Assembly: GCF_027214005.1 (NCBI RefSeq)
Contig: NZ_JAPWGY010000007.1
Location: 62,001-126,000 of the forward strand
Length of the DNA: 64,000 bases
Direction of reading: 5' to 3'
Source: Kiloniella laminariae
Lineage (GTDB): Bacteria; Pseudomonadota; Alphaproteobacteria; Kiloniellales; Kiloniellaceae
A program made the translations under genes and the position numbers. Positions 1 to 64,000 of the stretch are shown here, in pieces. Each line of letters begins with the position of its first letter. Within the stretch, counting starts at the first letter, position 1. The notes beneath the pieces were generated by a model. It saw only the letters and a list, made by a program, of their open reading frames with translations, made no database searches and had not been told where the DNA came from.

Positions 1-2
1 AG

Positions 3-281
3 CGCATGGGCGTGAGCCATGCCACAGTTAACAAGATTGTCGGGCGGTTGCAGCGTGAAGGACTGGTGGTTTCTCGCCCCTATCGTTCGATCTTTTTAAC
101 GGATGAAGGCCGGGAAATGGCTGTTGAAGCCCGGCGTCGTCACGAGATTGTTGTAAAGTTTCTCAAAGCCGCAGGGGTGAGCCCTGAAACGGCAGAGATT
201 GACGCCGAGGGAATCGAACACCATGTCAGTGACGAGACACTTGATTGTCTCTCGGCGCTCACGGGCAAGATTGAAATCTGA
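3..281 (+). CDS. mntR: MntR/DtxR-family metal-dependent regulator, 3' part
   Basis: Only the C-terminal 92 or so codons are in the window; the frame is open to the left edge and reads Arg before the first Met, so the true start lies outside. The part present holds the end of a winged helix (S-H-A-T-V-N-K-I-V recognition helix, then Q-R-E-G-L-V wing) and the start of the dimerisation domain. The motif A-E-G-I-E-H matches the E-x-x-E-H manganese-binding set of Bacillus MntR, and an upstream R-R-H-E supplies another expected ligand. By family it represses manganese-uptake genes when Mn(II) is bound. The next gene is an iron superoxide dismutase, which fits a metal and oxidative-stress setting, but no operator was identified. 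The full length and the DNA-contacting N-terminus cannot be judged. Confidence 0.85.
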   Translation, partial: RMGVSHATVNKIVGRLQREGLVVSRPYRSIFLTDEGREMAVEARRRHEIVVKFLKAAGVSPETAEIDAEGIEHHVSDETLDCLSALTGKIEI

Positions 282-499
282 TATCCGGCTCTGAAATGTT
301 TTGGAAACCTTTGCAAAGGCGGGCAGCAAGCTCTCCGGGGAGTGCCGCGTGGCGTACTGTTTGTTCCCGGGTCCAAAAGATTGAAAATGAAAATCATCTT
401 ATCAGGTTTTTCGCTTTTGTACCGGGGGTGAAAAGCGCTAAAGTGCCGCTGAAATTTTGATACTCATTATTTGAAATTAGACAAACTGGGGAATGACCA

Positions 500-1105
500 A
501 TGGCTCTTGAATTACCAGCTCTTCCATATGCATACGACTCTCTTGGCCCATATATGTCAGCTGAGACACTCGAGTTTCATCACGACAAGCACCACAATGC
601 CTATGTCGTGAACGGCAACAAGCTTCTGGCCGGAACTGATCTGGAAGGAAAGTCGCTTGAAGAAATCGTTAAGGGCTCTTTTGGTGACGCGTCAAAGGCC
701 GGCATCTTCAACAATGCTGCACAGCACTGGAACCACATCGAATTCTGGAACATGATGAAGCCAAACGGTGGCGGTGCCATTCCTGGTGAACTGGAAAAGA
801 AAATCGTAGAGGACTTCGGCAGTGTGGATCAGTTCAAGGCTGATTTCATCAATGCCGGTGTTACCCAGTTTGGTTCCGGCTGGTGCTGGTTGGTCCTGAA
901 CAGCAACGGTAAGCTGGCTGTGACCAAAACGGCCAATGGCGAGAACCCGCTGGTCACCGGCGGTCACGCACTGCTCGGTTGTGATGTCTGGGAACATTCC
1001 TACTACATCGATTATCGCAATGCCCGCCCGGATTACGTGAAGGCGTTTGTCGATAATCTGGTAAACTGGGATTATGTTGCACAGCGCTTCGCAGCGGCAT
1101 CCTGA
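500..1105 (+). CDS. sodB: Superoxide dismutase, Fe type
   Basis: A cytoplasmic enzyme that converts superoxide to hydrogen peroxide and oxygen. The length of 201 residues is typical for the Fe/Mn family, and no signal peptide is present. The four metal ligands are visible as His27 (F-H-H-D-K-H-H), His79 (W-N-H-I-E-F-W), Asp162 and His166 (D-V-W-E-H-S-Y-Y). Gln75 in A-A-Q-H-W-N-H sits where Fe-type enzymes carry their second-sphere glutamine, so iron is the likely metal. The start follows GGGGAATGACCA with a plausible Shine-Dalgarno sequence. A 218-bp gap separates it from the MntR-like gene, so it probably has its own promoter, and a strong terminator follows. The protein family is certain; the metal preference is inferred. 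Confidence 0.97.
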   Translation: MALELPALPYAYDSLGPYMSAETLEFHHDKHHNAYVVNGNKLLAGTDLEGKSLEEIVKGSFGDASKAGIFNNAAQHWNHIEFWNMMKPNGGGAIPGELEKKIVEDFGSVDQFKADFINAGVTQFGSGWCWLVLNSNGKLAVTKTANGENPLVTGGHALLGCDVWEHSYYIDYRNARPDYVKAFVDNLVNWDYVAQRFAAAS

Positions 1106-1173
1106 AACGGTCTGGTTGCTGGCCTCTGTCCGGGTAATACAGGCCTGAGAACAGCATGAATGATCAGAAAGCG

Positions 1174-1213
1174 GAGCGGCCCGGATTTCCTGGCCGCTCT
1201 TTCGTTTTTTTGA
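1174..1213 (+). terminator. Intrinsic terminator after sodB
   Basis: GAGCGGCC (1174-1181) pairs with GGCCGCTC (1192-1199). The 8-bp stem has a 10-nt loop and is followed by a T-rich tract to 1213. It lies 69 bases after the sodB stop codon. Confidence 0.85.
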
Positions 1214-1324
1214 AGCAGAGAATGTATCATCGATGTTTCCTTTCCCGAGGGTTCCTGTTATTTTGCCTAGGAATTTTTCAGGCTTCCTCCAGGGAGCTTC
1301 GGGTTGGTACGGAGAAAGAAGAGT

Positions 1325-3004
1325 ATGAGAGCATTGCGACGGATCGCAGGGATCGTGGTAGCCTTTGTATCTGGCGTCGGCTCATTATCTGGGCAAGCTC
1401 TGGCGCAGCAGGCAATACAGGACCCTGCAGCGAATCAGGTTCTGGCTTTTGATGGTGCGGATTACAGTGGCGCCGGGAAGCTGTTTAACCTGCCAGATGG
1501 TCAGCTCTACTCGTTTATTCCGTCTCTGGAAGATTTCTCCGGAAAGATTTCCTCGATCAAGCTGGGTGACCAGGTTGGCGTGATTCTTTTCCGGGAAGAG
1601 CTGTTTCAGACGACGGATAATTCCTGTGCACCGATTATCGGAACACGCGAAGAGCCGCACCTGCTGTGGAAAGGTGCAACGGCAGACCTGCTGCCGCCCC
1701 GCCCAAGTTCGAATATTCCACTTGCGATGCCCGTCCCCCAGGACAATGCCTATGCTTCGATGATTATCTATCGGCGAGACGTTGGGCCGCCTCCCGGCGT
1801 CTTGATGTTACAGCGTCTTAACAGCTATAGCCGTGGCTGTGGCAACGTGCTCGACCAGCTTAATTATCGACGGGTGTTTATCCCTGCCTGGGATAACGGG
1901 AAAACCGGCTACTGCCAGAATCTTGTTGGCCCGACCAGTTATGCCGGCGCCAGAAGTACATTCCGTTTCAATGACAGTGACCAGTTGATTTTCATGCATC
2001 CGGAATCAATGGATCAGGGCTACCGGACTGTAAAGCACCGGGTTCGTTCTACGCTCTATGATTTTCCGGATTGTCAGGGAAATCATGTGACTTTCCCCTT
2101 TAAGGCAGAGAGCATCCACAAATTCAATCTTGCTGATTATGGCTATAAAGGGCGGGCGCGCTCGGTAAAGGTCGAGTATGTCTCTGGGCCTGCTGCGGGG
2201 ATCTCGTCTCTGGCAGTTGCTGCTGCACCTGTCACCACACAGACTGTTGCGCCATCAGTTCCGCAAGCTGTGCCTTCGGCTTCTGCTTCTGTGAAAAATC
2301 CTGCAGTCCCTCAAGCAGCTGTACAGTCTCAGCAGGCAGCCGTTCCTGCACCGTCGTCCGCTGTTGTGCCACAGCCAGCGACCAGAAGCCTTGCTCCTGC
2401 CACTGCGCCGACGACACAAACTGTAACGCCAGTTACTACACCATCGGCTGCAGCTACGCCAATTGCTCCACCACCAGCGGCCTATCCAGATGCAAGTGGT
2501 GATCTTGCCGCGGCAGGGATTACAGCAGCGAGGGATGATGCTTTGGTTCCTGTGCCGACAATCGCACCTGAAGCGGGCGTCCCTCAGCGGCAAACCATTG
2601 CGACCGAGCCGGAAAACTCTCTCTTTACACCTTCGTACCAGTTGTTTGAAGGTCAGCCGAATACACCTGTGGCCAGTGAGCCTCTGGGGACTTCTGGATC
2701 ATCGGGCCAGGGGACCTTGCCGACAGAAGCGGCGGAACAGGTCGCGATCCGCCCGGCAGGGGGGACACCTTTTGAGTTTCCGGTTTTCGATGCCTATCGC
2801 CTGAACTATTGCCTGACACCAGGGACAAACTGTGGTGAAGCCGCGGCAACAGAGTGGTGCAGCAAGAAAGGCTTTACAAAGGCCCTGGCCTGGGTGCGTG
2901 ATAACAACATCGGCTCGCTCTACCCAACCATGAACATGGGTTCAAAAACAATCTGTTCCAGCTATAACTGTGATGGTTTCAAGGAGCTGACCTGCGGGAA
3001 CTGA
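1325..3004 (+). CDS. Exported protein with crystallin-like motifs, low-complexity linker and Cys-rich C-terminal domain
   Basis: I do not recognise a named gene. The ATG at 1325 follows GGAG at 1311 and is preferred over the in-frame TTG at 1304; it gives 559 residues. An N-terminal signal peptide (basic start, hydrophobic core, A-L-A-Q-Q cleavage region near residue 28) sends it to the periplasm or beyond. Residues about 40-110 and 240-295 each look like a beta/gamma-crystallin Greek-key repeat (D-Y-S-G-x-G-K-L-F-N-L and a later S-T-L-Y-D-F-P-D-C-Q-G). A linker of about 170 residues rich in Ala, Pro, Val, Thr and Gln follows. The last 75 residues form a compact domain with seven cysteines (Y-C-L-T-P-G-T-N-C-G, W-C-S-K-K-G-F, C-S-S-Y-N-C) resembling a short Cys module found in other exported bacterial proteins. 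The function is unknown; a calcium-binding or wall-surface role would be a guess. Confidence 0.8.
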   Translation: MRALRRIAGIVVAFVSGVGSLSGQALAQQAIQDPAANQVLAFDGADYSGAGKLFNLPDGQLYSFIPSLEDFSGKISSIKLGDQVGVILFREELFQTTDNSCAPIIGTREEPHLLWKGATADLLPPRPSSNIPLAMPVPQDNAYASMIIYRRDVGPPPGVLMLQRLNSYSRGCGNVLDQLNYRRVFIPAWDNGKTGYCQNLVGPTSYAGARSTFRFNDSDQLIFMHPESMDQGYRTVKHRVRSTLYDFPDCQGNHVTFPFKAESIHKFNLADYGYKGRARSVKVEYVSGPAAGISSLAVAAAPVTTQTVAPSVPQAVPSASASVKNPAVPQAAVQSQQAAVPAPSSAVVPQPATRSLAPATAPTTQTVTPVTTPSAAATPIAPPPAAYPDASGDLAAAGITAARDDALVPVPTIAPEAGVPQRQTIATEPENSLFTPSYQLFEGQPNTPVASEPLGTSGSSGQGTLPTEAAEQVAIRPAGGTPFEFPVFDAYRLNYCLTPGTNCGEAAATEWCSKKGFTKALAWVRDNNIGSLYPTMNMGSKTICSSYNCDGFKELTCGN

Positions 3005-3038
3005 TTGTTCTCCGGCGATTTGAAACAAGACGAATTGC

Positions 3039-3069
3039 AAACGGCGGGATTGTAAAATCCTGCCGTTTT
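3039..3069. terminator. Bidirectional hairpin terminator between convergent genes
   Basis: A 13-bp stem pairs 3039-3051 with 3056-3068 around the tetraloop GTAA, with one G-T pair. It starts with AAA and ends with TTTT, so it can serve both the exported-protein gene and the minus-strand gene ending at 3070. Confidence 0.8.
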
Positions 3070-3435
3070 CTATGGGCGGGTGGTTGCTTTTTTATATGCC
3101 AGTGCCACCAGCTTGTGGTGGTGCGCTTTCGCATCTTCACCCTGATCACTGCCCTGATATTGGCCGAGTTCTTTAAGCAGCAGAAAGAAGCCTGCTCTGG
3201 GAATGGCGGGATCTCCCCGGCTGACAGCCAGAGAGGCGAATGATATTTCGCCTTCTGCATGGTCCTGTCGGAGAATGCTTTCCAGTATCTGGGTCAGGCG
3301 ATGGATCACCTGTGGCCCGGGGATTTCGGCCTCAAGGGCCAGCTGTCGATAGCTGATAATCGTTTGTTGCCGCGCGATAGTCTCAAGGACATGTCGGACC
3401 CGGCGTTCCATTTCGGGGGTGAAGTTCTGGTTCAC
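3070..3435 (-). CDS. Conserved small alphaproteobacterial protein of unknown function
   Basis: This 121-residue soluble protein starts at a GTG at 3435 with AGGA seven bases upstream. The N-terminal half is helical and charged (E-M-E-R-R-V-R-H-V-L-E-T-I). A short stretch I-S-Y-R-Q-L-A follows, then I-H-R-L-T-x-x-L-E. The block S-L-A-V-S-R-G, then I-P-R-A-G-F-F-L-L-L-K-E-L-G, resembles a pattern I associate with conserved hypothetical proteins of alphaproteobacteria. The phrase I-S-Y-R-Q-L-A recalls MGMT-like or HTH proteins, but no catalytic motif is present. It is convergent with the exported-protein gene and 39 bp downstream of a GntR regulator on the same strand, so the two may be co-transcribed. 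No function is assigned. Confidence 0.75.
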   Translation of the reverse strand: MNQNFTPEMERRVRHVLETIARQQTIISYRQLALEAEIPGPQVIHRLTQILESILRQDHAEGEISFASLAVSRGDPAIPRAGFFLLLKELGQYQGSDQGEDAKAHHHKLVALAYKKATTRP

Positions 3436-3474
3436 AAAAGAGTCCTGTTTCTGGGAGTTGCAACACCTTCATGG

Positions 3475-4194
3475 CTAACTTTGAAAAATTTCCTCGTAAT
3501 TCCTGAAGCTGTAATCTTTGCGGCGCGACCTGCCTTTGGGCCATGACTGATTGGCGTGGGTCATTTTGGTCCGATCGATATGCTTTGCCAAAAGTTTCTC
3601 TGCGGCAGTGACGCGGCGCGCTTTTAACAGAGTCAAAATCTCTCCATGGTCGGCATAGGATTTGTTTTTTTCGGCCTGCGTGCGTAAAAATCGAAACATA
3701 AGGGCCGTCACAAGCGGGGCCAGGCTGTCGTAACTTTTGCTGAGAAAATCATTCCCGGCATAGTCAAACAGACATCGATGAAAAGCCGCATCTTTTATCT
3801 GGCATTCTTTCCAGTCGTGATGTTTGAAGGCATCCAGCATTTGCTCGAGCAGGAAAGAAAGATTCTCGATCAGTTGTTCAGGATTGTTTTCCATAGCCAG
3901 CACGAGTGCTCGTGTCTCTAGAAGGGATCTGAACTCCAGGAGCTGTTCTATGCTTTCGTTGCTTGGATTAACGACATAGCAGCCCGATTGGGGAATGATT
4001 TCAACCAGTCCTTTTATCTTTAATTCTGACAGAGCTGTTCTGATTGGTGCGCGGCTGATTTTCAAAGCCTGAGCCAGACCATTTTCAGAAAGAGGCTCTC
4101 CAAAATCGAGTTTGCCGTGAATAATAGCTGTCTCGATTTGAGCGTAAGCATAATCAGAGAGGTTCCCGGCGGGTTTTTCTGTGGTGTTGTTCAT
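3475..4194 (-). CDS. GntR-family transcriptional regulator (FadR/FCD subfamily)
   Basis: The 239-residue protein has a winged helix at about residues 10-80 (L-S-E-N-G-L-A-Q-A-L-K-I-S-R-A-P-I-R-T-A-L-S-E-L), which is the classic GntR signature. A seven-helix FCD ligand domain follows from about residue 88 (L-L-E-F-R-S-L-L-E-T-R-A-L). FCD domains often bind a metal and a small organic acid; A-A-F-H-R-C-L-F and a late K-H-I-D-R-T stretch are candidate ligand regions. Nearby genes are pgk (divergent) and a small conserved gene (downstream). Neither is an obvious catabolic target, so the effector and regulon are unknown. The 310-bp divergent gap could hold its operator. Confidence 0.9.
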   Translation of the reverse strand: MNNTTEKPAGNLSDYAYAQIETAIIHGKLDFGEPLSENGLAQALKISRAPIRTALSELKIKGLVEIIPQSGCYVVNPSNESIEQLLEFRSLLETRALVLAMENNPEQLIENLSFLLEQMLDAFKHHDWKECQIKDAAFHRCLFDYAGNDFLSKSYDSLAPLVTALMFRFLRTQAEKNKSYADHGEILTLLKARRVTAAEKLLAKHIDRTKMTHANQSWPKGRSRRKDYSFRNYEEIFQS

Positions 4195-4504
4195 TCTTAT
4201 TCCGGATGACTGAAGCGCTTTGTGACAGATTTAACTGGTCAGTATCAGATTGAAGCCAATTTTTAGATATGTTTCAGATTGTTGACCGCGGTTCGTTGTA
4301 ATGCAATCCCGCTGATACCGATTTTTCCTGTTGGTGCTGAGACGCAGAATTCTTTGCTCAAGAAGATATCTTGCGGACAAGTTTGTTGAGAGGTGGGGGC
4401 GTGTAACCATTTCCTTCTTGAACTGGGCGGGGGGACTCTGTACCAATTTGGCTAATTAAAAAGCGGCCTGGACGACAGATTTCGTACAAGAATCACAGGA
4501 AGTA
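4195..4504. other. Divergent intergenic region, GntR gene / pgk
   Basis: This 310-bp region has no convincing gene; the short minus-strand frame inside it has no recognisable protein features. It must hold the promoters of the GntR gene and pgk. I see no clear palindromic operator. AGGAAG at 4497-4502 is the pgk ribosome-binding site. Confidence 0.6.
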
Positions 4505-5710
4505 ATGATGAGCCAGTTTAAAACTATCGACAATTTCGACTTGAGCGGTAAACGGGTTTTGGTTCGAGTAGACTTTAACGTCCCCGTTGTAGATGGAAAG
4601 ATTTCAGATAACAGCCGGATCGTCCGGGTTATTCCAACCCTGAAAGACCTGAAAGCCAAGGGTGCCAAAATTATCCTTATGGCCCACTTTGGACGTCCGA
4701 AAGGCAAAGCAGTTCCTGAGATGACTCTTTTGCCAGTGGTTGCCGGGCTTTCAGAAGCTTTGGGAGGAGAAAAAATCTCCTTTGCCCCAGACTGTATCGG
4801 GTCCGAGGCTGCGGCAAAGGTCGAGGCTTTGGGCGAAGGAGAGATCCTGTTGCTGGAAAACCTGCGGTTTCACGCCGGAGAAGAGGCCAATGATCCTGCC
4901 TTTGCTGCCGAATTGGCCAAGCTGGGCGATCTATACATCAACGATGCTTTTTCTGCAGCCCACCGCGCGCATGCCTCGACGGAAGCCCTTGCCCGGCTTT
5001 TACCGGCAGCGGCAGGCCGTCTGATGCAGATGGAGCTGGAGCATCTTGAACAGGCGTTGGGACACCCCAAGCGCCCGGTAGCGGCCCTGGTTGGGGGGGC
5101 GAAGGTTTCGACCAAACTCGATCTTCTTGGAAATCTGGTTGGCAAGGTAGACGTCCTGGTGATCGGTGGTGGAATGGCGAACACCTTCCTCAATGCGCAA
5201 GGGATTGCTGTTGGGCGCTCGCTTTGTGAACATGAAATGGCGGATACGGCACGGACCATCCTTGAGGAGGCAGAAAAAAGAGGATGCAAGGTCATCCTGC
5301 CTTCGGATGTTGTTGTTGCTACAGGATTGAGCGCAGGGGTTGCGACTTCAGTCGTCGCGGCAACGGCGGTTCCAGAAAACCAAATGATCCTGGATGCAGG
5401 CCCTGCCTCTGCCCAGGAGATCGCTGCCGAACTTAAAAACTGTAAAACCCTTGTCTGGAACGGGCCTTTGGGTTGTTTTGAAACAAAACCTTTTGATCAG
5501 GCAACGAACCAGGTTGCCCAGGCAGCGGCCGCTTTGACCAAATCTGGTCACCTGCTGACAGTTGCAGGTGGCGGCGATACGGTTTCTGCGCTGATACATG
5601 CTGGTGTGGAACAGGATTTTTCCTATATTTCCACAGCGGGTGGCGCTTTCCTCGAATGGCTCGAGGGAAAAACCCTGCCGGGGGTTCAGGTGTTGCAGGA
5701 CGTTGCCTGA
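4505..5710 (+). CDS. pgk: Phosphoglycerate kinase
   Basis: A cytoplasmic glycolytic and gluconeogenic enzyme that interconverts 1,3-bisphosphoglycerate plus ADP and 3-phosphoglycerate plus ATP. The 401-residue length is standard. The signature R-V-D-F-N-V-P is near residue 24, the substrate-binding H-F-G-R-P near residue 62, and the nucleotide-site G-G-A-K-V-S-T-K and G-G-G-D-T-V-S-A blocks are present. Two adjacent ATGs (4505 and 4508) are possible; Shine-Dalgarno spacing to AGGAAG slightly favours 4508. The gene stands alone on this strand, not beside gap or fba, and ends at a strong hairpin. Confidence 0.97.
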
Positions 5711-5743
5711 GGCGTCAGCGGTTCGCATAATGGCAAGTGTAAG

Positions 5744-5773
5744 CTGGGTCCTCTCTAGAGAGGGCCCAGTTTT
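5744..5773. terminator. Bidirectional terminator, pgk / azlD
   Basis: CTGGG-T-CCTCTC (5744-5755) pairs with GAGAGG-G-CCCAG (5758-5769), including one T-G pair, and is followed by TTTT. The core CTCTCTAGAGAG is a perfect palindrome. The stop codon of the opposing azlD gene lies inside the stem (5755-5757). Confidence 0.8.
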
Positions 5774-6117
5774 GCCATTAACACCAGGGCGATTGCTCCA
5801 GAGGCAACCCCGATGAGCAGGTTCTTGCGGGTGAGGAAAAAGACTGCGAGCGAGATAACAGTTGCCCCTGCTCGCTGTTCTATCCCCAGCTCAGCGAGAG
5901 GCCCGATTGGAAGCAGGATCATACGCGATATCAGTCCGGCAAGCAGGGCATAGGCGACACAGGTGACCCAACGGAACAGAGAGCTGTCCTTGTCTACCTT
6001 TCCGGAAACAGCAACGCCAAGTGCCCGCCAGAAATACGTGACTATGGCAGCAGCACCCAACGCGGCAAGGGGCGCAAGGAACTCTGGTGTCAGAAAGCCT
6101 GAAGATAGTTCTGTCAT
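5755..6117 (-). CDS. azlD: AzlD-type small subunit of a branched-chain amino-acid exporter
   Basis: The 120-residue protein has three to four membrane segments and the usual AzlD size. Recognisable features are the N-terminal hydrophobic block, an R-A-L-G-V-A stretch, and the G-L-I-S-R-M-I-L-L-P-I-G motif near the middle. AzlD is the small partner of AzlC; together they export branched-chain or related amino acids across the inner membrane. The start codon overlaps the end of azlC by four bases (ATGA), indicating translational coupling. The exact substrate cannot be read from sequence. Confidence 0.88.
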   Translation of the reverse strand: MTELSSGFLTPEFLAPLAALGAAAIVTYFWRALGVAVSGKVDKDSSLFRWVTCVAYALLAGLISRMILLPIGPLAELGIEQRAGATVISLAVFFLTRKNLLIGVASGAIALVLMAKLGPL

Positions 6118-6866
6118 TCCGTTTTGACCTTCCTGATCTTTCTTCTGGTCTGTCGCTCAGCTATGTAAAAGGCGATGGTTCCTCCGATCAGGCCAGTAAT
6201 CAGCAGATTCCAGTCCGGACTCAAGAGGAAGGTAAGGGGGCCTAGAATGGCCCCAAGGATCAAGGCTGTTGGACGGCCTGGTTGGGTGAAATCGGCGACA
6301 AAAACCAGCATGAAATAAACCGGATTGAGGAAGACCAGCCCCATGGTGATTTCACCGGGCAGTATTCCCGGCAGGTAATAGCCAACTGCTGTGGACAGCA
6401 TACAGATGCTCCACAGGGGAATAACAAAGCCGATAAAATAGGGAAACCTCTGTTCCTCGGGCAAGAGAGGGCATTGTCGCATGGCCGCGGCCCAACCGGT
6501 AACTGCTATAAAATTACTCATAAAATAATAAGCGATTTTTGGAGTGGTTTTGTTCCTGATATGGGGCATGAGAACAATGGTCATGGGAAGCAAACGGCAG
6601 TTGATCAGGGCAACTGCCGCCGCGATGGCAAAAAGGGAGGCATCGACGGCATAGAGTTCCATCGTGGCTATCTGGCCGGGAATGGCCCAATTAATGCCAG
6701 AGGATAACAAGGCGTGCCAGATCTCGAGACCAGTTTCACTGACCAGGGCACCAAAACCCATATAGGTACTGCCGAGGATAATGGCCGGAATGCCAAAGGC
6801 ATCCTTGCAGCCATTAATATAGGCAAGACGCACCGAGCCAAAATCCCGGGGTGGGGAACTTTTCAT
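6114..6866 (-). CDS. azlC: AzlC-family branched-chain amino-acid exporter, large subunit
   Basis: This integral membrane protein has about seven to eight hydrophobic segments. Family signatures include the early G-x-x-D-A-F-G-I-P and the N-C-R-L-L-P-M-T motif after the second or third helix. I chose the ATG at 6866 (250 residues), which matches family length; the upstream GTG at 6914 would add 16 residues. It forms the exporter with azlD, which overlaps its 3' end. A palindrome about 95 bp upstream (6959-6975) is a candidate operator. AzlCD systems are often controlled by Lrp/AsnC regulators, but the nearest such gene here is 4 kb away and clearly paired with another operon. Confidence 0.9.
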   Translation of the reverse strand: MKSSPPRDFGSVRLAYINGCKDAFGIPAIILGSTYMGFGALVSETGLEIWHALLSSGINWAIPGQIATMELYAVDASLFAIAAAVALINCRLLPMTIVLMPHIRNKTTPKIAYYFMSNFIAVTGWAAAMRQCPLLPEEQRFPYFIGFVIPLWSICMLSTAVGYYLPGILPGEITMGLVFLNPVYFMLVFVADFTQPGRPTALILGAILGPLTFLLSPDWNLLITGLIGGTIAFYIAERQTRRKIRKVKTE

Positions 6867-6958
6867 ATCCGGGAGAGACTCCGGGCATAGTTTCAGGGAG
6901 ATAAAGGCTATCACAGCATAGAGGCTGCAGGGTATTTTCTTGCTGCTATGCGGTAAAA

Positions 6959-6975
6959 ATATTGCGATGCAATAT
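6959..6975. promoter_or_regulatory. Inverted repeat upstream of azlCD
   Basis: ATATTGC-GAT-GCAATAT is a perfect 7-bp inverted repeat with a 3-bp centre. It lies between the end of the histidine-kinase gene and azlC, both on the minus strand. It is AT-rich and lacks a T-run, so an operator fits better than a terminator. Confidence 0.4.
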
Positions 6976-6998
6976 CAAGGGGCGCGTCTCTTTGCCCT

Positions 6999-8579
6999 TC
7001 AGGCCTGATTTCCAGCATCGGCCATAATTCGTGACGCAGGTAACATGCAGGTTACCGTTGTCCCTTTTTCAGGCTGGCTTGTCATGGAAAGTTCGCCCCC
7101 ATGCAGACGCACAAGGCCGAGAGCAAGGGGCAAACCTAGCCCTGTGCCATCGAACTGTCGGCTGAGCGTACTGTCAATCTGGGAAAAGGGTTCAAAGGCC
7201 TTGGGGATATCCGCTTCGGCAATGCCGATCCCTGAATCGGTGACAACAAATTCAAAATTGCCTTCATCATTGATGCCGCCCGAGAGTTCCACAATGCCGC
7301 CAGCAGGTGTGAATTTAACTGCGTTGGCGAGAATATTGATGAGAACCTGCTTCAGCTTACGCTGATCGGCATAGAGCATGGGCAATTTCGACGGCAGCGA
7401 CAGCTTGAGCTTGAGACCGGCATTTTCTGCACGTTCAATCATTAACCGCTGAACCGAGACGGCCAGCTTCAGAGGATCCATGGTGTCTTCGAGCAGTTCA
7501 AGTTTGCCTGCTTCGATCTTTGCCACATCAAGGATATCATTGATCACACTGAGAAGATGGCGCGCCGAGAAATGAATGTCGTGGGAATATTCATGATACT
7601 GCTTGTTACCAAGCGGACCGAGTAACTGGGAAGACATCATTTCGGAAAATCCGATAATGGCATTCAAAGGCGTGCGCAACTCATGGCTCATGTTTGCCAG
7701 AAACTCTGACTTGGCCCGGTTGGCGACTTCCGCTGTTTCCTTGGCAACCTGCAGGGCACTCTGCTGGTGCTGTTGCTCGGTGATATCCCGCGCACTGCCC
7801 CGATAACCGGCATACTCCCCGCCGTTCCGGGTGTAAAAAGGCAGGCCGCTAACCAGAAACAGCCGTTCGTCCTTGTTTCTGGTCTCGATTTTTAATTGCT
7901 CATCCCGAAAAGGCTTGTGGATACCTCTGCCTCTAGGGTCATCAAAGACCCGTGTTGCTGTAAGGGAGAGTTCCTTGATGTTCTTGCCCAGGAGTTCGCT
8001 GGGGTGATAGCCGAGAATTTTCTGCACCTGTGGCGAGACATAGGTAAGGTTGAGCTGACTGTCTGTTTCCCAGGTCCAGTCAGAAACCAGACGTGCCATA
8101 TCGTTCAGACGGTCGGTAACGGTCGCCAGTGCCTGTTTTATCTGGGTGATTTCATCGTTTGGCCGAAGAACGACTGCCGTCGCACCGGTCGTGTTGGAGC
8201 TATGGTCAAGGTGATGGTAGGAAGCGAGATAGTGCGCGGATTTACCGTTCTGTATGATTATGTATTCGTCGGGATCCTGGCCCCCCGCAAGTTTGATGGC
8301 CTCGATTTCCCCTGCGGTATAGGGAGGGGAAATTGCATTCTCTAGTAGATTGGTGCGGGCGATTTCGTCGGCGATCTCTTCATAGGCAGCATTGGCAAAG
8401 ATAATCTGTCCATCGCTGTTGATCACACAGGTAGGTGGCCCGTTGTGAACGATGTCGTTTTTCAGTGCTGAAATGGCTTCGAATGCCCCGCTCAAATTGT
8501 GCGGCAGGCCGTTCCCTTTTTTAAGTTGGTCACGGTCTTTCGGCATCTTGACAATGCGACCCCTGCTTCCTCGTGTCAT
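6999..8579 (-). CDS. PAS-domain sensor histidine kinase
   Basis: The 526-residue protein lacks any clear membrane segment, so it should be cytoplasmic. Two PAS modules occupy about residues 45-150 and 155-275; the second has a PAC-like end (Y-A-G-Y-R-G-S-A-R-D-I-T). The HisKA domain carries the phosphoacceptor in N-M-S-H-E-L-R-T-P-L-N (about residue 300). The ATPase domain shows the N box (N-A-V-K-F-T-P), D-S-G-I-G-I and G-T-G-L-G-L-P. No receiver domain is fused and no response regulator is adjacent. The start overlaps the stop of the DUF2336 gene by four bases, so the two are co-translated and probably work together. Confidence 0.93.
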   Translation of the reverse strand: MTRGSRGRIVKMPKDRDQLKKGNGLPHNLSGAFEAISALKNDIVHNGPPTCVINSDGQIIFANAAYEEIADEIARTNLLENAISPPYTAGEIEAIKLAGGQDPDEYIIIQNGKSAHYLASYHHLDHSSNTTGATAVVLRPNDEITQIKQALATVTDRLNDMARLVSDWTWETDSQLNLTYVSPQVQKILGYHPSELLGKNIKELSLTATRVFDDPRGRGIHKPFRDEQLKIETRNKDERLFLVSGLPFYTRNGGEYAGYRGSARDITEQQHQQSALQVAKETAEVANRAKSEFLANMSHELRTPLNAIIGFSEMMSSQLLGPLGNKQYHEYSHDIHFSARHLLSVINDILDVAKIEAGKLELLEDTMDPLKLAVSVQRLMIERAENAGLKLKLSLPSKLPMLYADQRKLKQVLINILANAVKFTPAGGIVELSGGINDEGNFEFVVTDSGIGIAEADIPKAFEPFSQIDSTLSRQFDGTGLGLPLALGLVRLHGGELSMTSQPEKGTTVTCMLPASRIMADAGNQA

Positions 8580-9742
8580 GATGTTGCTTGTGCCCCACCT
8601 GTAATTTTTTGCACGTCAGGTGGGGGAGACAGCTTGGATAGAGCATTCTGGTAAGAAGGGTCCATACGCCAGCTATCTGCTATCAGCTTTGCATCATCGA
8701 CACTAACCTTATCATAGATCAACATGGCACGGGACAAGTCTCTTGGATCCGTTGTCTGCCCTTCCGGGTGGCCCTTGCGGCTGAGGAGAAAGATCGTAGC
8801 GAACATCTGCTTGGGAATGCCCATGGCAAGGCAAAGAATGGCAACACCTTCGCCCTTGGTTTCGTACAGTGCCTTGCGAAGACCATCCTGACGGAAACCA
8901 CTCATCTCACAGAACATAGCCTCGAACAGTTCGATTTCCCCCTGTCGCAGAGACTGAATCAGGGTGGCAGTAGTCAGCTTTTTGTCTTTGTTGAGTTTAC
9001 GGGCGAGAGTCGTCGCGGGTTTTTCCTGTGGAGCTGTCAGGCGATCCCGATCGATAAGTTTGTGGACACCTGATTGAATCCGGTTGTCGAGATCCTGAAT
9101 GTCCACAGGGAAATTTCTGAGAATATGGGATCGCAGGGCTGCAGAAACCCACCAGTACATTCTCTCTGCCAGATAAAGAGGAAGATCTCGCCGATTAATC
9201 AGGGGTTCCTGAAAGTCATCAATCCGCCTGGACTGCTCGCTCAGGTATTCGAGCGTCAATGTCGTAATCTCTGCGGAATGGTTTTCAAGTAATGTCTTGA
9301 TGACATCCTTTTGTCCTGTATTGATCAGCGCATCGGAAACCTCTGAACTGATATCCTTGCGCATTGCGATCGAGAGCTGATGCTGATGGGTTCTGGTTTT
9401 GATAATGTCGACCAGGTCCTCATCTTCAATAATAGGGCTGTCCATTAAAATGGGGCGCGCGACTTCAATTTCGTCATTGGCAAGCATCAGGATAAGCTCG
9501 TGCGGGACCGTGTTGGCTGAGGACAGTTCATCGCTTAATGCCTTGCGAACGAGGATCTCTACATCACTGATCAGCTTGCCCAGGATATCGGTCATAAGGG
9601 CTCTTTCCAGTTCGGAAAGGGCTTTTTCTTCGTTTGAAAAGAGGCTGCCAATGGTGCGCGCAAGGGTTTCTCGCCCCTTGACCGAACGGTCCAGAGCCAT
9701 AGCAAGCAGTTTTTGCAGGTTTTGGTTTTGGTTCTCTGGCAA
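8576..9742 (-). CDS. DUF2336 family protein
   Basis: This 388-residue soluble, mostly alpha-helical protein matches what I know of DUF2336: repeated helical pairs of HEAT-like character (D-I-L-G-K-L-I-S-D-V-E, then L-I-L-M-L-A-N-D-E-I-E-V-A-R-P-I-L) and the later L-A-E-R-M-Y-W-W-V-S block. The start is a TTG at 9742; an in-frame ATG 14 codons later is an alternative. The family is nearly confined to alphaproteobacteria and has no agreed biochemical role. Tight coupling to a PAS histidine kinase suggests a signalling adaptor, which is inference only. Confidence 0.88.
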   Translation of the reverse strand: MPENQNQNLQKLLAMALDRSVKGRETLARTIGSLFSNEEKALSELERALMTDILGKLISDVEILVRKALSDELSSANTVPHELILMLANDEIEVARPILMDSPIIEDEDLVDIIKTRTHQHQLSIAMRKDISSEVSDALINTGQKDVIKTLLENHSAEITTLTLEYLSEQSRRIDDFQEPLINRRDLPLYLAERMYWWVSAALRSHILRNFPVDIQDLDNRIQSGVHKLIDRDRLTAPQEKPATTLARKLNKDKKLTTATLIQSLRQGEIELFEAMFCEMSGFRQDGLRKALYETKGEGVAILCLAMGIPKQMFATIFLLSRKGHPEGQTTDPRDLSRAMLIYDKVSVDDAKLIADSWRMDPSYQNALSKLSPPPDVQKITGGAQATS

Positions 9743-10203
9743 AGGAACCCCCGCTTTCTTTTCTAACCCCGATTGCGCTACTTGCGCGATTTATGCCTCA
9801 TCTTAAGGCACTATTTTTATCTATTATCTGAGAGAACAGGCCTAAGGGCAGGGTCTCACAGTAAAAACAATTACACCAAAATTAATAAAGAGAGTCTTAA
9901 TTTTTTATGACAGGGCCAAGTATGGCAGAAATGATTTCTTCAATATACTAAATATAGAGTTGAAGTTGTCTTCTTATCACTATTTATATGCCTTTCTAAA
10001 ACCTGGATGGCCTTGTTTGGAAAGATTCAAATCTAATAATTAGAGCGAGAATCGATCTGGAACCTCCATTTAAAGTGTATACTTTTCGGTTTTTTCAGGT
10101 GAAAGGATGATCTTTATTGGGAATTAAGTCTTGTTGACTTGGGGCTGATGTGCTCAGGGAGGATGTTAAGTATATTTTTACCACCAGAAGGCACACTAGA
10201 TTT
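9743..10203. other. AT-rich intergenic stretch upstream of the DUF2336 gene
   Basis: About 460 bp are without a convincing gene. The sequence is distinctly AT-rich and must hold the promoter of the DUF2336/kinase pair. A frame beginning at a GTG (10150) runs into the small gene at 10204, but its Shine-Dalgarno context is poor. No strong hairpin was seen. Confidence 0.5.
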
Positions 10204-10461
10204 ATGAAAATTCCCACTCGTTCTGATATCAGCATTACACCGGGCACCCCCCGGGAAAATGCAGGAAAATCCTCTGGTGTTGATGGCGGAGTCCATCAAG
10301 CTGATCGCTTGCGATCCCTAAAAACACTAAAACCCTTCAAGGGGGATCTCAGGGCGGGCGGTATTGGTGAAATTCTACGGGAACTCTTTGAGGCAGCCCG
10401 GATGGCAGCAGAGTCCGGACGGATTATGCCACGGGGTTCATTCCTGAATATTGTCGTGTAG
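10204..10461 (+). CDS. Small hypothetical protein
   Basis: I do not recognise this 85-residue protein. The ATG at 10204 has AAGG 12 bases upstream; an in-frame GTG at 10150 is the alternative. The protein is soluble, with a Gly/Ser-rich N-terminal third, a basic segment (R-L-R-S-L-K-T-L-K-P-F-K), an amphipathic helix (E-I-L-R-E-L-F-E-A-A-R) and a hydrophobic end in I-V-V. The predicted secondary structure looks like a real protein rather than a random frame. It converges with the Lrp-type gene. It might be a small regulator or an export substrate, but nothing supports a specific function. Confidence 0.5.
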   Translation: MKIPTRSDISITPGTPRENAGKSSGVDGGVHQADRLRSLKTLKPFKGDLRAGGIGEILRELFEAARMAAESGRIMPRGSFLNIVV

Positions 10462-10512
10462 TTTCTTGCATTTCTTTCCGAAGACTTTGTAACCGTGAGT
10501 TTGAAGTGTTGT

Positions 10513-10956
10513 CTACACCGAACTGAGCAGAATGCTGGTTTCGCTATTCAGGATTCCTTCGATCATTCTGACTTCCCGCAAAATCCGGTCAAAATCATGA
10601 AGGCTTTGTGCCCTGATTTCAGCAATGAGATCCCAGCTGCCATTTGTTGTGTGCAGGGTGTGGAGTTCTGGAAGGCCTCGGAGTTTCCGAATAACCTGCG
10701 TTGTTGAGCGCCCGGCAACCTCAATGGTCATGATCGCCTTGATCAACCCGGGCTGACTATCCTCTCTGACCCGAATTGTGAAGCCGAGGAGAGCACCTGT
10801 TTCCAGAAGTCTATCTATACGATTCTGTATTGTTCCTCTGGATACTTTCAAGATCTGCGCAAGTTTCGAAATAGAGGCCCGGCCATCTCTGCGTAATACT
10901 GTGATCAACTCTCTGTCCAGATCGTCGAATTTGTACAGGGGGTCTTTTGTATTCAT
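10513..10956 (-). CDS. Lrp/AsnC-family transcriptional regulator
   Basis: The 147-residue protein has an N-terminal HTH (D-D-L-D-R-E-L-I-x-x-L-R-R-D-G-R-A-S-I-S-K-L-A, then V-S-R-G-T-I-Q-N-R-I-D-R-L) and a C-terminal RAM ligand-binding domain. Both are the usual size for the family. The ATG at 10956 is preferred to the GTG at 10977. It is transcribed away from the ornithine cyclodeaminase gene. Regulators in this position often activate arginine/ornithine catabolic genes when the amino acid is present (compare PutR or BkdR types), so it is probably the regulator of the next operon. Candidate sites lie in the divergent gap. Confidence 0.92.
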   Translation of the reverse strand: MNTKDPLYKFDDLDRELITVLRRDGRASISKLAQILKVSRGTIQNRIDRLLETGALLGFTIRVREDSQPGLIKAIMTIEVAGRSTTQVIRKLRGLPELHTLHTTNGSWDLIAEIRAQSLHDFDRILREVRMIEGILNSETSILLSSV

Positions 10957-10997
10957 TAAGGATCTTTCTTTAGTCACTGCTAGGGCTCTGCCAATAT

Positions 10998-11042
10998 GTC
11001 AATATCAACTGGCATTTTGACGTATTCTCTGCACAAATTTGT
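10998..11042. promoter_or_regulatory. Candidate Lrp-type operator region
   Basis: GTCAA (10998-11002) is repeated in inverted form as TTGAC (11017-11021), and a perfect palindrome ACAAATTTGT lies at 11033-11042. Both sit in the divergent gap between the Lrp-type gene and the ocd leader. AT-rich inverted half-sites of this type suit Lrp/AsnC regulators, but binding is inferred. Confidence 0.4.
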
Positions 11043-11066
11043 ATTGTTGTGACATTTAATGCAACA

Positions 11067-11143
11067 GCCTGTCTGGATAACCTGTGTGCCTCAACCCTAA
11101 AAAAGGTGCCTCAGGCATCCAGATTTCACTCAACCAGACAGGC
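11067..11143 (+). promoter_or_regulatory. Structured leader of ocd-ctlX, candidate switching RNA
   Basis: GCCTGTCTGG (11067-11076) and CCAGACAGGC (11134-11143) form a perfect 10-bp inverted repeat enclosing 57 bases. The right arm ends seven bases before the chosen ATG and holds the only nearby AGG. The left arm can instead pair internally: CTGGAT (11073-11078) with ATCCAG (11117-11122), continued by CCTG/CAGG. The two folds exclude each other. The direct repeat GTGCCTCA at 11086 and 11106 is also present. A DNA operator is the main alternative. Confidence 0.45.
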
Positions 11144-11150
11144 ATATAAA

Positions 11151-12230
11151 ATGAAACAGCTATCCCCGGGGCAACAAAACCAGGTTCCCTTTGTCAGCGT
11201 AGAACACATGACAAGCATTGTTCTCGCCCAAGGGGTCGAAACATTTTTGTCAGAGTTAACCGATTACATAGAAGAAGATTACAAGCGCTGGATGCTTTTT
11301 GACAAAACTCCCCGGGTCGCCTCACATTCGCAAGAAGGGGTTGTGGAGCTGATGCCGACCAGTGATGGGGAAATCTACAGCTTCAAGTATGTGAACGGGC
11401 ACCCCAAGAACAGTAAAAAGGGGTTGCAAACCGTCACGGCCTTTGGGGCGCTTTCGGATGTTGATAGCGGCTATCCCGTACTTTTATCAGAAATGACAAT
11501 TCTGACAGCTTTGAGGACAGCGGCGACTTCTGCCCTTGCCGCAAAACATCTGGTACTCGGAGGCGAGGAAAAAAAAGGGTCTTCTCTGACGATGGCGCTG
11601 ATTGGAAATGGTGCCCAGTCCGAATTCCAGGCGTTGGGATTCAGAGCAATTCTCGGCGTAGAAAAGCTGCGGCTTTACGATATTGATAAGACTGCAACGC
11701 GGAAATGTGCAGAAAACCTTGAAAAATTGGGCTTTCAGATTGTCAGTTGTGGTTCTGTGGATGAAGTTGTTCTCGGTGCGGATATTATTACAACCGTGAC
11801 TGCAGATAAGCAGAACGCAACAATCCTGACGGATAACATGGTTGGTGCAGGCGTTTATATAAATGCGGTTGGGGGAGACTGCCCGGGCAAGACTGAACTG
11901 CATCGGGATATTCTTCTACGGGCAGATATTTTTGCGGAGTACCTGCCTCAAACCCGCATAGAAGGTGAAATTCAACAACTGGATCCGGATCATCCGGTCA
12001 TCGAGCTGTGGGAAATTATCCAGGGTAAATCCGATTGGAAAAAAGGAGGGAAAAATGTGATTCTCTTCGACAGTGTCGGGTTCGCCATCGAAGATTTTTC
12101 CGCCTTGCGTTACGTTAAGGATCTGTTGCTCAAGACCGGGCACTATCAATTGCTGGACATGATCGCCGAACCTGAGGACCCCAGAAATCTTTTTGGGATG
12201 CTGCAGAACTCTCGCAAGTCTGCGGCTTGA
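11151..12230 (+). CDS. ocd: Ornithine cyclodeaminase / mu-crystallin family
   Basis: The enzyme of this family converts L-ornithine to L-proline and ammonia with NAD as internal redox cofactor. From the ATG at 11151 the protein has 359 residues, the usual length, with the family block V-E-T-F-L-S-E-L-T-D-Y-I-E shortly after the start. The GTG at 11049 would add 34 residues of unlikely composition. The Rossmann motif is G-N-G-A-Q-S-E-F, and the L-Y-D-I-D-K acidic turn follows. Lys, Glu and Asp residues expected in the active site lie in G-L-Q-T-V-T and in the D-I-F-A-E-Y region. The next gene is a citrulline/arginine-hydrolase-type enzyme, which supports ornithine as substrate. Control probably involves the divergent Lrp-type protein and the structured leader. 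Confidence 0.88.
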   Translation: MKQLSPGQQNQVPFVSVEHMTSIVLAQGVETFLSELTDYIEEDYKRWMLFDKTPRVASHSQEGVVELMPTSDGEIYSFKYVNGHPKNSKKGLQTVTAFGALSDVDSGYPVLLSEMTILTALRTAATSALAAKHLVLGGEEKKGSSLTMALIGNGAQSEFQALGFRAILGVEKLRLYDIDKTATRKCAENLEKLGFQIVSCGSVDEVVLGADIITTVTADKQNATILTDNMVGAGVYINAVGGDCPGKTELHRDILLRADIFAEYLPQTRIEGEIQQLDPDHPVIELWEIIQGKSDWKKGGKNVILFDSVGFAIEDFSALRYVKDLLLKTGHYQLLDMIAEPEDPRNLFGMLQNSRKSAA

Positions 12231-12281
12231 TTGCCTGATGCTTTATACTGTCCCGCTGTCAGGGATGATCCGAGGTTCAAG

Positions 12282-13208
12282 ATGAAAAGTCACAGTGTAC
12301 AGGCGCCATCCGCCGTGGTGTTGATCCGCCCCCATCATTTCTTCCCAAATCCACAAACTGCTGTTGATAACAGCTTTCAGGTGAATGAAGCAGGCTCCAG
12401 TCCCCAAGCCGTTGCCCGGGCTGCCTTCCAGGAAGCAAGTGACGTAATCACTACGCTGGAAGCCCGGGGCGTCCGGGTGCATGTTTTTGAAGATGAAACC
12501 GACCAGACACCTGACTCTGTCTTTCCCAATAACTGGTTTTCAACGCATCCAGGCGGGCATGTCGCGATCTATCCGATGTTTGCAGCGAACCGGCGAAAAG
12601 AACGGCGGTATGATGTCATTGAAATGCTCAAGCAGAAATACAGAGTACAGGAAGTTATTGATTACTCCGGGCTTGAGCCGGATGGCCTCTTTCTGGAGGG
12701 CACGGGAGCAATGGTGCTCGATCATATTGAACGAATAGCCTATGCCATCCGCTCTAACCGGACTGATCCAGTGTTGCTTGAACGGTTCTGCACACAGTTC
12801 AATTATGAGCCGATGGTTTTTGAAGCGCGGGACCGTAAGGGGGTTGCTGTGTACCACACCAATGTCCTGATGTGCATCGCCACCGATTTTGCCGCGATTT
12901 CACTGGCCATGGTGGCAGATACAAAACGAAGAGCTGAAATTGCCCGGCGCCTGGAGGAATCCGGGCGTGAGATTATTGACCTTTCGGAAGAACAGATTGC
13001 TCATTTTGCGGGGAATATGATGGAAATCCGTGGCAAGGACGGGCGGATTCTGGCGTTGTCACAGACTACGTATGACGTGTTGGACAGTGCCCAGATTCGA
13101 AACATCGAAAACTACATACCCCTGGTTCCCCTGAATATTCCTTCGATCGAAAAAGCCGGGGGATCTGTACGTTGTATGCTGGCAGGTATTCACCTCTCGA
13201 GCCGGTGA
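12282..13208 (+). CDS. ctlX: CtlX-type citrulline hydrolase / amidinotransferase-fold enzyme
   Basis: The 308-residue protein of the guanidino-group-modifying fold starts at ATG 12282 behind GAGGTTCAAG. The Asp-rich and His motifs of the active site are visible: Q-T-P-D-S-V-F-P-N-N-W-F, then V-Y-H-T-N-V-L-M, with the nucleophilic cysteine in S-V-R-C-M-L-A-G near the C-terminus. The overall pattern matches CtlX, which cleaves citrulline to ornithine, CO2 and ammonia. With the upstream cyclodeaminase it would turn citrulline into proline in two steps. It lies 51 bp after ocd and ends at a strong terminator, so the two form an operon. Arginine deiminase or dimethylarginine hydrolase activity is a less likely alternative. 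Confidence 0.82.
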   Translation: MKSHSVQAPSAVVLIRPHHFFPNPQTAVDNSFQVNEAGSSPQAVARAAFQEASDVITTLEARGVRVHVFEDETDQTPDSVFPNNWFSTHPGGHVAIYPMFAANRRKERRYDVIEMLKQKYRVQEVIDYSGLEPDGLFLEGTGAMVLDHIERIAYAIRSNRTDPVLLERFCTQFNYEPMVFEARDRKGVAVYHTNVLMCIATDFAAISLAMVADTKRRAEIARRLEESGREIIDLSEEQIAHFAGNMMEIRGKDGRILALSQTTYDVLDSAQIRNIENYIPLVPLNIPSIEKAGGSVRCMLAGIHLSSR

Positions 13209-13250
13209 AGGGCGGGATGAAGTGCTGTTTTGCGCTTTGGGGTTTTAAAA

Positions 13251-13281
13251 AAGGAACACACAGCAGGGTGTTCCTTTTTTT
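13251..13281 (+). terminator. Intrinsic terminator after ocd-ctlX
   Basis: AAGGAACAC (13251-13259) pairs perfectly with GTGTTCCTT (13268-13276). The loop has eight bases and a run of seven T follows from 13275. Confidence 0.92.
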
Positions 13282-13506
13282 GTCCGTGAAGAGAGAAGAC
13301 ATGAATTTATAGATTGAAGTGATGTGTTACATCGATTGAAACAATAATATGTCGGTTTTGTCGTATATATATAACATTTCTAGTGAGAATTATTTATTTT
13401 TCTCTCTTTTTGTCTGATTTCTGTGGCAAATATTAGTGTAATGTTAAAGGATCGTGCCTAGCGTTCATATTGTCCAGAAGATGATATTCAATCAGGGAGT
13501 TACCCG

Positions 13507-15615
13507 ATGCTGTCCAGAGCCCTTACAATCCGTAACAGTCTTTATGCTGTGGCATTGATTTTGACAGGTCTTGTTATTTATCAGGCTGCGACATCAGCGT
13601 TGCGGGACTGGCAAGATTACCAGAGTGCGCAGGCAACGCTCGAATCAAACCGGGTTGAAGGACAGTTGATAACTGCTGCAAAATACTGGGCCGAGGAAAG
13701 GTCTCTTTCCAACGTGGCCATTGCGGACAGCCAGGTCATTTCCGACGCAGGAAAACAGGCTTTGAAGGCCGCAAGGGAAAAAGCGGATGAGAATTACCTT
13801 CTCGCCGTTGAATGGCTGGGTGCCGAGGGAGATTTTGCCAATAAACAAGTTGTACTGGAGGAAGCCCAAACCGCCTTTGCTGCGCTGCAGGAGCTTCGTC
13901 CGGGAGTCGATACCTATATTTCTGTGCCCAAATTCCAACGGGATCGTAAAGTTGGAGACGCTGCCGAACCTACGATTACCGGAATGATCATGGCGTCAAA
14001 GATTCTACGCGATCGCAGTGCGTTTCGCCCGATCGAATCAGGGGCGGAATTCAACACGATCCAACAGTTGAAGAACAGTGCCTGGGTGATGAGCGAATAT
14101 GCCAGCCGGGAAAAGGCTGGTATCGCTTATGCTATTTCGAAAAAGGTCAAGTTAAGGGGAACGCGCCTCAAAAACTTTTTTATGGACCGCGGGCGTCTAG
14201 AAGTCGCCTGGAGCGAATTTGTTGCCTATGGACATCAGCCTGATGCTCTGCCGGCGATTACAGCGGTCATTACTGAAATGGAGAGCAGCTTTTTCAGTGA
14301 GGCGGGGTTTGAGGGCCTGCGGGAGGATGTTTATAAAAAGGGTATTGATGGGGACGACTATCCCGTTGACGAAGCGGGTTGGTCAAAAAGATCAGAAAGC
14401 GCGATCAGCTATATCTGGGATCTGGTTGATCTGACCAACGCGAAGTCCGTGGAACTGGCAAACATTGCTGCGGCAGAAAGCTGGAACCGCTTGGTTATTC
14501 GGGCGATCATCCTTTCCATTGGTGTGGCGGCTGGCCTGGTTTCCTTCTGGATTGTTGCTGTGCGTGTAATCCTGCCTCTGAAGTTGATTACAGAGTCGAT
14601 GCAGGAACTTGTTGATGGCAATCTGGATGTTGAGATCACCGGGGCTGACCGACAGGATGAAGTTGCCGATATGGCGAGGGCAGTGCTTGTTTTCCGCGAT
14701 AATGCCCTGGAGGTCAAACGCCTTGGGCTGGAGCGTGAAGAAACTGAACGGCGCGCTGAAACGGAAAAGCGTCAGGCAATGGTCGAACTGGCAGATCGTT
14801 TTGAAAACGAGGTCAAAGGGATTGTCCAGACAGTTTCTGCTGCGGCAACAGAAATGCGCAGCACAGCCGAGAGTATGCAGGTAACAGCAGGGAACACTTC
14901 CCAACAGGCTGTGGCTGTTACCTCGGCGTCCGAACACGCCTCTGGCAACGTTCAGACTGTTGCGGCAGCGGCGGAGGAGCTTTCCAGCTCTATCAATGAG
15001 ATCAGCCGCCAAGTGAGCCAGTCTACCACAATAGCCGGTGATGCGGTCGACCGGGCTGATGATGCAAATCAACAGGTTACAGGGCTGTTGGCAGCTTCGA
15101 CCAAAATCGGGGAAGTGATCAAGCTGATCTCTGATATTGCAGAGCAAACCAACCTTCTTGCCCTCAATGCGACCATTGAAGCGGCAAGAGCGGGGGATGC
15201 GGGCAAGGGCTTTGCCGTGGTGGCCAGCGAGGTCAAGAGTCTGGCGACACAAACGGCAAAAGCCACTGAAGAAATATCGTTGCAGATTACCGGGATTCAA
15301 GGGGCCACGGATACGGCTGCTGATGCGATCGGGAAAATTACCGGAACCATCAAGCAGATTAACGAGATCACCGCTTCCGTTGCCGCGGCTGTTGAAGAGC
15401 AGGGTGCCGCGACCCAGGAAATCTCCCGGAATGTCCAGGAGGCTGCTGCGGCGACCAGCGAGGTTACTACAACCATTTCGGATGTTACCGGTGGTGTCGA
15501 AGAGACCGGTCGTTCTGCTCAAGACGTTCTGGCGGCAGCTTCCGAACTGTCGCAGCAAGCCGAGATGCTGAATGTTCAGGTCGACAATTTCATCCATGAA
15601 ATCAGGAGCGCTTGA
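13507..15615 (+). CDS. Methyl-accepting chemotaxis protein
   Basis: This transmembrane chemoreceptor has 702 residues. A first membrane helix lies at about residues 10-28. A long, mainly helical periplasmic region of about 300 residues follows, with a W-A-E-E-R-S-L-S motif that recalls nitrate-sensing NIT-type helical domains. The second membrane helix is near 325-348. A HAMP domain ([11 protein letters not shown]) comes next, then the signalling coiled coil with the conserved hairpin tip [10 protein letters not shown] and A-A-R-A-G. It has no C-terminal pentapeptide tether for CheR. No che genes are in the window. Its ligand is unknown; the neighbours handle guanidino compounds and ornithine, which is only suggestive. 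Confidence 0.95.
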
Positions 15616-15641
15616 CCTGAATAGCCAGGGGCAATGGCCGC

Positions 15642-16544
15642 TTAAGGCTGATTTGCCCAGGTTTGAATCTCTTGGATAAAACCCCTGACAACAGGCGAGA
15701 GGTGGGTCCCCGCGCGGGTGCCCAGTTCAAAAACCGATGTGTAGCCGAAACGGGCGGGGCAGAGGCAACGTAGCAGGCCCTTCTCGACCCAGCGCTGCGC
15801 ATAGTGATCTGGCAGGTGGCCGAGGAAATGACCGGTCATGATCAGGTAGACCAGCCCCTCCATATGGTACGATGTTGCGTTACAGGTCCCGATGCCCAGG
15901 TTTGAGGGGTGGGGGCGTCCAGCTGTATAGCCTCTCTGGGCCTGTCGATGGACGGTTATATCGACTTCGGCAATCGCCTGGTCGTCCGCTTCAAACAGGG
16001 GATGACCTTTGCCGCAATAGAGATTCTGATGTTCATCAAACAAGGTGCTGTAGTTTATGCCGGGAAGATGTCTGGGAAAGGCACCGATGATGATGTCCAG
16101 TCGTTGTTCAAGGAGTTCACGCTCCAGCTGATTGGGCGATAACACAGTCAAAACGATCTCGATATCTGCTTTGGGTTCCAGAAAGCTCTGCAGGGCTTCT
16201 GTCATTGGGGCAGAGGGGTGCGTTATCAGGTTGTCAGCAAAACCCAGGGATAGCCTGCCACTGAGTTCTTTTTTCAAATCAGAGACGACACTTTTGAAGC
16301 CGCCAATCTGATGAAACAGGGTTTGAGCGGCCTTGTAGATATTCTCGCCTTCGCTCGTCAGGGAGAACCCGGTACGTCCTCTCTGACAAAGACGCAATCC
16401 CAGTCGGGTTTCCAGATCAGATATCTGCGAGCTGATGGTTGAGACGCTGGTATTCAGTTCTGCTTGTGCAGCGGAAAAGCCCCGGCAATCTGCAACGGTG
16501 ATGAAAACCCTGAGGAGCCGGAGATCAACGGTATCAAGCTGCAT
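15642..16544 (-). CDS. LysR-family transcriptional regulator
   Basis: The 300-residue protein has an N-terminal winged helix (V-D-L-R-L-L-R-V-F-I-T-V-A, then S-A-A-Q-A-E-L-N-T-S-V-S-T-I-S) and a C-terminal periplasmic-binding-like effector domain starting near residue 90. It is divergent from the ureohydrolase gene across a 155-bp gap, the usual arrangement for a LysR activator and its target. In Pseudomonas, LysR proteins control guanidinobutyrase or agmatinase genes in this way, so control of the neighbour is likely. The effector would be the guanidino compound; this is inference. Confidence 0.93.
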   Translation of the reverse strand: MQLDTVDLRLLRVFITVADCRGFSAAQAELNTSVSTISSQISDLETRLGLRLCQRGRTGFSLTSEGENIYKAAQTLFHQIGGFKSVVSDLKKELSGRLSLGFADNLITHPSAPMTEALQSFLEPKADIEIVLTVLSPNQLERELLEQRLDIIIGAFPRHLPGINYSTLFDEHQNLYCGKGHPLFEADDQAIAEVDITVHRQAQRGYTAGRPHPSNLGIGTCNATSYHMEGLVYLIMTGHFLGHLPDHYAQRWVEKGLLRCLCPARFGYTSVFELGTRAGTHLSPVVRGFIQEIQTWANQP

Positions 16545-16699
16545 GATAGTTAGATTATTACCAAAGTTTATTTTGTTATTTCGTAATTTATAGAAGTGTT
16601 GGCGCGAGGGATACTCTTTTCAGCTTTGATTGGGACCAAGCCCCGGGAAAATTCAAATCCGGAAAATACACCCAGAAAAATACAATGAGGAGAGATCTG

Positions 16700-17665
16700 A
16701 TGAGCGATACAACCCAGCTGCCACCTGATGGACTGGATATGCCCAGATTTAGCGGCATCGCCACCTTCATGCGCCTGCCACATGTGAGCGATTTTTCAGG
16801 GTACGACATTGGGATTATTGGAATTCCGTGGGATGCAGGAGTAACCAATCGCCCGGGAACACGCCATGGCCCCCGACAGTTACGCGATATGTCGAGCCTG
16901 ATCCGGCGGTATAACGGGGCAACCTGGGTTGCGCCTTTCGACGATTGTCGAATTGCGGATTTCGGGGATGTGAAGATCAACCCGGTTGATATGGAAGTGA
17001 CCATGGAGCGGGTAAGAGATTTTATCTCGTCTGTACGCAAGGCTGGCGTTATGCCGATGGTGGCAGGGGGGGACCATATGATCAGCCTGCCTGTCTTGCG
17101 GGGACTGGTTTCCGGACGCGGCCCTGTCGGAATGGTACACTTTGATGCTCATATGGATGTGAATGATAGCTATTTTGGCGGCAGCAAATTTACGCATGGT
17201 ACGCCGTTTCGCCGGGCAATCGAAGAAAATCTGCTTGATCCTGAGAGGGTGGTCCAGATCGGCATCCGTGGCTCGCGGTATGACCGTTCAGATGAAGAAT
17301 ATGCCAAGGAAGTCGGTATCAGGGTTATTACAATCGAGGAATATTATGATCTGGGAATAAAACAGGTTATTGCCGAAATACATCGGGTTGTGGGGCAGGG
17401 AGAAACCTATGTAACCTTTGATATTGATGCCCTGGATCCCAGCTATGCCCCAGGCACAGGGACGCCGGAGATTGGGGGCTATACACCATTTGATGCGCAG
17501 GTCATGATCCGCAGTCTGGGAGATCTGAATCTGATCGGGGCCGATCTGGTGGAAGTTTCCCCGCCCTTTGACCAGTCTGGTGGCACAGCAATTGTTGGTG
17601 TTAATCTGATGTTCGAGCTGATCTGTGTACTGTCGCAGGCGCGTTGCAGGCAGAGAAACGGTTAA
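16700..17665 (+). CDS. Ureohydrolase: agmatinase or guanidinobutyrase family
   Basis: The binuclear-manganese enzyme of this family hydrolyses a guanidino compound to urea and an amine. The 321-residue protein begins at ATG 16700 with GAGGAGAG just upstream; the ATG at 16685 is too close to that site. Metal ligands are seen in G-G-D-H, F-D-A-H-M-D and F-D-I-D-A-L-D-P, and the substrate-side G-T-G-T-P-E-I-G-G is intact. The N-terminus with M-R-L-P-H and the pairing with a LysR gene fit guanidinobutyrase or guanidinopropionase at least as well as agmatinase. Arginase is unlikely by sequence pattern. Substrate cannot be settled without comparison. Confidence 0.88.
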   Translation: MSDTTQLPPDGLDMPRFSGIATFMRLPHVSDFSGYDIGIIGIPWDAGVTNRPGTRHGPRQLRDMSSLIRRYNGATWVAPFDDCRIADFGDVKINPVDMEVTMERVRDFISSVRKAGVMPMVAGGDHMISLPVLRGLVSGRGPVGMVHFDAHMDVNDSYFGGSKFTHGTPFRRAIEENLLDPERVVQIGIRGSRYDRSDEEYAKEVGIRVITIEEYYDLGIKQVIAEIHRVVGQGETYVTFDIDALDPSYAPGTGTPEIGGYTPFDAQVMIRSLGDLNLIGADLVEVSPPFDQSGGTAIVGVNLMFELICVLSQARCRQRNG

Positions 17666-17698
17666 GCTTACTTGAAAAGAAGGGACAGCTTCTCGAAG

Positions 17699-18448
17699 TT
17701 ATTTTGCTTCAAAAGAAAGCTGAAGCTGGGACATGATCATCCGGGTTAATTGCCAGCCCTGGAGGCTGATCCGGCGGGTATCTTCGTTACAGCTGGAGGC
17801 AGGATTTGTCCTGGCACTTTCGAAGGCATCATCCATATCCGCGGGGTCAGCCTTATCTGGGTAGCGGTCCAGATAAGTCTGACGCAAAGCCTTATAGCCG
17901 ACCGAAAGTTGTTCTGCATATTCAGGCAAAAGGTGTTGGCAGAGAATATTGGTGCCAGCAGCATCGGCGACAACCAGCAATCTGTCCTGATTAAACACCA
18001 GATCACTTTCACCGGGAGCATAGGTCTGTCCGGTCAGGTCATAGGTTAATTCGCCCGCCTTCAGCAGAGAAAAGCGAATGAAGTCCCCAGATTTCTGGTC
18101 ACAGGTAAAGGTGTCTCCCTGTGCTACCTGAAGAGCACTGCTTCGGATCATTGGCAAAACAGGTGCATTGGTAAAAATCTGGTTGAGGGTGACCTCCAGT
18201 TGATACTGCTGCCAATAATATTCCTGACGATCCTGGGGGGGGAGGAGGTTGCAACGTTCTTCCAGGGCCAGTCCGGTCGCGATTTTCCCGTAGTGCTCTA
18301 TTACCTCATTCTGATTGAATTTCTTTGTCTCTTCTGCATGGGATTGCATCGTTGTTCCGATGATAAGAACAAGCAAGCCAAGCAGCGTCAGGCAAGCATG
18401 GCTGAGCTGAACAGAGAAAGGCTTCAGTGGAGAACGATGAGGAGGCAT
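17699..18448 (-). CDS. Exported protein of unknown function
   Basis: I do not recognise this 249-residue protein. A signal peptide occupies about residues 1-38 (basic start, long Leu/Ile-rich core, Q-S-H-A-E cleavage region). The mature part has five cysteines, spaced as C-N-L-L-P-P near its start, two in the middle (F-T-C-D, I-L-C-Q) and S-S-C-N near the end, which suggests disulfides in the periplasm. No catalytic motif or repeat is seen. It lies just downstream of ftsY on the same strand (19 bp after its stop) and converges with the ureohydrolase gene, so it may be transcribed with dapF-mtaB-ftsY. Confidence 0.75.
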   Translation of the reverse strand: MPPHRSPLKPFSVQLSHACLTLLGLLVLIIGTTMQSHAEETKKFNQNEVIEHYGKIATGLALEERCNLLPPQDRQEYYWQQYQLEVTLNQIFTNAPVLPMIRSSALQVAQGDTFTCDQKSGDFIRFSLLKAGELTYDLTGQTYAPGESDLVFNQDRLLVVADAAGTNILCQHLLPEYAEQLSVGYKALRQTYLDRYPDKADPADMDDAFESARTNPASSCNEDTRRISLQGWQLTRMIMSQLQLSFEAK

Positions 18449-18467
18449 CGGCTTGTCCTGTTCTGGC

Positions 18468-19409
18468 TCAGTTATTGTTCAGACCCATGAGGGAGCGAGA
18501 AAAATCGCGAGCTGTAAAGGGACGAAGATCTTCGGCGGATTCACCAACGCCGATGGCGTGGACGGGAAGACCGTACTTCTCGGCAAGGGCAACAAGAATT
18601 CCGCCTCTGGCAGAACCGTCCAGCTTTGTGACAACAAGGCCGCTAATATCGACAAGTTCCTTGAAGGTGCCGATCTGGGACAGGGCGTTTTGTCCTGTCG
18701 TTGCATCAAGCACCAGAACAATGTCGTGGGGCGCTGTGGCATCCAGCTTTCGAATAACCCGAAGAACTTTCTGCAGTTCTGCCATCAGGTCAGATTTGTT
18801 GTGCAAGCGCCCGGCAGTATCAATCAGCAGCACGTCAGCCTTTTCAGAGCGGGCACGTTCAATGGCTTCATATGCCAGCCCGGCAGCATCGGCACCTGTT
18901 GCTTTTGCAACGACCGGGCAACCGGTTCTTTCTCCCCAAATCTGCAATTGTTCAATCGCAGCGGCGCGGAAGGTATCACCAGCTGCCATCATGACTTTCA
19001 GGCCCTGGGATTTATAGTGGCTGGCCAGCTTGCCAATGGTTGTGGTTTTGCCGCTGCCGTTGACGCCGACCATCAAGATAACATGCGGAGCATTTGACCT
19101 GTCGGGTTCAAGGGGAAGTGCGACAGGCTCAAGTATCTTTTCAATTTCAGCCGCAAGGCTCTCTCGAACTTCAAGAGGGTCAACGTCCTTGTCGAAGCGT
19201 GTCTTTGCCAGGCTGGTGGCCAGTCGTGCCGAGGTGGCAACACCCAGGTCTGAAGTGATCAGAAGCTCTTCGAGTTCTTCGATACTTTCGTCATCGAGTT
19301 TTCGCTTGGTAAAAATACTGCCGATGCCATCACCCAGCTTGGACGATGAACGGCTCAGGCCAGCTTTGAGGCGGGAGAACCACCCGGTTTTTTTGGTTTC
19401 GTCACTCAT
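18468..19409 (-). CDS. ftsY: Signal recognition particle receptor FtsY
   Basis: This GTPase docks ribosome-bound SRP at the inner membrane and hands nascent chains to SecYEG. The 313-residue form has only a short basic/Ser-rich N-terminal region and lacks the long acidic A domain of enterobacteria. NG-domain motifs are intact: G-V-N-G-S-G-K-T-T-T, the insertion-box stretch D-T-F-R-A-A-A, D-T-A-G-R-L and T-K-L-D-G-S-A-R-G-G. It follows mtaB by 39 bp in the dapF-mtaB-ftsY order common in alphaproteobacteria. Its partner Ffh is encoded 4.3 kb away on the other strand. Confidence 0.97.
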   Translation of the reverse strand: MSDETKKTGWFSRLKAGLSRSSSKLGDGIGSIFTKRKLDDESIEELEELLITSDLGVATSARLATSLAKTRFDKDVDPLEVRESLAAEIEKILEPVALPLEPDRSNAPHVILMVGVNGSGKTTTIGKLASHYKSQGLKVMMAAGDTFRAAAIEQLQIWGERTGCPVVAKATGADAAGLAYEAIERARSEKADVLLIDTAGRLHNKSDLMAELQKVLRVIRKLDATAPHDIVLVLDATTGQNALSQIGTFKELVDISGLVVTKLDGSARGGILVALAEKYGLPVHAIGVGESAEDLRPFTARDFSRSLMGLNNN

Positions 19410-19448
19410 AGCTGGGTCATCACTGTTTGTTTTTCGTGTTGTTTTCTA

Positions 19449-20756
19449 TTATTGGGCGGCGATTACGTTCTGGGCTGCTTTTGCTGCAGGGCTGCCAAGA
19501 GGATAGGCGAGAAGCCTGTTGTTATGAATTCCTGCAATATACACCGGAACGATTTCTCCCGAGGCATCACCTTCCAGCTCTTCAATCTGGATAGGAGCGT
19601 AGTGTTCACAACGGCCAAAGCCGTTCTTTTCCACCAGCACCTGGGCCGTTTTCCCGACCCGGCTGTGCAGAAAGAGCTGTTCCGCGGCTTCGCCAGCGGA
19701 GCGCAGGCGCGCCGCGCGTTCTTTTCGCAGGTTTCCAGGGACCTGGGGCATCTTTGCAGCCGGGGTGCCTGGTCTTTCCGAATACGGGAAAACATGCAGA
19801 TAGGTGAGGCCAAGCTCTTCGACAAGACGGAAGGTATTCTCAAACATCTCATCACTCTCGGTCGGGAAGCCGGCAATGATATCAGCGCCAAAAACCACGT
19901 CGGGGCGCAGGGCGCGGGCCCGGTTGACCATCTCGACAACATCCTGGCGCAGGTGACGGCGTTTCATGCGCTTGAGCACCATGTCATCACCAGCCTGCAG
20001 CGAGATGTGCAGATGCGGCATGAGACGGGGTTCCTCGGCAATCAGGCGATAGGTGTCCTCGTCGATTTCGACCGGATCCAGAGAGGAAAGGCGCAAGCGC
20101 TTCAGGCCGGGAACAAGGGCAAGCAGGCGACGGGTCATCTGCCCCAGTGTTGGTTTGCCGGGCAGATCCAGACCATAGTCTGTGATATCCACACCAGTGA
20201 GAACAACTTCCTTTACCCCGTTATCAACCAGGGTTCTGACCTGTTCGGTTATGGCCCCAATGGGAACGGAACGGTTATTGCCCCGGCCAAAGGGGATGAT
20301 ACAGAACGTACAGCGGTGATTGCAGCCTTGCTGAATCTGGACAAAGGCACGGGTGTGTTCTTCAAAGCCGTGAACCAGATGAGCTGCGGTTTCTTCGGCT
20401 TCCATAATGTCATTGACCGCGACACGGGCACTGCCTTCAAGATCAAAGCTTTCCCGCTTCAGCTTTTCCTCGTTACCAAGGACGTGATCAACTTCTTGCA
20501 TCGAGGCATAGGCCTCGGGGTTGATCTGTGCAGCACAGCCTGTGACGATAATTTTTGCATCGGGATTGTCGCGGCGGGCTTTGCGGATACTCTGGCGCGC
20601 CTGTCTCTCTGCTTCGGTGGTCACAGCACAGGTGTTAAAGATAATCGTATCAGACAGGCCTGCCTCGCGCGCATGCTGACGCATCACCTCAGACTCGTAT
20701 GTGTTGAGGCGGCAACCAAAAGTAACAATCTTCGGGTCAGTCAGCTGCTTAGTCAT
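19449..20756 (-). CDS. mtaB: tRNA t6A37 methylthiotransferase MtaB
   Basis: This radical-SAM enzyme adds a methylthio group to t6A37 of tRNAs reading ANN codons. The 435-residue protein has the N-terminal UPF0004 domain with three cluster cysteines (F-G-C-R-L-N, N-T-C-A-V-T, V-T-G-C-A-A-Q), the radical-SAM cluster C-N-H-R-C-T-F-C near residue 150, and a C-terminal TRAM-like region. The T-F-G-C-R-L-N start pattern is typical of MtaB rather than MiaB or RimO. It lies between a lipoprotein hydrolase gene and ftsY on the same strand. The long frame on the opposite strand is a shadow. Confidence 0.94.
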   Translation of the reverse strand: MTKQLTDPKIVTFGCRLNTYESEVMRQHAREAGLSDTIIFNTCAVTTEAERQARQSIRKARRDNPDAKIIVTGCAAQINPEAYASMQEVDHVLGNEEKLKRESFDLEGSARVAVNDIMEAEETAAHLVHGFEEHTRAFVQIQQGCNHRCTFCIIPFGRGNNRSVPIGAITEQVRTLVDNGVKEVVLTGVDITDYGLDLPGKPTLGQMTRRLLALVPGLKRLRLSSLDPVEIDEDTYRLIAEEPRLMPHLHISLQAGDDMVLKRMKRRHLRQDVVEMVNRARALRPDVVFGADIIAGFPTESDEMFENTFRLVEELGLTYLHVFPYSERPGTPAAKMPQVPGNLRKERAARLRSAGEAAEQLFLHSRVGKTAQVLVEKNGFGRCEHYAPIQIEELEGDASGEIVPVYIAGIHNNRLLAYPLGSPAAKAAQNVIAAQ

Positions 20757-20858
20757 GCGGCTGTTATGACCTATCGGATTGTTCTTGTCCAGAAGCGGCT
20801 TTGCAAGCCTGCTATGAGGTCTTGTAAAGGGCTTCTCCTGGCACCAGTCAGTTGTGTC

Positions 20859-21719
20859 TTATTGCGCATAAACAGCCTGCTGGCTGCCTTCAGCCAGCTG
20901 TTTCTGAATATAGTTCCAGATTTTTGGCGTTTCTTCCGTTCTGAAGCAGCGGCTCCAGGGGTAACCGTGGAAGTCAGAGATTCCACAGGGTTTCGGGGAC
21001 TGGATGATGAGTTGGAGGTTTGTCATTCCCGTCATGAAGTAGAGATCAGTCGGGGGAGCAAAGGTGTCGCCGGTAAAAGCATAAACCAAACCGGATTTTC
21101 CCCTGGCTTTTTCGACAGCTTCTTTCCATGTGTTGTAATGGGGAGCGAGTTCTTTCGTTTCTCGGCTCTTGCCGGTATGGGCAAAACCGTATCCCGGAGC
21201 GGTAACAATAAAGCCATTGAAAGCATCCGGGATATCGGCAGCGGCAACAAGCGTTGTCGAGGCGCCTCCTGAATGTCCAAGCAGGAAGGTACGATCTGCC
21301 GAGATGCCGTGGGCTCTGAATAGTTCAAGAATTCGTGCGATTTCAGCGCTGCGGCGAAAATAGCGCTGTTGTTTGGGGTCTCCTCCGCTGCTGACACCGA
21401 TTTCCTGAGAGCAGAGATAGTAAAGGACCGTCTGGGTGTGCTGGCGGACGATTGCACGGGCATAGGAGGGAATCTGATCCGGATAGCATTCCTGTCCAAT
21501 GCCACTGTTTTCTGTGCCGTGATTATAGATAAAGAGTACCGTTTCTTTCGGCTTTGAGATGTAGCGCCCCAGGTCCGAAGCAAATTTATCCCGCTGCACA
21601 TAATTAAAGCTGTCGCCAATGGCAAAAGCGCCATGCGGGTTTTTGATCTCAGCCTGACTGACGGTCTGGCAGGCGCCAAGTAGCAAGGCAGAGATAAGAA
21701 GGAAAAAGACTTTGTGCAC
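20859..21719 (-). CDS. Lipoprotein with alpha/beta-hydrolase fold
   Basis: The 286-residue protein starts at GTG 21719. A lipoprotein signal ends in L-L-G-A-C near residue 16, so it should be lipid-anchored. The nucleophile elbow is G-H-S-G-G-A (about residue 150), preceded by an oxyanion-side Y-N-H-G-T-E. The acid and histidine are likely in F-T-G-D-T-F and in D-F-H-G-Y. Six or so cysteines may form disulfides. It resembles dienelactone-hydrolase or feruloyl-esterase-like folds only in general terms; the substrate is unknown. It sits between dapF and mtaB, an unusual insertion in this otherwise conserved housekeeping block. Confidence 0.78.
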   Translation of the reverse strand: MHKVFFLLISALLLGACQTVSQAEIKNPHGAFAIGDSFNYVQRDKFASDLGRYISKPKETVLFIYNHGTENSGIGQECYPDQIPSYARAIVRQHTQTVLYYLCSQEIGVSSGGDPKQQRYFRRSAEIARILELFRAHGISADRTFLLGHSGGASTTLVAAADIPDAFNGFIVTAPGYGFAHTGKSRETKELAPHYNTWKEAVEKARGKSGLVYAFTGDTFAPPTDLYFMTGMTNLQLIIQSPKPCGISDFHGYPWSRCFRTEETPKIWNYIQKQLAEGSQQAVYAQ

Positions 21720-21767
21720 TGTTCTAAAAAACCTACCCGTTTTTCCGGAGACCCTTTTTACGGCGGT

Positions 21768-22607
21768 TCAACTTTCGTTGAGAAGCTCGGGGGCAATCTC
21801 GCCCCTGAAGGCGATCGATACCGGGCCGGTCATAAGTACCTGGCCGCTGTCCAGCCAATTTATATGTAGGCTGCCACCATCAAGGTCGACCTGGACCTCC
21901 CGATCGGTAAGACCTCGGCGGGCGGCTGCTACAGCGGCAGCACAGGCGCCGGTACCGCAGGCTGAAGTAATGCCGACGCCCCGTTCAAAAACGCGGAGGC
22001 GCAAATGATTTTTGCCAATCAGTGTCGCGACGCCAATGTTGGCTCGTTCTGGAAAGAGCGGGTGATGCTCCAGCCGTGGTCCCAAGGCATCCAGTTCAAT
22101 GGCTTCAGCATCTTCCACGAAAAAGACGGCGTGGGGGTTGCCCATATTGACGCCGACAGGATTTTTCAGTGGCGGAAGCTTGATGCCGATATTGAGCGTA
22201 TCTCTTTCTTCGGCCAGAGGGATCTCCTGCCATTCAAGCCGAGCGGGGCCCATATCTACAGTGACCAGATTTTTGTGGGATTGTCTGGCGTGAAGGAGAC
22301 CTGCAAGAGTTTCGATCGTGACATGATCACGTGCTGTTTCCTGCATGATGAGTGATGCGATACAACGGGTGGCGTTACCACAAGCTCCAACCTCTCCCCC
22401 GTCAGCATTCCGGATACGCATAAAGATATCTGCATCCTGGTGAACTGCAGGTTCGATAATGATGAACTGGTCACAACCGATCCCGAATCTGCGATCCGCG
22501 ATCAGCCGAGATTGCTTTTCTGTCGGGTTGAATGGCTCTTGACGGGCATCAATGACGACAAAGTCGTTGCCGAGACCGTGCATTTTGATAAAGGCTCTGC
22601 CGTTCAT
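21768..22607 (-). CDS. dapF: Diaminopimelate epimerase
   Basis: The enzyme interconverts LL- and meso-diaminopimelate in lysine and peptidoglycan synthesis. It is cytoplasmic and 279 residues long. The two catalytic cysteines lie in the paired motifs G-A-C-G-N-A-T-R and S-A-C-G-T-G-A. The N-terminal K-M-H-G-L-G-N-D-F is the family signature. It starts the dapF-(hydrolase)-mtaB-ftsY run on the minus strand. Upstream are 117 bp to the PAS-protein gene. Confidence 0.97.
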   Translation of the reverse strand: MNGRAFIKMHGLGNDFVVIDARQEPFNPTEKQSRLIADRRFGIGCDQFIIIEPAVHQDADIFMRIRNADGGEVGACGNATRCIASLIMQETARDHVTIETLAGLLHARQSHKNLVTVDMGPARLEWQEIPLAEERDTLNIGIKLPPLKNPVGVNMGNPHAVFFVEDAEAIELDALGPRLEHHPLFPERANIGVATLIGKNHLRLRVFERGVGITSACGTGACAAAVAAARRGLTDREVQVDLDGGSLHINWLDSGQVLMTGPVSIAFRGEIAPELLNES

Positions 22608-22724
22608 TTCTGGGTGCTCATCTGCCGAAAGTTATCTGAATAGTTTTGCGCGACCCGCCGCCGTGATCGGTGTCTCTGAATTTATAAAGGGCGAGTGGGG
22701 GAAGAGTCTATTAAATTTGAAGAG

Positions 22725-23180
22725 TTAGAGCAGCTTGGACTTCTTGGTGTAGGCCAGAATGATGAAGAGCATATCAACTGTTTTCCCGTCAACGGCAAGC
22801 GGCATAATCAGGTCCTCGACATCAAGGACATCCTTTTTCGGGCCAACATAAGGCGTGTAGGCGTATATGGGCTCGATTGTTTCAACCGCTGCTCGGCAAT
22901 TCGCCCAGACAGTACTCGGGGATTTCTGGTTGGGAATATCGCTCATCCACTCCGAGGTGTAATCTCTGTTGAGAAGCGGGACGACTTTTGTGCCGATCAG
23001 CCTGTAGCGAAAATCAGGAGGATTGTGCTGTACATCCAGCAAGATGATGTGGGGAAGAAAGGCCACCATTTCCAGGGGATCGATATGTGGTCGCCCAGGG
23101 ATCAGGCCAACAGGACATTTGCTCAGCCAGTACTGATAGGCCAGTTTTACGGTTCGGGTTCTGAAGGTTACATCAAGCAT
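22725..23180 (-). CDS. PAS-domain protein (PAS_5 type)
   Basis: This 151-residue protein consists of little more than one PAS-like domain of the type found across alphaproteobacteria. Features are L-A-Y-Q-Y-W, a D-P-L-E-M-V-A-F-L-P-H-I-I-L-L-D-V core, D-F-R-Y-R-L-I-G-T and a final beta region with M-P-L-A. No output domain is fused, so it may be a sensor subunit or an adaptor. It stands alone upstream of dapF. The ligand is unknown. Confidence 0.82.
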   Translation of the reverse strand: MLDVTFRTRTVKLAYQYWLSKCPVGLIPGRPHIDPLEMVAFLPHIILLDVQHNPPDFRYRLIGTKVVPLLNRDYTSEWMSDIPNQKSPSTVWANCRAAVETIEPIYAYTPYVGPKKDVLDVEDLIMPLAVDGKTVDMLFIILAYTKKSKLL

Positions 23181-23744
23181 TTCCCTGTCTCAGTATCCTC
23201 TAGTAGTGATGTCAGAGAACCCGGCAAGGGGATAGCCTTTGAACAAAGAGTGATATCCTGGCGCGATATTCAAGCCTTTACGTAATCGGGCTTTTGGTAA
23301 GGGATCATGTCTACTGTATAAGTATACAGGTTTTCTCCGGAGATCAGAGGGATCTTGTACGGGCCTGCTAGGGGAACAGGCTTTCTGCAAGAGTTCCTGT
23401 TGTGTAACATCTTGAAGTAAGAAGTTTTCCCGTTATTTGGTGGTCAGCAACAAGTATGTTGGTCAACCTTAATGAAAGTGAGGTTTGATCAGCTTTTATA
23501 CGGGCGAATCCAGTAGGTCATGCGGCATGTTTCATGCGAATCCTGAAAGGACTTGACCTGAGAGCCTGCTTTTAATAGGTTCCACACAATTATCAGTCAG
23601 GGATCAATGTATCCGGCTCCAAGGAGCTCCGCCAGTCCGCGAGTATCGCGCACTGGCGACAATTGCATTTGGTCACTGTTTTTGCTGATTTTGTCCGGGG
23701 ATCCTCCTCTGACCGGAACGGTAATTGAGAGTTAAGAGAAACAT
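23181..23744. other. Intergenic region upstream of ffh
   Basis: This 564-bp divergent region holds no convincing gene; the small minus-strand frame inside has no protein-like features. It contains the promoters for the PAS protein and the ffh operon and a strong hairpin near its right end. I looked for the conserved core of SRP RNA and for tRNA arms and saw neither. Confidence 0.55.
23631..23657 (+). promoter_or_regulatory. Strong hairpin in the ffh leader
   Basis: GCCAGT-C-CGCGA and TCGCG-C-ACTGGC form a 12-bp stem with a single C-C mismatch and a GTA loop. It ends 87 bases before the ffh start and lacks a T-run, so it is not an ordinary terminator. It may be a protein-binding or RNA-stability element. 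Confidence 0.55.
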
Positions 23745-25118
23745 ATGTTCGATAGCCTTCAGGAACGTCTTGGTTCCGTCTTTGACAAGCTGAAACGCCG
23801 CGGTGCGCTGAGCGAAGCTGATGTTACAGCTGCGCTGCGTGAAGTGCGTGTTGCGCTGCTTGAAGCTGACGTCGCCCTTCCTGTGGTTAAAGACTTCGTT
23901 GAGAAGGTCAAGGTCGAAGCCGTCGGGCAGAATGTTCTGAAGTCTGTCACGCCGGGCCAGATGGTGATCAAAATTGTTAATGATCAGCTGGCTGCCATGC
24001 TGGGTGCGGATCATGTCGGACTGAACCTTCAGGTTACGCCGCCTGCAGTGATCATGATGGTCGGTTTGCAGGGGTCGGGTAAAACCACTTCGACAGCCAA
24101 GATCTCCAAACGCCTGACCGAAAAAGAACGCAAGAAAGTCCTGATGGCGTCGCTTGATGTGCGCCGTCCTGCTGCGCAGGAGCAGTTGCGGGTGTTGGGC
24201 GAACAGATCGCTGTCCGGACCCTGAACATCGTTCCAGGCGAACAGCCTGTTGCAATCGCCAAGCGCGCGGTTCAGACCGCTGCGCTGGAAGGTTTCGATG
24301 TTGTTATGCTCGATACTGCCGGTCGCCTGGCGATTGACGAAGAGCTGATGGCCGAAGTCGCCGCGGTTCGGGATGCGGCAAAACCTGCGGAGACGCTGCT
24401 GGTCGCCGATGCGATGACCGGGCAGGATGCGGTAAATGTTGCTGATACCTTTAATCAGAAAGTTGGTCTGACCGGGATTGTCATGACCCGTATGGATGGT
24501 GATGCGCGCGGTGGTGCGACCCTGTCCATGCGTGCGGTAACCGGTTGCCCGATCAAGCTGATGGGGGTTGGCGAGAAACTTGACGAACTGGAAGATTTTC
24601 ACCCTTCACGTGTTGCTTCCCGTATTCTCGGGATGGGCGATATCGTGTCGCTGGTCGAGAAGGCGTCCGAGAATTTTGAGCTGGAAGAAGCTGAAAAGCT
24701 CGCGGCCAAGATCCAGAAAGGCAAGTTTGACCTGAACGATCTGGGAAGCCAGCTCAAGCAAATGCAGAAGATGGGCGGTCTGTCCAGTCTGATGAATATG
24801 CTGCCAGGCATGAATGCCGGGCAGATGAAGAAACTGAAAGATGCCAAGCTTGATGACAGTATTATCAAGCGTCAGCTGGCAATTCTTTCATCAATGACCC
24901 CTCTGGAACGGGAAAAACCGGAAGTCATCAAGGCAAAGCGGCGCACCCGCATTGCTGGCGGCTCTGGAACTTCGGTCCAGGAGGTGAACAAGCTTCTCAA
25001 GCAACACCAGGAAGCGGCCCGCATGATGAAGAAAGTCCAGAAGATGGGCAAAAAGGGCATGATGCGGGGCGGGTTGCAAAACCTGATGCCTCCTGGGATG
25101 GGTGGCTTCCCTAAATAA
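23745..25118 (+). CDS. ffh: Signal recognition particle protein Ffh
   Basis: This GTPase subunit of SRP binds signal sequences and 4.5S RNA and docks with FtsY. The 457 residues hold an N domain (1-85), a G domain with G-L-Q-G-S-G-K-T-T-S, D-T-A-G-R-L and T-R-M-D-G-D-A-R-G-G, and a methionine-rich M domain (about 300-457) with the RNA-binding helix-turn-helix region (R-R-T-R-I-A-G-G-S-G-T) and a Met/Gly-rich tail. It is the first gene of the ffh-rpsP-rimM-trmD-rplS run, which is conserved in many proteobacteria. Confidence 0.98.
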   Translation: MFDSLQERLGSVFDKLKRRGALSEADVTAALREVRVALLEADVALPVVKDFVEKVKVEAVGQNVLKSVTPGQMVIKIVNDQLAAMLGADHVGLNLQVTPPAVIMMVGLQGSGKTTSTAKISKRLTEKERKKVLMASLDVRRPAAQEQLRVLGEQIAVRTLNIVPGEQPVAIAKRAVQTAALEGFDVVMLDTAGRLAIDEELMAEVAAVRDAAKPAETLLVADAMTGQDAVNVADTFNQKVGLTGIVMTRMDGDARGGATLSMRAVTGCPIKLMGVGEKLDELEDFHPSRVASRILGMGDIVSLVEKASENFELEEAEKLAAKIQKGKFDLNDLGSQLKQMQKMGGLSSLMNMLPGMNAGQMKKLKDAKLDDSIIKRQLAILSSMTPLEREKPEVIKAKRRTRIAGGSGTSVQEVNKLLKQHQEAARMMKKVQKMGKKGMMRGGLQNLMPPGMGGFPK

Positions 25119-25188
25119 AGGGGACACCGGAATAGAATGCTTCTGAAAATCTAGAGTACTACGTTTAGTTATAACAAGAGGAACTGAA

Positions 25189-25578
25189 ATGGCTGTTAAA
25201 ATTCGCCTCGCCCGCGGCGGCGCCAAGAAGCGTCCATACTACTCGATCGTAGTAGCGGATGCTCGTGCTCCACGTGACGGTCGCTTTATCGAAAAGATTG
25301 GCGCTTATAATCCAATGGTGCCTAAGGATCATCCTGAGCGCCTTGTTCTACGCGAAGAGCGTGCAAAGCATTGGCTCTCTACCGGTGCTCAGCCGACGGA
25401 TCGTGTTGCACGTTTCCTTGGTGATCTCGGCCTGGTCGAGAAACGCGCTATTCCAGAGCAGACCAAGAAAAGCCAGATGAAGGCGAAAGCCAAAGAGCGT
25501 CTGGAAGAAAAGCGTCAGGCTGCTGAAGCCGCTGCTGAAGCTGCCGCGGCTGCTTCTGAAGAATCTGCAGCCGAGTAA
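25189..25578 (+). CDS. rpsP: Ribosomal protein S16
   Basis: The small-subunit assembly protein. The body (residues 1-80) has the canonical V-K-I-R-L-A-R-G-G start and [12 protein letters not shown] 35-residue tail rich in Lys, Glu and Ala follows, which is usual in alphaproteobacteria and absent in E. coli. It lies 70 bp after ffh, with an AGAGGAA ribosome-binding site. Confidence 0.97.
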
Positions 25579-25598
25579 TTTTGAGGATACCTTGTCCC

Positions 25599-26123
25599 AT
25601 GGCTTTGGACCGCGATAACTGGATTTGTGTAGGGGTGATCGCTGGTGCGCACGGTGTGCGTGGCCAGGTGAAGATCAAAAGCTATACGGAAAATCCGGTT
25701 GATGTGGCTTCTTATGGCCCGGTGAGTGATGATCTCGGAAACTCTTTCGATATCAAGATCACCGGACAGGCCAAGGGTACTGTTCTGACGCAGCTCAAGG
25801 GGGTGACCGATCGTGATCGCGCCCAGGAAATGCGGGGAACAAAATTGTATGTAAACCGTGATCTTCTGCCCAAGCTGAATGATGATGGCGAATATTACTA
25901 CTCTGATCTTGTTGGCCTGCAGGTCGAGAACCCCCAAGGTGAGGTTCTGGGTACTGTAAAAGGCGTTTTCAATTTTGGAGCCGGAGATATTCTCGAATTC
26001 ACCAGTGCAGGCGGGCGGCCGGAAATGGTCAGCTTTACTGAAAGCACTGTTCCGGTTGTGGACCTCGAAGGGCGTCGCATTGTTGTTGCACTGCCCGAAG
26101 TTGTTCTGGGTCGGGAAGACTGA
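25599..26123 (+). CDS. rimM: 16S rRNA processing factor RimM
   Basis: It binds S19 and helps mature the 30S head. The 174 residues comprise the N-terminal RimM barrel (C-V-G-V-I-A-G-A-H-G-V-R-G) and a C-terminal PRC-barrel domain (Y-Y-Y-S-D-L-V-G-L, G-A-G-D-I-L-E). The ATG at 25599 is chosen, with TTGAGGAT upstream; the TTG at 25581 would place the start inside its own ribosome-binding site. It sits 20 bp after rpsP in the same operon. Confidence 0.95.
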   Translation: MALDRDNWICVGVIAGAHGVRGQVKIKSYTENPVDVASYGPVSDDLGNSFDIKITGQAKGTVLTQLKGVTDRDRAQEMRGTKLYVNRDLLPKLNDDGEYYYSDLVGLQVENPQGEVLGTVKGVFNFGAGDILEFTSAGGRPEMVSFTESTVPVVDLEGRRIVVALPEVVLGRED

Positions 26124-26177
26124 AAATCAGACTGAAAGGTCTGGGCATCAGTTTTTCAAACCGGGTTGCTAGACAGG

Positions 26178-26909
26178 ATGTTGGATAAAGTGGCAGCAAG
26201 CTGGAAAGCAACAGTTCTAACGCTTCACCCGGATATGTTTCCGGGCTCTCTGGGGTTGTCCCTGGCAGGGCGCGCTCTTGAAAAAGGCACGTGGGAGCTG
26301 GAAAAGGTGGACATTCGCGATTTTGCGGATGATAAACACCGGACTGTTGACGCCATCCCTTTCGGGGGAGGCGCCGGGTTGGTGATGCGTCCTGATGTTG
26401 TCGATGCAGCGTTAAACTCCGTGGCTGACAATGGCAGTCCGGTAATCTATCTCTCGCCGCGCGGACGGCTACTCGATCAGGATCTGGTCAAGAAGCTGGC
26501 GGCAGGACCCGGGGTAACTCTCCTTTGCGGGCGTTACGAAGGGATTGATCAGCGGGTCCTCGAGGCTCGCGAGGTGATAGAGGTTTCGGTTGGTGACTAC
26601 ATCCTTTCCGGTGGCGAACCGGCGGCACTGATCCTGATGGATGCCGTTATTCGTTTGTTGCCGGGGGTTATGGGTAACAGGGAATCCGCAGACGAGGAAT
26701 CGTTTGAACTTGGGTTGCTGGAATATCCGCTCTACACGCGTCCTGCTGAATGGCAGGGGCGTAAGGTACCAGAGGTTCTGACCTCGGGTCACCATGAGAA
26801 GATAAAACAGTGGCGCCAGGAACAGGCGGAAGAAATCACCAGGGAAAGACGCCCGGATTTATGGGCCGAGTACCTGGTAAAACGTAACGATACCAAGCTG
26901 GGCCGTTAG
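26178..26909 (+). CDS. trmD: tRNA (guanine-N1-)-methyltransferase
   Basis: This SPOUT enzyme methylates G37 of tRNAs with a G at 36, which prevents frameshifting. It has 243 residues from ATG 26178; the TTG at 26166 is a weaker choice. The motifs of the knotted SAM site are intact: [19 protein letters not shown] and [11 protein letters not shown]. The C-terminal helical domain holds Y-T-R-P and L-T-S-G-H-H-E. It lies 54 bp after rimM in the operon. Confidence 0.97.
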
Positions 26910-26965
26910 GTCCGTTTTAACCTATACGGGTCTGTGGCCCCGAAAGAATGGTAGAGGATAGAAAC

Positions 26966-27394
26966 ATGAACGTAATCGAGAAGCTGGAAGCTGATCAGGT
27001 TGCCAAACTTGTCGAAGGCAAGAGCAACCCCGAGTTCTCCGCTGGTGACACCATCCGTGTGAATGTTAAAGTTGTTGAAGGTACACGTGAGCGTATCCAG
27101 GCCTTTGAAGGTGTCTGTATCGCCCGCAAGAATGCTGGCCTGAACTCTTCTTTCACTGTTCGTAAAATCTCCTACGGTGAAGGCGTTGAGCGTATTTTCC
27201 CGCTTTACAGCCCGCGTCTGGACTCCATTGAGCTGGTTCGCCGTGGTGATGTCCGTCGCGCCAAGCTTTATTACCTGCGTGGCCGTCGTGGTAAGTCTGC
27301 ACGTATTGCAGAAAAAACCACCGGTGCTGCTGGTAAAGCTGCTGCGACTGATCGCGCTGAAAAAGCAGCTATCAAAGCTGCTGCAAAAGCTTAA
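26966..27394 (+). CDS. rplS: Ribosomal protein L19
   Basis: A large-subunit protein at the 30S/50S interface. The 142 residues contain the canonical [19 protein letters not shown] and P-L-Y-S-P motifs plus an Ala/Lys-rich tail of about 25 residues. The ATG at 26966 has AGAGGATAG upstream; the 26948 start would cover that site. It is the last gene of the ffh operon and is followed by a terminator. Confidence 0.97.
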
Positions 27395-27421
27395 TTTCCT
27401 CAGCGGAAAAGCGTTTGAATC

Positions 27422-27451
27422 AAAAAGGGCACCTTCATGGGTGCCCTTTTT
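27422..27451. terminator. Bidirectional terminator, rplS / DUF547 gene
   Basis: AAAAAGGGCACC (27422-27433) pairs perfectly with GGTGCCCTTTTT (27440-27451) around a 6-base loop. It has an A-run before and a T-run after, so it can end transcripts from both sides. Confidence 0.95.
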
Positions 27452-27481
27452 GTGTTGCTTGATACTTTTTCTTGGGTAGCT

Positions 27482-28363
27482 TCAGGAGCCGGAAGACGCC
27501 GTGGTAACGACGGGCACGCTGTTGAGGTTCCAGTCATACCGGTGATCGGTGAGATCTCGGACCTGCATCAGCTGGTCACGTTTTTCTTTGGAGGCATGAC
27601 TGCGCAGATGTTCAAGAATCGCGGCGTCACTGTTGCCAAAATCTTCTTTGAACCAGACATAGATGCTGGAAATGACCGCGTCATTGTCTTTTGAAATACT
27701 TACAGCCCGAGGATGGTCGACAAATTTCCGGGCTGCCTGATCAAGCTGTAAATCCAGATCAGAGCTGCTTTCCAGTGCCCTGGCAGGAATATCCGGGCAG
27801 CCGAGAGAAGCGCAATTCAGTACATAGTGCACACGGGGATCTTTCCAGATCGGGCGCAGGATGCCGTGCGCTATATCGTTGAGCGAGAGCTTTTCCCCTT
27901 CGATACGCAAGAGCTTCTTTTCCCAGGGACCTGATGCAAAGAGACCGGGGGAAATGTTGATCTCCTTGATGCTCTCGACGGGCTGATGCTGAAGTATCAA
28001 CTGAACAGTCACGGCGTTGTAGAGATTGACCCAGAATGCAAACTGTTCATTCCGGTTTAAGGTGCTGACGGGCATCGTCTGCAGCTTGTTAATGTACCTT
28101 GCCAGCTTCTGCTGATCGTCTTCTGTAACGCGATGATAGGCCAGGCGGGCAATGCCATCGTAGTGGCTCTCACGATACTTTTCGAGAAACCGAGTCCAGC
28201 TTTGGTGGGGGATGGTTTCATCATTCTCGGAGTTGGCCTCGGTCCAGTGGGGCAGGAGTTCGGCGCTTGGTGCCAGCAGGGCCTCAAAAGACGAGATCCC
28301 GGCAACAAGAAAGCCTGCAGCCACGACGAGGATTATTGAGGCTCGGCGGAAAAGGCGAGTCAT
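27482..28363 (-). CDS. DUF547 domain protein, exported or membrane-anchored
   Basis: The 293-residue protein has an N-terminal hydrophobic segment at about residues 7-27, either a signal peptide or an anchor. The DUF547 core shows F-W-V-N-L-Y-N-A-V-T, G-P-W-E-K-K and H-Y-V-L-N-C-A-S-L-G-C-P, with two conserved Cys. The fold has been likened to papain-like proteins, but no activity is established. The C-terminus ends in a short Thr/Ser tail. The gene converges with rplS and is divergent from leuC. The function is unknown. Confidence 0.88.
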   Translation of the reverse strand: MTRLFRRASIILVVAAGFLVAGISSFEALLAPSAELLPHWTEANSENDETIPHQSWTRFLEKYRESHYDGIARLAYHRVTEDDQQKLARYINKLQTMPVSTLNRNEQFAFWVNLYNAVTVQLILQHQPVESIKEINISPGLFASGPWEKKLLRIEGEKLSLNDIAHGILRPIWKDPRVHYVLNCASLGCPDIPARALESSSDLDLQLDQAARKFVDHPRAVSISKDNDAVISSIYVWFKEDFGNSDAAILEHLRSHASKEKRDQLMQVRDLTDHRYDWNLNSVPVVTTASSGS

Positions 28364-28833
28364 GGGGGCTCCTTGAAAGTAACTTACAGCTGCGCCAATT
28401 GAATATTTGGCTATTGGGCATTTATGGCGGATGTCTTTAACGGTAATATGGACAGAACAGGGCCATTTTGTGAGTGATCGTCTGGTAACAATCCTGTGGC
28501 CAAAATGGGATATCCTGTGATTGGTTTTTTAACATTTTGATTTTGTTTCATTTTCGAGCAGAAAATTGATGACGTCATCTGAGGTGGTCAGAGGTCATTT
28601 CGCGATGATTGCGCAGGAATAAAAATGTGTTGATGTGATGCGGCGTAATTTTCTTATCGTCGGAGTGTAAAAAATGGAATTATTCGTTCTAAAAGACTTT
28701 TCGCCGCAATGCGGAAGCGTTATGCTCCGCGCGAACTTGTAGTATGGTCGTTGGCCGCTGTTTGAGGTCTTGCATCTGGCAGAACCGAAGAGGTGGGGAA
28801 CAGCCGCTGAAAAAAAACGAGGATTGAGTTAGG
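28364..28833. other. Divergent regulatory region, DUF547 gene / leuC
   Basis: These 470 bp lack a convincing gene. A perfect 12-bp palindrome GATGACGTCATC lies at 28568-28579. CCATTTTG at 28463-28470 is repeated in inverted form as CAAAATGG at 28501-28508. Short frames near 28710 start with ATG but carry no run of Leu codons, so a leucine attenuator is not supported. Promoters for both genes must lie here. Confidence 0.5.
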
Positions 28834-30240
28834 ATGAGTAACCCGCGCACCCTTTTCGACAAGATCTGGGATAATCATGTTGTCCATCGTCAGGATGACG
28901 GCACCTGTCTGTTGTATATTGACCGCCATCTGGTCCATGAAGTTACCAGTCCCCAGGCATTTGAAGGACTCCGGATGACCGGTCGCAAAGTGCGTCGCCC
29001 GGAAAACACTCTTGCTGTTCCCGATCATAACGTTCCGACATCCGGTCGGGCCCAGGGCATTGCTGATGAAGAAAGTCGTATTCAGGTTGAAACGCTTTCT
29101 CGCAATTGCGAAGAGTTTGGTGTTCAGCTGTTTGGGATGAACGATATCCGTCAGGGTGTGGTGCATATCATTGGTCCGGAGCAGGGATTCACGCTACCGG
29201 GAATGACAATCGTGTGTGGTGACAGCCATACGGCGACTCATGGCGCCTTTGGCTCACTGGCTTTTGGTATCGGAACATCCGAGGTCGAGCATGTGCTTGC
29301 AACCCAGACCCTGATCCAGAAACCTGCCAAGAACATGCGGATCACGGTTGAAGGTGATCTTTTGCCGGGCGTAACCGCGAAGGACATGATCCTGCATATT
29401 ATCGGTGTGATCGGGACTGCTGGCGGGACCGGATATGTGATCGAGTATGCCGGAGAAGCCATGCGCAAGCTTTCCATGGAAGGCCGGATGACCATCTGCA
29501 ACATGTCAATCGAAGCCGGCGCCCGTGCTGGCCTGATTGCCCCGGATGAAACAACCTTCGAGTACATCAAAGGCCGTCCTCTGGCACCAAAAGCCGGTAA
29601 CTGGGAACAGGCTGTTGCCTACTGGAAAACCCTGCCATCTGATGCGGGTGCGAAATACGACAAGGAAATCGTTGTTCAGGCAGCGGATATCGAACCACAG
29701 GTGACCTGGGGTACGTCACCTGAAGACGTGGTTGGCATTTCCGCTTTTGTTCCTGCGCCCTCTGATGGGCGTGATGCGAACAAAAAATCTGCCATTGAAC
29801 GTTCGCTTGATTACATGGGTCTCAAGGCAGGCCAGCGGGTTCAGGATATTATCATCGACAAGGTCTTTATCGGGTCCTGTACCAATGGCCGGATTGAAGA
29901 TCTGCGCGAAGTGGCACGGATTGCCAAGGGCCGCAAGGTTGCCGAAAGTGTCTATGCGATGATCGTTCCCGGCTCGGGACTGGTCAAGTTGCAGGCCGAG
30001 GAAGAGGGGCTGGACGAGATCTTTATCGAGGCAGGATTCGACTGGCGCGAACCCGGTTGTTCCATGTGTCTGGCGATGAACGCGGATCGTCTGTCACCGG
30101 GCGAGCGCTGTGCGTCAACCTCGAACCGTAACTTCGAAGGTCGCCAGGGCCGTGGTGGGCGTACCCATCTGCTGAGCCCTGCCATGGCTGCAGCTGCAGC
30201 AATTGCGGGACATCTCGCCGATGTCCGCGACTACGAATAA
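28834..30240 (+). CDS. leuC: 3-isopropylmalate dehydratase, large subunit
   Basis: With LeuD it isomerises 2-isopropylmalate to 3-isopropylmalate in leucine synthesis. The 468 residues carry the three [4Fe-4S] ligands at Cys349 (G-S-C-T-N-G), Cys409 and Cys412 (G-C-S-M-C), and the active-site S-R-N-F-E-G-R near the end. The length and motifs are standard. leuD follows after 22 bp. Confidence 0.98.
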
Positions 30241-30262
30241 GCGCTGAAGGGAAGACAGGGTT

Positions 30263-30865
30263 ATGGAAAAATTTACCTCACTCACTTCTGTGGCAGCGCC
30301 GCTGCCACTGGTGAATATCGATACGGATATGATTATCCCCAAACAGTTCCTCAAGACCGTGAAACGCACGGGTCTGAAAGCCGGACTGTTTTATGAGTTG
30401 CGCACGGACGAGCAGGGCAATCCCAAAGACTTTGTTCTGGATGAGCCAGCCTACAAGGATGCCAAAATTCTTGTGACCGGGGATAATTTCGGCTGCGGTT
30501 CATCCCGTGAGCACGCACCTTGGGCACTGCTGGATCAGGGCATTCGTTGTGTTATCGCGCCAAGTTTTGCCGATATCTTCTACAACAACTGCTTCAAGAA
30601 CGGCATTCTGCCGATTGCCTTGCCGCAGGAGCAGGTCGACATGCTGATGGATGATGCCCGTCGGGGGTCAAATGCAGTCGTCTCGGTTGATCTGGAAAAC
30701 CAGGAAATCAAGGGGCCTGATGGGGGCACGATCACGTTTGAGGTGGATGCGCACCGCAAACACTGTTTGCTGAACGGTCTGGATGATATTGGTCTGACTT
30801 TTGAAAAAGCCGAGCATATCGACCAGTTCGAAGCCAAACGCAAGGCAACTCAGCCCTGGCTGTAA
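30263..30865 (+). CDS. leuD: 3-isopropylmalate dehydratase, small subunit
   Basis: This 200-residue subunit completes the active site of isopropylmalate isomerase. Motifs: [10 protein letters not shown] near residue 20, [11 protein letters not shown] near residue 80 and N-N-C-F-K-N-G. It is co-transcribed with leuC, and a terminator hairpin follows, so leuB has a separate transcript or depends on read-through. Confidence 0.97.
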
Positions 30866-30887
30866 CAGCAATTTTGCGTTGCAATGT

Positions 30888-30917
30888 GAAGGGGACCAAC
30901 AGGTCCTCTTCGTTTTT
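30888..30917 (+). terminator. Intrinsic terminator after leuCD
   Basis: GAAGGGGACC (30888-30897) pairs with GGTCCTCTTC (30902-30911), including one G-T pair. The loop is AACA, and GTTTTT follows. Confidence 0.85.
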
Positions 30918-31019
30918 GGGTCCTGCTGGGATGGCCAAAGCATAAGAGTAAGACGATCTTAATTTGGGGTGGCTCATGGTCTGCCCTTGTTTGTGGAATA
31001 GTTCGGAAGAAGACAAGAC

Positions 31020-32132
31020 ATGGCATCTAACAAAAATCTGTTGATTCTCCCCGGTGACGGGATCGGTCCTGAAGTGATGGGCGAAGTCCGTCGTGTTGTC
31101 GAGTGGATGGACAAGCGCCGGGCTGTCAGCTTTGACATTACCGAAGACCTTGTGGGGGGCGCCGCGATTGACAAGCACGGTGTGCCGCTGGCGGATGAAA
31201 CAATGGATCTGGCACAGGAAGCCGATGCGGTTTTGCTGGGGGCTGTCGGGGGACCCAAGTGGGATAATCTTGATTTTTCGATCAAGCCAGAGCGCGGCCT
31301 GCTGCGTTTGCGCAAGGAAATGGAACTTTTTGCCAACCTGCGTCCGGCGCTGTGCTTTGATGCGTTGGTTGCCGCTTCTTCGCTCAAGCCTGAACTGATT
31401 GCCGGTCTGGACATCATGATCGTGCGCGAGCTGACCGGCGGGGTTTACTTCGGCGAGCCGCGTGGCATTGAAACCCTGCCAAACGGGGAGCGTCGCGGGA
31501 TCAACACCCAGGTTTATACAACGTCGGAAATCCGCCGTGTGACCGAGGTCGCCTTTGATCTGGCGCGCAAACGTGGCAGCCGGGTCTGTTCGGTTGAAAA
31601 GGCCAATGTCATGGAATCAGGTCTTCTCTGGCGCGAGGAAGTCACCAAAATGCACGGTGAGGGCTTTGATGATATCGAGCTGTCGCACATGTATGCTGAT
31701 AACTGTTCAATGCAGCTGGTCCGCGCACCAAAACAGTTTGATGTGATCCTGACTGATAACCTCTTCGGGGACATGCTGTCTGATACCGCGGCGATGCTGA
31801 CCGGCTCACTGGGCATGCTGCCATCCGCGTCGTTGGGGGCAACAGATGCCACGGGGCGCCGCAAAGCCATGTACGAACCCGTCCACGGATCTGCACCGGA
31901 CATTTCCGGCCAGAACAAGGCCAATCCGCTGGCGACACTTCTGTCGTTTGCCATGGCGCTGCGCTATTCCTTCGACATGGGTGATGAAGCTGACCTGATC
32001 GAAAAAGGCGTCGACAGGGTTCTGGCCTCGGGCAAGCGTACCGGGGATATCATGGCTGCTGGCTGTGAAGCTGTCTCGACCAAAGGCATGGGCGATGCCC
32101 TGCTGCGGGCGCTGGATGAACAGGCGGCCTGA
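31020..32132 (+). CDS. leuB: 3-isopropylmalate dehydrogenase
   Basis: This NAD-dependent enzyme oxidises and decarboxylates 3-isopropylmalate to 2-oxoisocaproate. It has 370 residues and motifs [10 protein letters not shown] near the start, [10 protein letters not shown], and the N-L-F-G-D-M-L-S-D metal-site block. The [10 protein letters not shown] cofactor loop is intact. It lies 154 bp after leuD with a terminator in between, and is itself followed by a strong terminator. Confidence 0.98.
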
Positions 32133-32162
32133 AGATAACTACAGAGACTTTCTTGTTTTTTT

Positions 32163-32203
32163 AAGAGGGGTGGCAAATCAATTTTGCCGCCCCTCTTTTT
32201 TTT
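32163..32203 (+). terminator. Intrinsic terminator after leuB
   Basis: AAGAGGGG-T-GGCAAA (32163-32177) pairs with TTTGCC-G-CCCCTCTT (32183-32197), giving a 15-bp stem with one T-G pair and a 5-base loop. A run of T follows to about 32203. Confidence 0.95.
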
Positions 32204-32302
32204 ATCTGAGAAATGGTGGTGTTCTCCGTAAACATAGTCTTTTCAAATAATTAACAGGTTCTCTCTGGCATTTTACATTTTTTGTCAGTATAACAAATAA
32301 AT

Positions 32303-32332
32303 GATAATGAGAATCATTATCGGATAATTATC
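32303..32332 (+). promoter_or_regulatory. Fur box with overlapping second palindrome
   Basis: GATAATGAGAATCATTATC (32303-32321) matches the classical 19-bp Fur consensus at 18 positions. A second palindrome GATAATTATC follows at 32323-32332, as in tandem Fur sites. TTGTCA at 32282-32287 could be the -35 element, with TAATGA at 32305-32310 as the -10 inside the box. The site ends 17 bases before the inverse-autotransporter start, so iron repression is expected. Confidence 0.8.
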
Positions 32333-32349
32333 AAAAAAGAGTTTGTAAA

Positions 32350-34548
32350 ATGCCTGCTAAACATCTGTTACAAAGAGGGGCCGCTCATGTTGCCCTGTTT
32401 CTGGGGATTACCGCGTATTTACCTTTCACAACAATTTCTCTTTCGGCTGAAGAAGTGAAGGAGCAGCAAAATGTGAGCACCGATAAATGGGGGGCACACA
32501 TAGAAGTGGAAGGGAAGTACGGAACTGATCGGCATATCGGGGAAAGTATCTTGTTTGTGCCCCTGTTTCAGAACGAGGACAGTATGGTGTTCCTCGACCT
32601 AAGGGGGAAACTGGATAATAACCAGTCCCGAGAAGCCAATGTGGGCTTAGGATATCGACAAATAGTCAATGAAGACTGGCTTGTTGGTGGATATGGGTTC
32701 TATGACCGCCGACATTCACCCGAAGGAAACGACTTTAACCAGATGACCTTTGGGGCAGAAGCCCTAACCGAAAACCTGGACTTGCGGGTGAACGGTTATT
32801 TGCCATTTGGCGATACGACCAAAACGTCAAGCAAGTTTGACAGTGTTCAACTCAACGGCAGCTCGATCACAATGCAAGAGGGACAGGAGAGGGCTTTGAA
32901 GGGCTTTGACGGTGAGGTTGGCCATACTCTTCCTGTCCTGTCCCTGATGCCGGATAAATCGGATGAAATGCGTGTCTACCTTGGTGGATATCATTTTTGG
33001 GAAGAAGGGGTGGATAATGTCACGGGACCTCGTGTCAGAGCAGAGTATCGAATGAATGATGTTTTTATTGAAGGGAGCAGAATTAGCCTGAATGGGGAGC
33101 TTCAGCATGATAGTCCCCGTGGCCGGCAGGGATTTGTTGGTCTGAAATTCCGTATTCCCCTGCAACCAGATACTGCTCGGGGCCAATCCAGACTTTCGCG
33201 GTTAGAGAAAAGAATGACCGAAACAGTCGTGCGGGATGTTGATGTCGTTGCGCAAGCAGGGGCCTTTGGTGAGGAAGTCCCCGCGATTGATATGGAAACG
33301 GGAAAGGCTTTGGTGGATCTGAACGTTATTGATGCCAAAACCGGAAGTGAACTGAAAACCGGAATTGAAACGGCTGAAGCGACAAAAGTGGCGTTTGTTA
33401 ACAGTAAGGGGCAAGTCCTAAACATCGATGATACGATTACTTTACAAGCAGGACAGAGAGTCCGAGGTAATTTCAGGGTAAAGCATCCGACGACCGGACG
33501 TGAGATGAACTTTGGAAATACAAGTGTCCATGGAACGGATGCAACGAAGCATGTCTTTGCAATGAATGATAATTCATCTCTGTCTGGGGTGGTAATTTCC
33601 GGAGGTTACCACGGGGTGCACTCCAGTGGTAAAAACAACGTAACCCTCAGTGATATCCAGATTAGTGCCACGCGAGAAGCTGGTGTCAATTTTGAAGGCG
33701 GTACCAATTTAAAAATTTCCAGACTGGATGTTTCAAATCTGGATTTTGATAATGCGGATGGATTTTCCAATGCCAATCCCAACAATACTGTAACGGGGGT
33801 AGGGTTGCGCATTATCAGCTCTACGGGCGTTGAAGTGGACGGATATCACGCTGACTATCTTGGTACCGGTATTTTGTCCAATAATGTTCGGGACCTGAAG
33901 GTTACGAACTCGACAATTTCACGGACGAGGAAAGAAGGTATGGTGCATCATTATCTGCACGATGCATCTTTTGATAACGTAGAGATTGATAAAACGGGTG
34001 CTGATGGTGCGGCTTTTATAGTTTCTGCTGATGTGTCTTACCGGAACTCATCTCTCACCAATCTTGGCGCTATGAACAAGCTCGGTAATTATAGTGGTGT
34101 AAATATAAGCGGCTTTTCCAGTGATGGAACGATCATTGTCGGTTCGACAGAAAACAAAAACTATAATTTTGATAATCTGAAGATAAGTAATGCGTCAAAC
34201 AGCGGCATGATGCTTCAGGAAATCAGAGATTCAAGTTTTAACAATATTGAAATCAGCAATGTTGATATCATTGGCATCCAGGTGATGAGAATGATGCGAG
34301 ATGTTGAGAATCTCGAATTTGATAATGTTCAGATCAGCAATGCGCAAAATGCCGGTTTCTGGATGATGGGTGATGTCAGTGACATTCAGGGTGATATCAG
34401 GATAACGGATACGGCGACCGCCTGTGGACGTTCAAAGTGGATGGCGGCAAATCTCACTCAAAGCGGGGCTCAGGAACTTCGGATCAATGGAGCAGTTCTC
34501 GCGCCTGTGGATGTGGGCACAACCTGTCAGGAGGTGTCAAATTTCTGA
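32350..34548 (+). CDS. Inverse autotransporter with beta-helix passenger
   Basis: The 732-residue surface protein has a signal peptide at about residues 1-33. Residues 45-275 resemble the inverse-autotransporter beta-barrel of intimin/invasin: W-G-A-H-I-E-V-E-G-K-Y-G, then alternating strands with V-G-L-G-Y-R-Q and G-G-Y-G-F-Y-D-R-R, then R-V-N-G-Y-L-P-F-G. A short helical and linker part follows. From about 395 the passenger is made of short repeats rich in Asn, Ser and Asp (I-S-N-A-x-N-S-G, S-F-N-N-I-E-I-S-N, F-D-N-V-Q-I-S-N), the look of a right-handed parallel beta-helix. There are no Ig-like repeats or C-type lectin end. The Fur box implies expression under iron starvation. Adhesion or polysaccharide binding is inferred. 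The gene seems more AT-rich than its neighbours, which hints at transfer. Confidence 0.85.
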   Translation: MPAKHLLQRGAAHVALFLGITAYLPFTTISLSAEEVKEQQNVSTDKWGAHIEVEGKYGTDRHIGESILFVPLFQNEDSMVFLDLRGKLDNNQSREANVGLGYRQIVNEDWLVGGYGFYDRRHSPEGNDFNQMTFGAEALTENLDLRVNGYLPFGDTTKTSSKFDSVQLNGSSITMQEGQERALKGFDGEVGHTLPVLSLMPDKSDEMRVYLGGYHFWEEGVDNVTGPRVRAEYRMNDVFIEGSRISLNGELQHDSPRGRQGFVGLKFRIPLQPDTARGQSRLSRLEKRMTETVVRDVDVVAQAGAFGEEVPAIDMETGKALVDLNVIDAKTGSELKTGIETAEATKVAFVNSKGQVLNIDDTITLQAGQRVRGNFRVKHPTTGREMNFGNTSVHGTDATKHVFAMNDNSSLSGVVISGGYHGVHSSGKNNVTLSDIQISATREAGVNFEGGTNLKISRLDVSNLDFDNADGFSNANPNNTVTGVGLRIISSTGVEVDGYHADYLGTGILSNNVRDLKVTNSTISRTRKEGMVHHYLHDASFDNVEIDKTGADGAAFIVSADVSYRNSSLTNLGAMNKLGNYSGVNISGFSSDGTIIVGSTENKNYNFDNLKISNASNSGMMLQEIRDSSFNNIEISNVDIIGIQVMRMMRDVENLEFDNVQISNAQNAGFWMMGDVSDIQGDIRITDTATACGRSKWMAANLTQSGAQELRINGAVLAPVDVGTTCQEVSNF

Positions 34549-34630
34549 GGAGTCCGAGTTGTCAGAGAAAAAGTTGTCCTGGTACAATAGTCTTTGCCGG
34601 GCCGAATCCGTTAAAATGCTTATTTCGCGG

Positions 34631-34659
34631 TTGACCGTCATAATAAAGCTGATTACGGT
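34631..34659 (+). promoter_or_regulatory. Candidate promoter of the asd leader transcript
   Basis: TTGACC (34631-34636), a 17-bp spacer and TACGGT (34654-34659) form a plausible alphaproteobacterial promoter. A start near 34666 would lie about 28 bases ahead of the leader-peptide ATG. The -10 element is weak. Confidence 0.35.
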
Positions 34660-34693
34660 GAGCTCCGAATTAACCCCGAGTGGAACAGGTTGT

Positions 34694-34858
34694 ATGTCTA
34701 ATTCCGGTTCATATCTGGCCCAGCGCGCTGCCCACACTGCGAAATCTCTTCGCCGTGCGTTTGTTGCTGCGCGTCCAGTTGTAACCGTGACAACCACCTG
34801 GACCACCATTACCACCCCTGTCACCACCATGAAGGTGAAGATGGGCGGTTGCAGGTAG
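34694..34858 (+). CDS. Threonine-rich leader peptide upstream of asd
   Basis: This 54-codon frame starts at ATG 34694 behind GGAACAGG and ends at TAG 34856-34858. Codons 31-45 (34784-34828) include ten Thr (nine ACC, one ACA), giving T-V-T-T-T-W-T-T-I-T-T-P-V-T-T. This strongly recalls the E. coli thr leader peptide (T-T-I-T-T-T-I-T-I-T-T). asd, a gene of the aspartate family that supplies threonine, follows 150 bp downstream behind a terminator. The leader is probably a sensor of charged tRNA-Thr rather than a working protein. The long N-terminal part is unusual for a leader, and the exact start is uncertain. Confidence 0.6.
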   Translation: MSNSGSYLAQRAAHTAKSLRRAFVAARPVVTVTTTWTTITTPVTTMKVKMGGCR

Positions 34859-34919
34859 ATCCTCTCGGGAATAAAGGCTGATTTAAGGGCCGTCCCATTG
34901 AGGGGCGGCCCTTTTTCTT
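34841..34919 (+). terminator. Putative threonine attenuator before asd
   Basis: Terminator: AAGGGCCG-T-CCC (34885-34896) pairs with GGG-G-CGGCCCTT (34902-34913) around ATTGA, followed by TTTTTCTTT. Antiterminator: ATGGGCGG (34841-34848) pairs with CCGTCCCAT (34890-34898) with one bulged T, which removes the left terminator arm. Pause hairpin: ACCACCC (34811-34817) in the Thr run pairs with GGGCGGT (34843-34849) with one mismatch. The leader stop codon is eight bases after segment 2, so a terminating ribosome would cover it. The terminator itself is clear; the switching is inferred. Confidence 0.6.
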
Positions 34920-35008
34920 TAGGGCTTCAGAGCCGCTGGATGGCGGTAAAGAAACGGAATTTTAATCGGTCCGGTTGGGCCAGAAACTGAAAGAGTATAG
35001 GCGAGAGT

Positions 35009-36028
35009 ATGGGTCACAAGATTGCAGTTATGGGCGCAACAGGCGCCGTCGGTCGCGAAATCCTGACAACGCTTTCCGAGCGTGGTTTTGATATCAAGGA
35101 CATCACCGTTCTGGCGTCCAGCCGTTCCACAGGAACCAAAGTCTCTTATGGCGAAGTGGGTGAACTGACCGTGCAGAACCTGGCGACCTTTGATTTCAAG
35201 GGCACCGACATTGTTCTCTCCTCACCAGGAGGCTCGGTTTCAGCTGAGTACTCTCCCAAGGCAGCCGCGGCAGGTGCTGTGGTTATCGACAATACATCCC
35301 ATTTCCGCATGGATCCGGATGTGCCGTTGATCGTACCGGAAGTAAACCCTGAAGCACTGGCCGGGTACAAAAAACGCAATATCATTGCCAACCCGAACTG
35401 TTCGACCATCCAGATGGTGCATGTCCTCAAGCCATTGCATGAGCTGGGTGTGGTCAAGCGTGTGGTGGTGTCGACCTATCAGGCGGTTTCCGGGGCAGGC
35501 AAGGATGCCATGGATGAGCTGTTCAACCAGACACGTGGAATCTTTGTCAACGATCCGATCAAGAAAGAATGCTTTACCAAGCAGATCGCTTTCAACGTGA
35601 TCCCGCATATCGATGTCTTCATGGATGACGGTTACACCAAGGAAGAATGGAAAATGATGGTCGAGACCAAGAAAATTCTCGATCCGAAAATCAAGGTTAC
35701 GGCGACCTGTGTGCGCGTGCCGGTCTTTATCGGTCATGCGGAAGCCGTCAGCATCGAGTTTGAAAAGGAAGTCACGGTTGAACAGGCTCGCAAGGCCCTG
35801 AAAGACACCCCGGGTATTTCCGTTATCGATCACCGTCAGGACGAGGGTTATGTCACACCACAGGAAGCTGCAGGTGAAGATCCGACCTTTGTTAGCCGTA
35901 TTCGTACTGACCCGACAGTTGATCATGGTCTGAGTTTGTGGGTTGTCGCTGACAACCTGCGTAAGGGCGCGGCCCTTAATGCGGTTCAGATTGCTGAACT
36001 GCTGATAAAGGATCACCTCAACAAGTAG
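35009..36028 (+). CDS. asd: Aspartate-semialdehyde dehydrogenase
   Basis: The enzyme reduces aspartyl phosphate to aspartate semialdehyde, the branch point to lysine/DAP, threonine and methionine. The 339 residues include the NADP motif G-A-T-G-A-V-G-R-E near the start, the catalytic Cys131 in N-P-N-C-S-T-I-Q, and the C-terminal G-H-A-E-A-V-S and R-K-G-A-A-L-N-A blocks. It stands apart from leuB because an adhesin gene intervenes, and it appears to be controlled by the threonine-rich leader. A strong terminator follows. Confidence 0.98.
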   Translation: MGHKIAVMGATGAVGREILTTLSERGFDIKDITVLASSRSTGTKVSYGEVGELTVQNLATFDFKGTDIVLSSPGGSVSAEYSPKAAAAGAVVIDNTSHFRMDPDVPLIVPEVNPEALAGYKKRNIIANPNCSTIQMVHVLKPLHELGVVKRVVVSTYQAVSGAGKDAMDELFNQTRGIFVNDPIKKECFTKQIAFNVIPHIDVFMDDGYTKEEWKMMVETKKILDPKIKVTATCVRVPVFIGHAEAVSIEFEKEVTVEQARKALKDTPGISVIDHRQDEGYVTPQEAAGEDPTFVSRIRTDPTVDHGLSLWVVADNLRKGAALNAVQIAELLIKDHLNK

Positions 36029-36074
36029 GCTGTTTCAGCCGAAGAGGCCCTTTATCTTCCCTGTCGCACTTGCC

Positions 36075-36109
36075 GGGTGTGGAGAGAAATTCTCCACACC
36101 CCTTTTTTT
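36075..36109 (+). terminator. Intrinsic terminator after asd
   Basis: GGGTGTGGAGA (36075-36085) pairs perfectly with TCTCCACACCC (36091-36101). The loop is GAAAT, and a run of seven T follows. Confidence 0.95.
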
Positions 36110-36180
36110 GGGCCAATGGCTGTCAGATTGGTATCTCTTCACAGTCGGGTTCAGGCAGTATCATTGATGCCCTTGACTCA

Positions 36181-36218
36181 TTTTAGACTTAAGTCCAAAA
36201 TTGAACTGAAGTCTAAAA
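36181..36218. promoter_or_regulatory. Candidate TetR operator
   Basis: TTTTAGACTT (36181-36190) and AAGTCTAAAA (36209-36218) form a perfect 10-bp inverted repeat with an 18-bp spacer. The first arm overlaps the perfect palindrome GACTTAAGTC (36186-36195). The site ends 16 bp before the TetR-type start, where an autoregulatory operator is expected. Confidence 0.6.
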
Positions 36219-36233
36219 GGAGTTTTCTGTCCC

Positions 36234-36830
36234 ATGACTACGTCAACAAAGCCAGCCCATCGCCCTAAATCCCGTGATCTGATTATGGATGCGATGGAGA
36301 GAATTCTGAATGAGAATGGGTATGACGCTGCCACGATCGATGCCGTAATTGAACAATCCGGGGTTGCCCGAGGCACCTTCTATTATAACTTCCCAAGCAA
36401 GAATGCCGTTGTTCATGCTTTGGCACGCCGGGCAGCGCAGCCAATGGTTACAAGGGCAAAAGAGCGGATGGCCGAGGATACCCCGCTGGCAGAGGTTCTG
36501 TCAGATCTGGCTCAGGGTATTGTAAACTGGAACCGACTTTATCCAAATCTGGGACGGGCTGTTTTGAGCAGTGCCTATGATGACAAGGGTTTGCCAATTC
36601 CACCTAACCCGGAAGATCAGCAGTCTTTCCGCGGGTTTTTGGCCCAGATCTTTTCCAGGTGTCAGGCAAAGGGAGAAATCCGGAGCGATATCGACCCCAT
36701 GAGCTTGTCTTTGATGTTTATCGGAATGCTGTTTCAGGGATTGTTCATGTGGTTTTTGCGACCGGAAACAGATCTTCCTCTTTGGGCTGAACAAACAGTG
36801 TCACTTTTTCTGGAGGGCGTAAAATCATGA
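36234..36830 (+). CDS. TetR-family transcriptional regulator
   Basis: The 198-residue protein has an N-terminal TetR HTH (I-M-D-A-M-E-R-I-L-N-E-N-G-Y-D-A-A-T-I, then S-G-V-A-R-G-T-F-Y-Y-N-F) and a helical ligand domain. It overlaps the phosphotransferase-like gene by four bases (ATGA at 36827-36830), so the two are one translationally coupled unit. The inverted repeat just upstream suggests self-repression of the pair, relieved by an unknown ligand. Confidence 0.93.
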   Translation: MTTSTKPAHRPKSRDLIMDAMERILNENGYDAATIDAVIEQSGVARGTFYYNFPSKNAVVHALARRAAQPMVTRAKERMAEDTPLAEVLSDLAQGIVNWNRLYPNLGRAVLSSAYDDKGLPIPPNPEDQQSFRGFLAQIFSRCQAKGEIRSDIDPMSLSLMFIGMLFQGLFMWFLRPETDLPLWAEQTVSLFLEGVKS

Positions 36831-39349
36831 CGCGTTTTGTTTTCACACTGGAAGAAGCTTTTGATCTGGGTGCTGAAATCGTCGGCGGAAAAAGCTGGGG
36901 GCTCGCCAGATTGGCACGCTATGGCTTTACAATTCCGAAAACACTGGCTCTGGGCACGGAACTATATCGGGAAATTCTGAAGCAACCCCTTGTTGCCGCA
37001 AGCTTGAAGCGTCTGCAATGTAATCCGGACGATCCGCTGTTGATTGATGAATTGCACAGGGCAATTCTTGCAGCAGATATCCCCGTGGCCTTTATTCAGG
37101 AACTGGACAGCAACCTGCGTGAGGCCGGGCTGAAGGGAGCAAACCTTGCTGTCAGATCGTCAGCTGTCGGAGAGGACGGGGTCGCTGCGTCTTTTGCCGG
37201 GCAGCACCGCTCTGTGCTCTCGGTAACCGGTTCTGAAGAGCTGCTTTCAGCTGTCAGGGAATGTCTTGCGTCTCTCTGGACAGCAGGGGCTGTTGCCTAT
37301 CGGCTGCATATGGGCTTTGACCTGACAGGTGTTTCCATGGGAATCACGCTGTGTGAGATGGTTGAGGGCGCCGCAGAAATGCGCTCGGGTGTTGCCTTTA
37401 CAGCTGACCCGGTTAGCGGGCGCCGCGATATTATGGTTGTCGAGGCCGTGGAAGGCCTGGCGGATGATCTTGTCAGCGGCCAGGTCCAGGGGTGCCGCTA
37501 TGAAATTCCGAGAGACCAGGTTGCGACAGCCCAGGCGAAAGAGGGGCCTTTGAGCGACAGCCAGCTTGTTCTTCTGGGGCAGGAGCTGGTGCGGTTACAC
37601 TGGTCACTCGGGGATGGTGATATCCCCTACGACACGGAATGGCTGTTTGACGGAACCCGGATTGTTTTTGTCCAGGCACGCCCGGTCACGGCCATGCCGC
37701 ACTGCACTTTCCCAGAGGTTTCAAATGCCCCGATCATATGGAGTAACGCGAACCTGAAAGAAGTTCTTGCCGAGATTCCCTGCCCGATAAGCTGGGGCTT
37801 TATCGAGACGGGAATACCCGAGCTGATGCATGTTTTGCCCCGGACAGCGGGTTATCCAATCCCGGCAGGCATTCGCCCTATAAAGCGCATAAAAGGGCGG
37901 TGTTATGGCGATTTATCAGGGTTGCAATGGCTCTGGTACGATGGCTTCGGACAAAATCCGGGTGATTCCAATCGCAGCATTGGCGGCCATCAACCTGTCA
38001 TAACCATTCCTGAAAAAACCAACTGGCTTGTCAGGTTGCGGCGTCTCGGGCGCGGTTTGAAGGTCATGAAACTCATGAAAGGGGTGGAGGCAAAACTGGA
38101 GCAGTCCTGTGCGGCGATCTTTAGCGATGTCCGGGCTTTTCGAGCAACGGATCTTGCTGCCCTTGATGACAGGGAACTGGTTGAGGAAATGTGGCGTTGG
38201 CTGTCAGTGACAAGAAGCTTTATGCCCGACTTTGCCAAGGGAGCGAACAGCTGTGGGATCAAGCTGTTCCTGTTCGAACAGCAGGTTGGAAAGCTCAGGA
38301 ATGATACGGACAGAAAGATCGCACATGCTCTTTTGAGCGGGGGTGGCCAGATGGATAGTGCAGAACATGCTGTCAGCCTGCGCCACATTGCTGAGCTGGC
38401 AAGAGAAGACAAGGAGGCTCTGCGTATTCTGGAAGGTGAGGGATTGCCAGTAAAACGAGGTGAGGGAGCTTTTGAAACGGCACTGCGGCATTATCTTGAT
38501 CAATACGGTCACAGAGGGGTGGGGGAACTGGACATGGTTTATCCCCGTTGGAGTGAAGATCCCCGCTTTTTGTTTGAACAGATCCGTTTTCTGATGACAC
38601 AGGAATCAAGAACGGTTGAGCAAGCTTCTGTGAACACTGATCTGGACAGGCTGTTGGAGCGGTTACCGGGGCGGCACCGCAAGGCCCTGTTACGGGCTGC
38701 AGAAGCGGCCCGTGGCGGAATGGCGCTGCGGGAACGGGTCAAGTCAGCGATTGTTGCGGCGATGGAGCCTGTCCGCCGTCTGTTGCTGGAAAAAGGTCGT
38801 CGTATGGTCCGCGATGGGCAGTTACAGCAAGCAGATGATCTTTGCTGGATAACCTTTCAGGAATTCATGGCATTGCTAGCGGGACGCTGGAATGGCAAGG
38901 GGTTGAAGCAGCTGGTCTGTGACAGGCGTGCCCGGCATGCGGCCTGGGCCGGAGAAAGTGTCTCTGATGTCTATATCGAAGAACAGGGCCAGGCCCGGGC
39001 GCTTGAGATCACAGAGAACCTCACCGGTGCTGAGCTGGTCGGCTTTGGGGCTTTTCCCGGAAGATATCAGGGCACGGCAAGGGTTTTGCGGTCTCCGGAT
39101 GATGGCGGGCGTATGATGCAGGGTGATATTATGGTTGCCCCCTTCACCGATCCTTCCTGGACGCCCTTGTTTCTAAGGGCCGGGGCGTTGGTGATGGAAA
39201 TCGGTGGCACCATGTCGCATGGCGTCATTGTGGCCCGTGAGTTGGGTCTGCCGACCGTTGTTAACATTCCCGGCGCGTTACAACGTATTGCTGATGGTGA
39301 GTTTCTTGAAGTTGACGGAAGTCTGGGGCGGGTGTTGAAGAAAGTCTGA
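36827..39349 (+). CDS. PEP-synthase-like phosphotransferase, rifampicin phosphotransferase family
   Basis: The 840-residue protein has three parts. Residues 1-300 form the ATP-grasp domain of pyruvate-phosphate-dikinase type (G-G-K-S-W-G-L-A-R-L near residue 17, V-R-S-S-A-V-G-E-D, and Q-A-R-P-V-T as its end). A variable middle domain covers about 310-730. The C-terminal swivelling domain carries the phosphorylated histidine, His798, in T-M-S-H-G-V-I-V-A-R-E-L. The S-H-G form matches rifampicin phosphotransferase, whereas PEP synthase has T-C-H. There is no PEP/pyruvate-binding TIM barrel. It likely moves a phosphate from ATP to a small molecule; whether that is an ansamycin is unknown. Coupling to TetR suggests ligand induction. 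Confidence 0.83.
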   Translation: MTRFVFTLEEAFDLGAEIVGGKSWGLARLARYGFTIPKTLALGTELYREILKQPLVAASLKRLQCNPDDPLLIDELHRAILAADIPVAFIQELDSNLREAGLKGANLAVRSSAVGEDGVAASFAGQHRSVLSVTGSEELLSAVRECLASLWTAGAVAYRLHMGFDLTGVSMGITLCEMVEGAAEMRSGVAFTADPVSGRRDIMVVEAVEGLADDLVSGQVQGCRYEIPRDQVATAQAKEGPLSDSQLVLLGQELVRLHWSLGDGDIPYDTEWLFDGTRIVFVQARPVTAMPHCTFPEVSNAPIIWSNANLKEVLAEIPCPISWGFIETGIPELMHVLPRTAGYPIPAGIRPIKRIKGRCYGDLSGLQWLWYDGFGQNPGDSNRSIGGHQPVITIPEKTNWLVRLRRLGRGLKVMKLMKGVEAKLEQSCAAIFSDVRAFRATDLAALDDRELVEEMWRWLSVTRSFMPDFAKGANSCGIKLFLFEQQVGKLRNDTDRKIAHALLSGGGQMDSAEHAVSLRHIAELAREDKEALRILEGEGLPVKRGEGAFETALRHYLDQYGHRGVGELDMVYPRWSEDPRFLFEQIRFLMTQESRTVEQASVNTDLDRLLERLPGRHRKALLRAAEAARGGMALRERVKSAIVAAMEPVRRLLLEKGRRMVRDGQLQQADDLCWITFQEFMALLAGRWNGKGLKQLVCDRRARHAAWAGESVSDVYIEEQGQARALEITENLTGAELVGFGAFPGRYQGTARVLRSPDDGGRMMQGDIMVAPFTDPSWTPLFLRAGALVMEIGGTMSHGVIVARELGLPTVVNIPGALQRIADGEFLEVDGSLGRVLKKV

Positions 39350-39352
39350 GCC

Positions 39353-40336
39353 TCATTCCCGACCAAAATGTTGCAGGTACTCGGACGTGGTTACACCCAG
39401 ATGGCGGGAAAAACAGCGCCGCATTTTCTGGAGGTCGCCAAAGCCGCAAAGGCTCGCGACCTGCTTCATTGACCTGCCTTTGGCCAGAAGTATTTTTGCC
39501 TGTTCCAGTCTGGTCAACTCGACAAACTGGACAGGTGAAATGCCCAGGGATTGATTAAATTTCCTATCCAGTGTCCGGGGACTCATGTTTGATGCTTTTG
39601 CCAGTTCACTGAGTGTCCAGTTGTAAGCTGGATTGCCGGAAATTTTGTCGATGAGTTTGATCAGATCTGGTTCAGCCTGTTGCTGTGCCTGAAGCAGTTG
39701 AGAGAACTGGCGTTGCCCACCGCTGCGTTTCAGGTAAACCACCAGTTCCTGGGCAACTTCCAGGGACAGGGTTCTGCCGCAGTCTTCCTCGATGATAGCG
39801 AGGGCGAGATCAATGCCGGTGGATACGCCCGCTGATGTATATATCCGGTCGGATTTTGTATAGATCGTATCCAGTTCCCATAAAACCCTGGGATAGCGGC
39901 TTTTGACTATTTGAGCTCGGGACCAGTGAGTTGTCGCGCGTCTGCCGTCAAGAACACCTGCTGCTGCCAGTAACAGCGCACCTGAACAGATTGAAATCAG
40001 GCGTTGATTCTTCGTTTGGCTGGCAAAGGCCCTGATCGCTGTAGATATTTCCCTGTCTTCAAGGAAGGCATCAATACCGTCGCCACCGGGAATGAGGAGA
40101 TCAGCAACGGGATTTATGTTTTGGATACTGCCCTGTGCAACAATTTCCATGCCGCAGGAAGTTCGGACATTTTTGCCATCCGGGCTGATAAAACGGTGTG
40201 TATAGAAAACATGGTCAGGGGCAGATGCGCTGTGAAATGCCTGAACCGGGCCGCTGATATCCAGCAGGTTCACATTCTCAAAAACAAACACATCAATCTG
40301 TCTTTGCTGAGGCATCAGTCTGGTCCTTGGTCGCAT
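39353..40336 (-). CDS. GlxA-type AraC-family regulator
   Basis: The 327-residue protein has a DJ-1/PfpI amidase-like domain at about residues 10-190 (I-D-V-F-V-F-E-N-V-N-L-L-D-I-S-G-P, then I-S-I-C-S-G-A-L-L-L-A-A-A-G with the nucleophile-elbow cysteine). Two AraC HTHs occupy the C-terminal 100 residues (W-T-L-S-E-L-A-K-A-S-N-M-S, V-A-S-L-C-G-F-G). The Met eight codons in (40315) is an alternative start. Relatives control catabolism of glycine betaine, arginine and similar compounds. The gene is divergent from an MFS transporter, which it may control. Confidence 0.9.
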   Translation of the reverse strand: MRPRTRLMPQQRQIDVFVFENVNLLDISGPVQAFHSASAPDHVFYTHRFISPDGKNVRTSCGMEIVAQGSIQNINPVADLLIPGGDGIDAFLEDREISTAIRAFASQTKNQRLISICSGALLLAAAGVLDGRRATTHWSRAQIVKSRYPRVLWELDTIYTKSDRIYTSAGVSTGIDLALAIIEEDCGRTLSLEVAQELVVYLKRSGGQRQFSQLLQAQQQAEPDLIKLIDKISGNPAYNWTLSELAKASNMSPRTLDRKFNQSLGISPVQFVELTRLEQAKILLAKGRSMKQVASLCGFGDLQKMRRCFSRHLGVTTSEYLQHFGRE

Positions 40337-40471
40337 AAAAAGAATAGGTGGTTTGGCAATATATGATGCTGAAATTACATTTTCGACAAGATCTGTTTGG
40401 GATAAAACTGCTGTAGAGATGAATTTGGCAAGGAGTACAAGGTTGTGACAGCAAGGCAGGAGAAGAGTCGA

Positions 40472-41665
40472 ATGAACTGTAATTTTGTCCTGATCTTGTT
40501 GGGAAATGCGATCCTGGGGGCGCCAATGCCCATGTTGATCATTCTGGGCGGCCTGGCCGGGGTGATGCTCGCGCCGACCCCGGAATTGGCTATCTTGCCA
40601 GTTTCGCTACAGCTTTTGGCCGGAATGCTTTCTGCCATGCCCATGTCAGTGTTAATGGGACGGTATGGTCGAAAAAGTGGCTTTTTGCTTGGGGCGCTAT
40701 GCGCCGGGCTTGGTGGTTTTCTGGGTGCCTACAGCCTGTTTGTTTCAAATTTTCTGCTGTTGTGTATGGCGCACGCGATGCTGGGGGCAGCCTTGAGTTG
40801 TTTCGGCTTCTTTCGTTTTGCCGCAGCAGAGGTTGTTTCTGAATCCTGGCGGCCAACGGCTATTTCGATCACGCTTGGTTCAGGCTTGGTGGCGGCCATT
40901 ATCGGTCCTGAGATTTTTGTCTATACCAGGGATTATTTTACGCCTGTACCCTTTGCAGGCGGGTACGGCGCAATCTCGGTCATATCCCTGATCGGTTGCT
41001 TGCCGATTATTGCGCTATCTTTCCCAAAAGCGCCTGGTCTCAATACGAAGATAACCACGACAAAGGCCCCGATAGGAAAGATACTCTGCCGTCAGCCAGT
41101 CTATACAGCTGTCATCTGTGCCGCGGTATCTTTTGGTGTGATGGTTCTCTTGATGGCGCCGACACCGTTGGCCATGGTGAGCTGTGGTTTTAGTGAAACT
41201 CAAGCGAGTGATGTCATTCGCTGGCATGTTATTGCCATGTTTGCCCCCAGCTTTTTTACCGGAAGTCTGATATCCCGCTATGGGTCTGCCCGAATTGTTG
41301 CTTGCGGGCTATTCCTGCTTGGCCTTGCGGGGGGAATGGCCGCGACCGGAATTGAGCTTGAATACTTTTATATCTCTTTGATCCTTCTGGGACTGGGATG
41401 GAACTTTGGCTTTATCGGGGCGACCAACATGCTGTCCGAGAATCTTCTGCCAGCTGAACGGGCTCTTGTGCAGGGAGCAAATGATACCCTGGTTGCTCTT
41501 GTCGCGACTTTGGCTTCTTTTGGGTCAGGTGTGCTGATCTCGACCTTTGATTGGGGAGCCGTTGCACTGGCTGCTTTCCCGATGGTTTTTCTGGCACTGG
41601 TTTTACTTTATGTCTTGAAAAGACGGATGACCTTTCCGGGATCAGAATTGCCAGAGCAGGGGTGA
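40472..41665 (+). CDS. MFS transporter
   Basis: The 397-residue integral membrane protein has about 12 hydrophobic segments. The motif between helices 2 and 3 (M-G-R-Y-G-R-K-S-G) is the major-facilitator signature. ATG 40472 with GGAGAAGAG upstream is preferred to the GTG at 40445. The general look (Y-G-R-K-S-G-F, L-G-A-L-C-A-G-L-G-G-F-L-G) resembles drug or sugar efflux-type MFS proteins with no named substrate. A role in exporting or importing the ligand of the divergent GlxA-type regulator is possible. Confidence 0.9.
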   Translation: MNCNFVLILLGNAILGAPMPMLIILGGLAGVMLAPTPELAILPVSLQLLAGMLSAMPMSVLMGRYGRKSGFLLGALCAGLGGFLGAYSLFVSNFLLLCMAHAMLGAALSCFGFFRFAAAEVVSESWRPTAISITLGSGLVAAIIGPEIFVYTRDYFTPVPFAGGYGAISVISLIGCLPIIALSFPKAPGLNTKITTTKAPIGKILCRQPVYTAVICAAVSFGVMVLLMAPTPLAMVSCGFSETQASDVIRWHVIAMFAPSFFTGSLISRYGSARIVACGLFLLGLAGGMAATGIELEYFYISLILLGLGWNFGFIGATNMLSENLLPAERALVQGANDTLVALVATLASFGSGVLISTFDWGAVALAAFPMVFLALVLLYVLKRRMTFPGSELPEQG

Positions 41666-41706
41666 TACTCTGATTTTTCATGTATCGCCTTTCCGTAAAA
41701 ACCGGG

Positions 41707-42474
41707 TCAGAAAACAAACTCCGGGACCCTCGGGATAGCTGCTTCGGTGAGATCGGATACAGGTGGTGATCCGGCGGCTCTGATTTCCTCGATAATGTTG
41801 TGGCGGGACATATAGAGTACATAGAGGCGTAAATCCACAGGGACGTCCTGCCGATATCTGAAGTCGAGGTGCAGCCACTTTTCGAGATGGGCAAAACCGT
41901 AGTGCCGATTTTGCCCTTTTTCATGCAGGATATGGTTCATAACCCCGAAGTGATAATCCACATCAAAACGGCTGAGGATCAGGCTTCGGGTCAGATGTGG
42001 CAATATCCTGCTGAGGCCCTTGCGTCGCCAATCCGGTCGGGTATAGAGGCGCCCGCTATAGGACAGTTTTCCGCGAACTGTTTTTTCTCGATCAACCGAG
42101 AGCTCACGAATGGTTGTGCCATCGGGGATTTTACCCTGTTCATACCAAAACCGCAGGTTCTCCAATGACTCGCGCAAGCTGGTATAGGGCAAAAGCTTGG
42201 CAGAGATGTAGCTGACACAATTATCCGGCTGCTGAAGATAAACGTTGATCCAGAAACAGCGGTCGGGTGTCAGTGTATTCAACGCGGGATCAAAGGCCGG
42301 ATTTACATATTTGGTATCCGGCATGGCATTGGATATGTCCTGGTAGTGATCAAAATCCGTAGAAATTTCCACGGAGAGGCCCAGGGCTTTGATCTCGTTT
42401 TCCAGGGCAACAAGTCTGCTTTTAAAAAACGCCCGGCTGTAGTGAGGGCAGATCGGCCAGTCTATAAGCTGCAT
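41707..42474 (-). CDS. GNAT-like protein of unknown function
   Basis: The 255-residue soluble protein starts at ATG 42474, with GGAGGACACT upstream. A middle region (L-Y-T-R-P-D-W-R-R-K-G-L-S-R-I-L-P) resembles the acetyl-CoA-binding loop of GNAT acetyltransferases, followed by the helix L-T-R-S-L-I-L. The N- and C-terminal regions are unfamiliar. It shares an 81-bp divergent gap with the MaoC-like gene. Substrate and role are unknown, and assignment to GNAT rests on one motif. Confidence 0.65.
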   Translation of the reverse strand: MQLIDWPICPHYSRAFFKSRLVALENEIKALGLSVEISTDFDHYQDISNAMPDTKYVNPAFDPALNTLTPDRCFWINVYLQQPDNCVSYISAKLLPYTSLRESLENLRFWYEQGKIPDGTTIRELSVDREKTVRGKLSYSGRLYTRPDWRRKGLSRILPHLTRSLILSRFDVDYHFGVMNHILHEKGQNRHYGFAHLEKWLHLDFRYRQDVPVDLRLYVLYMSRHNIIEEIRAAGSPPVSDLTEAAIPRVPEFVF

Positions 42475-42555
42475 AGTGTCCTCCATAAATATGAATTGCA
42501 ACTAATGCGTGTATATATTAATAATATAAAACCGTAATAATTGTCAATCAGGAGA

Positions 42556-43053
42556 ATGGCTATTATGAAATTTGTAACAGGAATGGAGATTCGGCACCGC
42601 TTTACCAAAACAGTCAATGAGGGGGATCACAGCCTCTTTTGCTCATTGACCTGGAATCCTCAACCTCTGCATATCAATGTAGAGAAAGCCCGGGAAAGTG
42701 GCTTTTCTGGTGTGTTGGTCAACGGTATGTACACCCTGAGCCTGACGCTGGGGGTTTCGGTCTATGATCTGACAATGGAAGGCTTGATCGGAAATCTTTC
42801 AATCGACGACGTGCATTATCATGCACCGGTACAGATCGGGGACACCTTGAATTTTATGACCCGTATCCTTCATGTCAGGAGCTCACGCAGTCGCCCGGAC
42901 TGGGAGGTCGTCACTTTTCAGCATTTCTGTTTTCGCAACAAAGATGAACTGGTGCTGGATTGCCACAGAACAACCCTGATGCAGTCCGGGTGCGATCAAG
43001 CGGAAGACGAAACAGTACTGGATCCTGATGTTATCCCCGCGACTGTTTCATAG
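42556..43053 (+). CDS. MaoC-like hydratase domain protein
   Basis: The 165-residue single hot-dog protein starts at ATG 42556 behind AGGAGA. The hydratase-type region is H-R-F-T-K-T-V-N-E-G-D-H, then W-N-P-Q-P-L-H-I-N in place of the usual N-P-x-H-x-D, then G-V-L-V-N-G-M-Y-T. These fit R-specific enoyl-CoA hydratases and related (meth)acryl- or mesaconyl-type hydratases. It probably acts on a CoA thioester. It converges with the maleylacetoacetate isomerase gene. The specific pathway is unclear. Confidence 0.82.
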   Translation: MAIMKFVTGMEIRHRFTKTVNEGDHSLFCSLTWNPQPLHINVEKARESGFSGVLVNGMYTLSLTLGVSVYDLTMEGLIGNLSIDDVHYHAPVQIGDTLNFMTRILHVRSSRSRPDWEVVTFQHFCFRNKDELVLDCHRTTLMQSGCDQAEDETVLDPDVIPATVS

Positions 43054-43073
43054 GAGAAAAGTCACCGCTTAAA

Positions 43074-43730
43074 TTAGCTGGCAGTTTCTGCATCCGGCTG
43101 TTTTTCTGGGCGGGCCTTGTCAAAGGCCGTCAGGGCCAGACAGTTTTTCTCGATCCGGCAGAGGGTCGGGTAATTCTCGAGCGGAATGGAAAAACGCCGG
43201 GCGTTATAGATCTGGGGGACGAGGCAGCAATCTGCGAGACCAGGGTTGTCGCCATGGCAGAAGTCGCCAGCAGAAGAATTTTGGGACAGAGTTGCTTCAA
43301 GGGCAACAAAGCCTTCATCAATCCAGTGACGATACCACTGAGTCTGCTGCTCTTTGGAAAGGCCACAAGGGCCGGTAAGGTATTTCAGAACCCTGAGGTT
43401 GTTCAGGGGATGAATATCACAGGCAATATTCTGGGCCAGAGCCCGGACATGTGCACGCTCGATTGTTGTGGCAGGCAAAAGGGCGGGATCAGGGTACTGT
43501 TCTTCCAGGTACTCGATAATCGCGAGAGACTGGGTCAGGATTTCCCCCTTTTCAACACGAAGGGCGGGGACCAGCTTTTGAGGGTTGATCTGCTGATAAG
43601 CCTCTCCCAGCTGTTGCCCGCCATCCCTGACCAGGTGGAGTGGGCTGCTCTGGTAAGGGAGGTTCTTGAGATTGAAGGCGATCCGCACCCTGTAGGCAGC
43701 TGTTGAGCGCCAGTAGGTATAGAGGTCCAT
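43074..43730 (-). CDS. maiA: Maleylacetoacetate/maleylpyruvate isomerase, zeta-class GST
   Basis: The enzyme isomerises cis-trans double bonds of ring-cleavage products with glutathione. The 218 residues have a thioredoxin-like N-terminal domain (Y-W-R-S-T-A-A-Y-R-V-R-I-A; zeta enzymes usually carry S-S-C or S-S-x here, so R-S-T-A is a variant) and the I-N-P-Q-K-L-V-P-A-L and Q-S-L-A-I-I-E-Y-L-E motifs. The C-terminal domain includes the N-I-A-C-D-I-H-P-L-N-N block, the family signature. It lies just after a MarR gene in a TRAP-transporter operon; a FAH-family hydrolase is encoded 4.5 kb away, so the pair suggests a homogentisate- or gentisate-like route. Confidence 0.88.
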   Translation of the reverse strand: MDLYTYWRSTAAYRVRIAFNLKNLPYQSSPLHLVRDGGQQLGEAYQQINPQKLVPALRVEKGEILTQSLAIIEYLEEQYPDPALLPATTIERAHVRALAQNIACDIHPLNNLRVLKYLTGPCGLSKEQQTQWYRHWIDEGFVALEATLSQNSSAGDFCHGDNPGLADCCLVPQIYNARRFSIPLENYPTLCRIEKNCLALTAFDKARPEKQPDAETAS

Positions 43731-43740
43731 GGCTAGACTT

Positions 43741-44226
43741 TCACAGGGTTTCAGGGGTTTCTGTGTTCAGGCATTTTTCGGCATTTGTTCGAACGCGTGT
43801 CATAAGGGAGCGCAATATGCGTTCTTCTTCAGGAGAAAGTCCTGCCAGAATTTCCTGTTCCCGCGCCCTGACCTGGGGGATCAGTTCGCTCAATATCCGG
43901 CGACCCTCTCGGGTCAGAAAAAGATTGACCCGACGTTTATCGGCACTGCTGACACCCCGTTCCAGATATCCGGCCTTGAGCAATCCTTTGATCGCCCGGC
44001 TGACCTGGACCTTGTCCAGACTGGAATGGTCGACGACTTCGCTGGCTGAAAGCGGGGGATAATTCCCCAGTACGACCATAACCCGCCATTGGTACACCGT
44101 CAGCCCATAGGCGTGGGTGTAGATCGTGGCCACGGATTGACTGATCGCCCGGTAAAAGATCCGGACTTCGTATGGGAAGAAGTCCTTGAGATTGAGGCTA
44201 TCGATCTCGTTGTTACGCGGGGTCAT
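43741..44226 (-). CDS. MarR-family transcriptional regulator
   Basis: The 161-residue protein has a winged helix (Y-Q-W-R-V-M-V-V-L, S-A-S-E-V-V-D-H-S-S-L-D-K-V-Q-V-S-R-A-I) and the wing S-A-D-K-R-R-V-N-L-F-L-T. It is placed between dctM and maiA on the minus strand. Members of the family that control aromatic degradation bind palindromes and release on a pathway intermediate. The two related palindromes upstream of dctP and of the VOC gene are its likely sites. Confidence 0.92.
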   Translation of the reverse strand: MTPRNNEIDSLNLKDFFPYEVRIFYRAISQSVATIYTHAYGLTVYQWRVMVVLGNYPPLSASEVVDHSSLDKVQVSRAIKGLLKAGYLERGVSSADKRRVNLFLTREGRRILSELIPQVRAREQEILAGLSPEEERILRSLMTRVRTNAEKCLNTETPETL

Positions 44227-44304
44227 ATGTTATGGGCCTGTTATCTGGTGTCATCATTGCGGTTGGTCTTGTTTGGCTGTGCAGTTTGTTGGTTAAAGTC
44301 TGGT

Positions 44305-45609
44305 CTAATCCATAATCATAGCCGGAAGCCACAGAGAGAGGGCCGGAAAAAGTATGAGCAAGGCAAGGCGGGCAACATCGGCAAAAAGAAAGGCCACGAC
44401 GCCCCGGCTGATTGTTTGCAGGGTCAGGCCGGGGGTGCCAGCCATGATGATAAAGAGGTTCATGCCTACGGGGGGAGTGATCAGCCCGACTTCAACCACA
44501 GACACCATAATCACACCAAACCAGATCGGATCGAAACCGAGTGAGGTAATCAGGGGATAGATAAACGGCAGGGTGAGGAGGATCATGGAGAGGGCATCCA
44601 TGAAGCACCCCAGGATTATATAAAAGATAACCAGCAGAATCAGGATCATATAGCGATCCCAACCCAGTTCCGTGACAAAGGAAACCAATGACTGAGGCAG
44701 GCCTGTGGTTTCAATGAAATAATTGAATACAGCAGTGCCGACGAGAATAAGAAAAATCATTCCCGTGGTGTTGGCGGTCTCGTTCAGGCTTTCCCAGAAG
44801 CTGCGCAGATTGAGCTGGCGCTTGGCGAGCGCCAGAAGAAAAGCACCGATGGCACCGATAGCTGCTGCCTCGGTCGGGGAAAACCAGCCTGCGTAGATTC
44901 CACCGATCACAACGCCAAACAGAAGAATGACAGGCCAGACACTGAAGAGAGCCGAGAATCTTTGAGGCCATTCTACCCGGGTGTCAGCCGGGCCGAATGC
45001 GGGGTTTCTGGCGGTCTTGATCCAGATGGCCAGCATGTAGAGCCCGGTAGCCAGGAGACCGGGGATCAGCGCGGCAGCGAAAAGGCGCCCGATCGACTGC
45101 TCGGTCAGAATGGCGTAGATGATCATGATGACACTGGGAGGGATCAGCACACCCAATGTGCCGCCAGCAGCGATGGTGGCGCTGGCAAGACCATCATCAT
45201 AGTTGCGACGACGCATTTCAGGCATTGCGACCCGGCACATGGTCGCGGCGGTTGCCAGCGATGATCCGCAGATGGCCCCAAAGGCGGCGCAGGCGCCGAC
45301 TGTTGCCATGGCGAGGCCGCCCCGATAGTGGCCGATAAAGGCATGAACGCCGTCATAGAGCGCGCGGGATAGTCCGGCCCGGGCCGAGAAAGCCCCCATC
45401 AGAATAAACAGCGGAATGACCGAGAGAGAGTAAGGGAAGACAGACTCAAAAGGGATAGAGCCCATGATAAAGGCAACGGAATCATATCCGTTGACGATCA
45501 GCCCGCCGATGGCCCCAACCATTCCCATGGCAATGGCGATGGGAATGCGAAAAGCAATTAGACCCAACAGAACGACAAAGGAGATGAGGCCGATTATTTC
45601 CGGAGACAT
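44305..45609 (-). CDS. dctM: TRAP transporter large permease, DctM type
   Basis: The 434-residue membrane protein has about 12 segments. The ATG at 45609 fits the family N-terminus (M-S-P-E-I-I-G-L-I-S-F); the upstream frame has no hydrophobic start. Features: G-V-I-G-G-I-Y-A-G-W-F-S-P-T-E-A-A-A-I-G and C-F-M-D-A-L-S-M-I-L-L-T-L-P, both typical. With DctQ and DctP it drives sodium-dependent uptake of an organic acid. Confidence 0.95.
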   Translation of the reverse strand: MSPEIIGLISFVVLLGLIAFRIPIAIAMGMVGAIGGLIVNGYDSVAFIMGSIPFESVFPYSLSVIPLFILMGAFSARAGLSRALYDGVHAFIGHYRGGLAMATVGACAAFGAICGSSLATAATMCRVAMPEMRRRNYDDGLASATIAAGGTLGVLIPPSVIMIIYAILTEQSIGRLFAAALIPGLLATGLYMLAIWIKTARNPAFGPADTRVEWPQRFSALFSVWPVILLFGVVIGGIYAGWFSPTEAAAIGAIGAFLLALAKRQLNLRSFWESLNETANTTGMIFLILVGTAVFNYFIETTGLPQSLVSFVTELGWDRYMILILLVIFYIILGCFMDALSMILLTLPFIYPLITSLGFDPIWFGVIMVSVVEVGLITPPVGMNLFIIMAGTPGLTLQTISRGVVAFLFADVARLALLILFPALSLWLPAMIMD

Positions 45610-45620
45610 GGTTCTGGGCC

Positions 45621-46139
45621 CTATGGCTTGTGCAGGGACAGGACATCCCGTTGAGTGACGAGGGTATAGAAGCTGGCAATGCACAGATGAAGCGCAACCA
45701 GAACCGAGAGGGCGGATCCGATGACAAGGGGGATCCAGTAGTAGATCATGGGAAGCCCGAGGGTCATGGAGATATCACCGTACTCGTTCTGCATTTGGGC
45801 TTGGGTAAAGGAAAAAACCATGATGGCGAACATGAAACAGCAACTGAGCAGGGCCCCGATCAGTTGGAACAGCGCGGCAGGCCGCAAGGGCAAACGGTCC
45901 GTGATGATGGAGACTGCCACATGGCTCCCGCTCATAAAGGTCTGGGGAATAGAAAGATAGGCAGCCGAAAGGATCATGAGCTGGATCAAGTCAATTGTGC
46001 CATAGATACCTGCCCCATCCATCTTGCGCAAAATGACATCCGACGTGGTTATCAGCATGGCTCCAAGCAGGAAAAGCATGCCAAGTCCAGCGGTGTATTT
46101 TGTCACGCTGCCGAGTATCCTGTGGGACTGTTTGATCAT
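45621..46139 (-). CDS. dctQ: TRAP transporter small permease, DctQ type
   Basis: The 172-residue protein has four membrane segments. The R-K-M-D-G-A-G-I-Y-G loop and the M-S-G-S-H-V-A-V block match the DctQ consensus. It lies between dctP and dctM, 11 bp before dctM. It forms the membrane complex with DctM. Confidence 0.92.
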   Translation of the reverse strand: MIKQSHRILGSVTKYTAGLGMLFLLGAMLITTSDVILRKMDGAGIYGTIDLIQLMILSAAYLSIPQTFMSGSHVAVSIITDRLPLRPAALFQLIGALLSCCFMFAIMVFSFTQAQMQNEYGDISMTLGLPMIYYWIPLVIGSALSVLVALHLCIASFYTLVTQRDVLSLHKP

Positions 46140-46220
46140 GCTTGTGCCTGTTGTTCTGGCGTATTAATTTTCGGGAAAACCCGGCTGACTGTTCTTGTTC
46201 CAATCAGCCGGGGCGCCGGA

Positions 46221-47246
46221 TTATTCGTATTTGGCGATGGTTTTTACAGCCGCCTCATAGATTTCGCGGGCGTTTGCCACACCAGATTCCTCGATGCTTT
46301 TGAGGTATTTTTCTGTGGTGGGCTGAAGGGCTGTGCGCCATTCCGCCCGTTCGCTGTCAGAAAGTGTCAAAACGGAATTGCCTTTGGCCTTCACATCAGC
46401 AATGCCGGGCTCATCCCATTTGTTCCACCAGGGACCGAACTTCGCGACCAGAGTGTCTCCGCTGATGGCATCAATGGCCGCACGGATATCTTCGGGCAGG
46501 GCGTTATATTTTTTCTCGTTCATAACGAAATAGAAGCTGGTGGTGTAGGCCTTGGCATCAAGGTGGTAGTCGAGAACTTCGGCAAGCTTGAAGCCATGTA
46601 CGCCGTCATACGGGAACAGGTTGCCGTCGATCACACCCTTTTGCAGGTTTTCATAAACCTGGGTCGGAGGCAGGCCGACAGGCGTTGCATTGAGCTGTTC
46701 AAGCATCATGGATGTTGCCAGGCTTGGGGTGCGCAGACGCAACCCTTCCAGATCAGCCATGGTTTTTACCTGTTTGTCGCGGGTATGGATCAGGCCAGGA
46801 TTGTGGGCATGGAGAGCCAGAACCTTAAGCCCGTCGTATTCTTCGGCCAGATATTCAGGATAAAGATCCCAGAGAGCCCGGGACGCTGCGTCGGCTGACT
46901 TGGTAAGAAAAGGCAGATCCATAATCAGGGTGCGCGGGAGGCGGCCACGGGGAAAGCCGGTCAGGCCGTGAGCGATATCGACAACACCGGCACGGACCTG
47001 ATCGTATTGCTTGGCGACATGTCCAAAAGCGGATCCGGCGGGAAAAATTGTGACCTTTACCTGTCCGTTTGTCTGCTCTTCCAGTTCTTTGGCCCAAGGC
47101 TCAAGGAAATCTGTATGCGTCGGGTGTGATGCTGGCAGAAAGTGGCTGAGTTTGAGCTCGATGGTTTCTGCAAGGGCAGGAGTTAACGTGGCTGTCGCCA
47201 GTGATGTTGCCAGTGTTGCGGCAGCGGCAAGTAGTATGTGTTTCAT
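46221..47246 (-). CDS. dctP: TRAP transporter solute-binding protein, DctP family
   Basis: This 341-residue periplasmic protein has a signal peptide ending near A-L-A-E (residue 28). Family features: L-S-H-F-L-P-A-S-H-P near the start, V-K-V-T-I-F-P-A-G, and the L-R-T-P-S-L-A-T region with the arginine that holds the substrate carboxylate. It begins the dctP-dctQ-dctM-marR-maiA run. The probable ligand is an organic or aromatic acid. Confidence 0.95.
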   Translation of the reverse strand: MKHILLAAAATLATSLATATLTPALAETIELKLSHFLPASHPTHTDFLEPWAKELEEQTNGQVKVTIFPAGSAFGHVAKQYDQVRAGVVDIAHGLTGFPRGRLPRTLIMDLPFLTKSADAASRALWDLYPEYLAEEYDGLKVLALHAHNPGLIHTRDKQVKTMADLEGLRLRTPSLATSMMLEQLNATPVGLPPTQVYENLQKGVIDGNLFPYDGVHGFKLAEVLDYHLDAKAYTTSFYFVMNEKKYNALPEDIRAAIDAISGDTLVAKFGPWWNKWDEPGIADVKAKGNSVLTLSDSERAEWRTALQPTTEKYLKSIEESGVANAREIYEAAVKTIAKYE

Positions 47247-47370
47247 GGATCAATAGCCTTCCTGTACGGCGGTGGCCTGTTTGTTCAGGCCAATTTGCGA
47301 GTGAGCGTCGCTCTTTATCAAGCCAGTGGATTTGCTATTTGTAATCCATAATTGGCTGGTTGATCATAAT

Positions 47371-47386
47371 AGTTTCATATGAAACA
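47371..47386. promoter_or_regulatory. Candidate MarR operator 1
   Basis: AGTTTCATATGAAACA contains the perfect 14-bp palindrome GTTTCATATGAAAC (47372-47385), on the dctP side of the gap. It shares AGTTTCAT with site 2, 142 bp away. Confidence 0.6.
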
Positions 47387-47510
47387 AATTGGCAATTAAT
47401 TTTTTGGGTAAATTTATGGTTCAGTTAATTTATTGAATTATAACAATATAATTTAAATCAATGAAAATTATTCGTAGTGTGGTATGGTGAAATTTACGAT
47501 ATTCCTTGAA

Positions 47511-47530
47511 TTAGTTTCATTTGTAACTAA
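47511..47530. promoter_or_regulatory. Candidate MarR operator 2
   Basis: TTAGTTTCATTTGTAACTAA has 6-bp inverted arms TTAGTT/AACTAA, and AGTTTCAT at its centre matches site 1. It lies 122 bp upstream of the VOC gene start. Confidence 0.55.
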
Positions 47531-47651
47531 TCTCGAACGTCTTAACTGTGTGTTTGTACAGTTCGCCAGAGTTGCTCTGGCCAGATTGTATTGATGCGTC
47601 ATAAATCGGTTGTACGGGGTCCCGTATGGCCTCATGCCTATGAGGTTGAAG

Positions 47652-48188
47652 ATGAAAATCGAACAGATACACCACGTTGCTTATCGCTGTAAGGATGCCA
47701 AGGAAACGGTCGAATGGTACGGAAAGTACCTGAATATGGATTTTATTCTTGCGATTGCTGAAGACGAGGTTCCCTCGACCAAGGCAAAAGATCCCTATAT
47801 GCATATCTTTCTTGATGCAGGAAAAGGCAGCATTCTAGCATTTTTCGAAATTCCCAATTCACCCCCGATGGGCCGTGATCCGAATACACCGGAATGGGTG
47901 CAGCACCTGGCATTGAGCGTTGCTACGATGGACGAGATGATGTCGGTCAAAGCCAAGCTGGAAGCTGATGGTATTAATGTCCTGGGACCAACGGATCATA
48001 CGCTGTTCAAGTCGATCTATTTCTTTGACCCCAGTGGACACCGGATTGAACTGGCCGTGAATGTCGGAACCCCTGAGATGAACAAGAAGCTCGATGCCGT
48101 GAAATGGGAAATGCTGGAAGAGTGGTCAAAAACCAAGCGGGCACCAAAGCATGCGGACTGGATGCATGAAAAAGCACGTAGCTCTTAA
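47652..48188 (+). CDS. VOC-superfamily enzyme (glyoxalase/dioxygenase fold)
   Basis: The 178-residue single-domain vicinal-oxygen-chelate protein starts at ATG 47652; the upstream TTG frame is not supported. Metal ligands of the fold are visible as His in I-H-H-V-A-Y, His in W-V-Q-H-L-A-L-S-V and Glu in H-R-I-E-L-A-V. It is followed after 16 bp by the FAH-family gene. It could be a ring-cleaving dioxygenase, a lyase or an isomerase of the pathway that ends at the FAH hydrolase. The reaction is not readable from sequence. Confidence 0.85.
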   Translation: MKIEQIHHVAYRCKDAKETVEWYGKYLNMDFILAIAEDEVPSTKAKDPYMHIFLDAGKGSILAFFEIPNSPPMGRDPNTPEWVQHLALSVATMDEMMSVKAKLEADGINVLGPTDHTLFKSIYFFDPSGHRIELAVNVGTPEMNKKLDAVKWEMLEEWSKTKRAPKHADWMHEKARSS

Positions 48189-48204
48189 GGCAGGTAATCT
48201 ATAG

Positions 48205-49230
48205 ATGAAACTCGCAACATATAAAAACGGCACACGTGATGGCCTGCTGGTTGTTGTCAGCCGTGATCTTGAACTCTGTATCCCCGCAGGAGATATTGCG
48301 CCAACCCTGCAATCTGCATTGGATAACTGGGAACAGGCCGCTCTGACGCTGGGTCAGATTTATCAGGATCTTAATCGCAAAGGAGCCGAGCTTGCGGGCG
48401 CGATGATCTTTGATCAGGAGGCTTGTGAGTCTCCTTTGCCACGTTCGTATCAGTGGGCCGATGGTTCTGCTTACGTCAATCATGTGGAACTGGTGCGCAA
48501 GGCGCGGGGTGCCGAACTGCCCGAGAGTTTCTGGAGTGATCCATTGATGTATCAGGGCGGGTCGGACAGCTTTATTGGACCGCGAGAGGATATCCCGCTG
48601 GCTTCGGAAGACTGGGGGATTGATTTCGAAGCCGAGATCGCGGTCATCACTGATGACACCCCGATGGGGGTAAGCGCGGCAGCCGCGGCGGATCACATCA
48701 AATTACTGATGCTGGTAAACGATGTCTCGCTGCGTGGCCTGATTCCAGCAGAGCTGGCAAAGGGCTTTGGCTTCTTTCAGTCGAAACCCTCCAGTGCCTT
48801 TTCTCCCGTGGCGGTGACGCCGGATGAACTGGGGGCGTCATGGACAGGTGGCAAGGTCCATCTGCCGTTGCAGTCCTGGTTGAATGGGGAGCTGTTCGGC
48901 AAGCCGGAAGCGGGTGTGGACATGACATTCAGTTTTCCGGAAATCGTTGCGCATGCCGCAAAAACCCGGCCATTGGGGGCGGGAGCGATTGTCGGTTCGG
49001 GAACGGTATCCAATAAACTGGATGGCGGACCTGGCAAGCCGGTTTCTCAGGGGGGACTTGGTTATTCCTGTCTGGCTGAAATCCGTATGATCGAGACCAT
49101 TGCCCAGGGGGCCCCAGTTACGCCCTTTATGAAATTCGGCGATCGTGTCGCAATCGAGATGCAGGACAAGAACGGTCAGTCAATTTTTGGCCGGATTGAT
49201 CAGCAGGTCGTCAAGTATCAGACGCGATGA
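48205..49230 (+). CDS. Fumarylacetoacetate hydrolase family protein
   Basis: The 341-residue protein of the FAH fold hydrolyses a C-C bond in 1,3-dicarbonyl compounds. Metal ligands lie in W-G-I-D-F-E-A-E-I-A (the D-x-E and E pattern) and in L-V-N-D-V-S-L-R. The late G-S-G-T-V-S-N and G-D-R-V-A-I-E-M blocks are typical. The length and the N-terminal M-K-L-A-T-Y-K-N-G match two-domain bacterial FAH proteins of aromatic degradation. With MaiA it suggests cleavage of a fumaryl-type product. Confidence 0.88.
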   Translation: MKLATYKNGTRDGLLVVVSRDLELCIPAGDIAPTLQSALDNWEQAALTLGQIYQDLNRKGAELAGAMIFDQEACESPLPRSYQWADGSAYVNHVELVRKARGAELPESFWSDPLMYQGGSDSFIGPREDIPLASEDWGIDFEAEIAVITDDTPMGVSAAAAADHIKLLMLVNDVSLRGLIPAELAKGFGFFQSKPSSAFSPVAVTPDELGASWTGGKVHLPLQSWLNGELFGKPEAGVDMTFSFPEIVAHAAKTRPLGAGAIVGSGTVSNKLDGGPGKPVSQGGLGYSCLAEIRMIETIAQGAPVTPFMKFGDRVAIEMQDKNGQSIFGRIDQQVVKYQTR

Positions 49231-49268
49231 GTACTTGTTGATCATCGTCTAGACCTGGATTGCTGTTG

Positions 49269-49310
49269 GAAAAGCCTGCTTCTTTGTCGAGGAGCAGGCT
49301 TTTCTTGTTT
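49269..49310 (+). terminator. Intrinsic terminator after the FAH gene
   Basis: GAAAAGCCTGCT (49269-49280) pairs perfectly with AGCAGGCTTTTC (49293-49304) around a 12-base loop. TTGTTT follows. Confidence 0.88.
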
Positions 49311-49477
49311 GTGCTGGTTGTTGATTTTGCCTCGCTGGTTCCATTTTGGAACAGGTGCTATTTCTGTTTGGCAATAGTAACGATGAAGAAAAAGCAATAT
49401 GCTGCACTGCAATAATAACTGTTAGCCGCCCAAAAGTGGTGGGAAAATAACAGGCTTTTGAACTCCAGGAGGCTAGA

Positions 49478-50365
49478 ATGACCGAATCTCACCGGCCACG
49501 CCGATCCGTGCTTTATATGCCGGGTTCCAATCCCCGGGCGCTTGAAAAGGGAAGATCTGTTGCCGCTGATGCGTTGATTCTTGATCTGGAAGACGCTGTG
49601 GCGGGGGACAAAAAACCTGAAGCCCGCAATGAGGTTGTCCGGGCGATCAAGAAGGGCGGTTATGGCAGCCGGGAAATTATTGTCCGGGTGAACCCGCTGG
49701 ATACGGAATGGGGGATGGAAGATGTCCGTACCATTTCGAAAACAAAAGCTGATGCCATACTTTTGCCCAAGGTGGAGACAGCAGAGCAGGTGATTGCTCT
49801 GGAGGCCATGATGGTTGGTGCTGGCGCGCCTCGGGAAATGTCTATCATGTGCATGATGGAAACGCCGATGGGGATGCTGTGTGCCAAGCAGATCGCCGGG
49901 GCATCGAAACGTATTTCCTGCCTGGTGATGGGGACATCGGATCTGGTCAAGGATCTGCAGGCCCAACATACAGGTATGCGGTTGCCGGTCCTGACGTCGC
50001 TTGGCCTCTGCCTTCTGGCCGCAAGGGCCTACAAACTGGCTATTCTTGATGGTGTCTATCTGGATCTGAAAGACGATGAGGGCCTGCTGGAATCCTGTCG
50101 CCAGGGACGTGAACTGGGCTTTGATGGCAAGACGTTGATACATCCCAAAACTGTCGATGTGGCAAATAAAGTATTTGGTCCCTCTGAAGAAGCGATAGAA
50201 TGGGCGCAGGCTGTGGTCGTTGCCTATAATGCTGCTTTGAAAGACGGCAAGGGTGTCGCCATCCTTGATGGTAAACTGATTGAAAATCTCCATGCCGTCG
50301 AGGCGAAGCGCATTCTGGCGACAGCTGAGGCGATCAGAGAGCTTGAGGCTTATTGGGGTGCCTGA
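49478..50365 (+). CDS. mcl: CoA-ester lyase: malyl-CoA lyase/thioesterase family
   Basis: The 295-residue HpcH/HpaI-type TIM barrel has M-P-G-S-N at the start, D-L-E-D-A-V-A near residue 40, and C-M-M-E-T-P-M-G-M with the metal-binding Glu. The Arg/Asp set is R-V-N-P-L-D-T-E-W. Enzymes of this type cleave (3S)-malyl-CoA or beta-methylmalyl-CoA, or hydrolyse malyl-CoA. The next gene is mesaconyl-CoA hydratase, so a role in the ethylmalonyl-CoA pathway is well supported. Whether it is the lyase (Mcl1) or thioesterase (Mcl2) paralogue is not settled. Confidence 0.88.
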   Translation: MTESHRPRRSVLYMPGSNPRALEKGRSVAADALILDLEDAVAGDKKPEARNEVVRAIKKGGYGSREIIVRVNPLDTEWGMEDVRTISKTKADAILLPKVETAEQVIALEAMMVGAGAPREMSIMCMMETPMGMLCAKQIAGASKRISCLVMGTSDLVKDLQAQHTGMRLPVLTSLGLCLLAARAYKLAILDGVYLDLKDDEGLLESCRQGRELGFDGKTLIHPKTVDVANKVFGPSEEAIEWAQAVVVAYNAALKDGKGVAILDGKLIENLHAVEAKRILATAEAIRELEAYWGA

Positions 50366-50470
50366 TTAACCCTGTTTGACAGGGATGCTGACGTGGTGTT
50401 GTGACGACTTGATCAAAGGTTGCCGATGCCGTCCGGAATGATATCCGGGATAACCATAAGGGGTAAGGCA

Positions 50471-51562
50471 ATGCCATCAAAAAATGAAAACCTTGGGAGC
50501 AGCAAGACCAACAAGGGAAATTTCTTTGAGGATTTTCATGTTGGTATGTCTTTGAAGCATGCGACCCCCCGAACAGTAACTGCTGGTGATCAGGCTCTGT
50601 ACCAGGCTCTTTACGGATCAAGGTTTGTGCTTGCTTCTTCCGACGAGTTTGCCCGCTCAGTTGGTCTGGCGCAGGCGCCGCTCGATGACTTCCTGGCTTT
50701 TCATCTTGTGTTTGGCAAAACCGTTCCAGACATTTCCCTGAATGCTGTTGCAAACCTCGGTTATGCAGAGGGCCGTTTTGGGGTGCCTTTGTTTCCCGGA
50801 GACACGGTGACGACGACCAGTGAAGTGATCGGGACCAAGGAAAATTCTAATGGCAAGACCGGTGTGGTCTATGTCCGGTCAACAGGTCGGAACCAGTATG
50901 GTGAAATGGTTCTTGAATATGTGCGTTGGGTAATGGTGCGTATGTCCGCTTTGGCTCTGTCCCCGAGGAAAAGTCCAACGAAGGCAGCAGAGGTTCCGGA
51001 TTTACTCGCCAGTGTTAAGACTTCTGACCTTACGATTCCTGAAGAGATGACCTTTGCGGGCTTTGACAGTGTTTTGTCCGGTTCGCCTTATCTTTGGGGG
51101 GATTACAAGGTGGGGGAACGGATTGCCCATGTGGATGGTATGACAATTGAGGAAGCTGAACACCAGATGGCGACCCGGCTCTACCAAAACACCGCCAAGG
51201 TACATTTTAACCAGCATAGTGAAGGCCAGGGGCGCTTTGGGCGTCGCCTGATCTATGGTGGGCATATCATCTCGCTTGCCCGCTCCCTGTCATTCAATGG
51301 TATGGAAAATGCTGTAAAGGTTGTTGCCCTTAATGGAGGGACGCATGTGGCGCCTACTTTCGCCGGGGATACAATCTATGCCTGGAGCGAAGTGCTAGAG
51401 AAAATTGAATTGTCAGGACGCAGTGATGTTGGTGCGCTTCGTGTTCGGCTGGTAGCGGCGAAGAATAATGACTGTGGTGATTTTCCCTTGCGTGATGAGC
51501 AGGGGGGGTGTCATCCAGATGTTGTTCTTGACCTGGATTATACGGTTTTGATGCCAAGGTGA
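50471..51562 (+). CDS. mch: Mesaconyl-CoA hydratase
   Basis: The enzyme hydrates mesaconyl-C1-CoA to beta-methylmalyl-CoA in the ethylmalonyl-CoA pathway. The 363-residue protein has two fused MaoC-type hot-dog domains. The first has F-F-E-D-F-H-V-G, H-A-T-P-R-T-V-T-A-G-D, L-Y-G-S-R-F and V-P-D-I-S-L-N-A-V-A-N-L-G-Y-A, a strong family signature. The second has Y-K-V-G-E-R and V-H-F-N-Q-H. ATG 50471 follows a GGTAAGG site. It lies 105 bp after mcl. Confidence 0.93.
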   Translation: MPSKNENLGSSKTNKGNFFEDFHVGMSLKHATPRTVTAGDQALYQALYGSRFVLASSDEFARSVGLAQAPLDDFLAFHLVFGKTVPDISLNAVANLGYAEGRFGVPLFPGDTVTTTSEVIGTKENSNGKTGVVYVRSTGRNQYGEMVLEYVRWVMVRMSALALSPRKSPTKAAEVPDLLASVKTSDLTIPEEMTFAGFDSVLSGSPYLWGDYKVGERIAHVDGMTIEEAEHQMATRLYQNTAKVHFNQHSEGQGRFGRRLIYGGHIISLARSLSFNGMENAVKVVALNGGTHVAPTFAGDTIYAWSEVLEKIELSGRSDVGALRVRLVAAKNNDCGDFPLRDEQGGCHPDVVLDLDYTVLMPR

Positions 51563-51815
51563 GCCCCTGCTGGTGGTGCCGAACTCGTGTGGAGGTGACT
51601 TTGCTCCCGAGGGCTGAGAGTTTCTGGAAAGTAATAAATTCCTGCAGCCGGGTTGTTTGTTGAATAACAAGTAAGCCAGGTTAAAACCGGGATGGATAAG
51701 TTGCAAATAAAAGTTTGCTGTTGAAAAAAACCACTGGGAAAATAAATTTTCAGGGTAGTGTTTTGATGAATTATTGCGCTGCAGCAGGGGTGTTTTATTT
51801 GAAATTTAATAGGAG

Positions 51816-51863
51816 ATAAAAAGTAAAAAAATCTTGTCGGGCGAGACTGATTTTACTTTTTAT
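51816..51863. repeat. AT-only inverted repeat upstream of sdhC
   Basis: ATAAAAAGTAAAA (51816-51828) and TTTTACTTTTTAT (51851-51863) form a perfect 13-bp inverted repeat with a 22-bp spacer. It lies 250 bp after mch and 150 bp before sdhC. It could be a weak terminator, an operator or an A-tract bend. Confidence 0.5.
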
Positions 51864-51900
51864 TCCATGTCGTTTCTGAATTGGTTTTTGTCGCCTTGCA

Positions 51901-51929
51901 TTGACTAATGTTGCGATGCGGTTTAACGT
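51901..51929 (+). promoter_or_regulatory. Candidate sdhCDAB promoter
   Basis: TTGACT (51901-51906), a 17-bp spacer and TAACGT (51924-51929) lie about 80 bp upstream of the sdhC start. The 448-bp region between mch and sdhC shows no other gene. Confidence 0.45.
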
Positions 51930-52010
51930 CGACGGATCTTTGGGTTCTACAAAATATAATGCGCGCGAAGCACAAATGTGGAACCGGCGCGCGATATCGG
52001 GAAAGAAAAT

Positions 52011-52403
52011 ATGACCAGGGGTAACAGACCTCTTTCGCCTCACCTGCAGGTATATCGTCCTCAACTTACTTCCTCCCTCTCCATCCTCTTTCGTATCATG
52101 GGCGTGGCCACCTCTGTCGGATCGCTGGTGCTGATCTGGTGGCTGGTTGCTGCGGCAAGCGGTGCTGAATATTTTGAGATGGTTCAATCCTTCCTTGGTT
52201 CCTGGTTTGGCCGCCTGATGCTTTTTGGCTGGACGCTTGCGCTGGTTTACCACCTGTGTAATGGCGTGCGTCACCTCTATTGGGATGCGGGCAAGGGAAT
52301 GGACTTGCCAAGTGTTCATGCTTCGGGAAAAGCCGTGGTTGTTGTCAGTCTTTTGCTGACCCTCGGCCTCTGGGTTCTGGCTTATAGTGTAGGAGGAGCC
52401 TGA
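52011..52403 (+). CDS. sdhC: Succinate dehydrogenase cytochrome b556 subunit
   Basis: This 130-residue membrane subunit holds heme b and the quinone site with SdhD. Signatures: R-P-L-S-P-H-L-Q-V-Y-R near the start and H-L-C-N-G-V-R-H-L with the heme-ligand histidine. Three hydrophobic helices are visible. ATG 52011 fits the family; the earlier frame does not. It begins sdhCDAB. Confidence 0.95.
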   Translation: MTRGNRPLSPHLQVYRPQLTSSLSILFRIMGVATSVGSLVLIWWLVAAASGAEYFEMVQSFLGSWFGRLMLFGWTLALVYHLCNGVRHLYWDAGKGMDLPSVHASGKAVVVVSLLLTLGLWVLAYSVGGA

Positions 52404-52404
52404 T

Positions 52405-52785
52405 ATGTCTCTTCGTTCTCCTCTTGCCCGTGTACGCGGGCTTGGCTCTGCCCGGGAAGGATCTTCCCACTGGTGGGCCCAGCGTTTGACCAGCGTGGCA
52501 CTGGTGCCTCTGGTCCTGTGGTTTGTCTTCTCTGTTGCCATGATGGCTGGTGCTGACTATGTCGAGTTTATCGACTGGGTTCGCTCGCCAGTGGTTGCTG
52601 GTCTGCTGGTCTTGTTGATATCTGTCGGGCTGCTGCATTCCAGCCAGGGGATGCAGGTGGTCATTGAAGATTATATTCACGGCGAATTCTGCAAGGTAGT
52701 CGCCCTGTTCCTGAGCCAGTCTGTCCATGTTGTGTTGGGGCTGACAGGTGTTCTTTCCGTTTTGTTGATTCTTTTCAGGGGCTAG
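52405..52785 (+). CDS. sdhD: Succinate dehydrogenase hydrophobic anchor subunit
   Basis: The 126-residue protein has three membrane helices and the [13 protein letters not shown] motif near the heme and quinone. It starts one base after the sdhC stop (TGATATG spacing) and ends nine bases before sdhA. Confidence 0.94.
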
Positions 52786-52793
52786 GGAAAACC

Positions 52794-54596
52794 ATGACCA
52801 CTGCTTCTTCCAAGAAAGCATACGAATTTATTGACCATACCTATGATGTGGTTGTTGTCGGAGCTGGTGGCGCCGGGTTGCGCGCGACACTGGGGCTGGC
52901 CGAGGCGGGGTTGAAAACCGCTTGCATCACCAAGGTTTTTCCGACCAGAAGTCACACCGTTGCAGCACAGGGCGGCATTTCCGCTTCTCTGGGGAACATG
53001 GGCGAAGATGACTGGCGCTGGCACATGTATGACACCGTCAAGGGGTCAGACTGGCTGGGTGATCAGGATTCAATCGAATACATGGTCCGTGAAGCTGTTC
53101 CGGCGATTGTCGAGCTTGAACATTACGGAATGCCGTTCAGCCGAACCGAGGATGGCAAGATCTATCAGCGTCCCTTTGGTGGAATGACAACCCGATATGG
53201 CGAGGGGACTGCCCAGCGGACCTGTGCCGCGGCGGACAGAACCGGCCATGCCATGCTGCACACGCTCTATCAGCAGAGCTTGCGTCGCAATGCCGAGTTC
53301 TTCATTGAGTATTTCGCGATCGATCTGATTATGGAAGATGGTGCCTGTCGGGGTGTCGTCGCCTGGAATCTGGATGACGGTACCCTACACCGTTTCCGGG
53401 CTCAGAAGGTTATTATGGCTACGGGTGGCTATGGCCGGGCTTACTTCTCCTGCACGGGTGCCCACACCTGTACGGGTGATGGTGGCGGTATGGTGCTCCG
53501 CGCGGGTCTTGATTGCCAGGATATGGAGTTTGTCCAGTTTCACCCAACCGGCATCTATGGCGCGGGTTGTCTGATTACTGAAGGGGTTCGTGGCGAGGGT
53601 GGTTATCTGACCAACTCTGAAGGTGAACGCTTTATGGAGCGTTATGCCCCAAGTGCCAAAGACCTTGCCAGCCGCGATGTTGTGAGCCGTGCCATGACCA
53701 TGGAAATTCGCGATGGCCGGGGCGTTGGCGCCAGCAACGATCATATTCATCTGCATATCGAACATCTTGACCCGGATCTGATCCACAAGCGTTTGCCAGG
53801 GATTGCTGAATCGGCAAGAATTTTTGCAGGTGTTGACGTGTCCAAGGAACCGATTCCGGTAATCCCGACCTGTCACTACAACATGGGGGGGATCCCCTGC
53901 AAATATACGGGCGATGTGGTGACGAGCAAGAACGGGGACCCTAATGCCGAAGTTCCTGGCCTGATGGCGATTGGGGAAGCTGCTTGTGTATCTGTGCACG
54001 GTGCGAACCGCCTGGGATCAAACTCACTGCTTGATCTTGTTGTCTTTGGTCGCGGCGCTGCACTGCATTGTATCGAGACAGTGAAACCCGGGGCCAAGCA
54101 GGCGCCATTGCCGGAAGGGGCGGGGGATAACTCTCTCGATCGTCTGGACAAGGCACGCTATGCCAAGGGAACCATGAAAACGGCCGAAGTGCGTCTGGAG
54201 ATGCAAAAAGCCATGCAGAATCACGCTGCTGTCTTCCGGACAGGCGAGAGCCTCAAAGAAGGTGTTGAGCTTCTTGGTTCGATCTGGAGCAAAAAAGACG
54301 ATATTTCTGTGGCGGATCGCTCGATGGTCTGGAACTCGGATCTGGTCGAGACGCTGGAACTCGACAATCTGATGTATCAGGCACGGGTGACCATGTCCGG
54401 TGCGGCCAATCGGGAAGAAAGCCGCGGGGCGCATGCCCGTGAAGATTTCCCGGATCGCAATGACGAAACCTGGATGAAACATACCCTGGCCAAATGTGCC
54501 GCCGACGGGACTGTAACGTTTGACTACCGGCCGGTTAACCTGCAGCCGTTGTCGGATGAAGTGCAGTCCTTCCCGCCCAAAGCACGCGTTTACTGA
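52794..54596 (+). CDS. sdhA: Succinate dehydrogenase flavoprotein subunit
   Basis: The catalytic subunit oxidises succinate to fumarate and passes electrons through SdhB to ubiquinone. It has 600 residues. FAD-binding motif [10 protein letters not shown] near residue 22, and covalent FAD at His54 in [10 protein letters not shown]. Active-site stretches H-P-T-G-I-Y and the [10 protein letters not shown] motif are intact, as is the C-terminal capping domain. Confidence 0.98.
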
Positions 54597-54633
54597 TCGT
54601 GTGGTGGGAAAAGCGTCAAGGAGAGAATAAAAA

Positions 54634-55422
54634 ATGGTAGAATTTGCACTTCCGGCCAATTCAAAAATAAATAAAAACGGGAAAAAGTACCCGGCCCCGG
54701 CTGGCGCAAGCAAGACGAAGACCTTCCGGGTCTATCGCTGGAACCCGGATGACGGCCAGAACCCGCGTGAGGATGTCTATGAAGTGGACATGGATAATTG
54801 CGGGCCGATGGTTCTGGATGCTCTGATCAAGATCAAGAACGAGATTGATCCATCCCTGACTTTCCGCCGTTCCTGTCGTGAAGGGGTTTGCGGGTCCTGT
54901 GCCATGAATATTGACGGCACCAATACGCTGGCTTGTACCAAGTATTGTGCTGATGTTGCCGAGGGTGACGAGGTCAAGATCTATCCGCTGCCGCATATGC
55001 CTGTGGTCAAGGATCTGGTTCCTGATCTCAATCATGTCTATGCCCAGTACACCTCGATCGAACCTTGGTTGAAATCAACCACAGCTGCGCCTGAACGTGA
55101 ACGGCTACAAACACCAGAAGACAGGGAAAAGCTCGATGGCCTGTGGGAATGTATCCTCTGTTTCTGCTGTTCTACATCCTGCCCGAGCTACTGGTGGAAC
55201 GGGGATCGTTATCTGGGGCCTGCCATTCTTCTTCAGGCTTATCGCTGGATTGCGGATAGCCGTGATGAAGAAACGGGGAGCAGACTGGATAATCTTGAAG
55301 ATCCTTTCCGGCTCTATCGTTGTCACACGATTATGAACTGTACCAAAACCTGTCCAAAGGGGCTTAATCCGGCCAAGGCAATTGCCGAGATTAAAAAACT
55401 GATGGTGGAAAGAAAAGTCTGA
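54634..55422 (+). CDS. sdhB: Succinate dehydrogenase iron-sulfur subunit
   Basis: The 262-residue protein has the ferredoxin-type N-terminal domain with [2Fe-2S] ligands (C-R-E-G-V-C-G-S-C, then a later C) and the C-terminal domain with C-I-L-C-F-C-C and C-H-T-I-M-N-C and C-P-K-G-L-N-P for the [4Fe-4S] and [3Fe-4S] clusters. It ends the operon and is followed by a terminator. Confidence 0.98.
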
Positions 55423-55449
55423 TCAGGATTTTCGAAAGAATATCCAGGC

Positions 55450-55482
55450 AAAGGCCGGCCCGTGGGTCGGCCTTTGTTGTAT
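55450..55482 (+). terminator. Intrinsic terminator after sdhCDAB
   Basis: AAAGGCCG-GCC (55450-55460) pairs with GGT-CGGCCTTT (55465-55475), with one G-T pair and a short loop. A T-rich tail follows. Confidence 0.85.
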
Positions 55483-55635
55483 CTCCAATGTTGCATCCAC
55501 TCGCTGTTTTTTATTCCTTTTGGCGATGTATATATTCTTTTTACTCCTTCCTGTTATGGTGGTCAGTATCGGTCTGTTACGTTTTGCCTGACAGGACAGC
55601 AGGCGGTTAGGTTTGATGAGGGGAAACAATTCCGG

Positions 55636-57843
55636 ATGTCGGGCGCAATTGCTGAGATAATATTGGCTGTGGTCCTCTGTATCCTGACCGTAATTGTTTT
55701 GTACCATCGGCCAAGCAAACCGGAGGTGTATTCCCTTTGGCGGTTTTTTGTAACAGCTGTGGCCCTTTTTTCAGCTGTAAGTCTTGTCACCGTAACAGGT
55801 CGCCTGTTCGTGGAAGAGAACGTGTTCATTAAGGAGCTGATGCCCTGGATCCATACGGGTGGATATCTGGCGGGGCTGATCTTTCTGCTGATCGGTACAG
55901 GAAAAATAATATCCCTGTGGCATGGGCGGGAAAAACTGCTTGTGCGCCTTGAGAAGGCGGAAGCCGAAGTGGAAAGGCATAATCATTTTCTTCAGGATTT
56001 GATGGATGCGATCCCTGCGCAGGTTTTTTTCAAAAATACCAGGGGCGAGTACATCGGTTCCAATAAAATGTATCAAGAAAATATGCAGCGCAGTTCGGAA
56101 GAATTGCTAGGTAAAACCGCCTATGACCTTGTGCCAAAAGAACAGGCAGATTTTTTCACGCAGACTGACCAGGAGGCTTTTGCAAAAGGCCGGATCCTGG
56201 AACAGGAAACCACGATCACGCGCGGTGATGGCGAAGTCGTGAACATTCTTATGCACAAGGCAAGCTTTCGAGATGCCGAAGGGAAGGTTGCTGGCCTGAT
56301 CGGGGTTAGTCTGGATATTACCGCTCGCAAGCGGGTGGAAACGGCACTTCGTATTAGTGAAGAGCGATTTCGCCGGATGTCAGAGCTGTCAAATGAAGCC
56401 ATTTTTTTACACTCTCAAGGACGCATGATTGACTGCAATCATGCAGCTTTGCGGATGTTCGGTTATTCCTATGAGGAAATGCTGGTCCTTGGGGTTGAGG
56501 ATTTGATTGCCCCGGAAGATATCGCTCTGGTTCAGGAGCGGATCACACGGGGAGAGAGTGATTCTTATGAGGCTTCGGCTTTACGCCGGGATGGATCACG
56601 TTTTGAAATCAATGTCAGTGCCAAAAACAGTATTCTCGACGGGAAAAATTCCCGTATCACCTTCATCAATGATATTTCCCTCCGTAAACGGGCCGAGAGT
56701 ACATTGCGAAAACTCTCAACCGCTGTGGAACAAAATCCGGTCGCTATCGAAATCACGGATCCAACCGGGAGAATTGAATATGTGAATCCCACCTTCTGTG
56801 CGGTCAGTGGCTATTCTGCGGAAGAGATTATAGGAAAAAAACCGAGTATTCTTAAGTCAGGCCATACAAAGGATGAAGAATACAAAAAGCTGTGGGAAAC
56901 CATCACCAGCGGCAAGGTCTGGCACGGTGTCTTCCAGAACCGTCGAAAAAATGGGGAGCTTTTCTGGGAACGGGCCTCAATTTCCAGTGTTGTTGATGAA
57001 ACGGGCAGAATTACAAATTTTGTTGCCACGAAAGAAGATATATCCCAGCAGCGGATTGCTGAAGCACAGCTGATGGATGCAAAGGAACGGGCCGAGCTTG
57101 CGAGCCGTGCGAAGTCTGAATTTCTGGCAAATATGAGTCATGAACTCCGGACCCCTCTGAATGCAATTATAGGGTTTTCAGAGCTGATCGAGCGCGAGGT
57201 CTTTGGCCCTGTGGGCTCGGAAAAGTATCTTGAATATATCGCGGATATTCGCAATAGCGGGGATCATCTCCTCAATCTGATCAACGATATTCTGGATCTG
57301 TCAAAAATTGAAGCCGGGGAGTTTGTTCTCAATGAGGAGGCGGTCGACCTGGCAGAGATGATACATTCGTCTTTGATCATCATCCGGCCACGCTTGCTGA
57401 GCAGTGGACTTTCCCTCGACCTTGAACTTGAAGAAGGAGTGCGACCTGTACTTGCCGATGCCCGGGGAATCAAGCAGATCCTGATCAACCTTCTTTCAAA
57501 TGCGGTTAAATTTACCCGGGGAGGCGGGCGGATAACGGTTCGGCTTAAGACCCTGGCACAGGGGGTGAAAATAGAAGTCGCTGACAGCGGGATCGGCATT
57601 CCGGCGGACAAGCTATCAGAAGTCACAAAACCTTTCTGGCAGGTGGACAGTTCCATGACTCGCCAGAGTCAGGGTACCGGACTGGGGTTGTCGATCACGA
57701 ACAAGCTCTGTCTGCTCCACGACGGTATGCTTGATCTGGTCAGCGAAGAAGGCAAGGGGACGACAGTATCGGTTACTTTGCCTTTGAGCAGGATGGTTTT
57801 GGAGCATGGCCAAAAAGACCTGTTCAGCTCCCGGCATCACTGA
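55636..57843 (+). CDS. Membrane PAS sensor histidine kinase
   Basis: The 735-residue protein starts at ATG 55636 behind GAGGGG. Three N-terminal hydrophobic helices (about residues 5-95) anchor it, and a short coiled coil follows. Three PAS modules come next (near 110-225, 235-345 and 355-475), each with PAC-like ends (D-I-T-A-R-K, D-I-S-L-R-K, D-I-S-Q-Q-R). HisKA has N-M-S-H-E-L-R-T-P-L-N, and the ATPase domain N-A-V-K-F-T-R, D-S-G-I-G-I and G-T-G-L-G-L-S. No receiver or regulator is adjacent. The kinase core resembles the other orphan kinase of the window. The input is unknown. Confidence 0.94.
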   Translation: MSGAIAEIILAVVLCILTVIVLYHRPSKPEVYSLWRFFVTAVALFSAVSLVTVTGRLFVEENVFIKELMPWIHTGGYLAGLIFLLIGTGKIISLWHGREKLLVRLEKAEAEVERHNHFLQDLMDAIPAQVFFKNTRGEYIGSNKMYQENMQRSSEELLGKTAYDLVPKEQADFFTQTDQEAFAKGRILEQETTITRGDGEVVNILMHKASFRDAEGKVAGLIGVSLDITARKRVETALRISEERFRRMSELSNEAIFLHSQGRMIDCNHAALRMFGYSYEEMLVLGVEDLIAPEDIALVQERITRGESDSYEASALRRDGSRFEINVSAKNSILDGKNSRITFINDISLRKRAESTLRKLSTAVEQNPVAIEITDPTGRIEYVNPTFCAVSGYSAEEIIGKKPSILKSGHTKDEEYKKLWETITSGKVWHGVFQNRRKNGELFWERASISSVVDETGRITNFVATKEDISQQRIAEAQLMDAKERAELASRAKSEFLANMSHELRTPLNAIIGFSELIEREVFGPVGSEKYLEYIADIRNSGDHLLNLINDILDLSKIEAGEFVLNEEAVDLAEMIHSSLIIIRPRLLSSGLSLDLELEEGVRPVLADARGIKQILINLLSNAVKFTRGGGRITVRLKTLAQGVKIEVADSGIGIPADKLSEVTKPFWQVDSSMTRQSQGTGLGLSITNKLCLLHDGMLDLVSEEGKGTTVSVTLPLSRMVLEHGQKDLFSSRHH

Positions 57844-57871
57844 TTTTCGTAACCGTATGGCCTTATGTTTT

Positions 57872-58363
57872 TTACTCGGTAACTGGTTCGGGGGCAGGTT
57901 TATGTCCTGAGCGGTGTCTGTGCTGTCCCATGCCCCAGAGCGACAGGAACTGGCTTCTCTGTTCGGGCGGGAGAGTCATGGTAATATCGAGAAGCCGTTC
58001 AAACATCTTGTTTTGCGCGGTGGTTTGCTCATTAAAAAAATCCCGGTAGGCTGCTTCAAATTCATCCCGTTCTACTTTTCCGGCAAGGTTTTCCCTGAGG
58101 CGTTCGTGGATACCGCGCATCTCCTGAAAACCGGTTTTTATCTCGTCCTTGTGTTCGCGCCAGATTTTACGAAAAAGTGTTCGCTGTTCTTCAGGAAGAT
58201 TACGCCAGCCACTTTTTTGACTGTAAGATCCTCCCGGACCGCCTGAAGGGCCAAAGGAACGGGCGTGCCAGACATGAGAGGTAATCAGACCAGCCAAAAA
58301 CAGGTTGAGTAATAATGAGCCGACAAGAAGGAATGTCAGGGTTTTTCTGGATGGGGCTTGCAT
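57872..58363 (-). CDS. CpxP/ZraP-like periplasmic metal-sensor protein
   Basis: The 163-residue protein has an N-terminal membrane or signal segment (residues 9-30). The helical body contains two LTxxQ-like motifs (L-P-E-E-Q-R-T-L-F and L-P-P-E-Q-R-S-Q-F), the hallmark of the Spy/CpxP and Metal_resist group. The C-terminus is His-rich (G-Q-H-R-H-R-S-G-H-K). It may chelate metals or sense envelope damage. It is translationally coupled (TGATG) to the putative anti-sigma factor. Confidence 0.83.
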   Translation of the reverse strand: MQAPSRKTLTFLLVGSLLLNLFLAGLITSHVWHARSFGPSGGPGGSYSQKSGWRNLPEEQRTLFRKIWREHKDEIKTGFQEMRGIHERLRENLAGKVERDEFEAAYRDFFNEQTTAQNKMFERLLDITMTLPPEQRSQFLSLWGMGQHRHRSGHKPAPEPVTE

Positions 58364-58815
58364 CAGTTCAGATCTCCTTCCAGGAAGTTATCGGTGAAGT
58401 CCGTGGTGCTGAAGGCGAGGTAGGCTTCTTGTAACTCGCTGGTATCCTGTTCATGAAGCCAGGCAGGGGTTGTGGTTCCAAGAAAAAGTCCAAAGGCCGT
58501 TGCCGTCGCCAGGGCAGACAGAGGGCGCCAGATACCCTTGAAAGACCAGTCGCGGTTGATAGGCAAACGCGGAGCATCGGCCAGAATCCTTGTCTGCAAA
58601 TGACTACAGGCTGGCTCTGCCGGGGCGTGGTCAAGCAGATAGTCGAGTTCGAGCGCCTGTTGGCGCAGGTGTCGCGCTTCCTCTGAACGCTCGAGCAAAT
58701 CAAGAAAATAGGCGCGACTTTCCTCCGGCCAGTGGTGTTCATATCCGCCATAACAGTTGAGAAGAAAAGTCAGTTCTTCCCGGTCCTGGGCTGACAGGAG
58801 AGTTTGGTCTGTCAT
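58363..58815 (-). CDS. Putative transmembrane anti-sigma factor
   Basis: The 150-residue protein has a cytoplasmic helical N-terminal region (L-L-N-C-Y-G-G, L-D-L-L-E-R-S-E-E-A-R) and a single hydrophobic segment near 98-118. A short periplasmic part ends it. It lacks the zinc-binding H-x3-C-x2-C of ZAS-type anti-sigma factors. Its position directly after an ECF sigma gene, with a four-base overlap, is the main support; the sequence itself matches no family I can name. Confidence 0.6.
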   Translation of the reverse strand: MTDQTLLSAQDREELTFLLNCYGGYEHHWPEESRAYFLDLLERSEEARHLRQQALELDYLLDHAPAEPACSHLQTRILADAPRLPINRDWSFKGIWRPLSALATATAFGLFLGTTTPAWLHEQDTSELQEAYLAFSTTDFTDNFLEGDLN

Positions 58816-59423
58816 GATTGGGCTCCCAATAGGTCGTGGCGGTGTTGTTCCAGTGACATTTTTAAACTTCGACGGCCCCGGGCAAGCAGAGATTCAAGGG
58901 CATCAACAGATATCTCCATAACCGAGGCGGCTTCCTTATTGCTCATATCCCGATGATGCACCAGAGTGATGGCCGTTCGTTGCCTTTCGGGTAGCTGCGA
59001 AATCGCAGTTTCTACCTTTTTCGTCAGGTCTTTATGCTGAATCTTCTGTTGCTGGTCAGGAGCGGGATCTATGAATTCCATCTTTTCGTCCGACATGGTG
59101 TTCTGGCGCTTGGTACGGCGAATTGCATCAATAGCCAGATTATGAACGACCCTGTATAGCCAGGTCGATATTCGCGCTTGAGGTGTCCAGTCGGGACTTT
59201 GTTTCCAGAGCCTGACGAAGGCCTCCTGAACAATGTCTTCAGCTTCCTGACTGTTGCCAGTCATCCGCTGGGCAAGTCCAACCAAGGGGCCTGTATGATG
59301 CTGAACCAGGTTGCGGCAGGCCAGAGGGTCGCCTTGTGCCACCCGGGACATGAGCTTGGCATCCTCTTCGAGGGTTCGGGATCGTGCCAGTTCGAGGGCC
59401 AAGCTATGTTCCGATCGCTTCAT
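58812..59423 (-). CDS. ECF-family RNA polymerase sigma factor
   Basis: The 203-residue protein has sigma-2 (Q-E-A-E-D-I-V-Q-E-A-F-V-R-L-W, T-W-L-Y-R-V-V-H-N-L-A-I-D) and sigma-4 (L-P-E-R-Q-R-T-A-I-T-L, S-N-K-E-A-A-S-V-M-E-I-S). It is the size of RpoE-type group 4 factors. It is the second gene of an EF-hand, sigma, anti-sigma, CpxP-like set. Activation probably follows an envelope or metal signal sensed by the downstream proteins. Confidence 0.94.
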   Translation of the reverse strand: MKRSEHSLALELARSRTLEEDAKLMSRVAQGDPLACRNLVQHHTGPLVGLAQRMTGNSQEAEDIVQEAFVRLWKQSPDWTPQARISTWLYRVVHNLAIDAIRRTKRQNTMSDEKMEFIDPAPDQQQKIQHKDLTKKVETAISQLPERQRTAITLVHHRDMSNKEAASVMEISVDALESLLARGRRSLKMSLEQHRHDLLGAQS

Positions 59424-59452
59424 TATTGATATGACGCTTGACTGGGGTCGTC

Positions 59453-59866
59453 TCAGTTTTTGTGATCAGCGTGACGGGGAAACTCGTCTTCTGTGATGAT
59501 CCCGTCCTTGTTTTCGTCGAGGCGTTCCATCATTTTATTCCCTCGTGCCGCCAGCTCTTCAGCTGAAAGGCTACCAGAAGCATCAAGATCCATCCGGTCA
59601 AAGTGGGACTTCATCCTTTCTGCGCGTTTGGCAGCCTTTTCTGCTTCCATTTCCGCGAAGCTGATCTGACCGTCGCCGTTACTGTCCATCAATTTGAAAC
59701 GTTCTTCTTCAAATTTCTGCAGCTCTTCCAGCGTGATCTGACCATCCTTGTTGCCATCCAGCATTTCCATCCCCTTGGCCCACTTGCCGCTTCCTGCTGC
59801 AAAGGCTGCTGTTGAAGCCAGAAAAGCGATTGCGCCGACGAGTGACAGGGTCTTTTTACTGACCAT
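59453..59866 (-). CDS. Exported EF-hand calcium-binding protein
   Basis: The 137-residue protein starts at ATG 59866 with GGAGAAA upstream. A signal peptide ends near A-F-A-A-G (residue 24). Four EF-hand loops begin at Asp37 (D-G-N-K-D-G-Q-I-T-L-E-E), Asp61 (D-S-N-G-D-G-Q-I-S), Asp93 (D-L-D-A-S-G-S-L-S) and Asp117 (D-E-N-K-D-G-I-I-T). All have acidic or polar ligands in the right places. It lies 29 bp before the ECF sigma gene, so Ca(II) or another divalent ion may be part of the signal. Confidence 0.9.
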   Translation of the reverse strand: MVSKKTLSLVGAIAFLASTAAFAAGSGKWAKGMEMLDGNKDGQITLEELQKFEEERFKLMDSNGDGQISFAEMEAEKAAKRAERMKSHFDRMDLDASGSLSAEELAARGNKMMERLDENKDGIITEDEFPRHADHKN

Positions 59867-59944
59867 CAGATTTCTCCGGTTGTGAATGTCTTGTGCTCTC
59901 TTAACGCGAGGCAAAAGCAAATCCGTCGGAGAAAAATCAGAAAG

Positions 59945-60151
59945 TTATTCCAGTTCGATCTTTCCTTTGATTTCGTGATCAAGATCCAGTTCTGGAAGGT
60001 GAAGTTTAACCGCGACAGATAAGGATGATTTACCCGCAAGTTTGCCCTCTTCGAGGGCTTTTCGCACGGCAATCTCGATTTCACGTTGAGAAGTGATGCC
60101 AACCTTTTTCAACAACTTGCGGATACTCATGTTGAGGGCGTCTTCGTTCAT
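59945..60151 (-). CDS. Small conserved protein (DUF6494-like)
   Basis: The 68-residue soluble protein M-N-E-D-A-L-N-M-S-I-R-K-L-L-K-K-V-G has a helical N-terminal half and a beta-rich second half (L-D-H-E-I-K-G-K-I-E-L-E). It is a pattern I associate with DUF6494 in proteobacteria. Function is unknown. It lies 78 bp upstream of the EF-hand gene on the same strand and may share its transcript. Confidence 0.75.
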   Translation of the reverse strand: MNEDALNMSIRKLLKKVGITSQREIEIAVRKALEEGKLAGKSSLSVAVKLHLPELDLDHEIKGKIELE

Positions 60152-60433
60152 ATGTGGTCTCCTGGTCAGATTTGGGTTGGTTGGGGTGTAAAGTTTCCCT
60201 GAGGGAATGTGTCTGTTGAAATTTCAATCAATTCAGGTTTTTATGATCCAACATTGCCGTCTTGAGCGCAAGATGGAGAGATGCTGGAAGGGATTGCGAC
60301 AACTGTGTTATGGCTCTGTCCTGAAACAGTATCTTATTGAGCAAGCATGCTCCATGACATGATTCTGATCATGCCGGGAGATGTACAGGCAGGTCCTGCG
60401 TTGATGAAGCTATAACAGGTGGTGTCCAGACGG

Positions 60434-61552
60434 ATGAGTGAAGGTCCTCTTTTTCTCTATCGGGAAATGCGCAATCAGGGTGAATTGCGCCCTGATCCGG
60501 CCCAGCAGTTGGCGGCGGAGAAACTTCAAAGCCTCTTCCAGGCTTTGAAGAACTATGAGCCCTCGACCGGGCTCTCCGGTTGGAAAGAGCGTTTGGGATT
60601 GGGGCGTCGAAAAGTAACGCCTCCTCAGGGGTTGTATCTTTTTGGAGGGGTCGGTACAGGCAAGTCCACGATGATGGACATGTTTTTCTCTGTCGCACCG
60701 CTAGAGGCAAAAAGGCGGGTTCACTTTCATGCCTTTATGCTGGAGGTCCAGGAGAAACTGCACCGCTGGAGAGCACAGTACAAAGGAACAAAGGCTGATC
60801 CTCTGCCGGATCTTGCTGCTGAATTGGCGAAGGAGACCTGGCTTCTCTGCTTTGATGAATTCCATGTCGTGAATATTGCAGATGCCATGATTCTGGCGCG
60901 GTTGTTCGAAAGTCTTTTCGAGCATGGTGTTGTTGTGGTTGCAACCTCCAACTGGCCGCCGGATCGGCTTTATGAAAATGGCCTGCAACGGGAAAATTTC
61001 CTGCCCTTTATTGATGTTTTAAAGGCGCGACTGGATATTTTACAGCTGGACTCGGGGGTGGATTACCGACTTGAACGCATGCGGAACCTGCCTGTTTATC
61101 ACACCCCGCCGGGGGAGGAGGTCAACAAGGCTCTGGATGCAGCTTTTGAGGCCCTGACAGAAGGCGCTCAGGCTGTAGAGGAGATTATTCCGGTAAAGGG
61201 GCGGCAACTGGTTATCCGACGGGCCGCACGAAAGGTTGCCCTCTGCGGGTTTGAGGAGTTGTGTGGCGCTGCTCTGGGGGCGGGGGATTATCTGGCGATT
61301 GCTGGACGGTATCACACGCTTGTTCTTTCTGATGTACCGGTTCTGGGGCCGGAGAATAGAGACAGGGCCAGACGTTTCATGTCTTTGATTGATGCGCTCT
61401 ATGAGCATCGTTGCAATCTCGTCATGTCTGCTGAGGCTGAACCCGAAGCTCTTTATCCTTCTGGAGACGGGGCATTTGAATTCGAGCGCACAGCGAGCCG
61501 ATTACAGGAAATGCGTTCCCAGGAGTATATCGCCTTGCCCCACTTGGGGTGA
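60434..61552 (+). CDS. zapE: Cell division protein ZapE (AFG1-like ATPase)
   Basis: The 372-residue AFG1/ZapE ATPase associates with the divisome in E. coli. Walker A is G-G-V-G-T-G-K-S-T-M-M-D, Walker B L-L-C-F-D-E-F-H-V, and the arginine-finger-side stretch is A-T-S-N-W-P-P-D-R-L-Y. ATG 60434 is chosen over the GTG at 60419. It precedes the DksA-type gene by about 220 bp. In alphaproteobacteria the gene often lies near mdh and sucC, as it does here. Confidence 0.95.
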   Translation: MSEGPLFLYREMRNQGELRPDPAQQLAAEKLQSLFQALKNYEPSTGLSGWKERLGLGRRKVTPPQGLYLFGGVGTGKSTMMDMFFSVAPLEAKRRVHFHAFMLEVQEKLHRWRAQYKGTKADPLPDLAAELAKETWLLCFDEFHVVNIADAMILARLFESLFEHGVVVVATSNWPPDRLYENGLQRENFLPFIDVLKARLDILQLDSGVDYRLERMRNLPVYHTPPGEEVNKALDAAFEALTEGAQAVEEIIPVKGRQLVIRRAARKVALCGFEELCGAALGAGDYLAIAGRYHTLVLSDVPVLGPENRDRARRFMSLIDALYEHRCNLVMSAEAEPEALYPSGDGAFEFERTASRLQEMRSQEYIALPHLG

Positions 61553-61604
61553 ATACGGCTGATTTTATGGCGTGAATATCGAGGAAGAGACAATTGGCCG
61601 CGCC

Positions 61605-61624
61605 AAGGAAGCTCTTCCTTTTTT
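61605..61624 (+). terminator. Short terminator after zapE
   Basis: AAGGAA (61605-61610) pairs with TTCCTT (61615-61620) around the loop GCTC, and TTTT follows. The stem is short, so efficiency may be low. Confidence 0.5.
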
Positions 61625-61770
61625 GCCTGAACCGTCCTAGAATTAAAAGCAGAGGTAAACCTCGCACGCACGTCACCTGATTAAAAGGCAAGGATGTCGG
61701 CCCGGGAGTTGGCCCCCTCTCTTTGTCTGCTTGTGTGACGCATCCCAATAGTAATGTCTGAAGGGAGTAG

Positions 61771-62094
61771 ATGCCTATGCTGAATCTGAAAAAAATCGAG
61801 AGTGATCTGAGAGCCCGTATGGAAGATCTTGGGGAACGTGTTGATCAGATTGAGCAGGATCTCCGCGAGCCACACAGTAAAGACTGGGGCGAGAATGCGA
61901 CGGAGAGCGAAGGGGATCAGGTGCTGGAAGGTCTGGAGGAAGCCGGACTCGATGAAATAAATCAGATTCGTGCCGCTTTGACCCGGATTGAAAACGAGAG
62001 TTATGGAGTCTGTTCCGGCTGTGGTGAAGATATTCCTGAGGCAAGGTTACGTGCATTGCCCTATGCCACGACCTGTGTGAATTGCGCAAAATGA
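61771..62094 (+). CDS. DksA/TraR-family C4 zinc-finger protein
   Basis: The 107-residue protein has an N-terminal helical coiled-coil part (residues 1-75) and a C-terminal C4 zinc finger C-S-G-C-G-E-D-I-P-E-A-R, closing in C-V-N-C. It is shorter than DksA and lacks the acidic D-x-x-D-x-A tip motif that DksA uses in RNA polymerase. So it is a DksA-like protein of uncertain role, perhaps a zinc-dependent transcription modulator. Confidence 0.85.
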   Translation: MPMLNLKKIESDLRARMEDLGERVDQIEQDLREPHSKDWGENATESEGDQVLEGLEEAGLDEINQIRAALTRIENESYGVCSGCGEDIPEARLRALPYATTCVNCAK

Positions 62095-62306
62095 CCTCTT
62101 TTGTATGAGGTTCTCTATCGAGAAGATCTCTGTAACAGGCAGTCAGAAGAATTTTTTGGGCCAAAAGCGACCAGTTTTGTGTGCATTGCAACAATCCGTC
62201 TTGCCCAGAAAGGCCAATCGCGCTACGAATTCTGCTATAATTTTTGCCTGAAGAAGTTTCAAATTCAAGAAGCTGACGGGTAATTCAAATTTGATGATAA
62301 TTTTGA

Positions 62307-63311
<1,005 letters not shown>

Positions 63312-63362
63312 GGTGTTTTTGTGCGATGCACAATGAAAAATCAGGCTAATTGATTTACAAAT

Positions 63363-63396
63363 AAAGGCGTTGTGGACCTCTTGTCCCGACGCCTTT
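63363..63396 (+). terminator. Hairpin after mdh
   Basis: AAAGGCGT (63363-63370) pairs with ACGCCTTT (63389-63396), and GGAC/GTCC extend it inside. The T-run is weak. It may partly end the mdh transcript before sucC. Confidence 0.6.
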
Positions 63397-63602
63397 ACTT
63401 ATCCGGACTATTAGCGGCAGTTATTATCATTTTTCCGACAAAAATTGTTGCAGTGCGGTTGCGCTCCGGGCACGTAGTGTTAATCTATCGCTAAGCATCA
63501 GGTCGTATGCTCTTGTAGTATTCAGGAGCATGATTCGGGTGTTCAGGGCTGTTTGCCCCTATCAATTTTAATAATAAAACCATTGAGGCTTTGTGGCGTC
63601 CC

Positions 63603-64000
63603 ATGAATATTCATGAATATCAAGCTAAAGAGCTGCTGAGAAAATACGGTGTGGCTGTTCCGCGCGGATCAGTTGCTTTCACACCGGAAGAGGCAGAAAA
63701 TGCAGCCCGTGAACTGGGCGGTCCGATCTGGGTGGTCAAATCCCAGATTCACGCGGGTGGCCGCGGTGCTGGTCGTTTTACCGACGACCCCAAAGGCGAC
63801 GGCGGGGTTCGCCTCTGCAAGACGCTTGATGACGTGAAAGAAAATGCCCGCAAGATGCTGGGGCATGTTCTGGTGACCAAGCAGACAGGTCCTGCCGGCA
63901 AGGAAGTCAAGCGTCTCTATATCGAAGAAGGTTGCGATATCAAACGCGAACTTTATCTGGGGATGCTGATCGACCGGGCCACCAGCCGTGTGACGGTGAT
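63603..64000 (+). CDS. sucC: Succinyl-CoA synthetase beta subunit, 5' part
   Basis: ATG at 63603 begins [12 protein letters not shown], the standard SucC start. The ATP-grasp loop A-G-G-R-G is present, and K-S-Q-I-H ahead of it is typical. The frame is open at the right edge, so only about 132 of roughly 390 residues are in the window. It would couple succinyl-CoA to succinate with ATP or GTP formation; sucD is expected next. Confidence 0.97.

Follow-up and report, generated by a model that had tools for sequence, protein, structure and literature searches.

Organization of the asd upstream region

We analyzed the region upstream of asd in a 64,000-nt stretch of Kiloniella laminariae DNA (hereafter the window). 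This gene (35009–36028) encodes aspartate-semialdehyde dehydrogenase, as judged from its own translation and from matches in relatives, and is the presumed target of regulation; like the features of the leader region described below, it lies on the forward strand. Its product makes the last common intermediate of lysine, methionine, threonine and cell-wall diaminopimelate, which places asd at a branch point. Between the end of the upstream gene at 34548 and the start of asd at 35009 lie, in order, a promoter-like site, a leader frame, an intrinsic terminator and a 90-nt stretch. The upstream gene is a 732-aa frame (32350–34548) with the look, by eye, of an inverse-autotransporter-type outer-membrane protein, and a similar gene end also precedes the leader in genome L003.

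The leader frame (34694–34858) comprises 54 codons, reads MSNSGSYLAQRAAHTAKSLRRAFVAARPVVTVTTTWTTITTPVTTMKVKMGGCR*, ends in a TAG stop codon (34856–34858) and lies 150 nt 5′ of asd. Codons 31–45 (34784–34828), which include segment 1 of the alternative pairings, specify Thr at ten of 15 positions through nine ACC codons and one ACA, so that a run of codons for a product of the pathway is found in a short frame 5′ of the gene, as in an attenuator. The preliminary description of this DNA had reported such a frame, and translation, codon counts and its recurrence in all nine genomes of the genus bear it out.

An intrinsic terminator, also expected of an attenuator between leader and gene, occupies 34885–34918. 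Its 12-bp stem with a loop of five (34885–34913) starts 26 nt after the leader stop codon and is followed by a T-run, as first described. The left arm can alternatively pair with the last leader codons: segment 2 (34840–34850, within codons 49–53) is the 5′ strand of a predicted antiterminator, whose 3′ strand, segment 3 (34888–34899), contains most of the terminator left arm. This 2:3 pairing, likewise proposed earlier, was recovered in folding as 11 pairs with a bulged T at 34893; L006, L007 and L008 have a weaker segment 2 than the other six genomes of the genus. The proposed 1:2 pairing of ACCACCC with GGGCGGT was slightly overstated, since one of its seven positions is an A–C mismatch, while the area itself is indeed paired in the predicted fold.

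Upstream of the leader, a promoter-like TTGACC-17-TACGGT (34631–34659) was recognized by eye; TTGACC is invariant in all nine genomes and the site matches the consensus at 8 of 12 positions by hand count. A consensus promoter scan does not call it; the only match of that scan is at 34559–34588, for a chance expectation of 0.5, and no promoter-like site was called 3′ of the terminator.

Conservation within Kiloniella

The eight closest relatives, with asd 92–98% identical, all belong to the same genus. A Thr-rich frame precedes asd in each of the nine genomes examined, 150–157 nt upstream, and this recurrence indicates that the leader is more than a chance frame. Frame lengths differ by 3 or 6 nt, that is, by in-frame indels; the richest 15 codons hold 8–10 Thr per genome, and all four Thr codons are used across the nine. 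One Lys lies within the Thr stretch in six of the nine genomes, the window's not among them, and further Lys follows the stretch in all nine. A profile built from the nine leader peptides gave one match per genus genome and none in 14 genomes from other genera of the family; across 289 genomes of the class, its best match outside the genus reached only E 0.009.

Substitution patterns differ between parts of the leader (36 genome pairs pooled). Over the whole leader, pS is 0.185 and pN 0.111, compared with 0.561 and 0.034 in asd. The Thr part (pS 0.260, pN 0.105, pN/pS 0.40) and the C-terminus (pS 0.311, pN 0.094, pN/pS 0.30) retain an excess of silent change, whereas in codons 1–29 (34694–34780) pN equals pS (0.120 and 0.117), each about one-fifth of asd pS. 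On these values, the Thr part evolves as coding sequence, and codons 1–29 are conserved at the nucleotide level, as RNA rather than protein. All 34 terminator positions are invariant in the nine genomes, and the longest invariant run upstream of asd spans 44 nt and ends at 34928, at the terminator; asd, in which 62 of 337 third codon positions do not vary, has no invariant run longer than 20 nt. An alignment of asd upstream regions had been put forward as a check; it returned the Thr-rich frame in nine of nine genomes, with all four Thr codons, and no compensating changes in the 2:3 or 3:4 pairing. Segment 3 and the terminator are identical in all nine genomes, so no such changes are usable inside Kiloniella.

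Predicted folding with a stalled ribosome

To model stalling, a ribosome was placed on each leader codon, hiding RNA up to 11 nt beyond the stalled codon. With RNA made to 34899, the antiterminator reaches a probability of 0.92–0.94 only for stalls at codons 38–45, the end of the Thr run; it is 0.37 at codon 37 and near 0 earlier, 0.52 at Met46, and 0 from Lys47 through the stop codon. In the computed folding of the window, the geometry thus works as proposed, with Thr stalls favoring the antiterminator and the stop codon the terminator. When the RNA extends to 34905, the probability for codons 38–45 drops to 0.12–0.66, and at full length the antiterminator is 0 and the terminator always wins. 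Such a switch must therefore be kinetic, as known attenuators are.

A cruder measure, pairing of the left arm with anything upstream, gave no distinction in Kiloniella between Thr stalls and stalls at later codons before the stop, and the cost of freeing the left arm was used in its place. In all nine genomes, a ribosome stalled at the last Thr raises this cost above the value for one at the stop codon, with means of 11.1 (range 8.2–13.7) and 5.7 (5.4–5.9) kcal/mol, respectively. In comparison with 60 shuffled versions of the intervening stretch, the antiterminator gave p values of 0.016–0.28, below 0.05 in five of nine genomes (0.016–0.033), 0.066 in the window (L001) and 0.148–0.279 in L006, L007 and L008. 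Within Kiloniella alone, the predicted pairing beats chance weakly. It is not clearly better than random synonymous recodings, 6–75% of which do as well across the nine genomes, and it is accordingly not demonstrably selected beyond the peptide.

Thr/Lys leaders before asd outside the genus

We surveyed asd upstream regions in 139 genomes: nine from the genus, 13 from the rest of the family, 29 from the order and 88 from the class more widely. The family sample is 13 of 14, the remaining genome having no proper asd match. Of 190 class genomes, 165 gave an asd match; these were ranked, and the 88 class regions were taken from the top downward, omitting second copies and sites without upstream sequence. 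The class sample is consequently biased toward similar asd. A frame was counted when 12 codons within its last 24 held at least seven Thr plus Lys with at least three Thr, or six Thr, and its stop codon lay 60–280 nt before asd. Matches were found in 8/9 genus, 0/13 other family, 2/29 order and 5/88 class genomes; the Kiloniella genome missed by this strict rule, L007, falls just below the threshold. The reverse strand gave none in any group, and 20 shuffled class sets, which preserve dinucleotide content only roughly, gave one match (mean 0.05). Both order matches (L130 and L135) look like secreted small proteins and were set aside. Several other amino-acid pairs do as well in the 88 class regions when scored at about this threshold (Ala-Arg 7, Arg-Ser 6, Pro-Arg 6, Gly-Arg 6, Lys-Thr 5), so the count of five is not special by itself. 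What sets these leaders apart is their repetition in relatives of the matches.

The five class matches fall in five families: f9 (L159), f44 (L113), f50 (L099), f112 (L110) and f128 (L189). A leader precedes asd in 4/4 genomes of f128, 1/1 of f9 and one of two of f44 (L113, not L096). In f112 it was called by script in 11/14, one of which (L216) looked by eye like a secreted-type frame and was excluded, and in f50 it is found in 19/25, one further genome having a broken asd and no locus. The Thr/Lys leaders of these families are those of L099, L110, L113, L159, L189, L202–L209, L211, L213–L215, L218–L227, L229–L231, L233–L236 and L238–L240. Endings such as TTKTTTKKTTTGV, TTTTKTKTTKTGR and TTKTGTTTTA are carried on differing N-termini. 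Among six named records, a leader ending in KTTAKTTTKTV or alike occurs in S. meliloti, Shinella and Rhizobium and is absent before asd in Methylobacterium bullatum, Sphingomonas parapaucimobilis and Ruegeria TM1040. Across the five families and these three Rhizobiaceae records, the leaders with Thr- and Lys-rich C-termini end ~105–240 nt before asd, and the five families could include relatives of the Rhizobiaceae.

In f50 and f112, segment 2 starts −5 to +9 nt from the end of the leader stop codon and its partner is the terminator left arm, with 2:3 pairs that differ by lineage (CCTCGTGCGC with GCAGGCTGGGG in L206, GCGGGCCGGT with AAAAGGCCCGC in L236). With the ribosome stalled at the last Thr, the arm-freeing cost outperforms that of shuffled sequences (p ≤ 0.05) in 8/10 f112 and 3/19 f50 genomes; with the stall moved to 8 codons before the end, a position chosen after the last-Thr result had been seen, it does so in 4/10 and 12/19. 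The predicted antiterminator is clearer in these two families than in Kiloniella. With the stall at the second of these positions, none of seven others (f9, f44, two f128 and three Rhizobiaceae) beat shuffles, and the f128 and Rhizobiaceae leaders lack a clear terminator with a 2:3 partner. The three Rhizobiaceae leaders (L245, L246 and L249), ~110 nt before asd and without a clear intrinsic terminator, likely use another control mechanism. A further Thr/Lys-rich frame with a terminator, MPKTTTAKSKTTTGKAVA in L136, lies 697–571 nt before asd and was left out, an opposing gene apparently lying between. We place the Kiloniella element in a scattered group of putative Thr or Thr/Lys leaders before asd.

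Relation to known leaders

The element resembles E. coli thrL, the leader of thrABC, in its Thr-rich leader peptide, mutually exclusive 2:3 and 3:4 pairings and intrinsic terminator. It differs in that it would control asd alone, lacks an Ile cluster and has 54 codons, compared with 21 in E. coli thrL. The two leaders share a preference for ACC, eight of which are given for the thr leader (PMC1183508). Against the Rfam model RF00506 (Thr_leader), the window's leader scores 24.6 bits, below the gathering cut-off of 55. The best match in the same genome scores higher (35.1 bits) and is by eye a plain terminator, and among 289 genomes of the class none has a match above the cut-off and 49 have matches below it; the sub-threshold match was for these reasons judged meaningless. 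The Kiloniella element is predicted to work like the E. coli thr attenuator and is not a member of Rfam Thr_leader. Weak matches to sbrA and suhB in the leader stretch were disregarded.

According to the preliminary description, no thr attenuator was known on asd in alphaproteobacteria. This needs correction: in a 2023 study of S. meliloti, a frame of the asd 5′ UTR, SEP5, with a single cluster of six Thr and three Lys, was demonstrated to be translated and was called possibly a leader peptide (PMC10117765), and the idea of an asd leader is hence not wholly new. We take its gene to be asd because the L245 frame has the same Thr and Lys counts. As in SEP5, the Kiloniella Thr cluster falls toward the 3′ end of a short frame upstream of asd, within the last 24 codons, and the frame ends shortly upstream of the gene. 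The two differ in that the Kiloniella peptide shows no similarity to SEP5 by eye and L245 lacks a clear intrinsic terminator; the profile search of 289 class genomes likewise found no SEP5-type homology. The cited passages of the study state conservation of SEP5 for Sinorhizobium only (PMC10117765). What is new here is the Kiloniella element, its computed folding logic and the spread of such leaders.

S. meliloti also offers an alphaproteobacterial attenuator leader in rnTrpL/peTrpL of the trp system (PMC7298713, PMC10117765). It differs in its Trp codons, its target trpE and its reported functions in trans (PMC7298713); in Kiloniella such a role would be a guess. A thr-operon attenuator is described in Vibrio natriegens, with none shown for asd in the cited part of that report (PMC12925634), and asd is not mentioned in the cited portions of PMC2965389 and PMC1273637. 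A literature search gave no further report of an asd leader among the matches listed; the Vitreschak 2004 survey of proteobacterial attenuators lay outside its scope and may contain one.

Proposed mechanism and alternative explanations

The element is best read as a ribosome-mediated transcription attenuator through which charged Thr-tRNA would control asd, and we hold this reading with considerable confidence. Transcription would start 5′ of the leader frame. With ample threonine, the ribosome would reach the stop codon and cover segment 2, the 3:4 terminator would form, and RNA polymerase would halt before asd. With threonine scarce, the ribosome would stall in codons 38–45 and leave segment 2 free, so that 2:3 could form before segment 4 is made and asd would be read. 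The leader and its RNA switch would thus most likely shut asd down when threonine is plentiful. Elsewhere in the same genome, two homoserine-dehydrogenase genes and thrC have no upstream Thr cluster (at most three Thr per 12 codons in flagged frames, ~600 nt scanned).

The frame might instead be a small-protein gene with an ordinary terminator of its own, asd being served by a separate promoter and not controlled by the frame. Thr-rich, secreted-looking small proteins do precede asd elsewhere in the order, both in further genera of the same family and in further families, and the leader terminator resembles an ordinary terminator elsewhere in the genome (L087). Terminators without a Thr-rich leader frame, named in the preliminary description as a finding that would speak against attenuation, were seen by eye in L024, L026 and L030, from other families of the order; because each follows an unrelated small-protein gene, they were not counted as the same element. 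The Kiloniella peptide has no signal-peptide look by eye, changes in codons 1–29 as freely as silent sites do, and the scan found no promoter-like site past its terminator. Leaders of other families, lacking detectable similarity, occupy the same place and also end in Thr/Lys clusters. We consider an independent small-protein gene quite improbable. Small proteins rich in Thr, Gln and Ser were noted upstream of asd in L010, L013, L019, L020, L024–L027, L030, L122, L130 and L135; several of them look as if they carry a signal peptide, and a terminator follows some. By eye, the Thr-rich secreted-looking proteins, including those of L130, L135, L210, L212 and L216, are a different thing from the leaders.

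Control might also act on asd translation or through Rho termination, and the Thr/Lys leaders of Rhizobiaceae and f128, with no clear intrinsic terminator, suggest that another way exists; for Kiloniella, where a strong and invariant terminator follows the stop codon in nine of nine genomes, we regard this as very improbable. The terminated leader RNA (~250 nt) could, with or without attenuation, be a trans-acting small RNA like rnTrpL of S. meliloti. The 44-nt invariant run and the nucleotide-level conservation of codons 1–29 are in its favor, and CCTCTC after the leader stop codon may, as a guess, pair with ribosome-binding sites; strong conservation of the leader RNA could stem from cis folding alone, and we judge a trans-acting role unlikely.

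Alongside the attenuator reading, we tentatively entertain a broader proposal, which as a whole we find possible but rather doubtful: that Thr or Thr/Lys leader-peptide control of asd arose repeatedly in Alphaproteobacteria with unrelated peptides, and that the Kiloniella leader RNA gained a second, RNA-level job. The latter is proposed because codons 1–29 and the released 3′ end are conserved as nucleotides. Joint control by Thr and Lys codons, if true, would make a simple two-input sensor at the asd branch point, and spread over several families would provide a natural set for examining the origin of leader attenuators, changes in their amino-acid inputs and the gain of extra RNA functions.

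Two further elements flank the predicted switch. In the RNAalifold consensus, CCCGAGTGG of the leader 5′ UTR (34675–34683) is paired with CCTCTCGGG, which lies between the leader stop codon and the terminator (34861–34869), without covariation; as both are nearly invariant, the pairing is unproven. By eye, CCCGAG has two copies, at least one of which every genome of the nine keeps intact. Between terminator and asd, two small hairpins (34930–34981) are absent from the window's own best fold and belong to the best folds of the other eight genomes, where sequences differ. As a whole, this stretch is not notably stable, with z −0.2 for the window and −0.7 to −2.6 for the other eight, and the predicted hairpins give a hint that it is transcribed.
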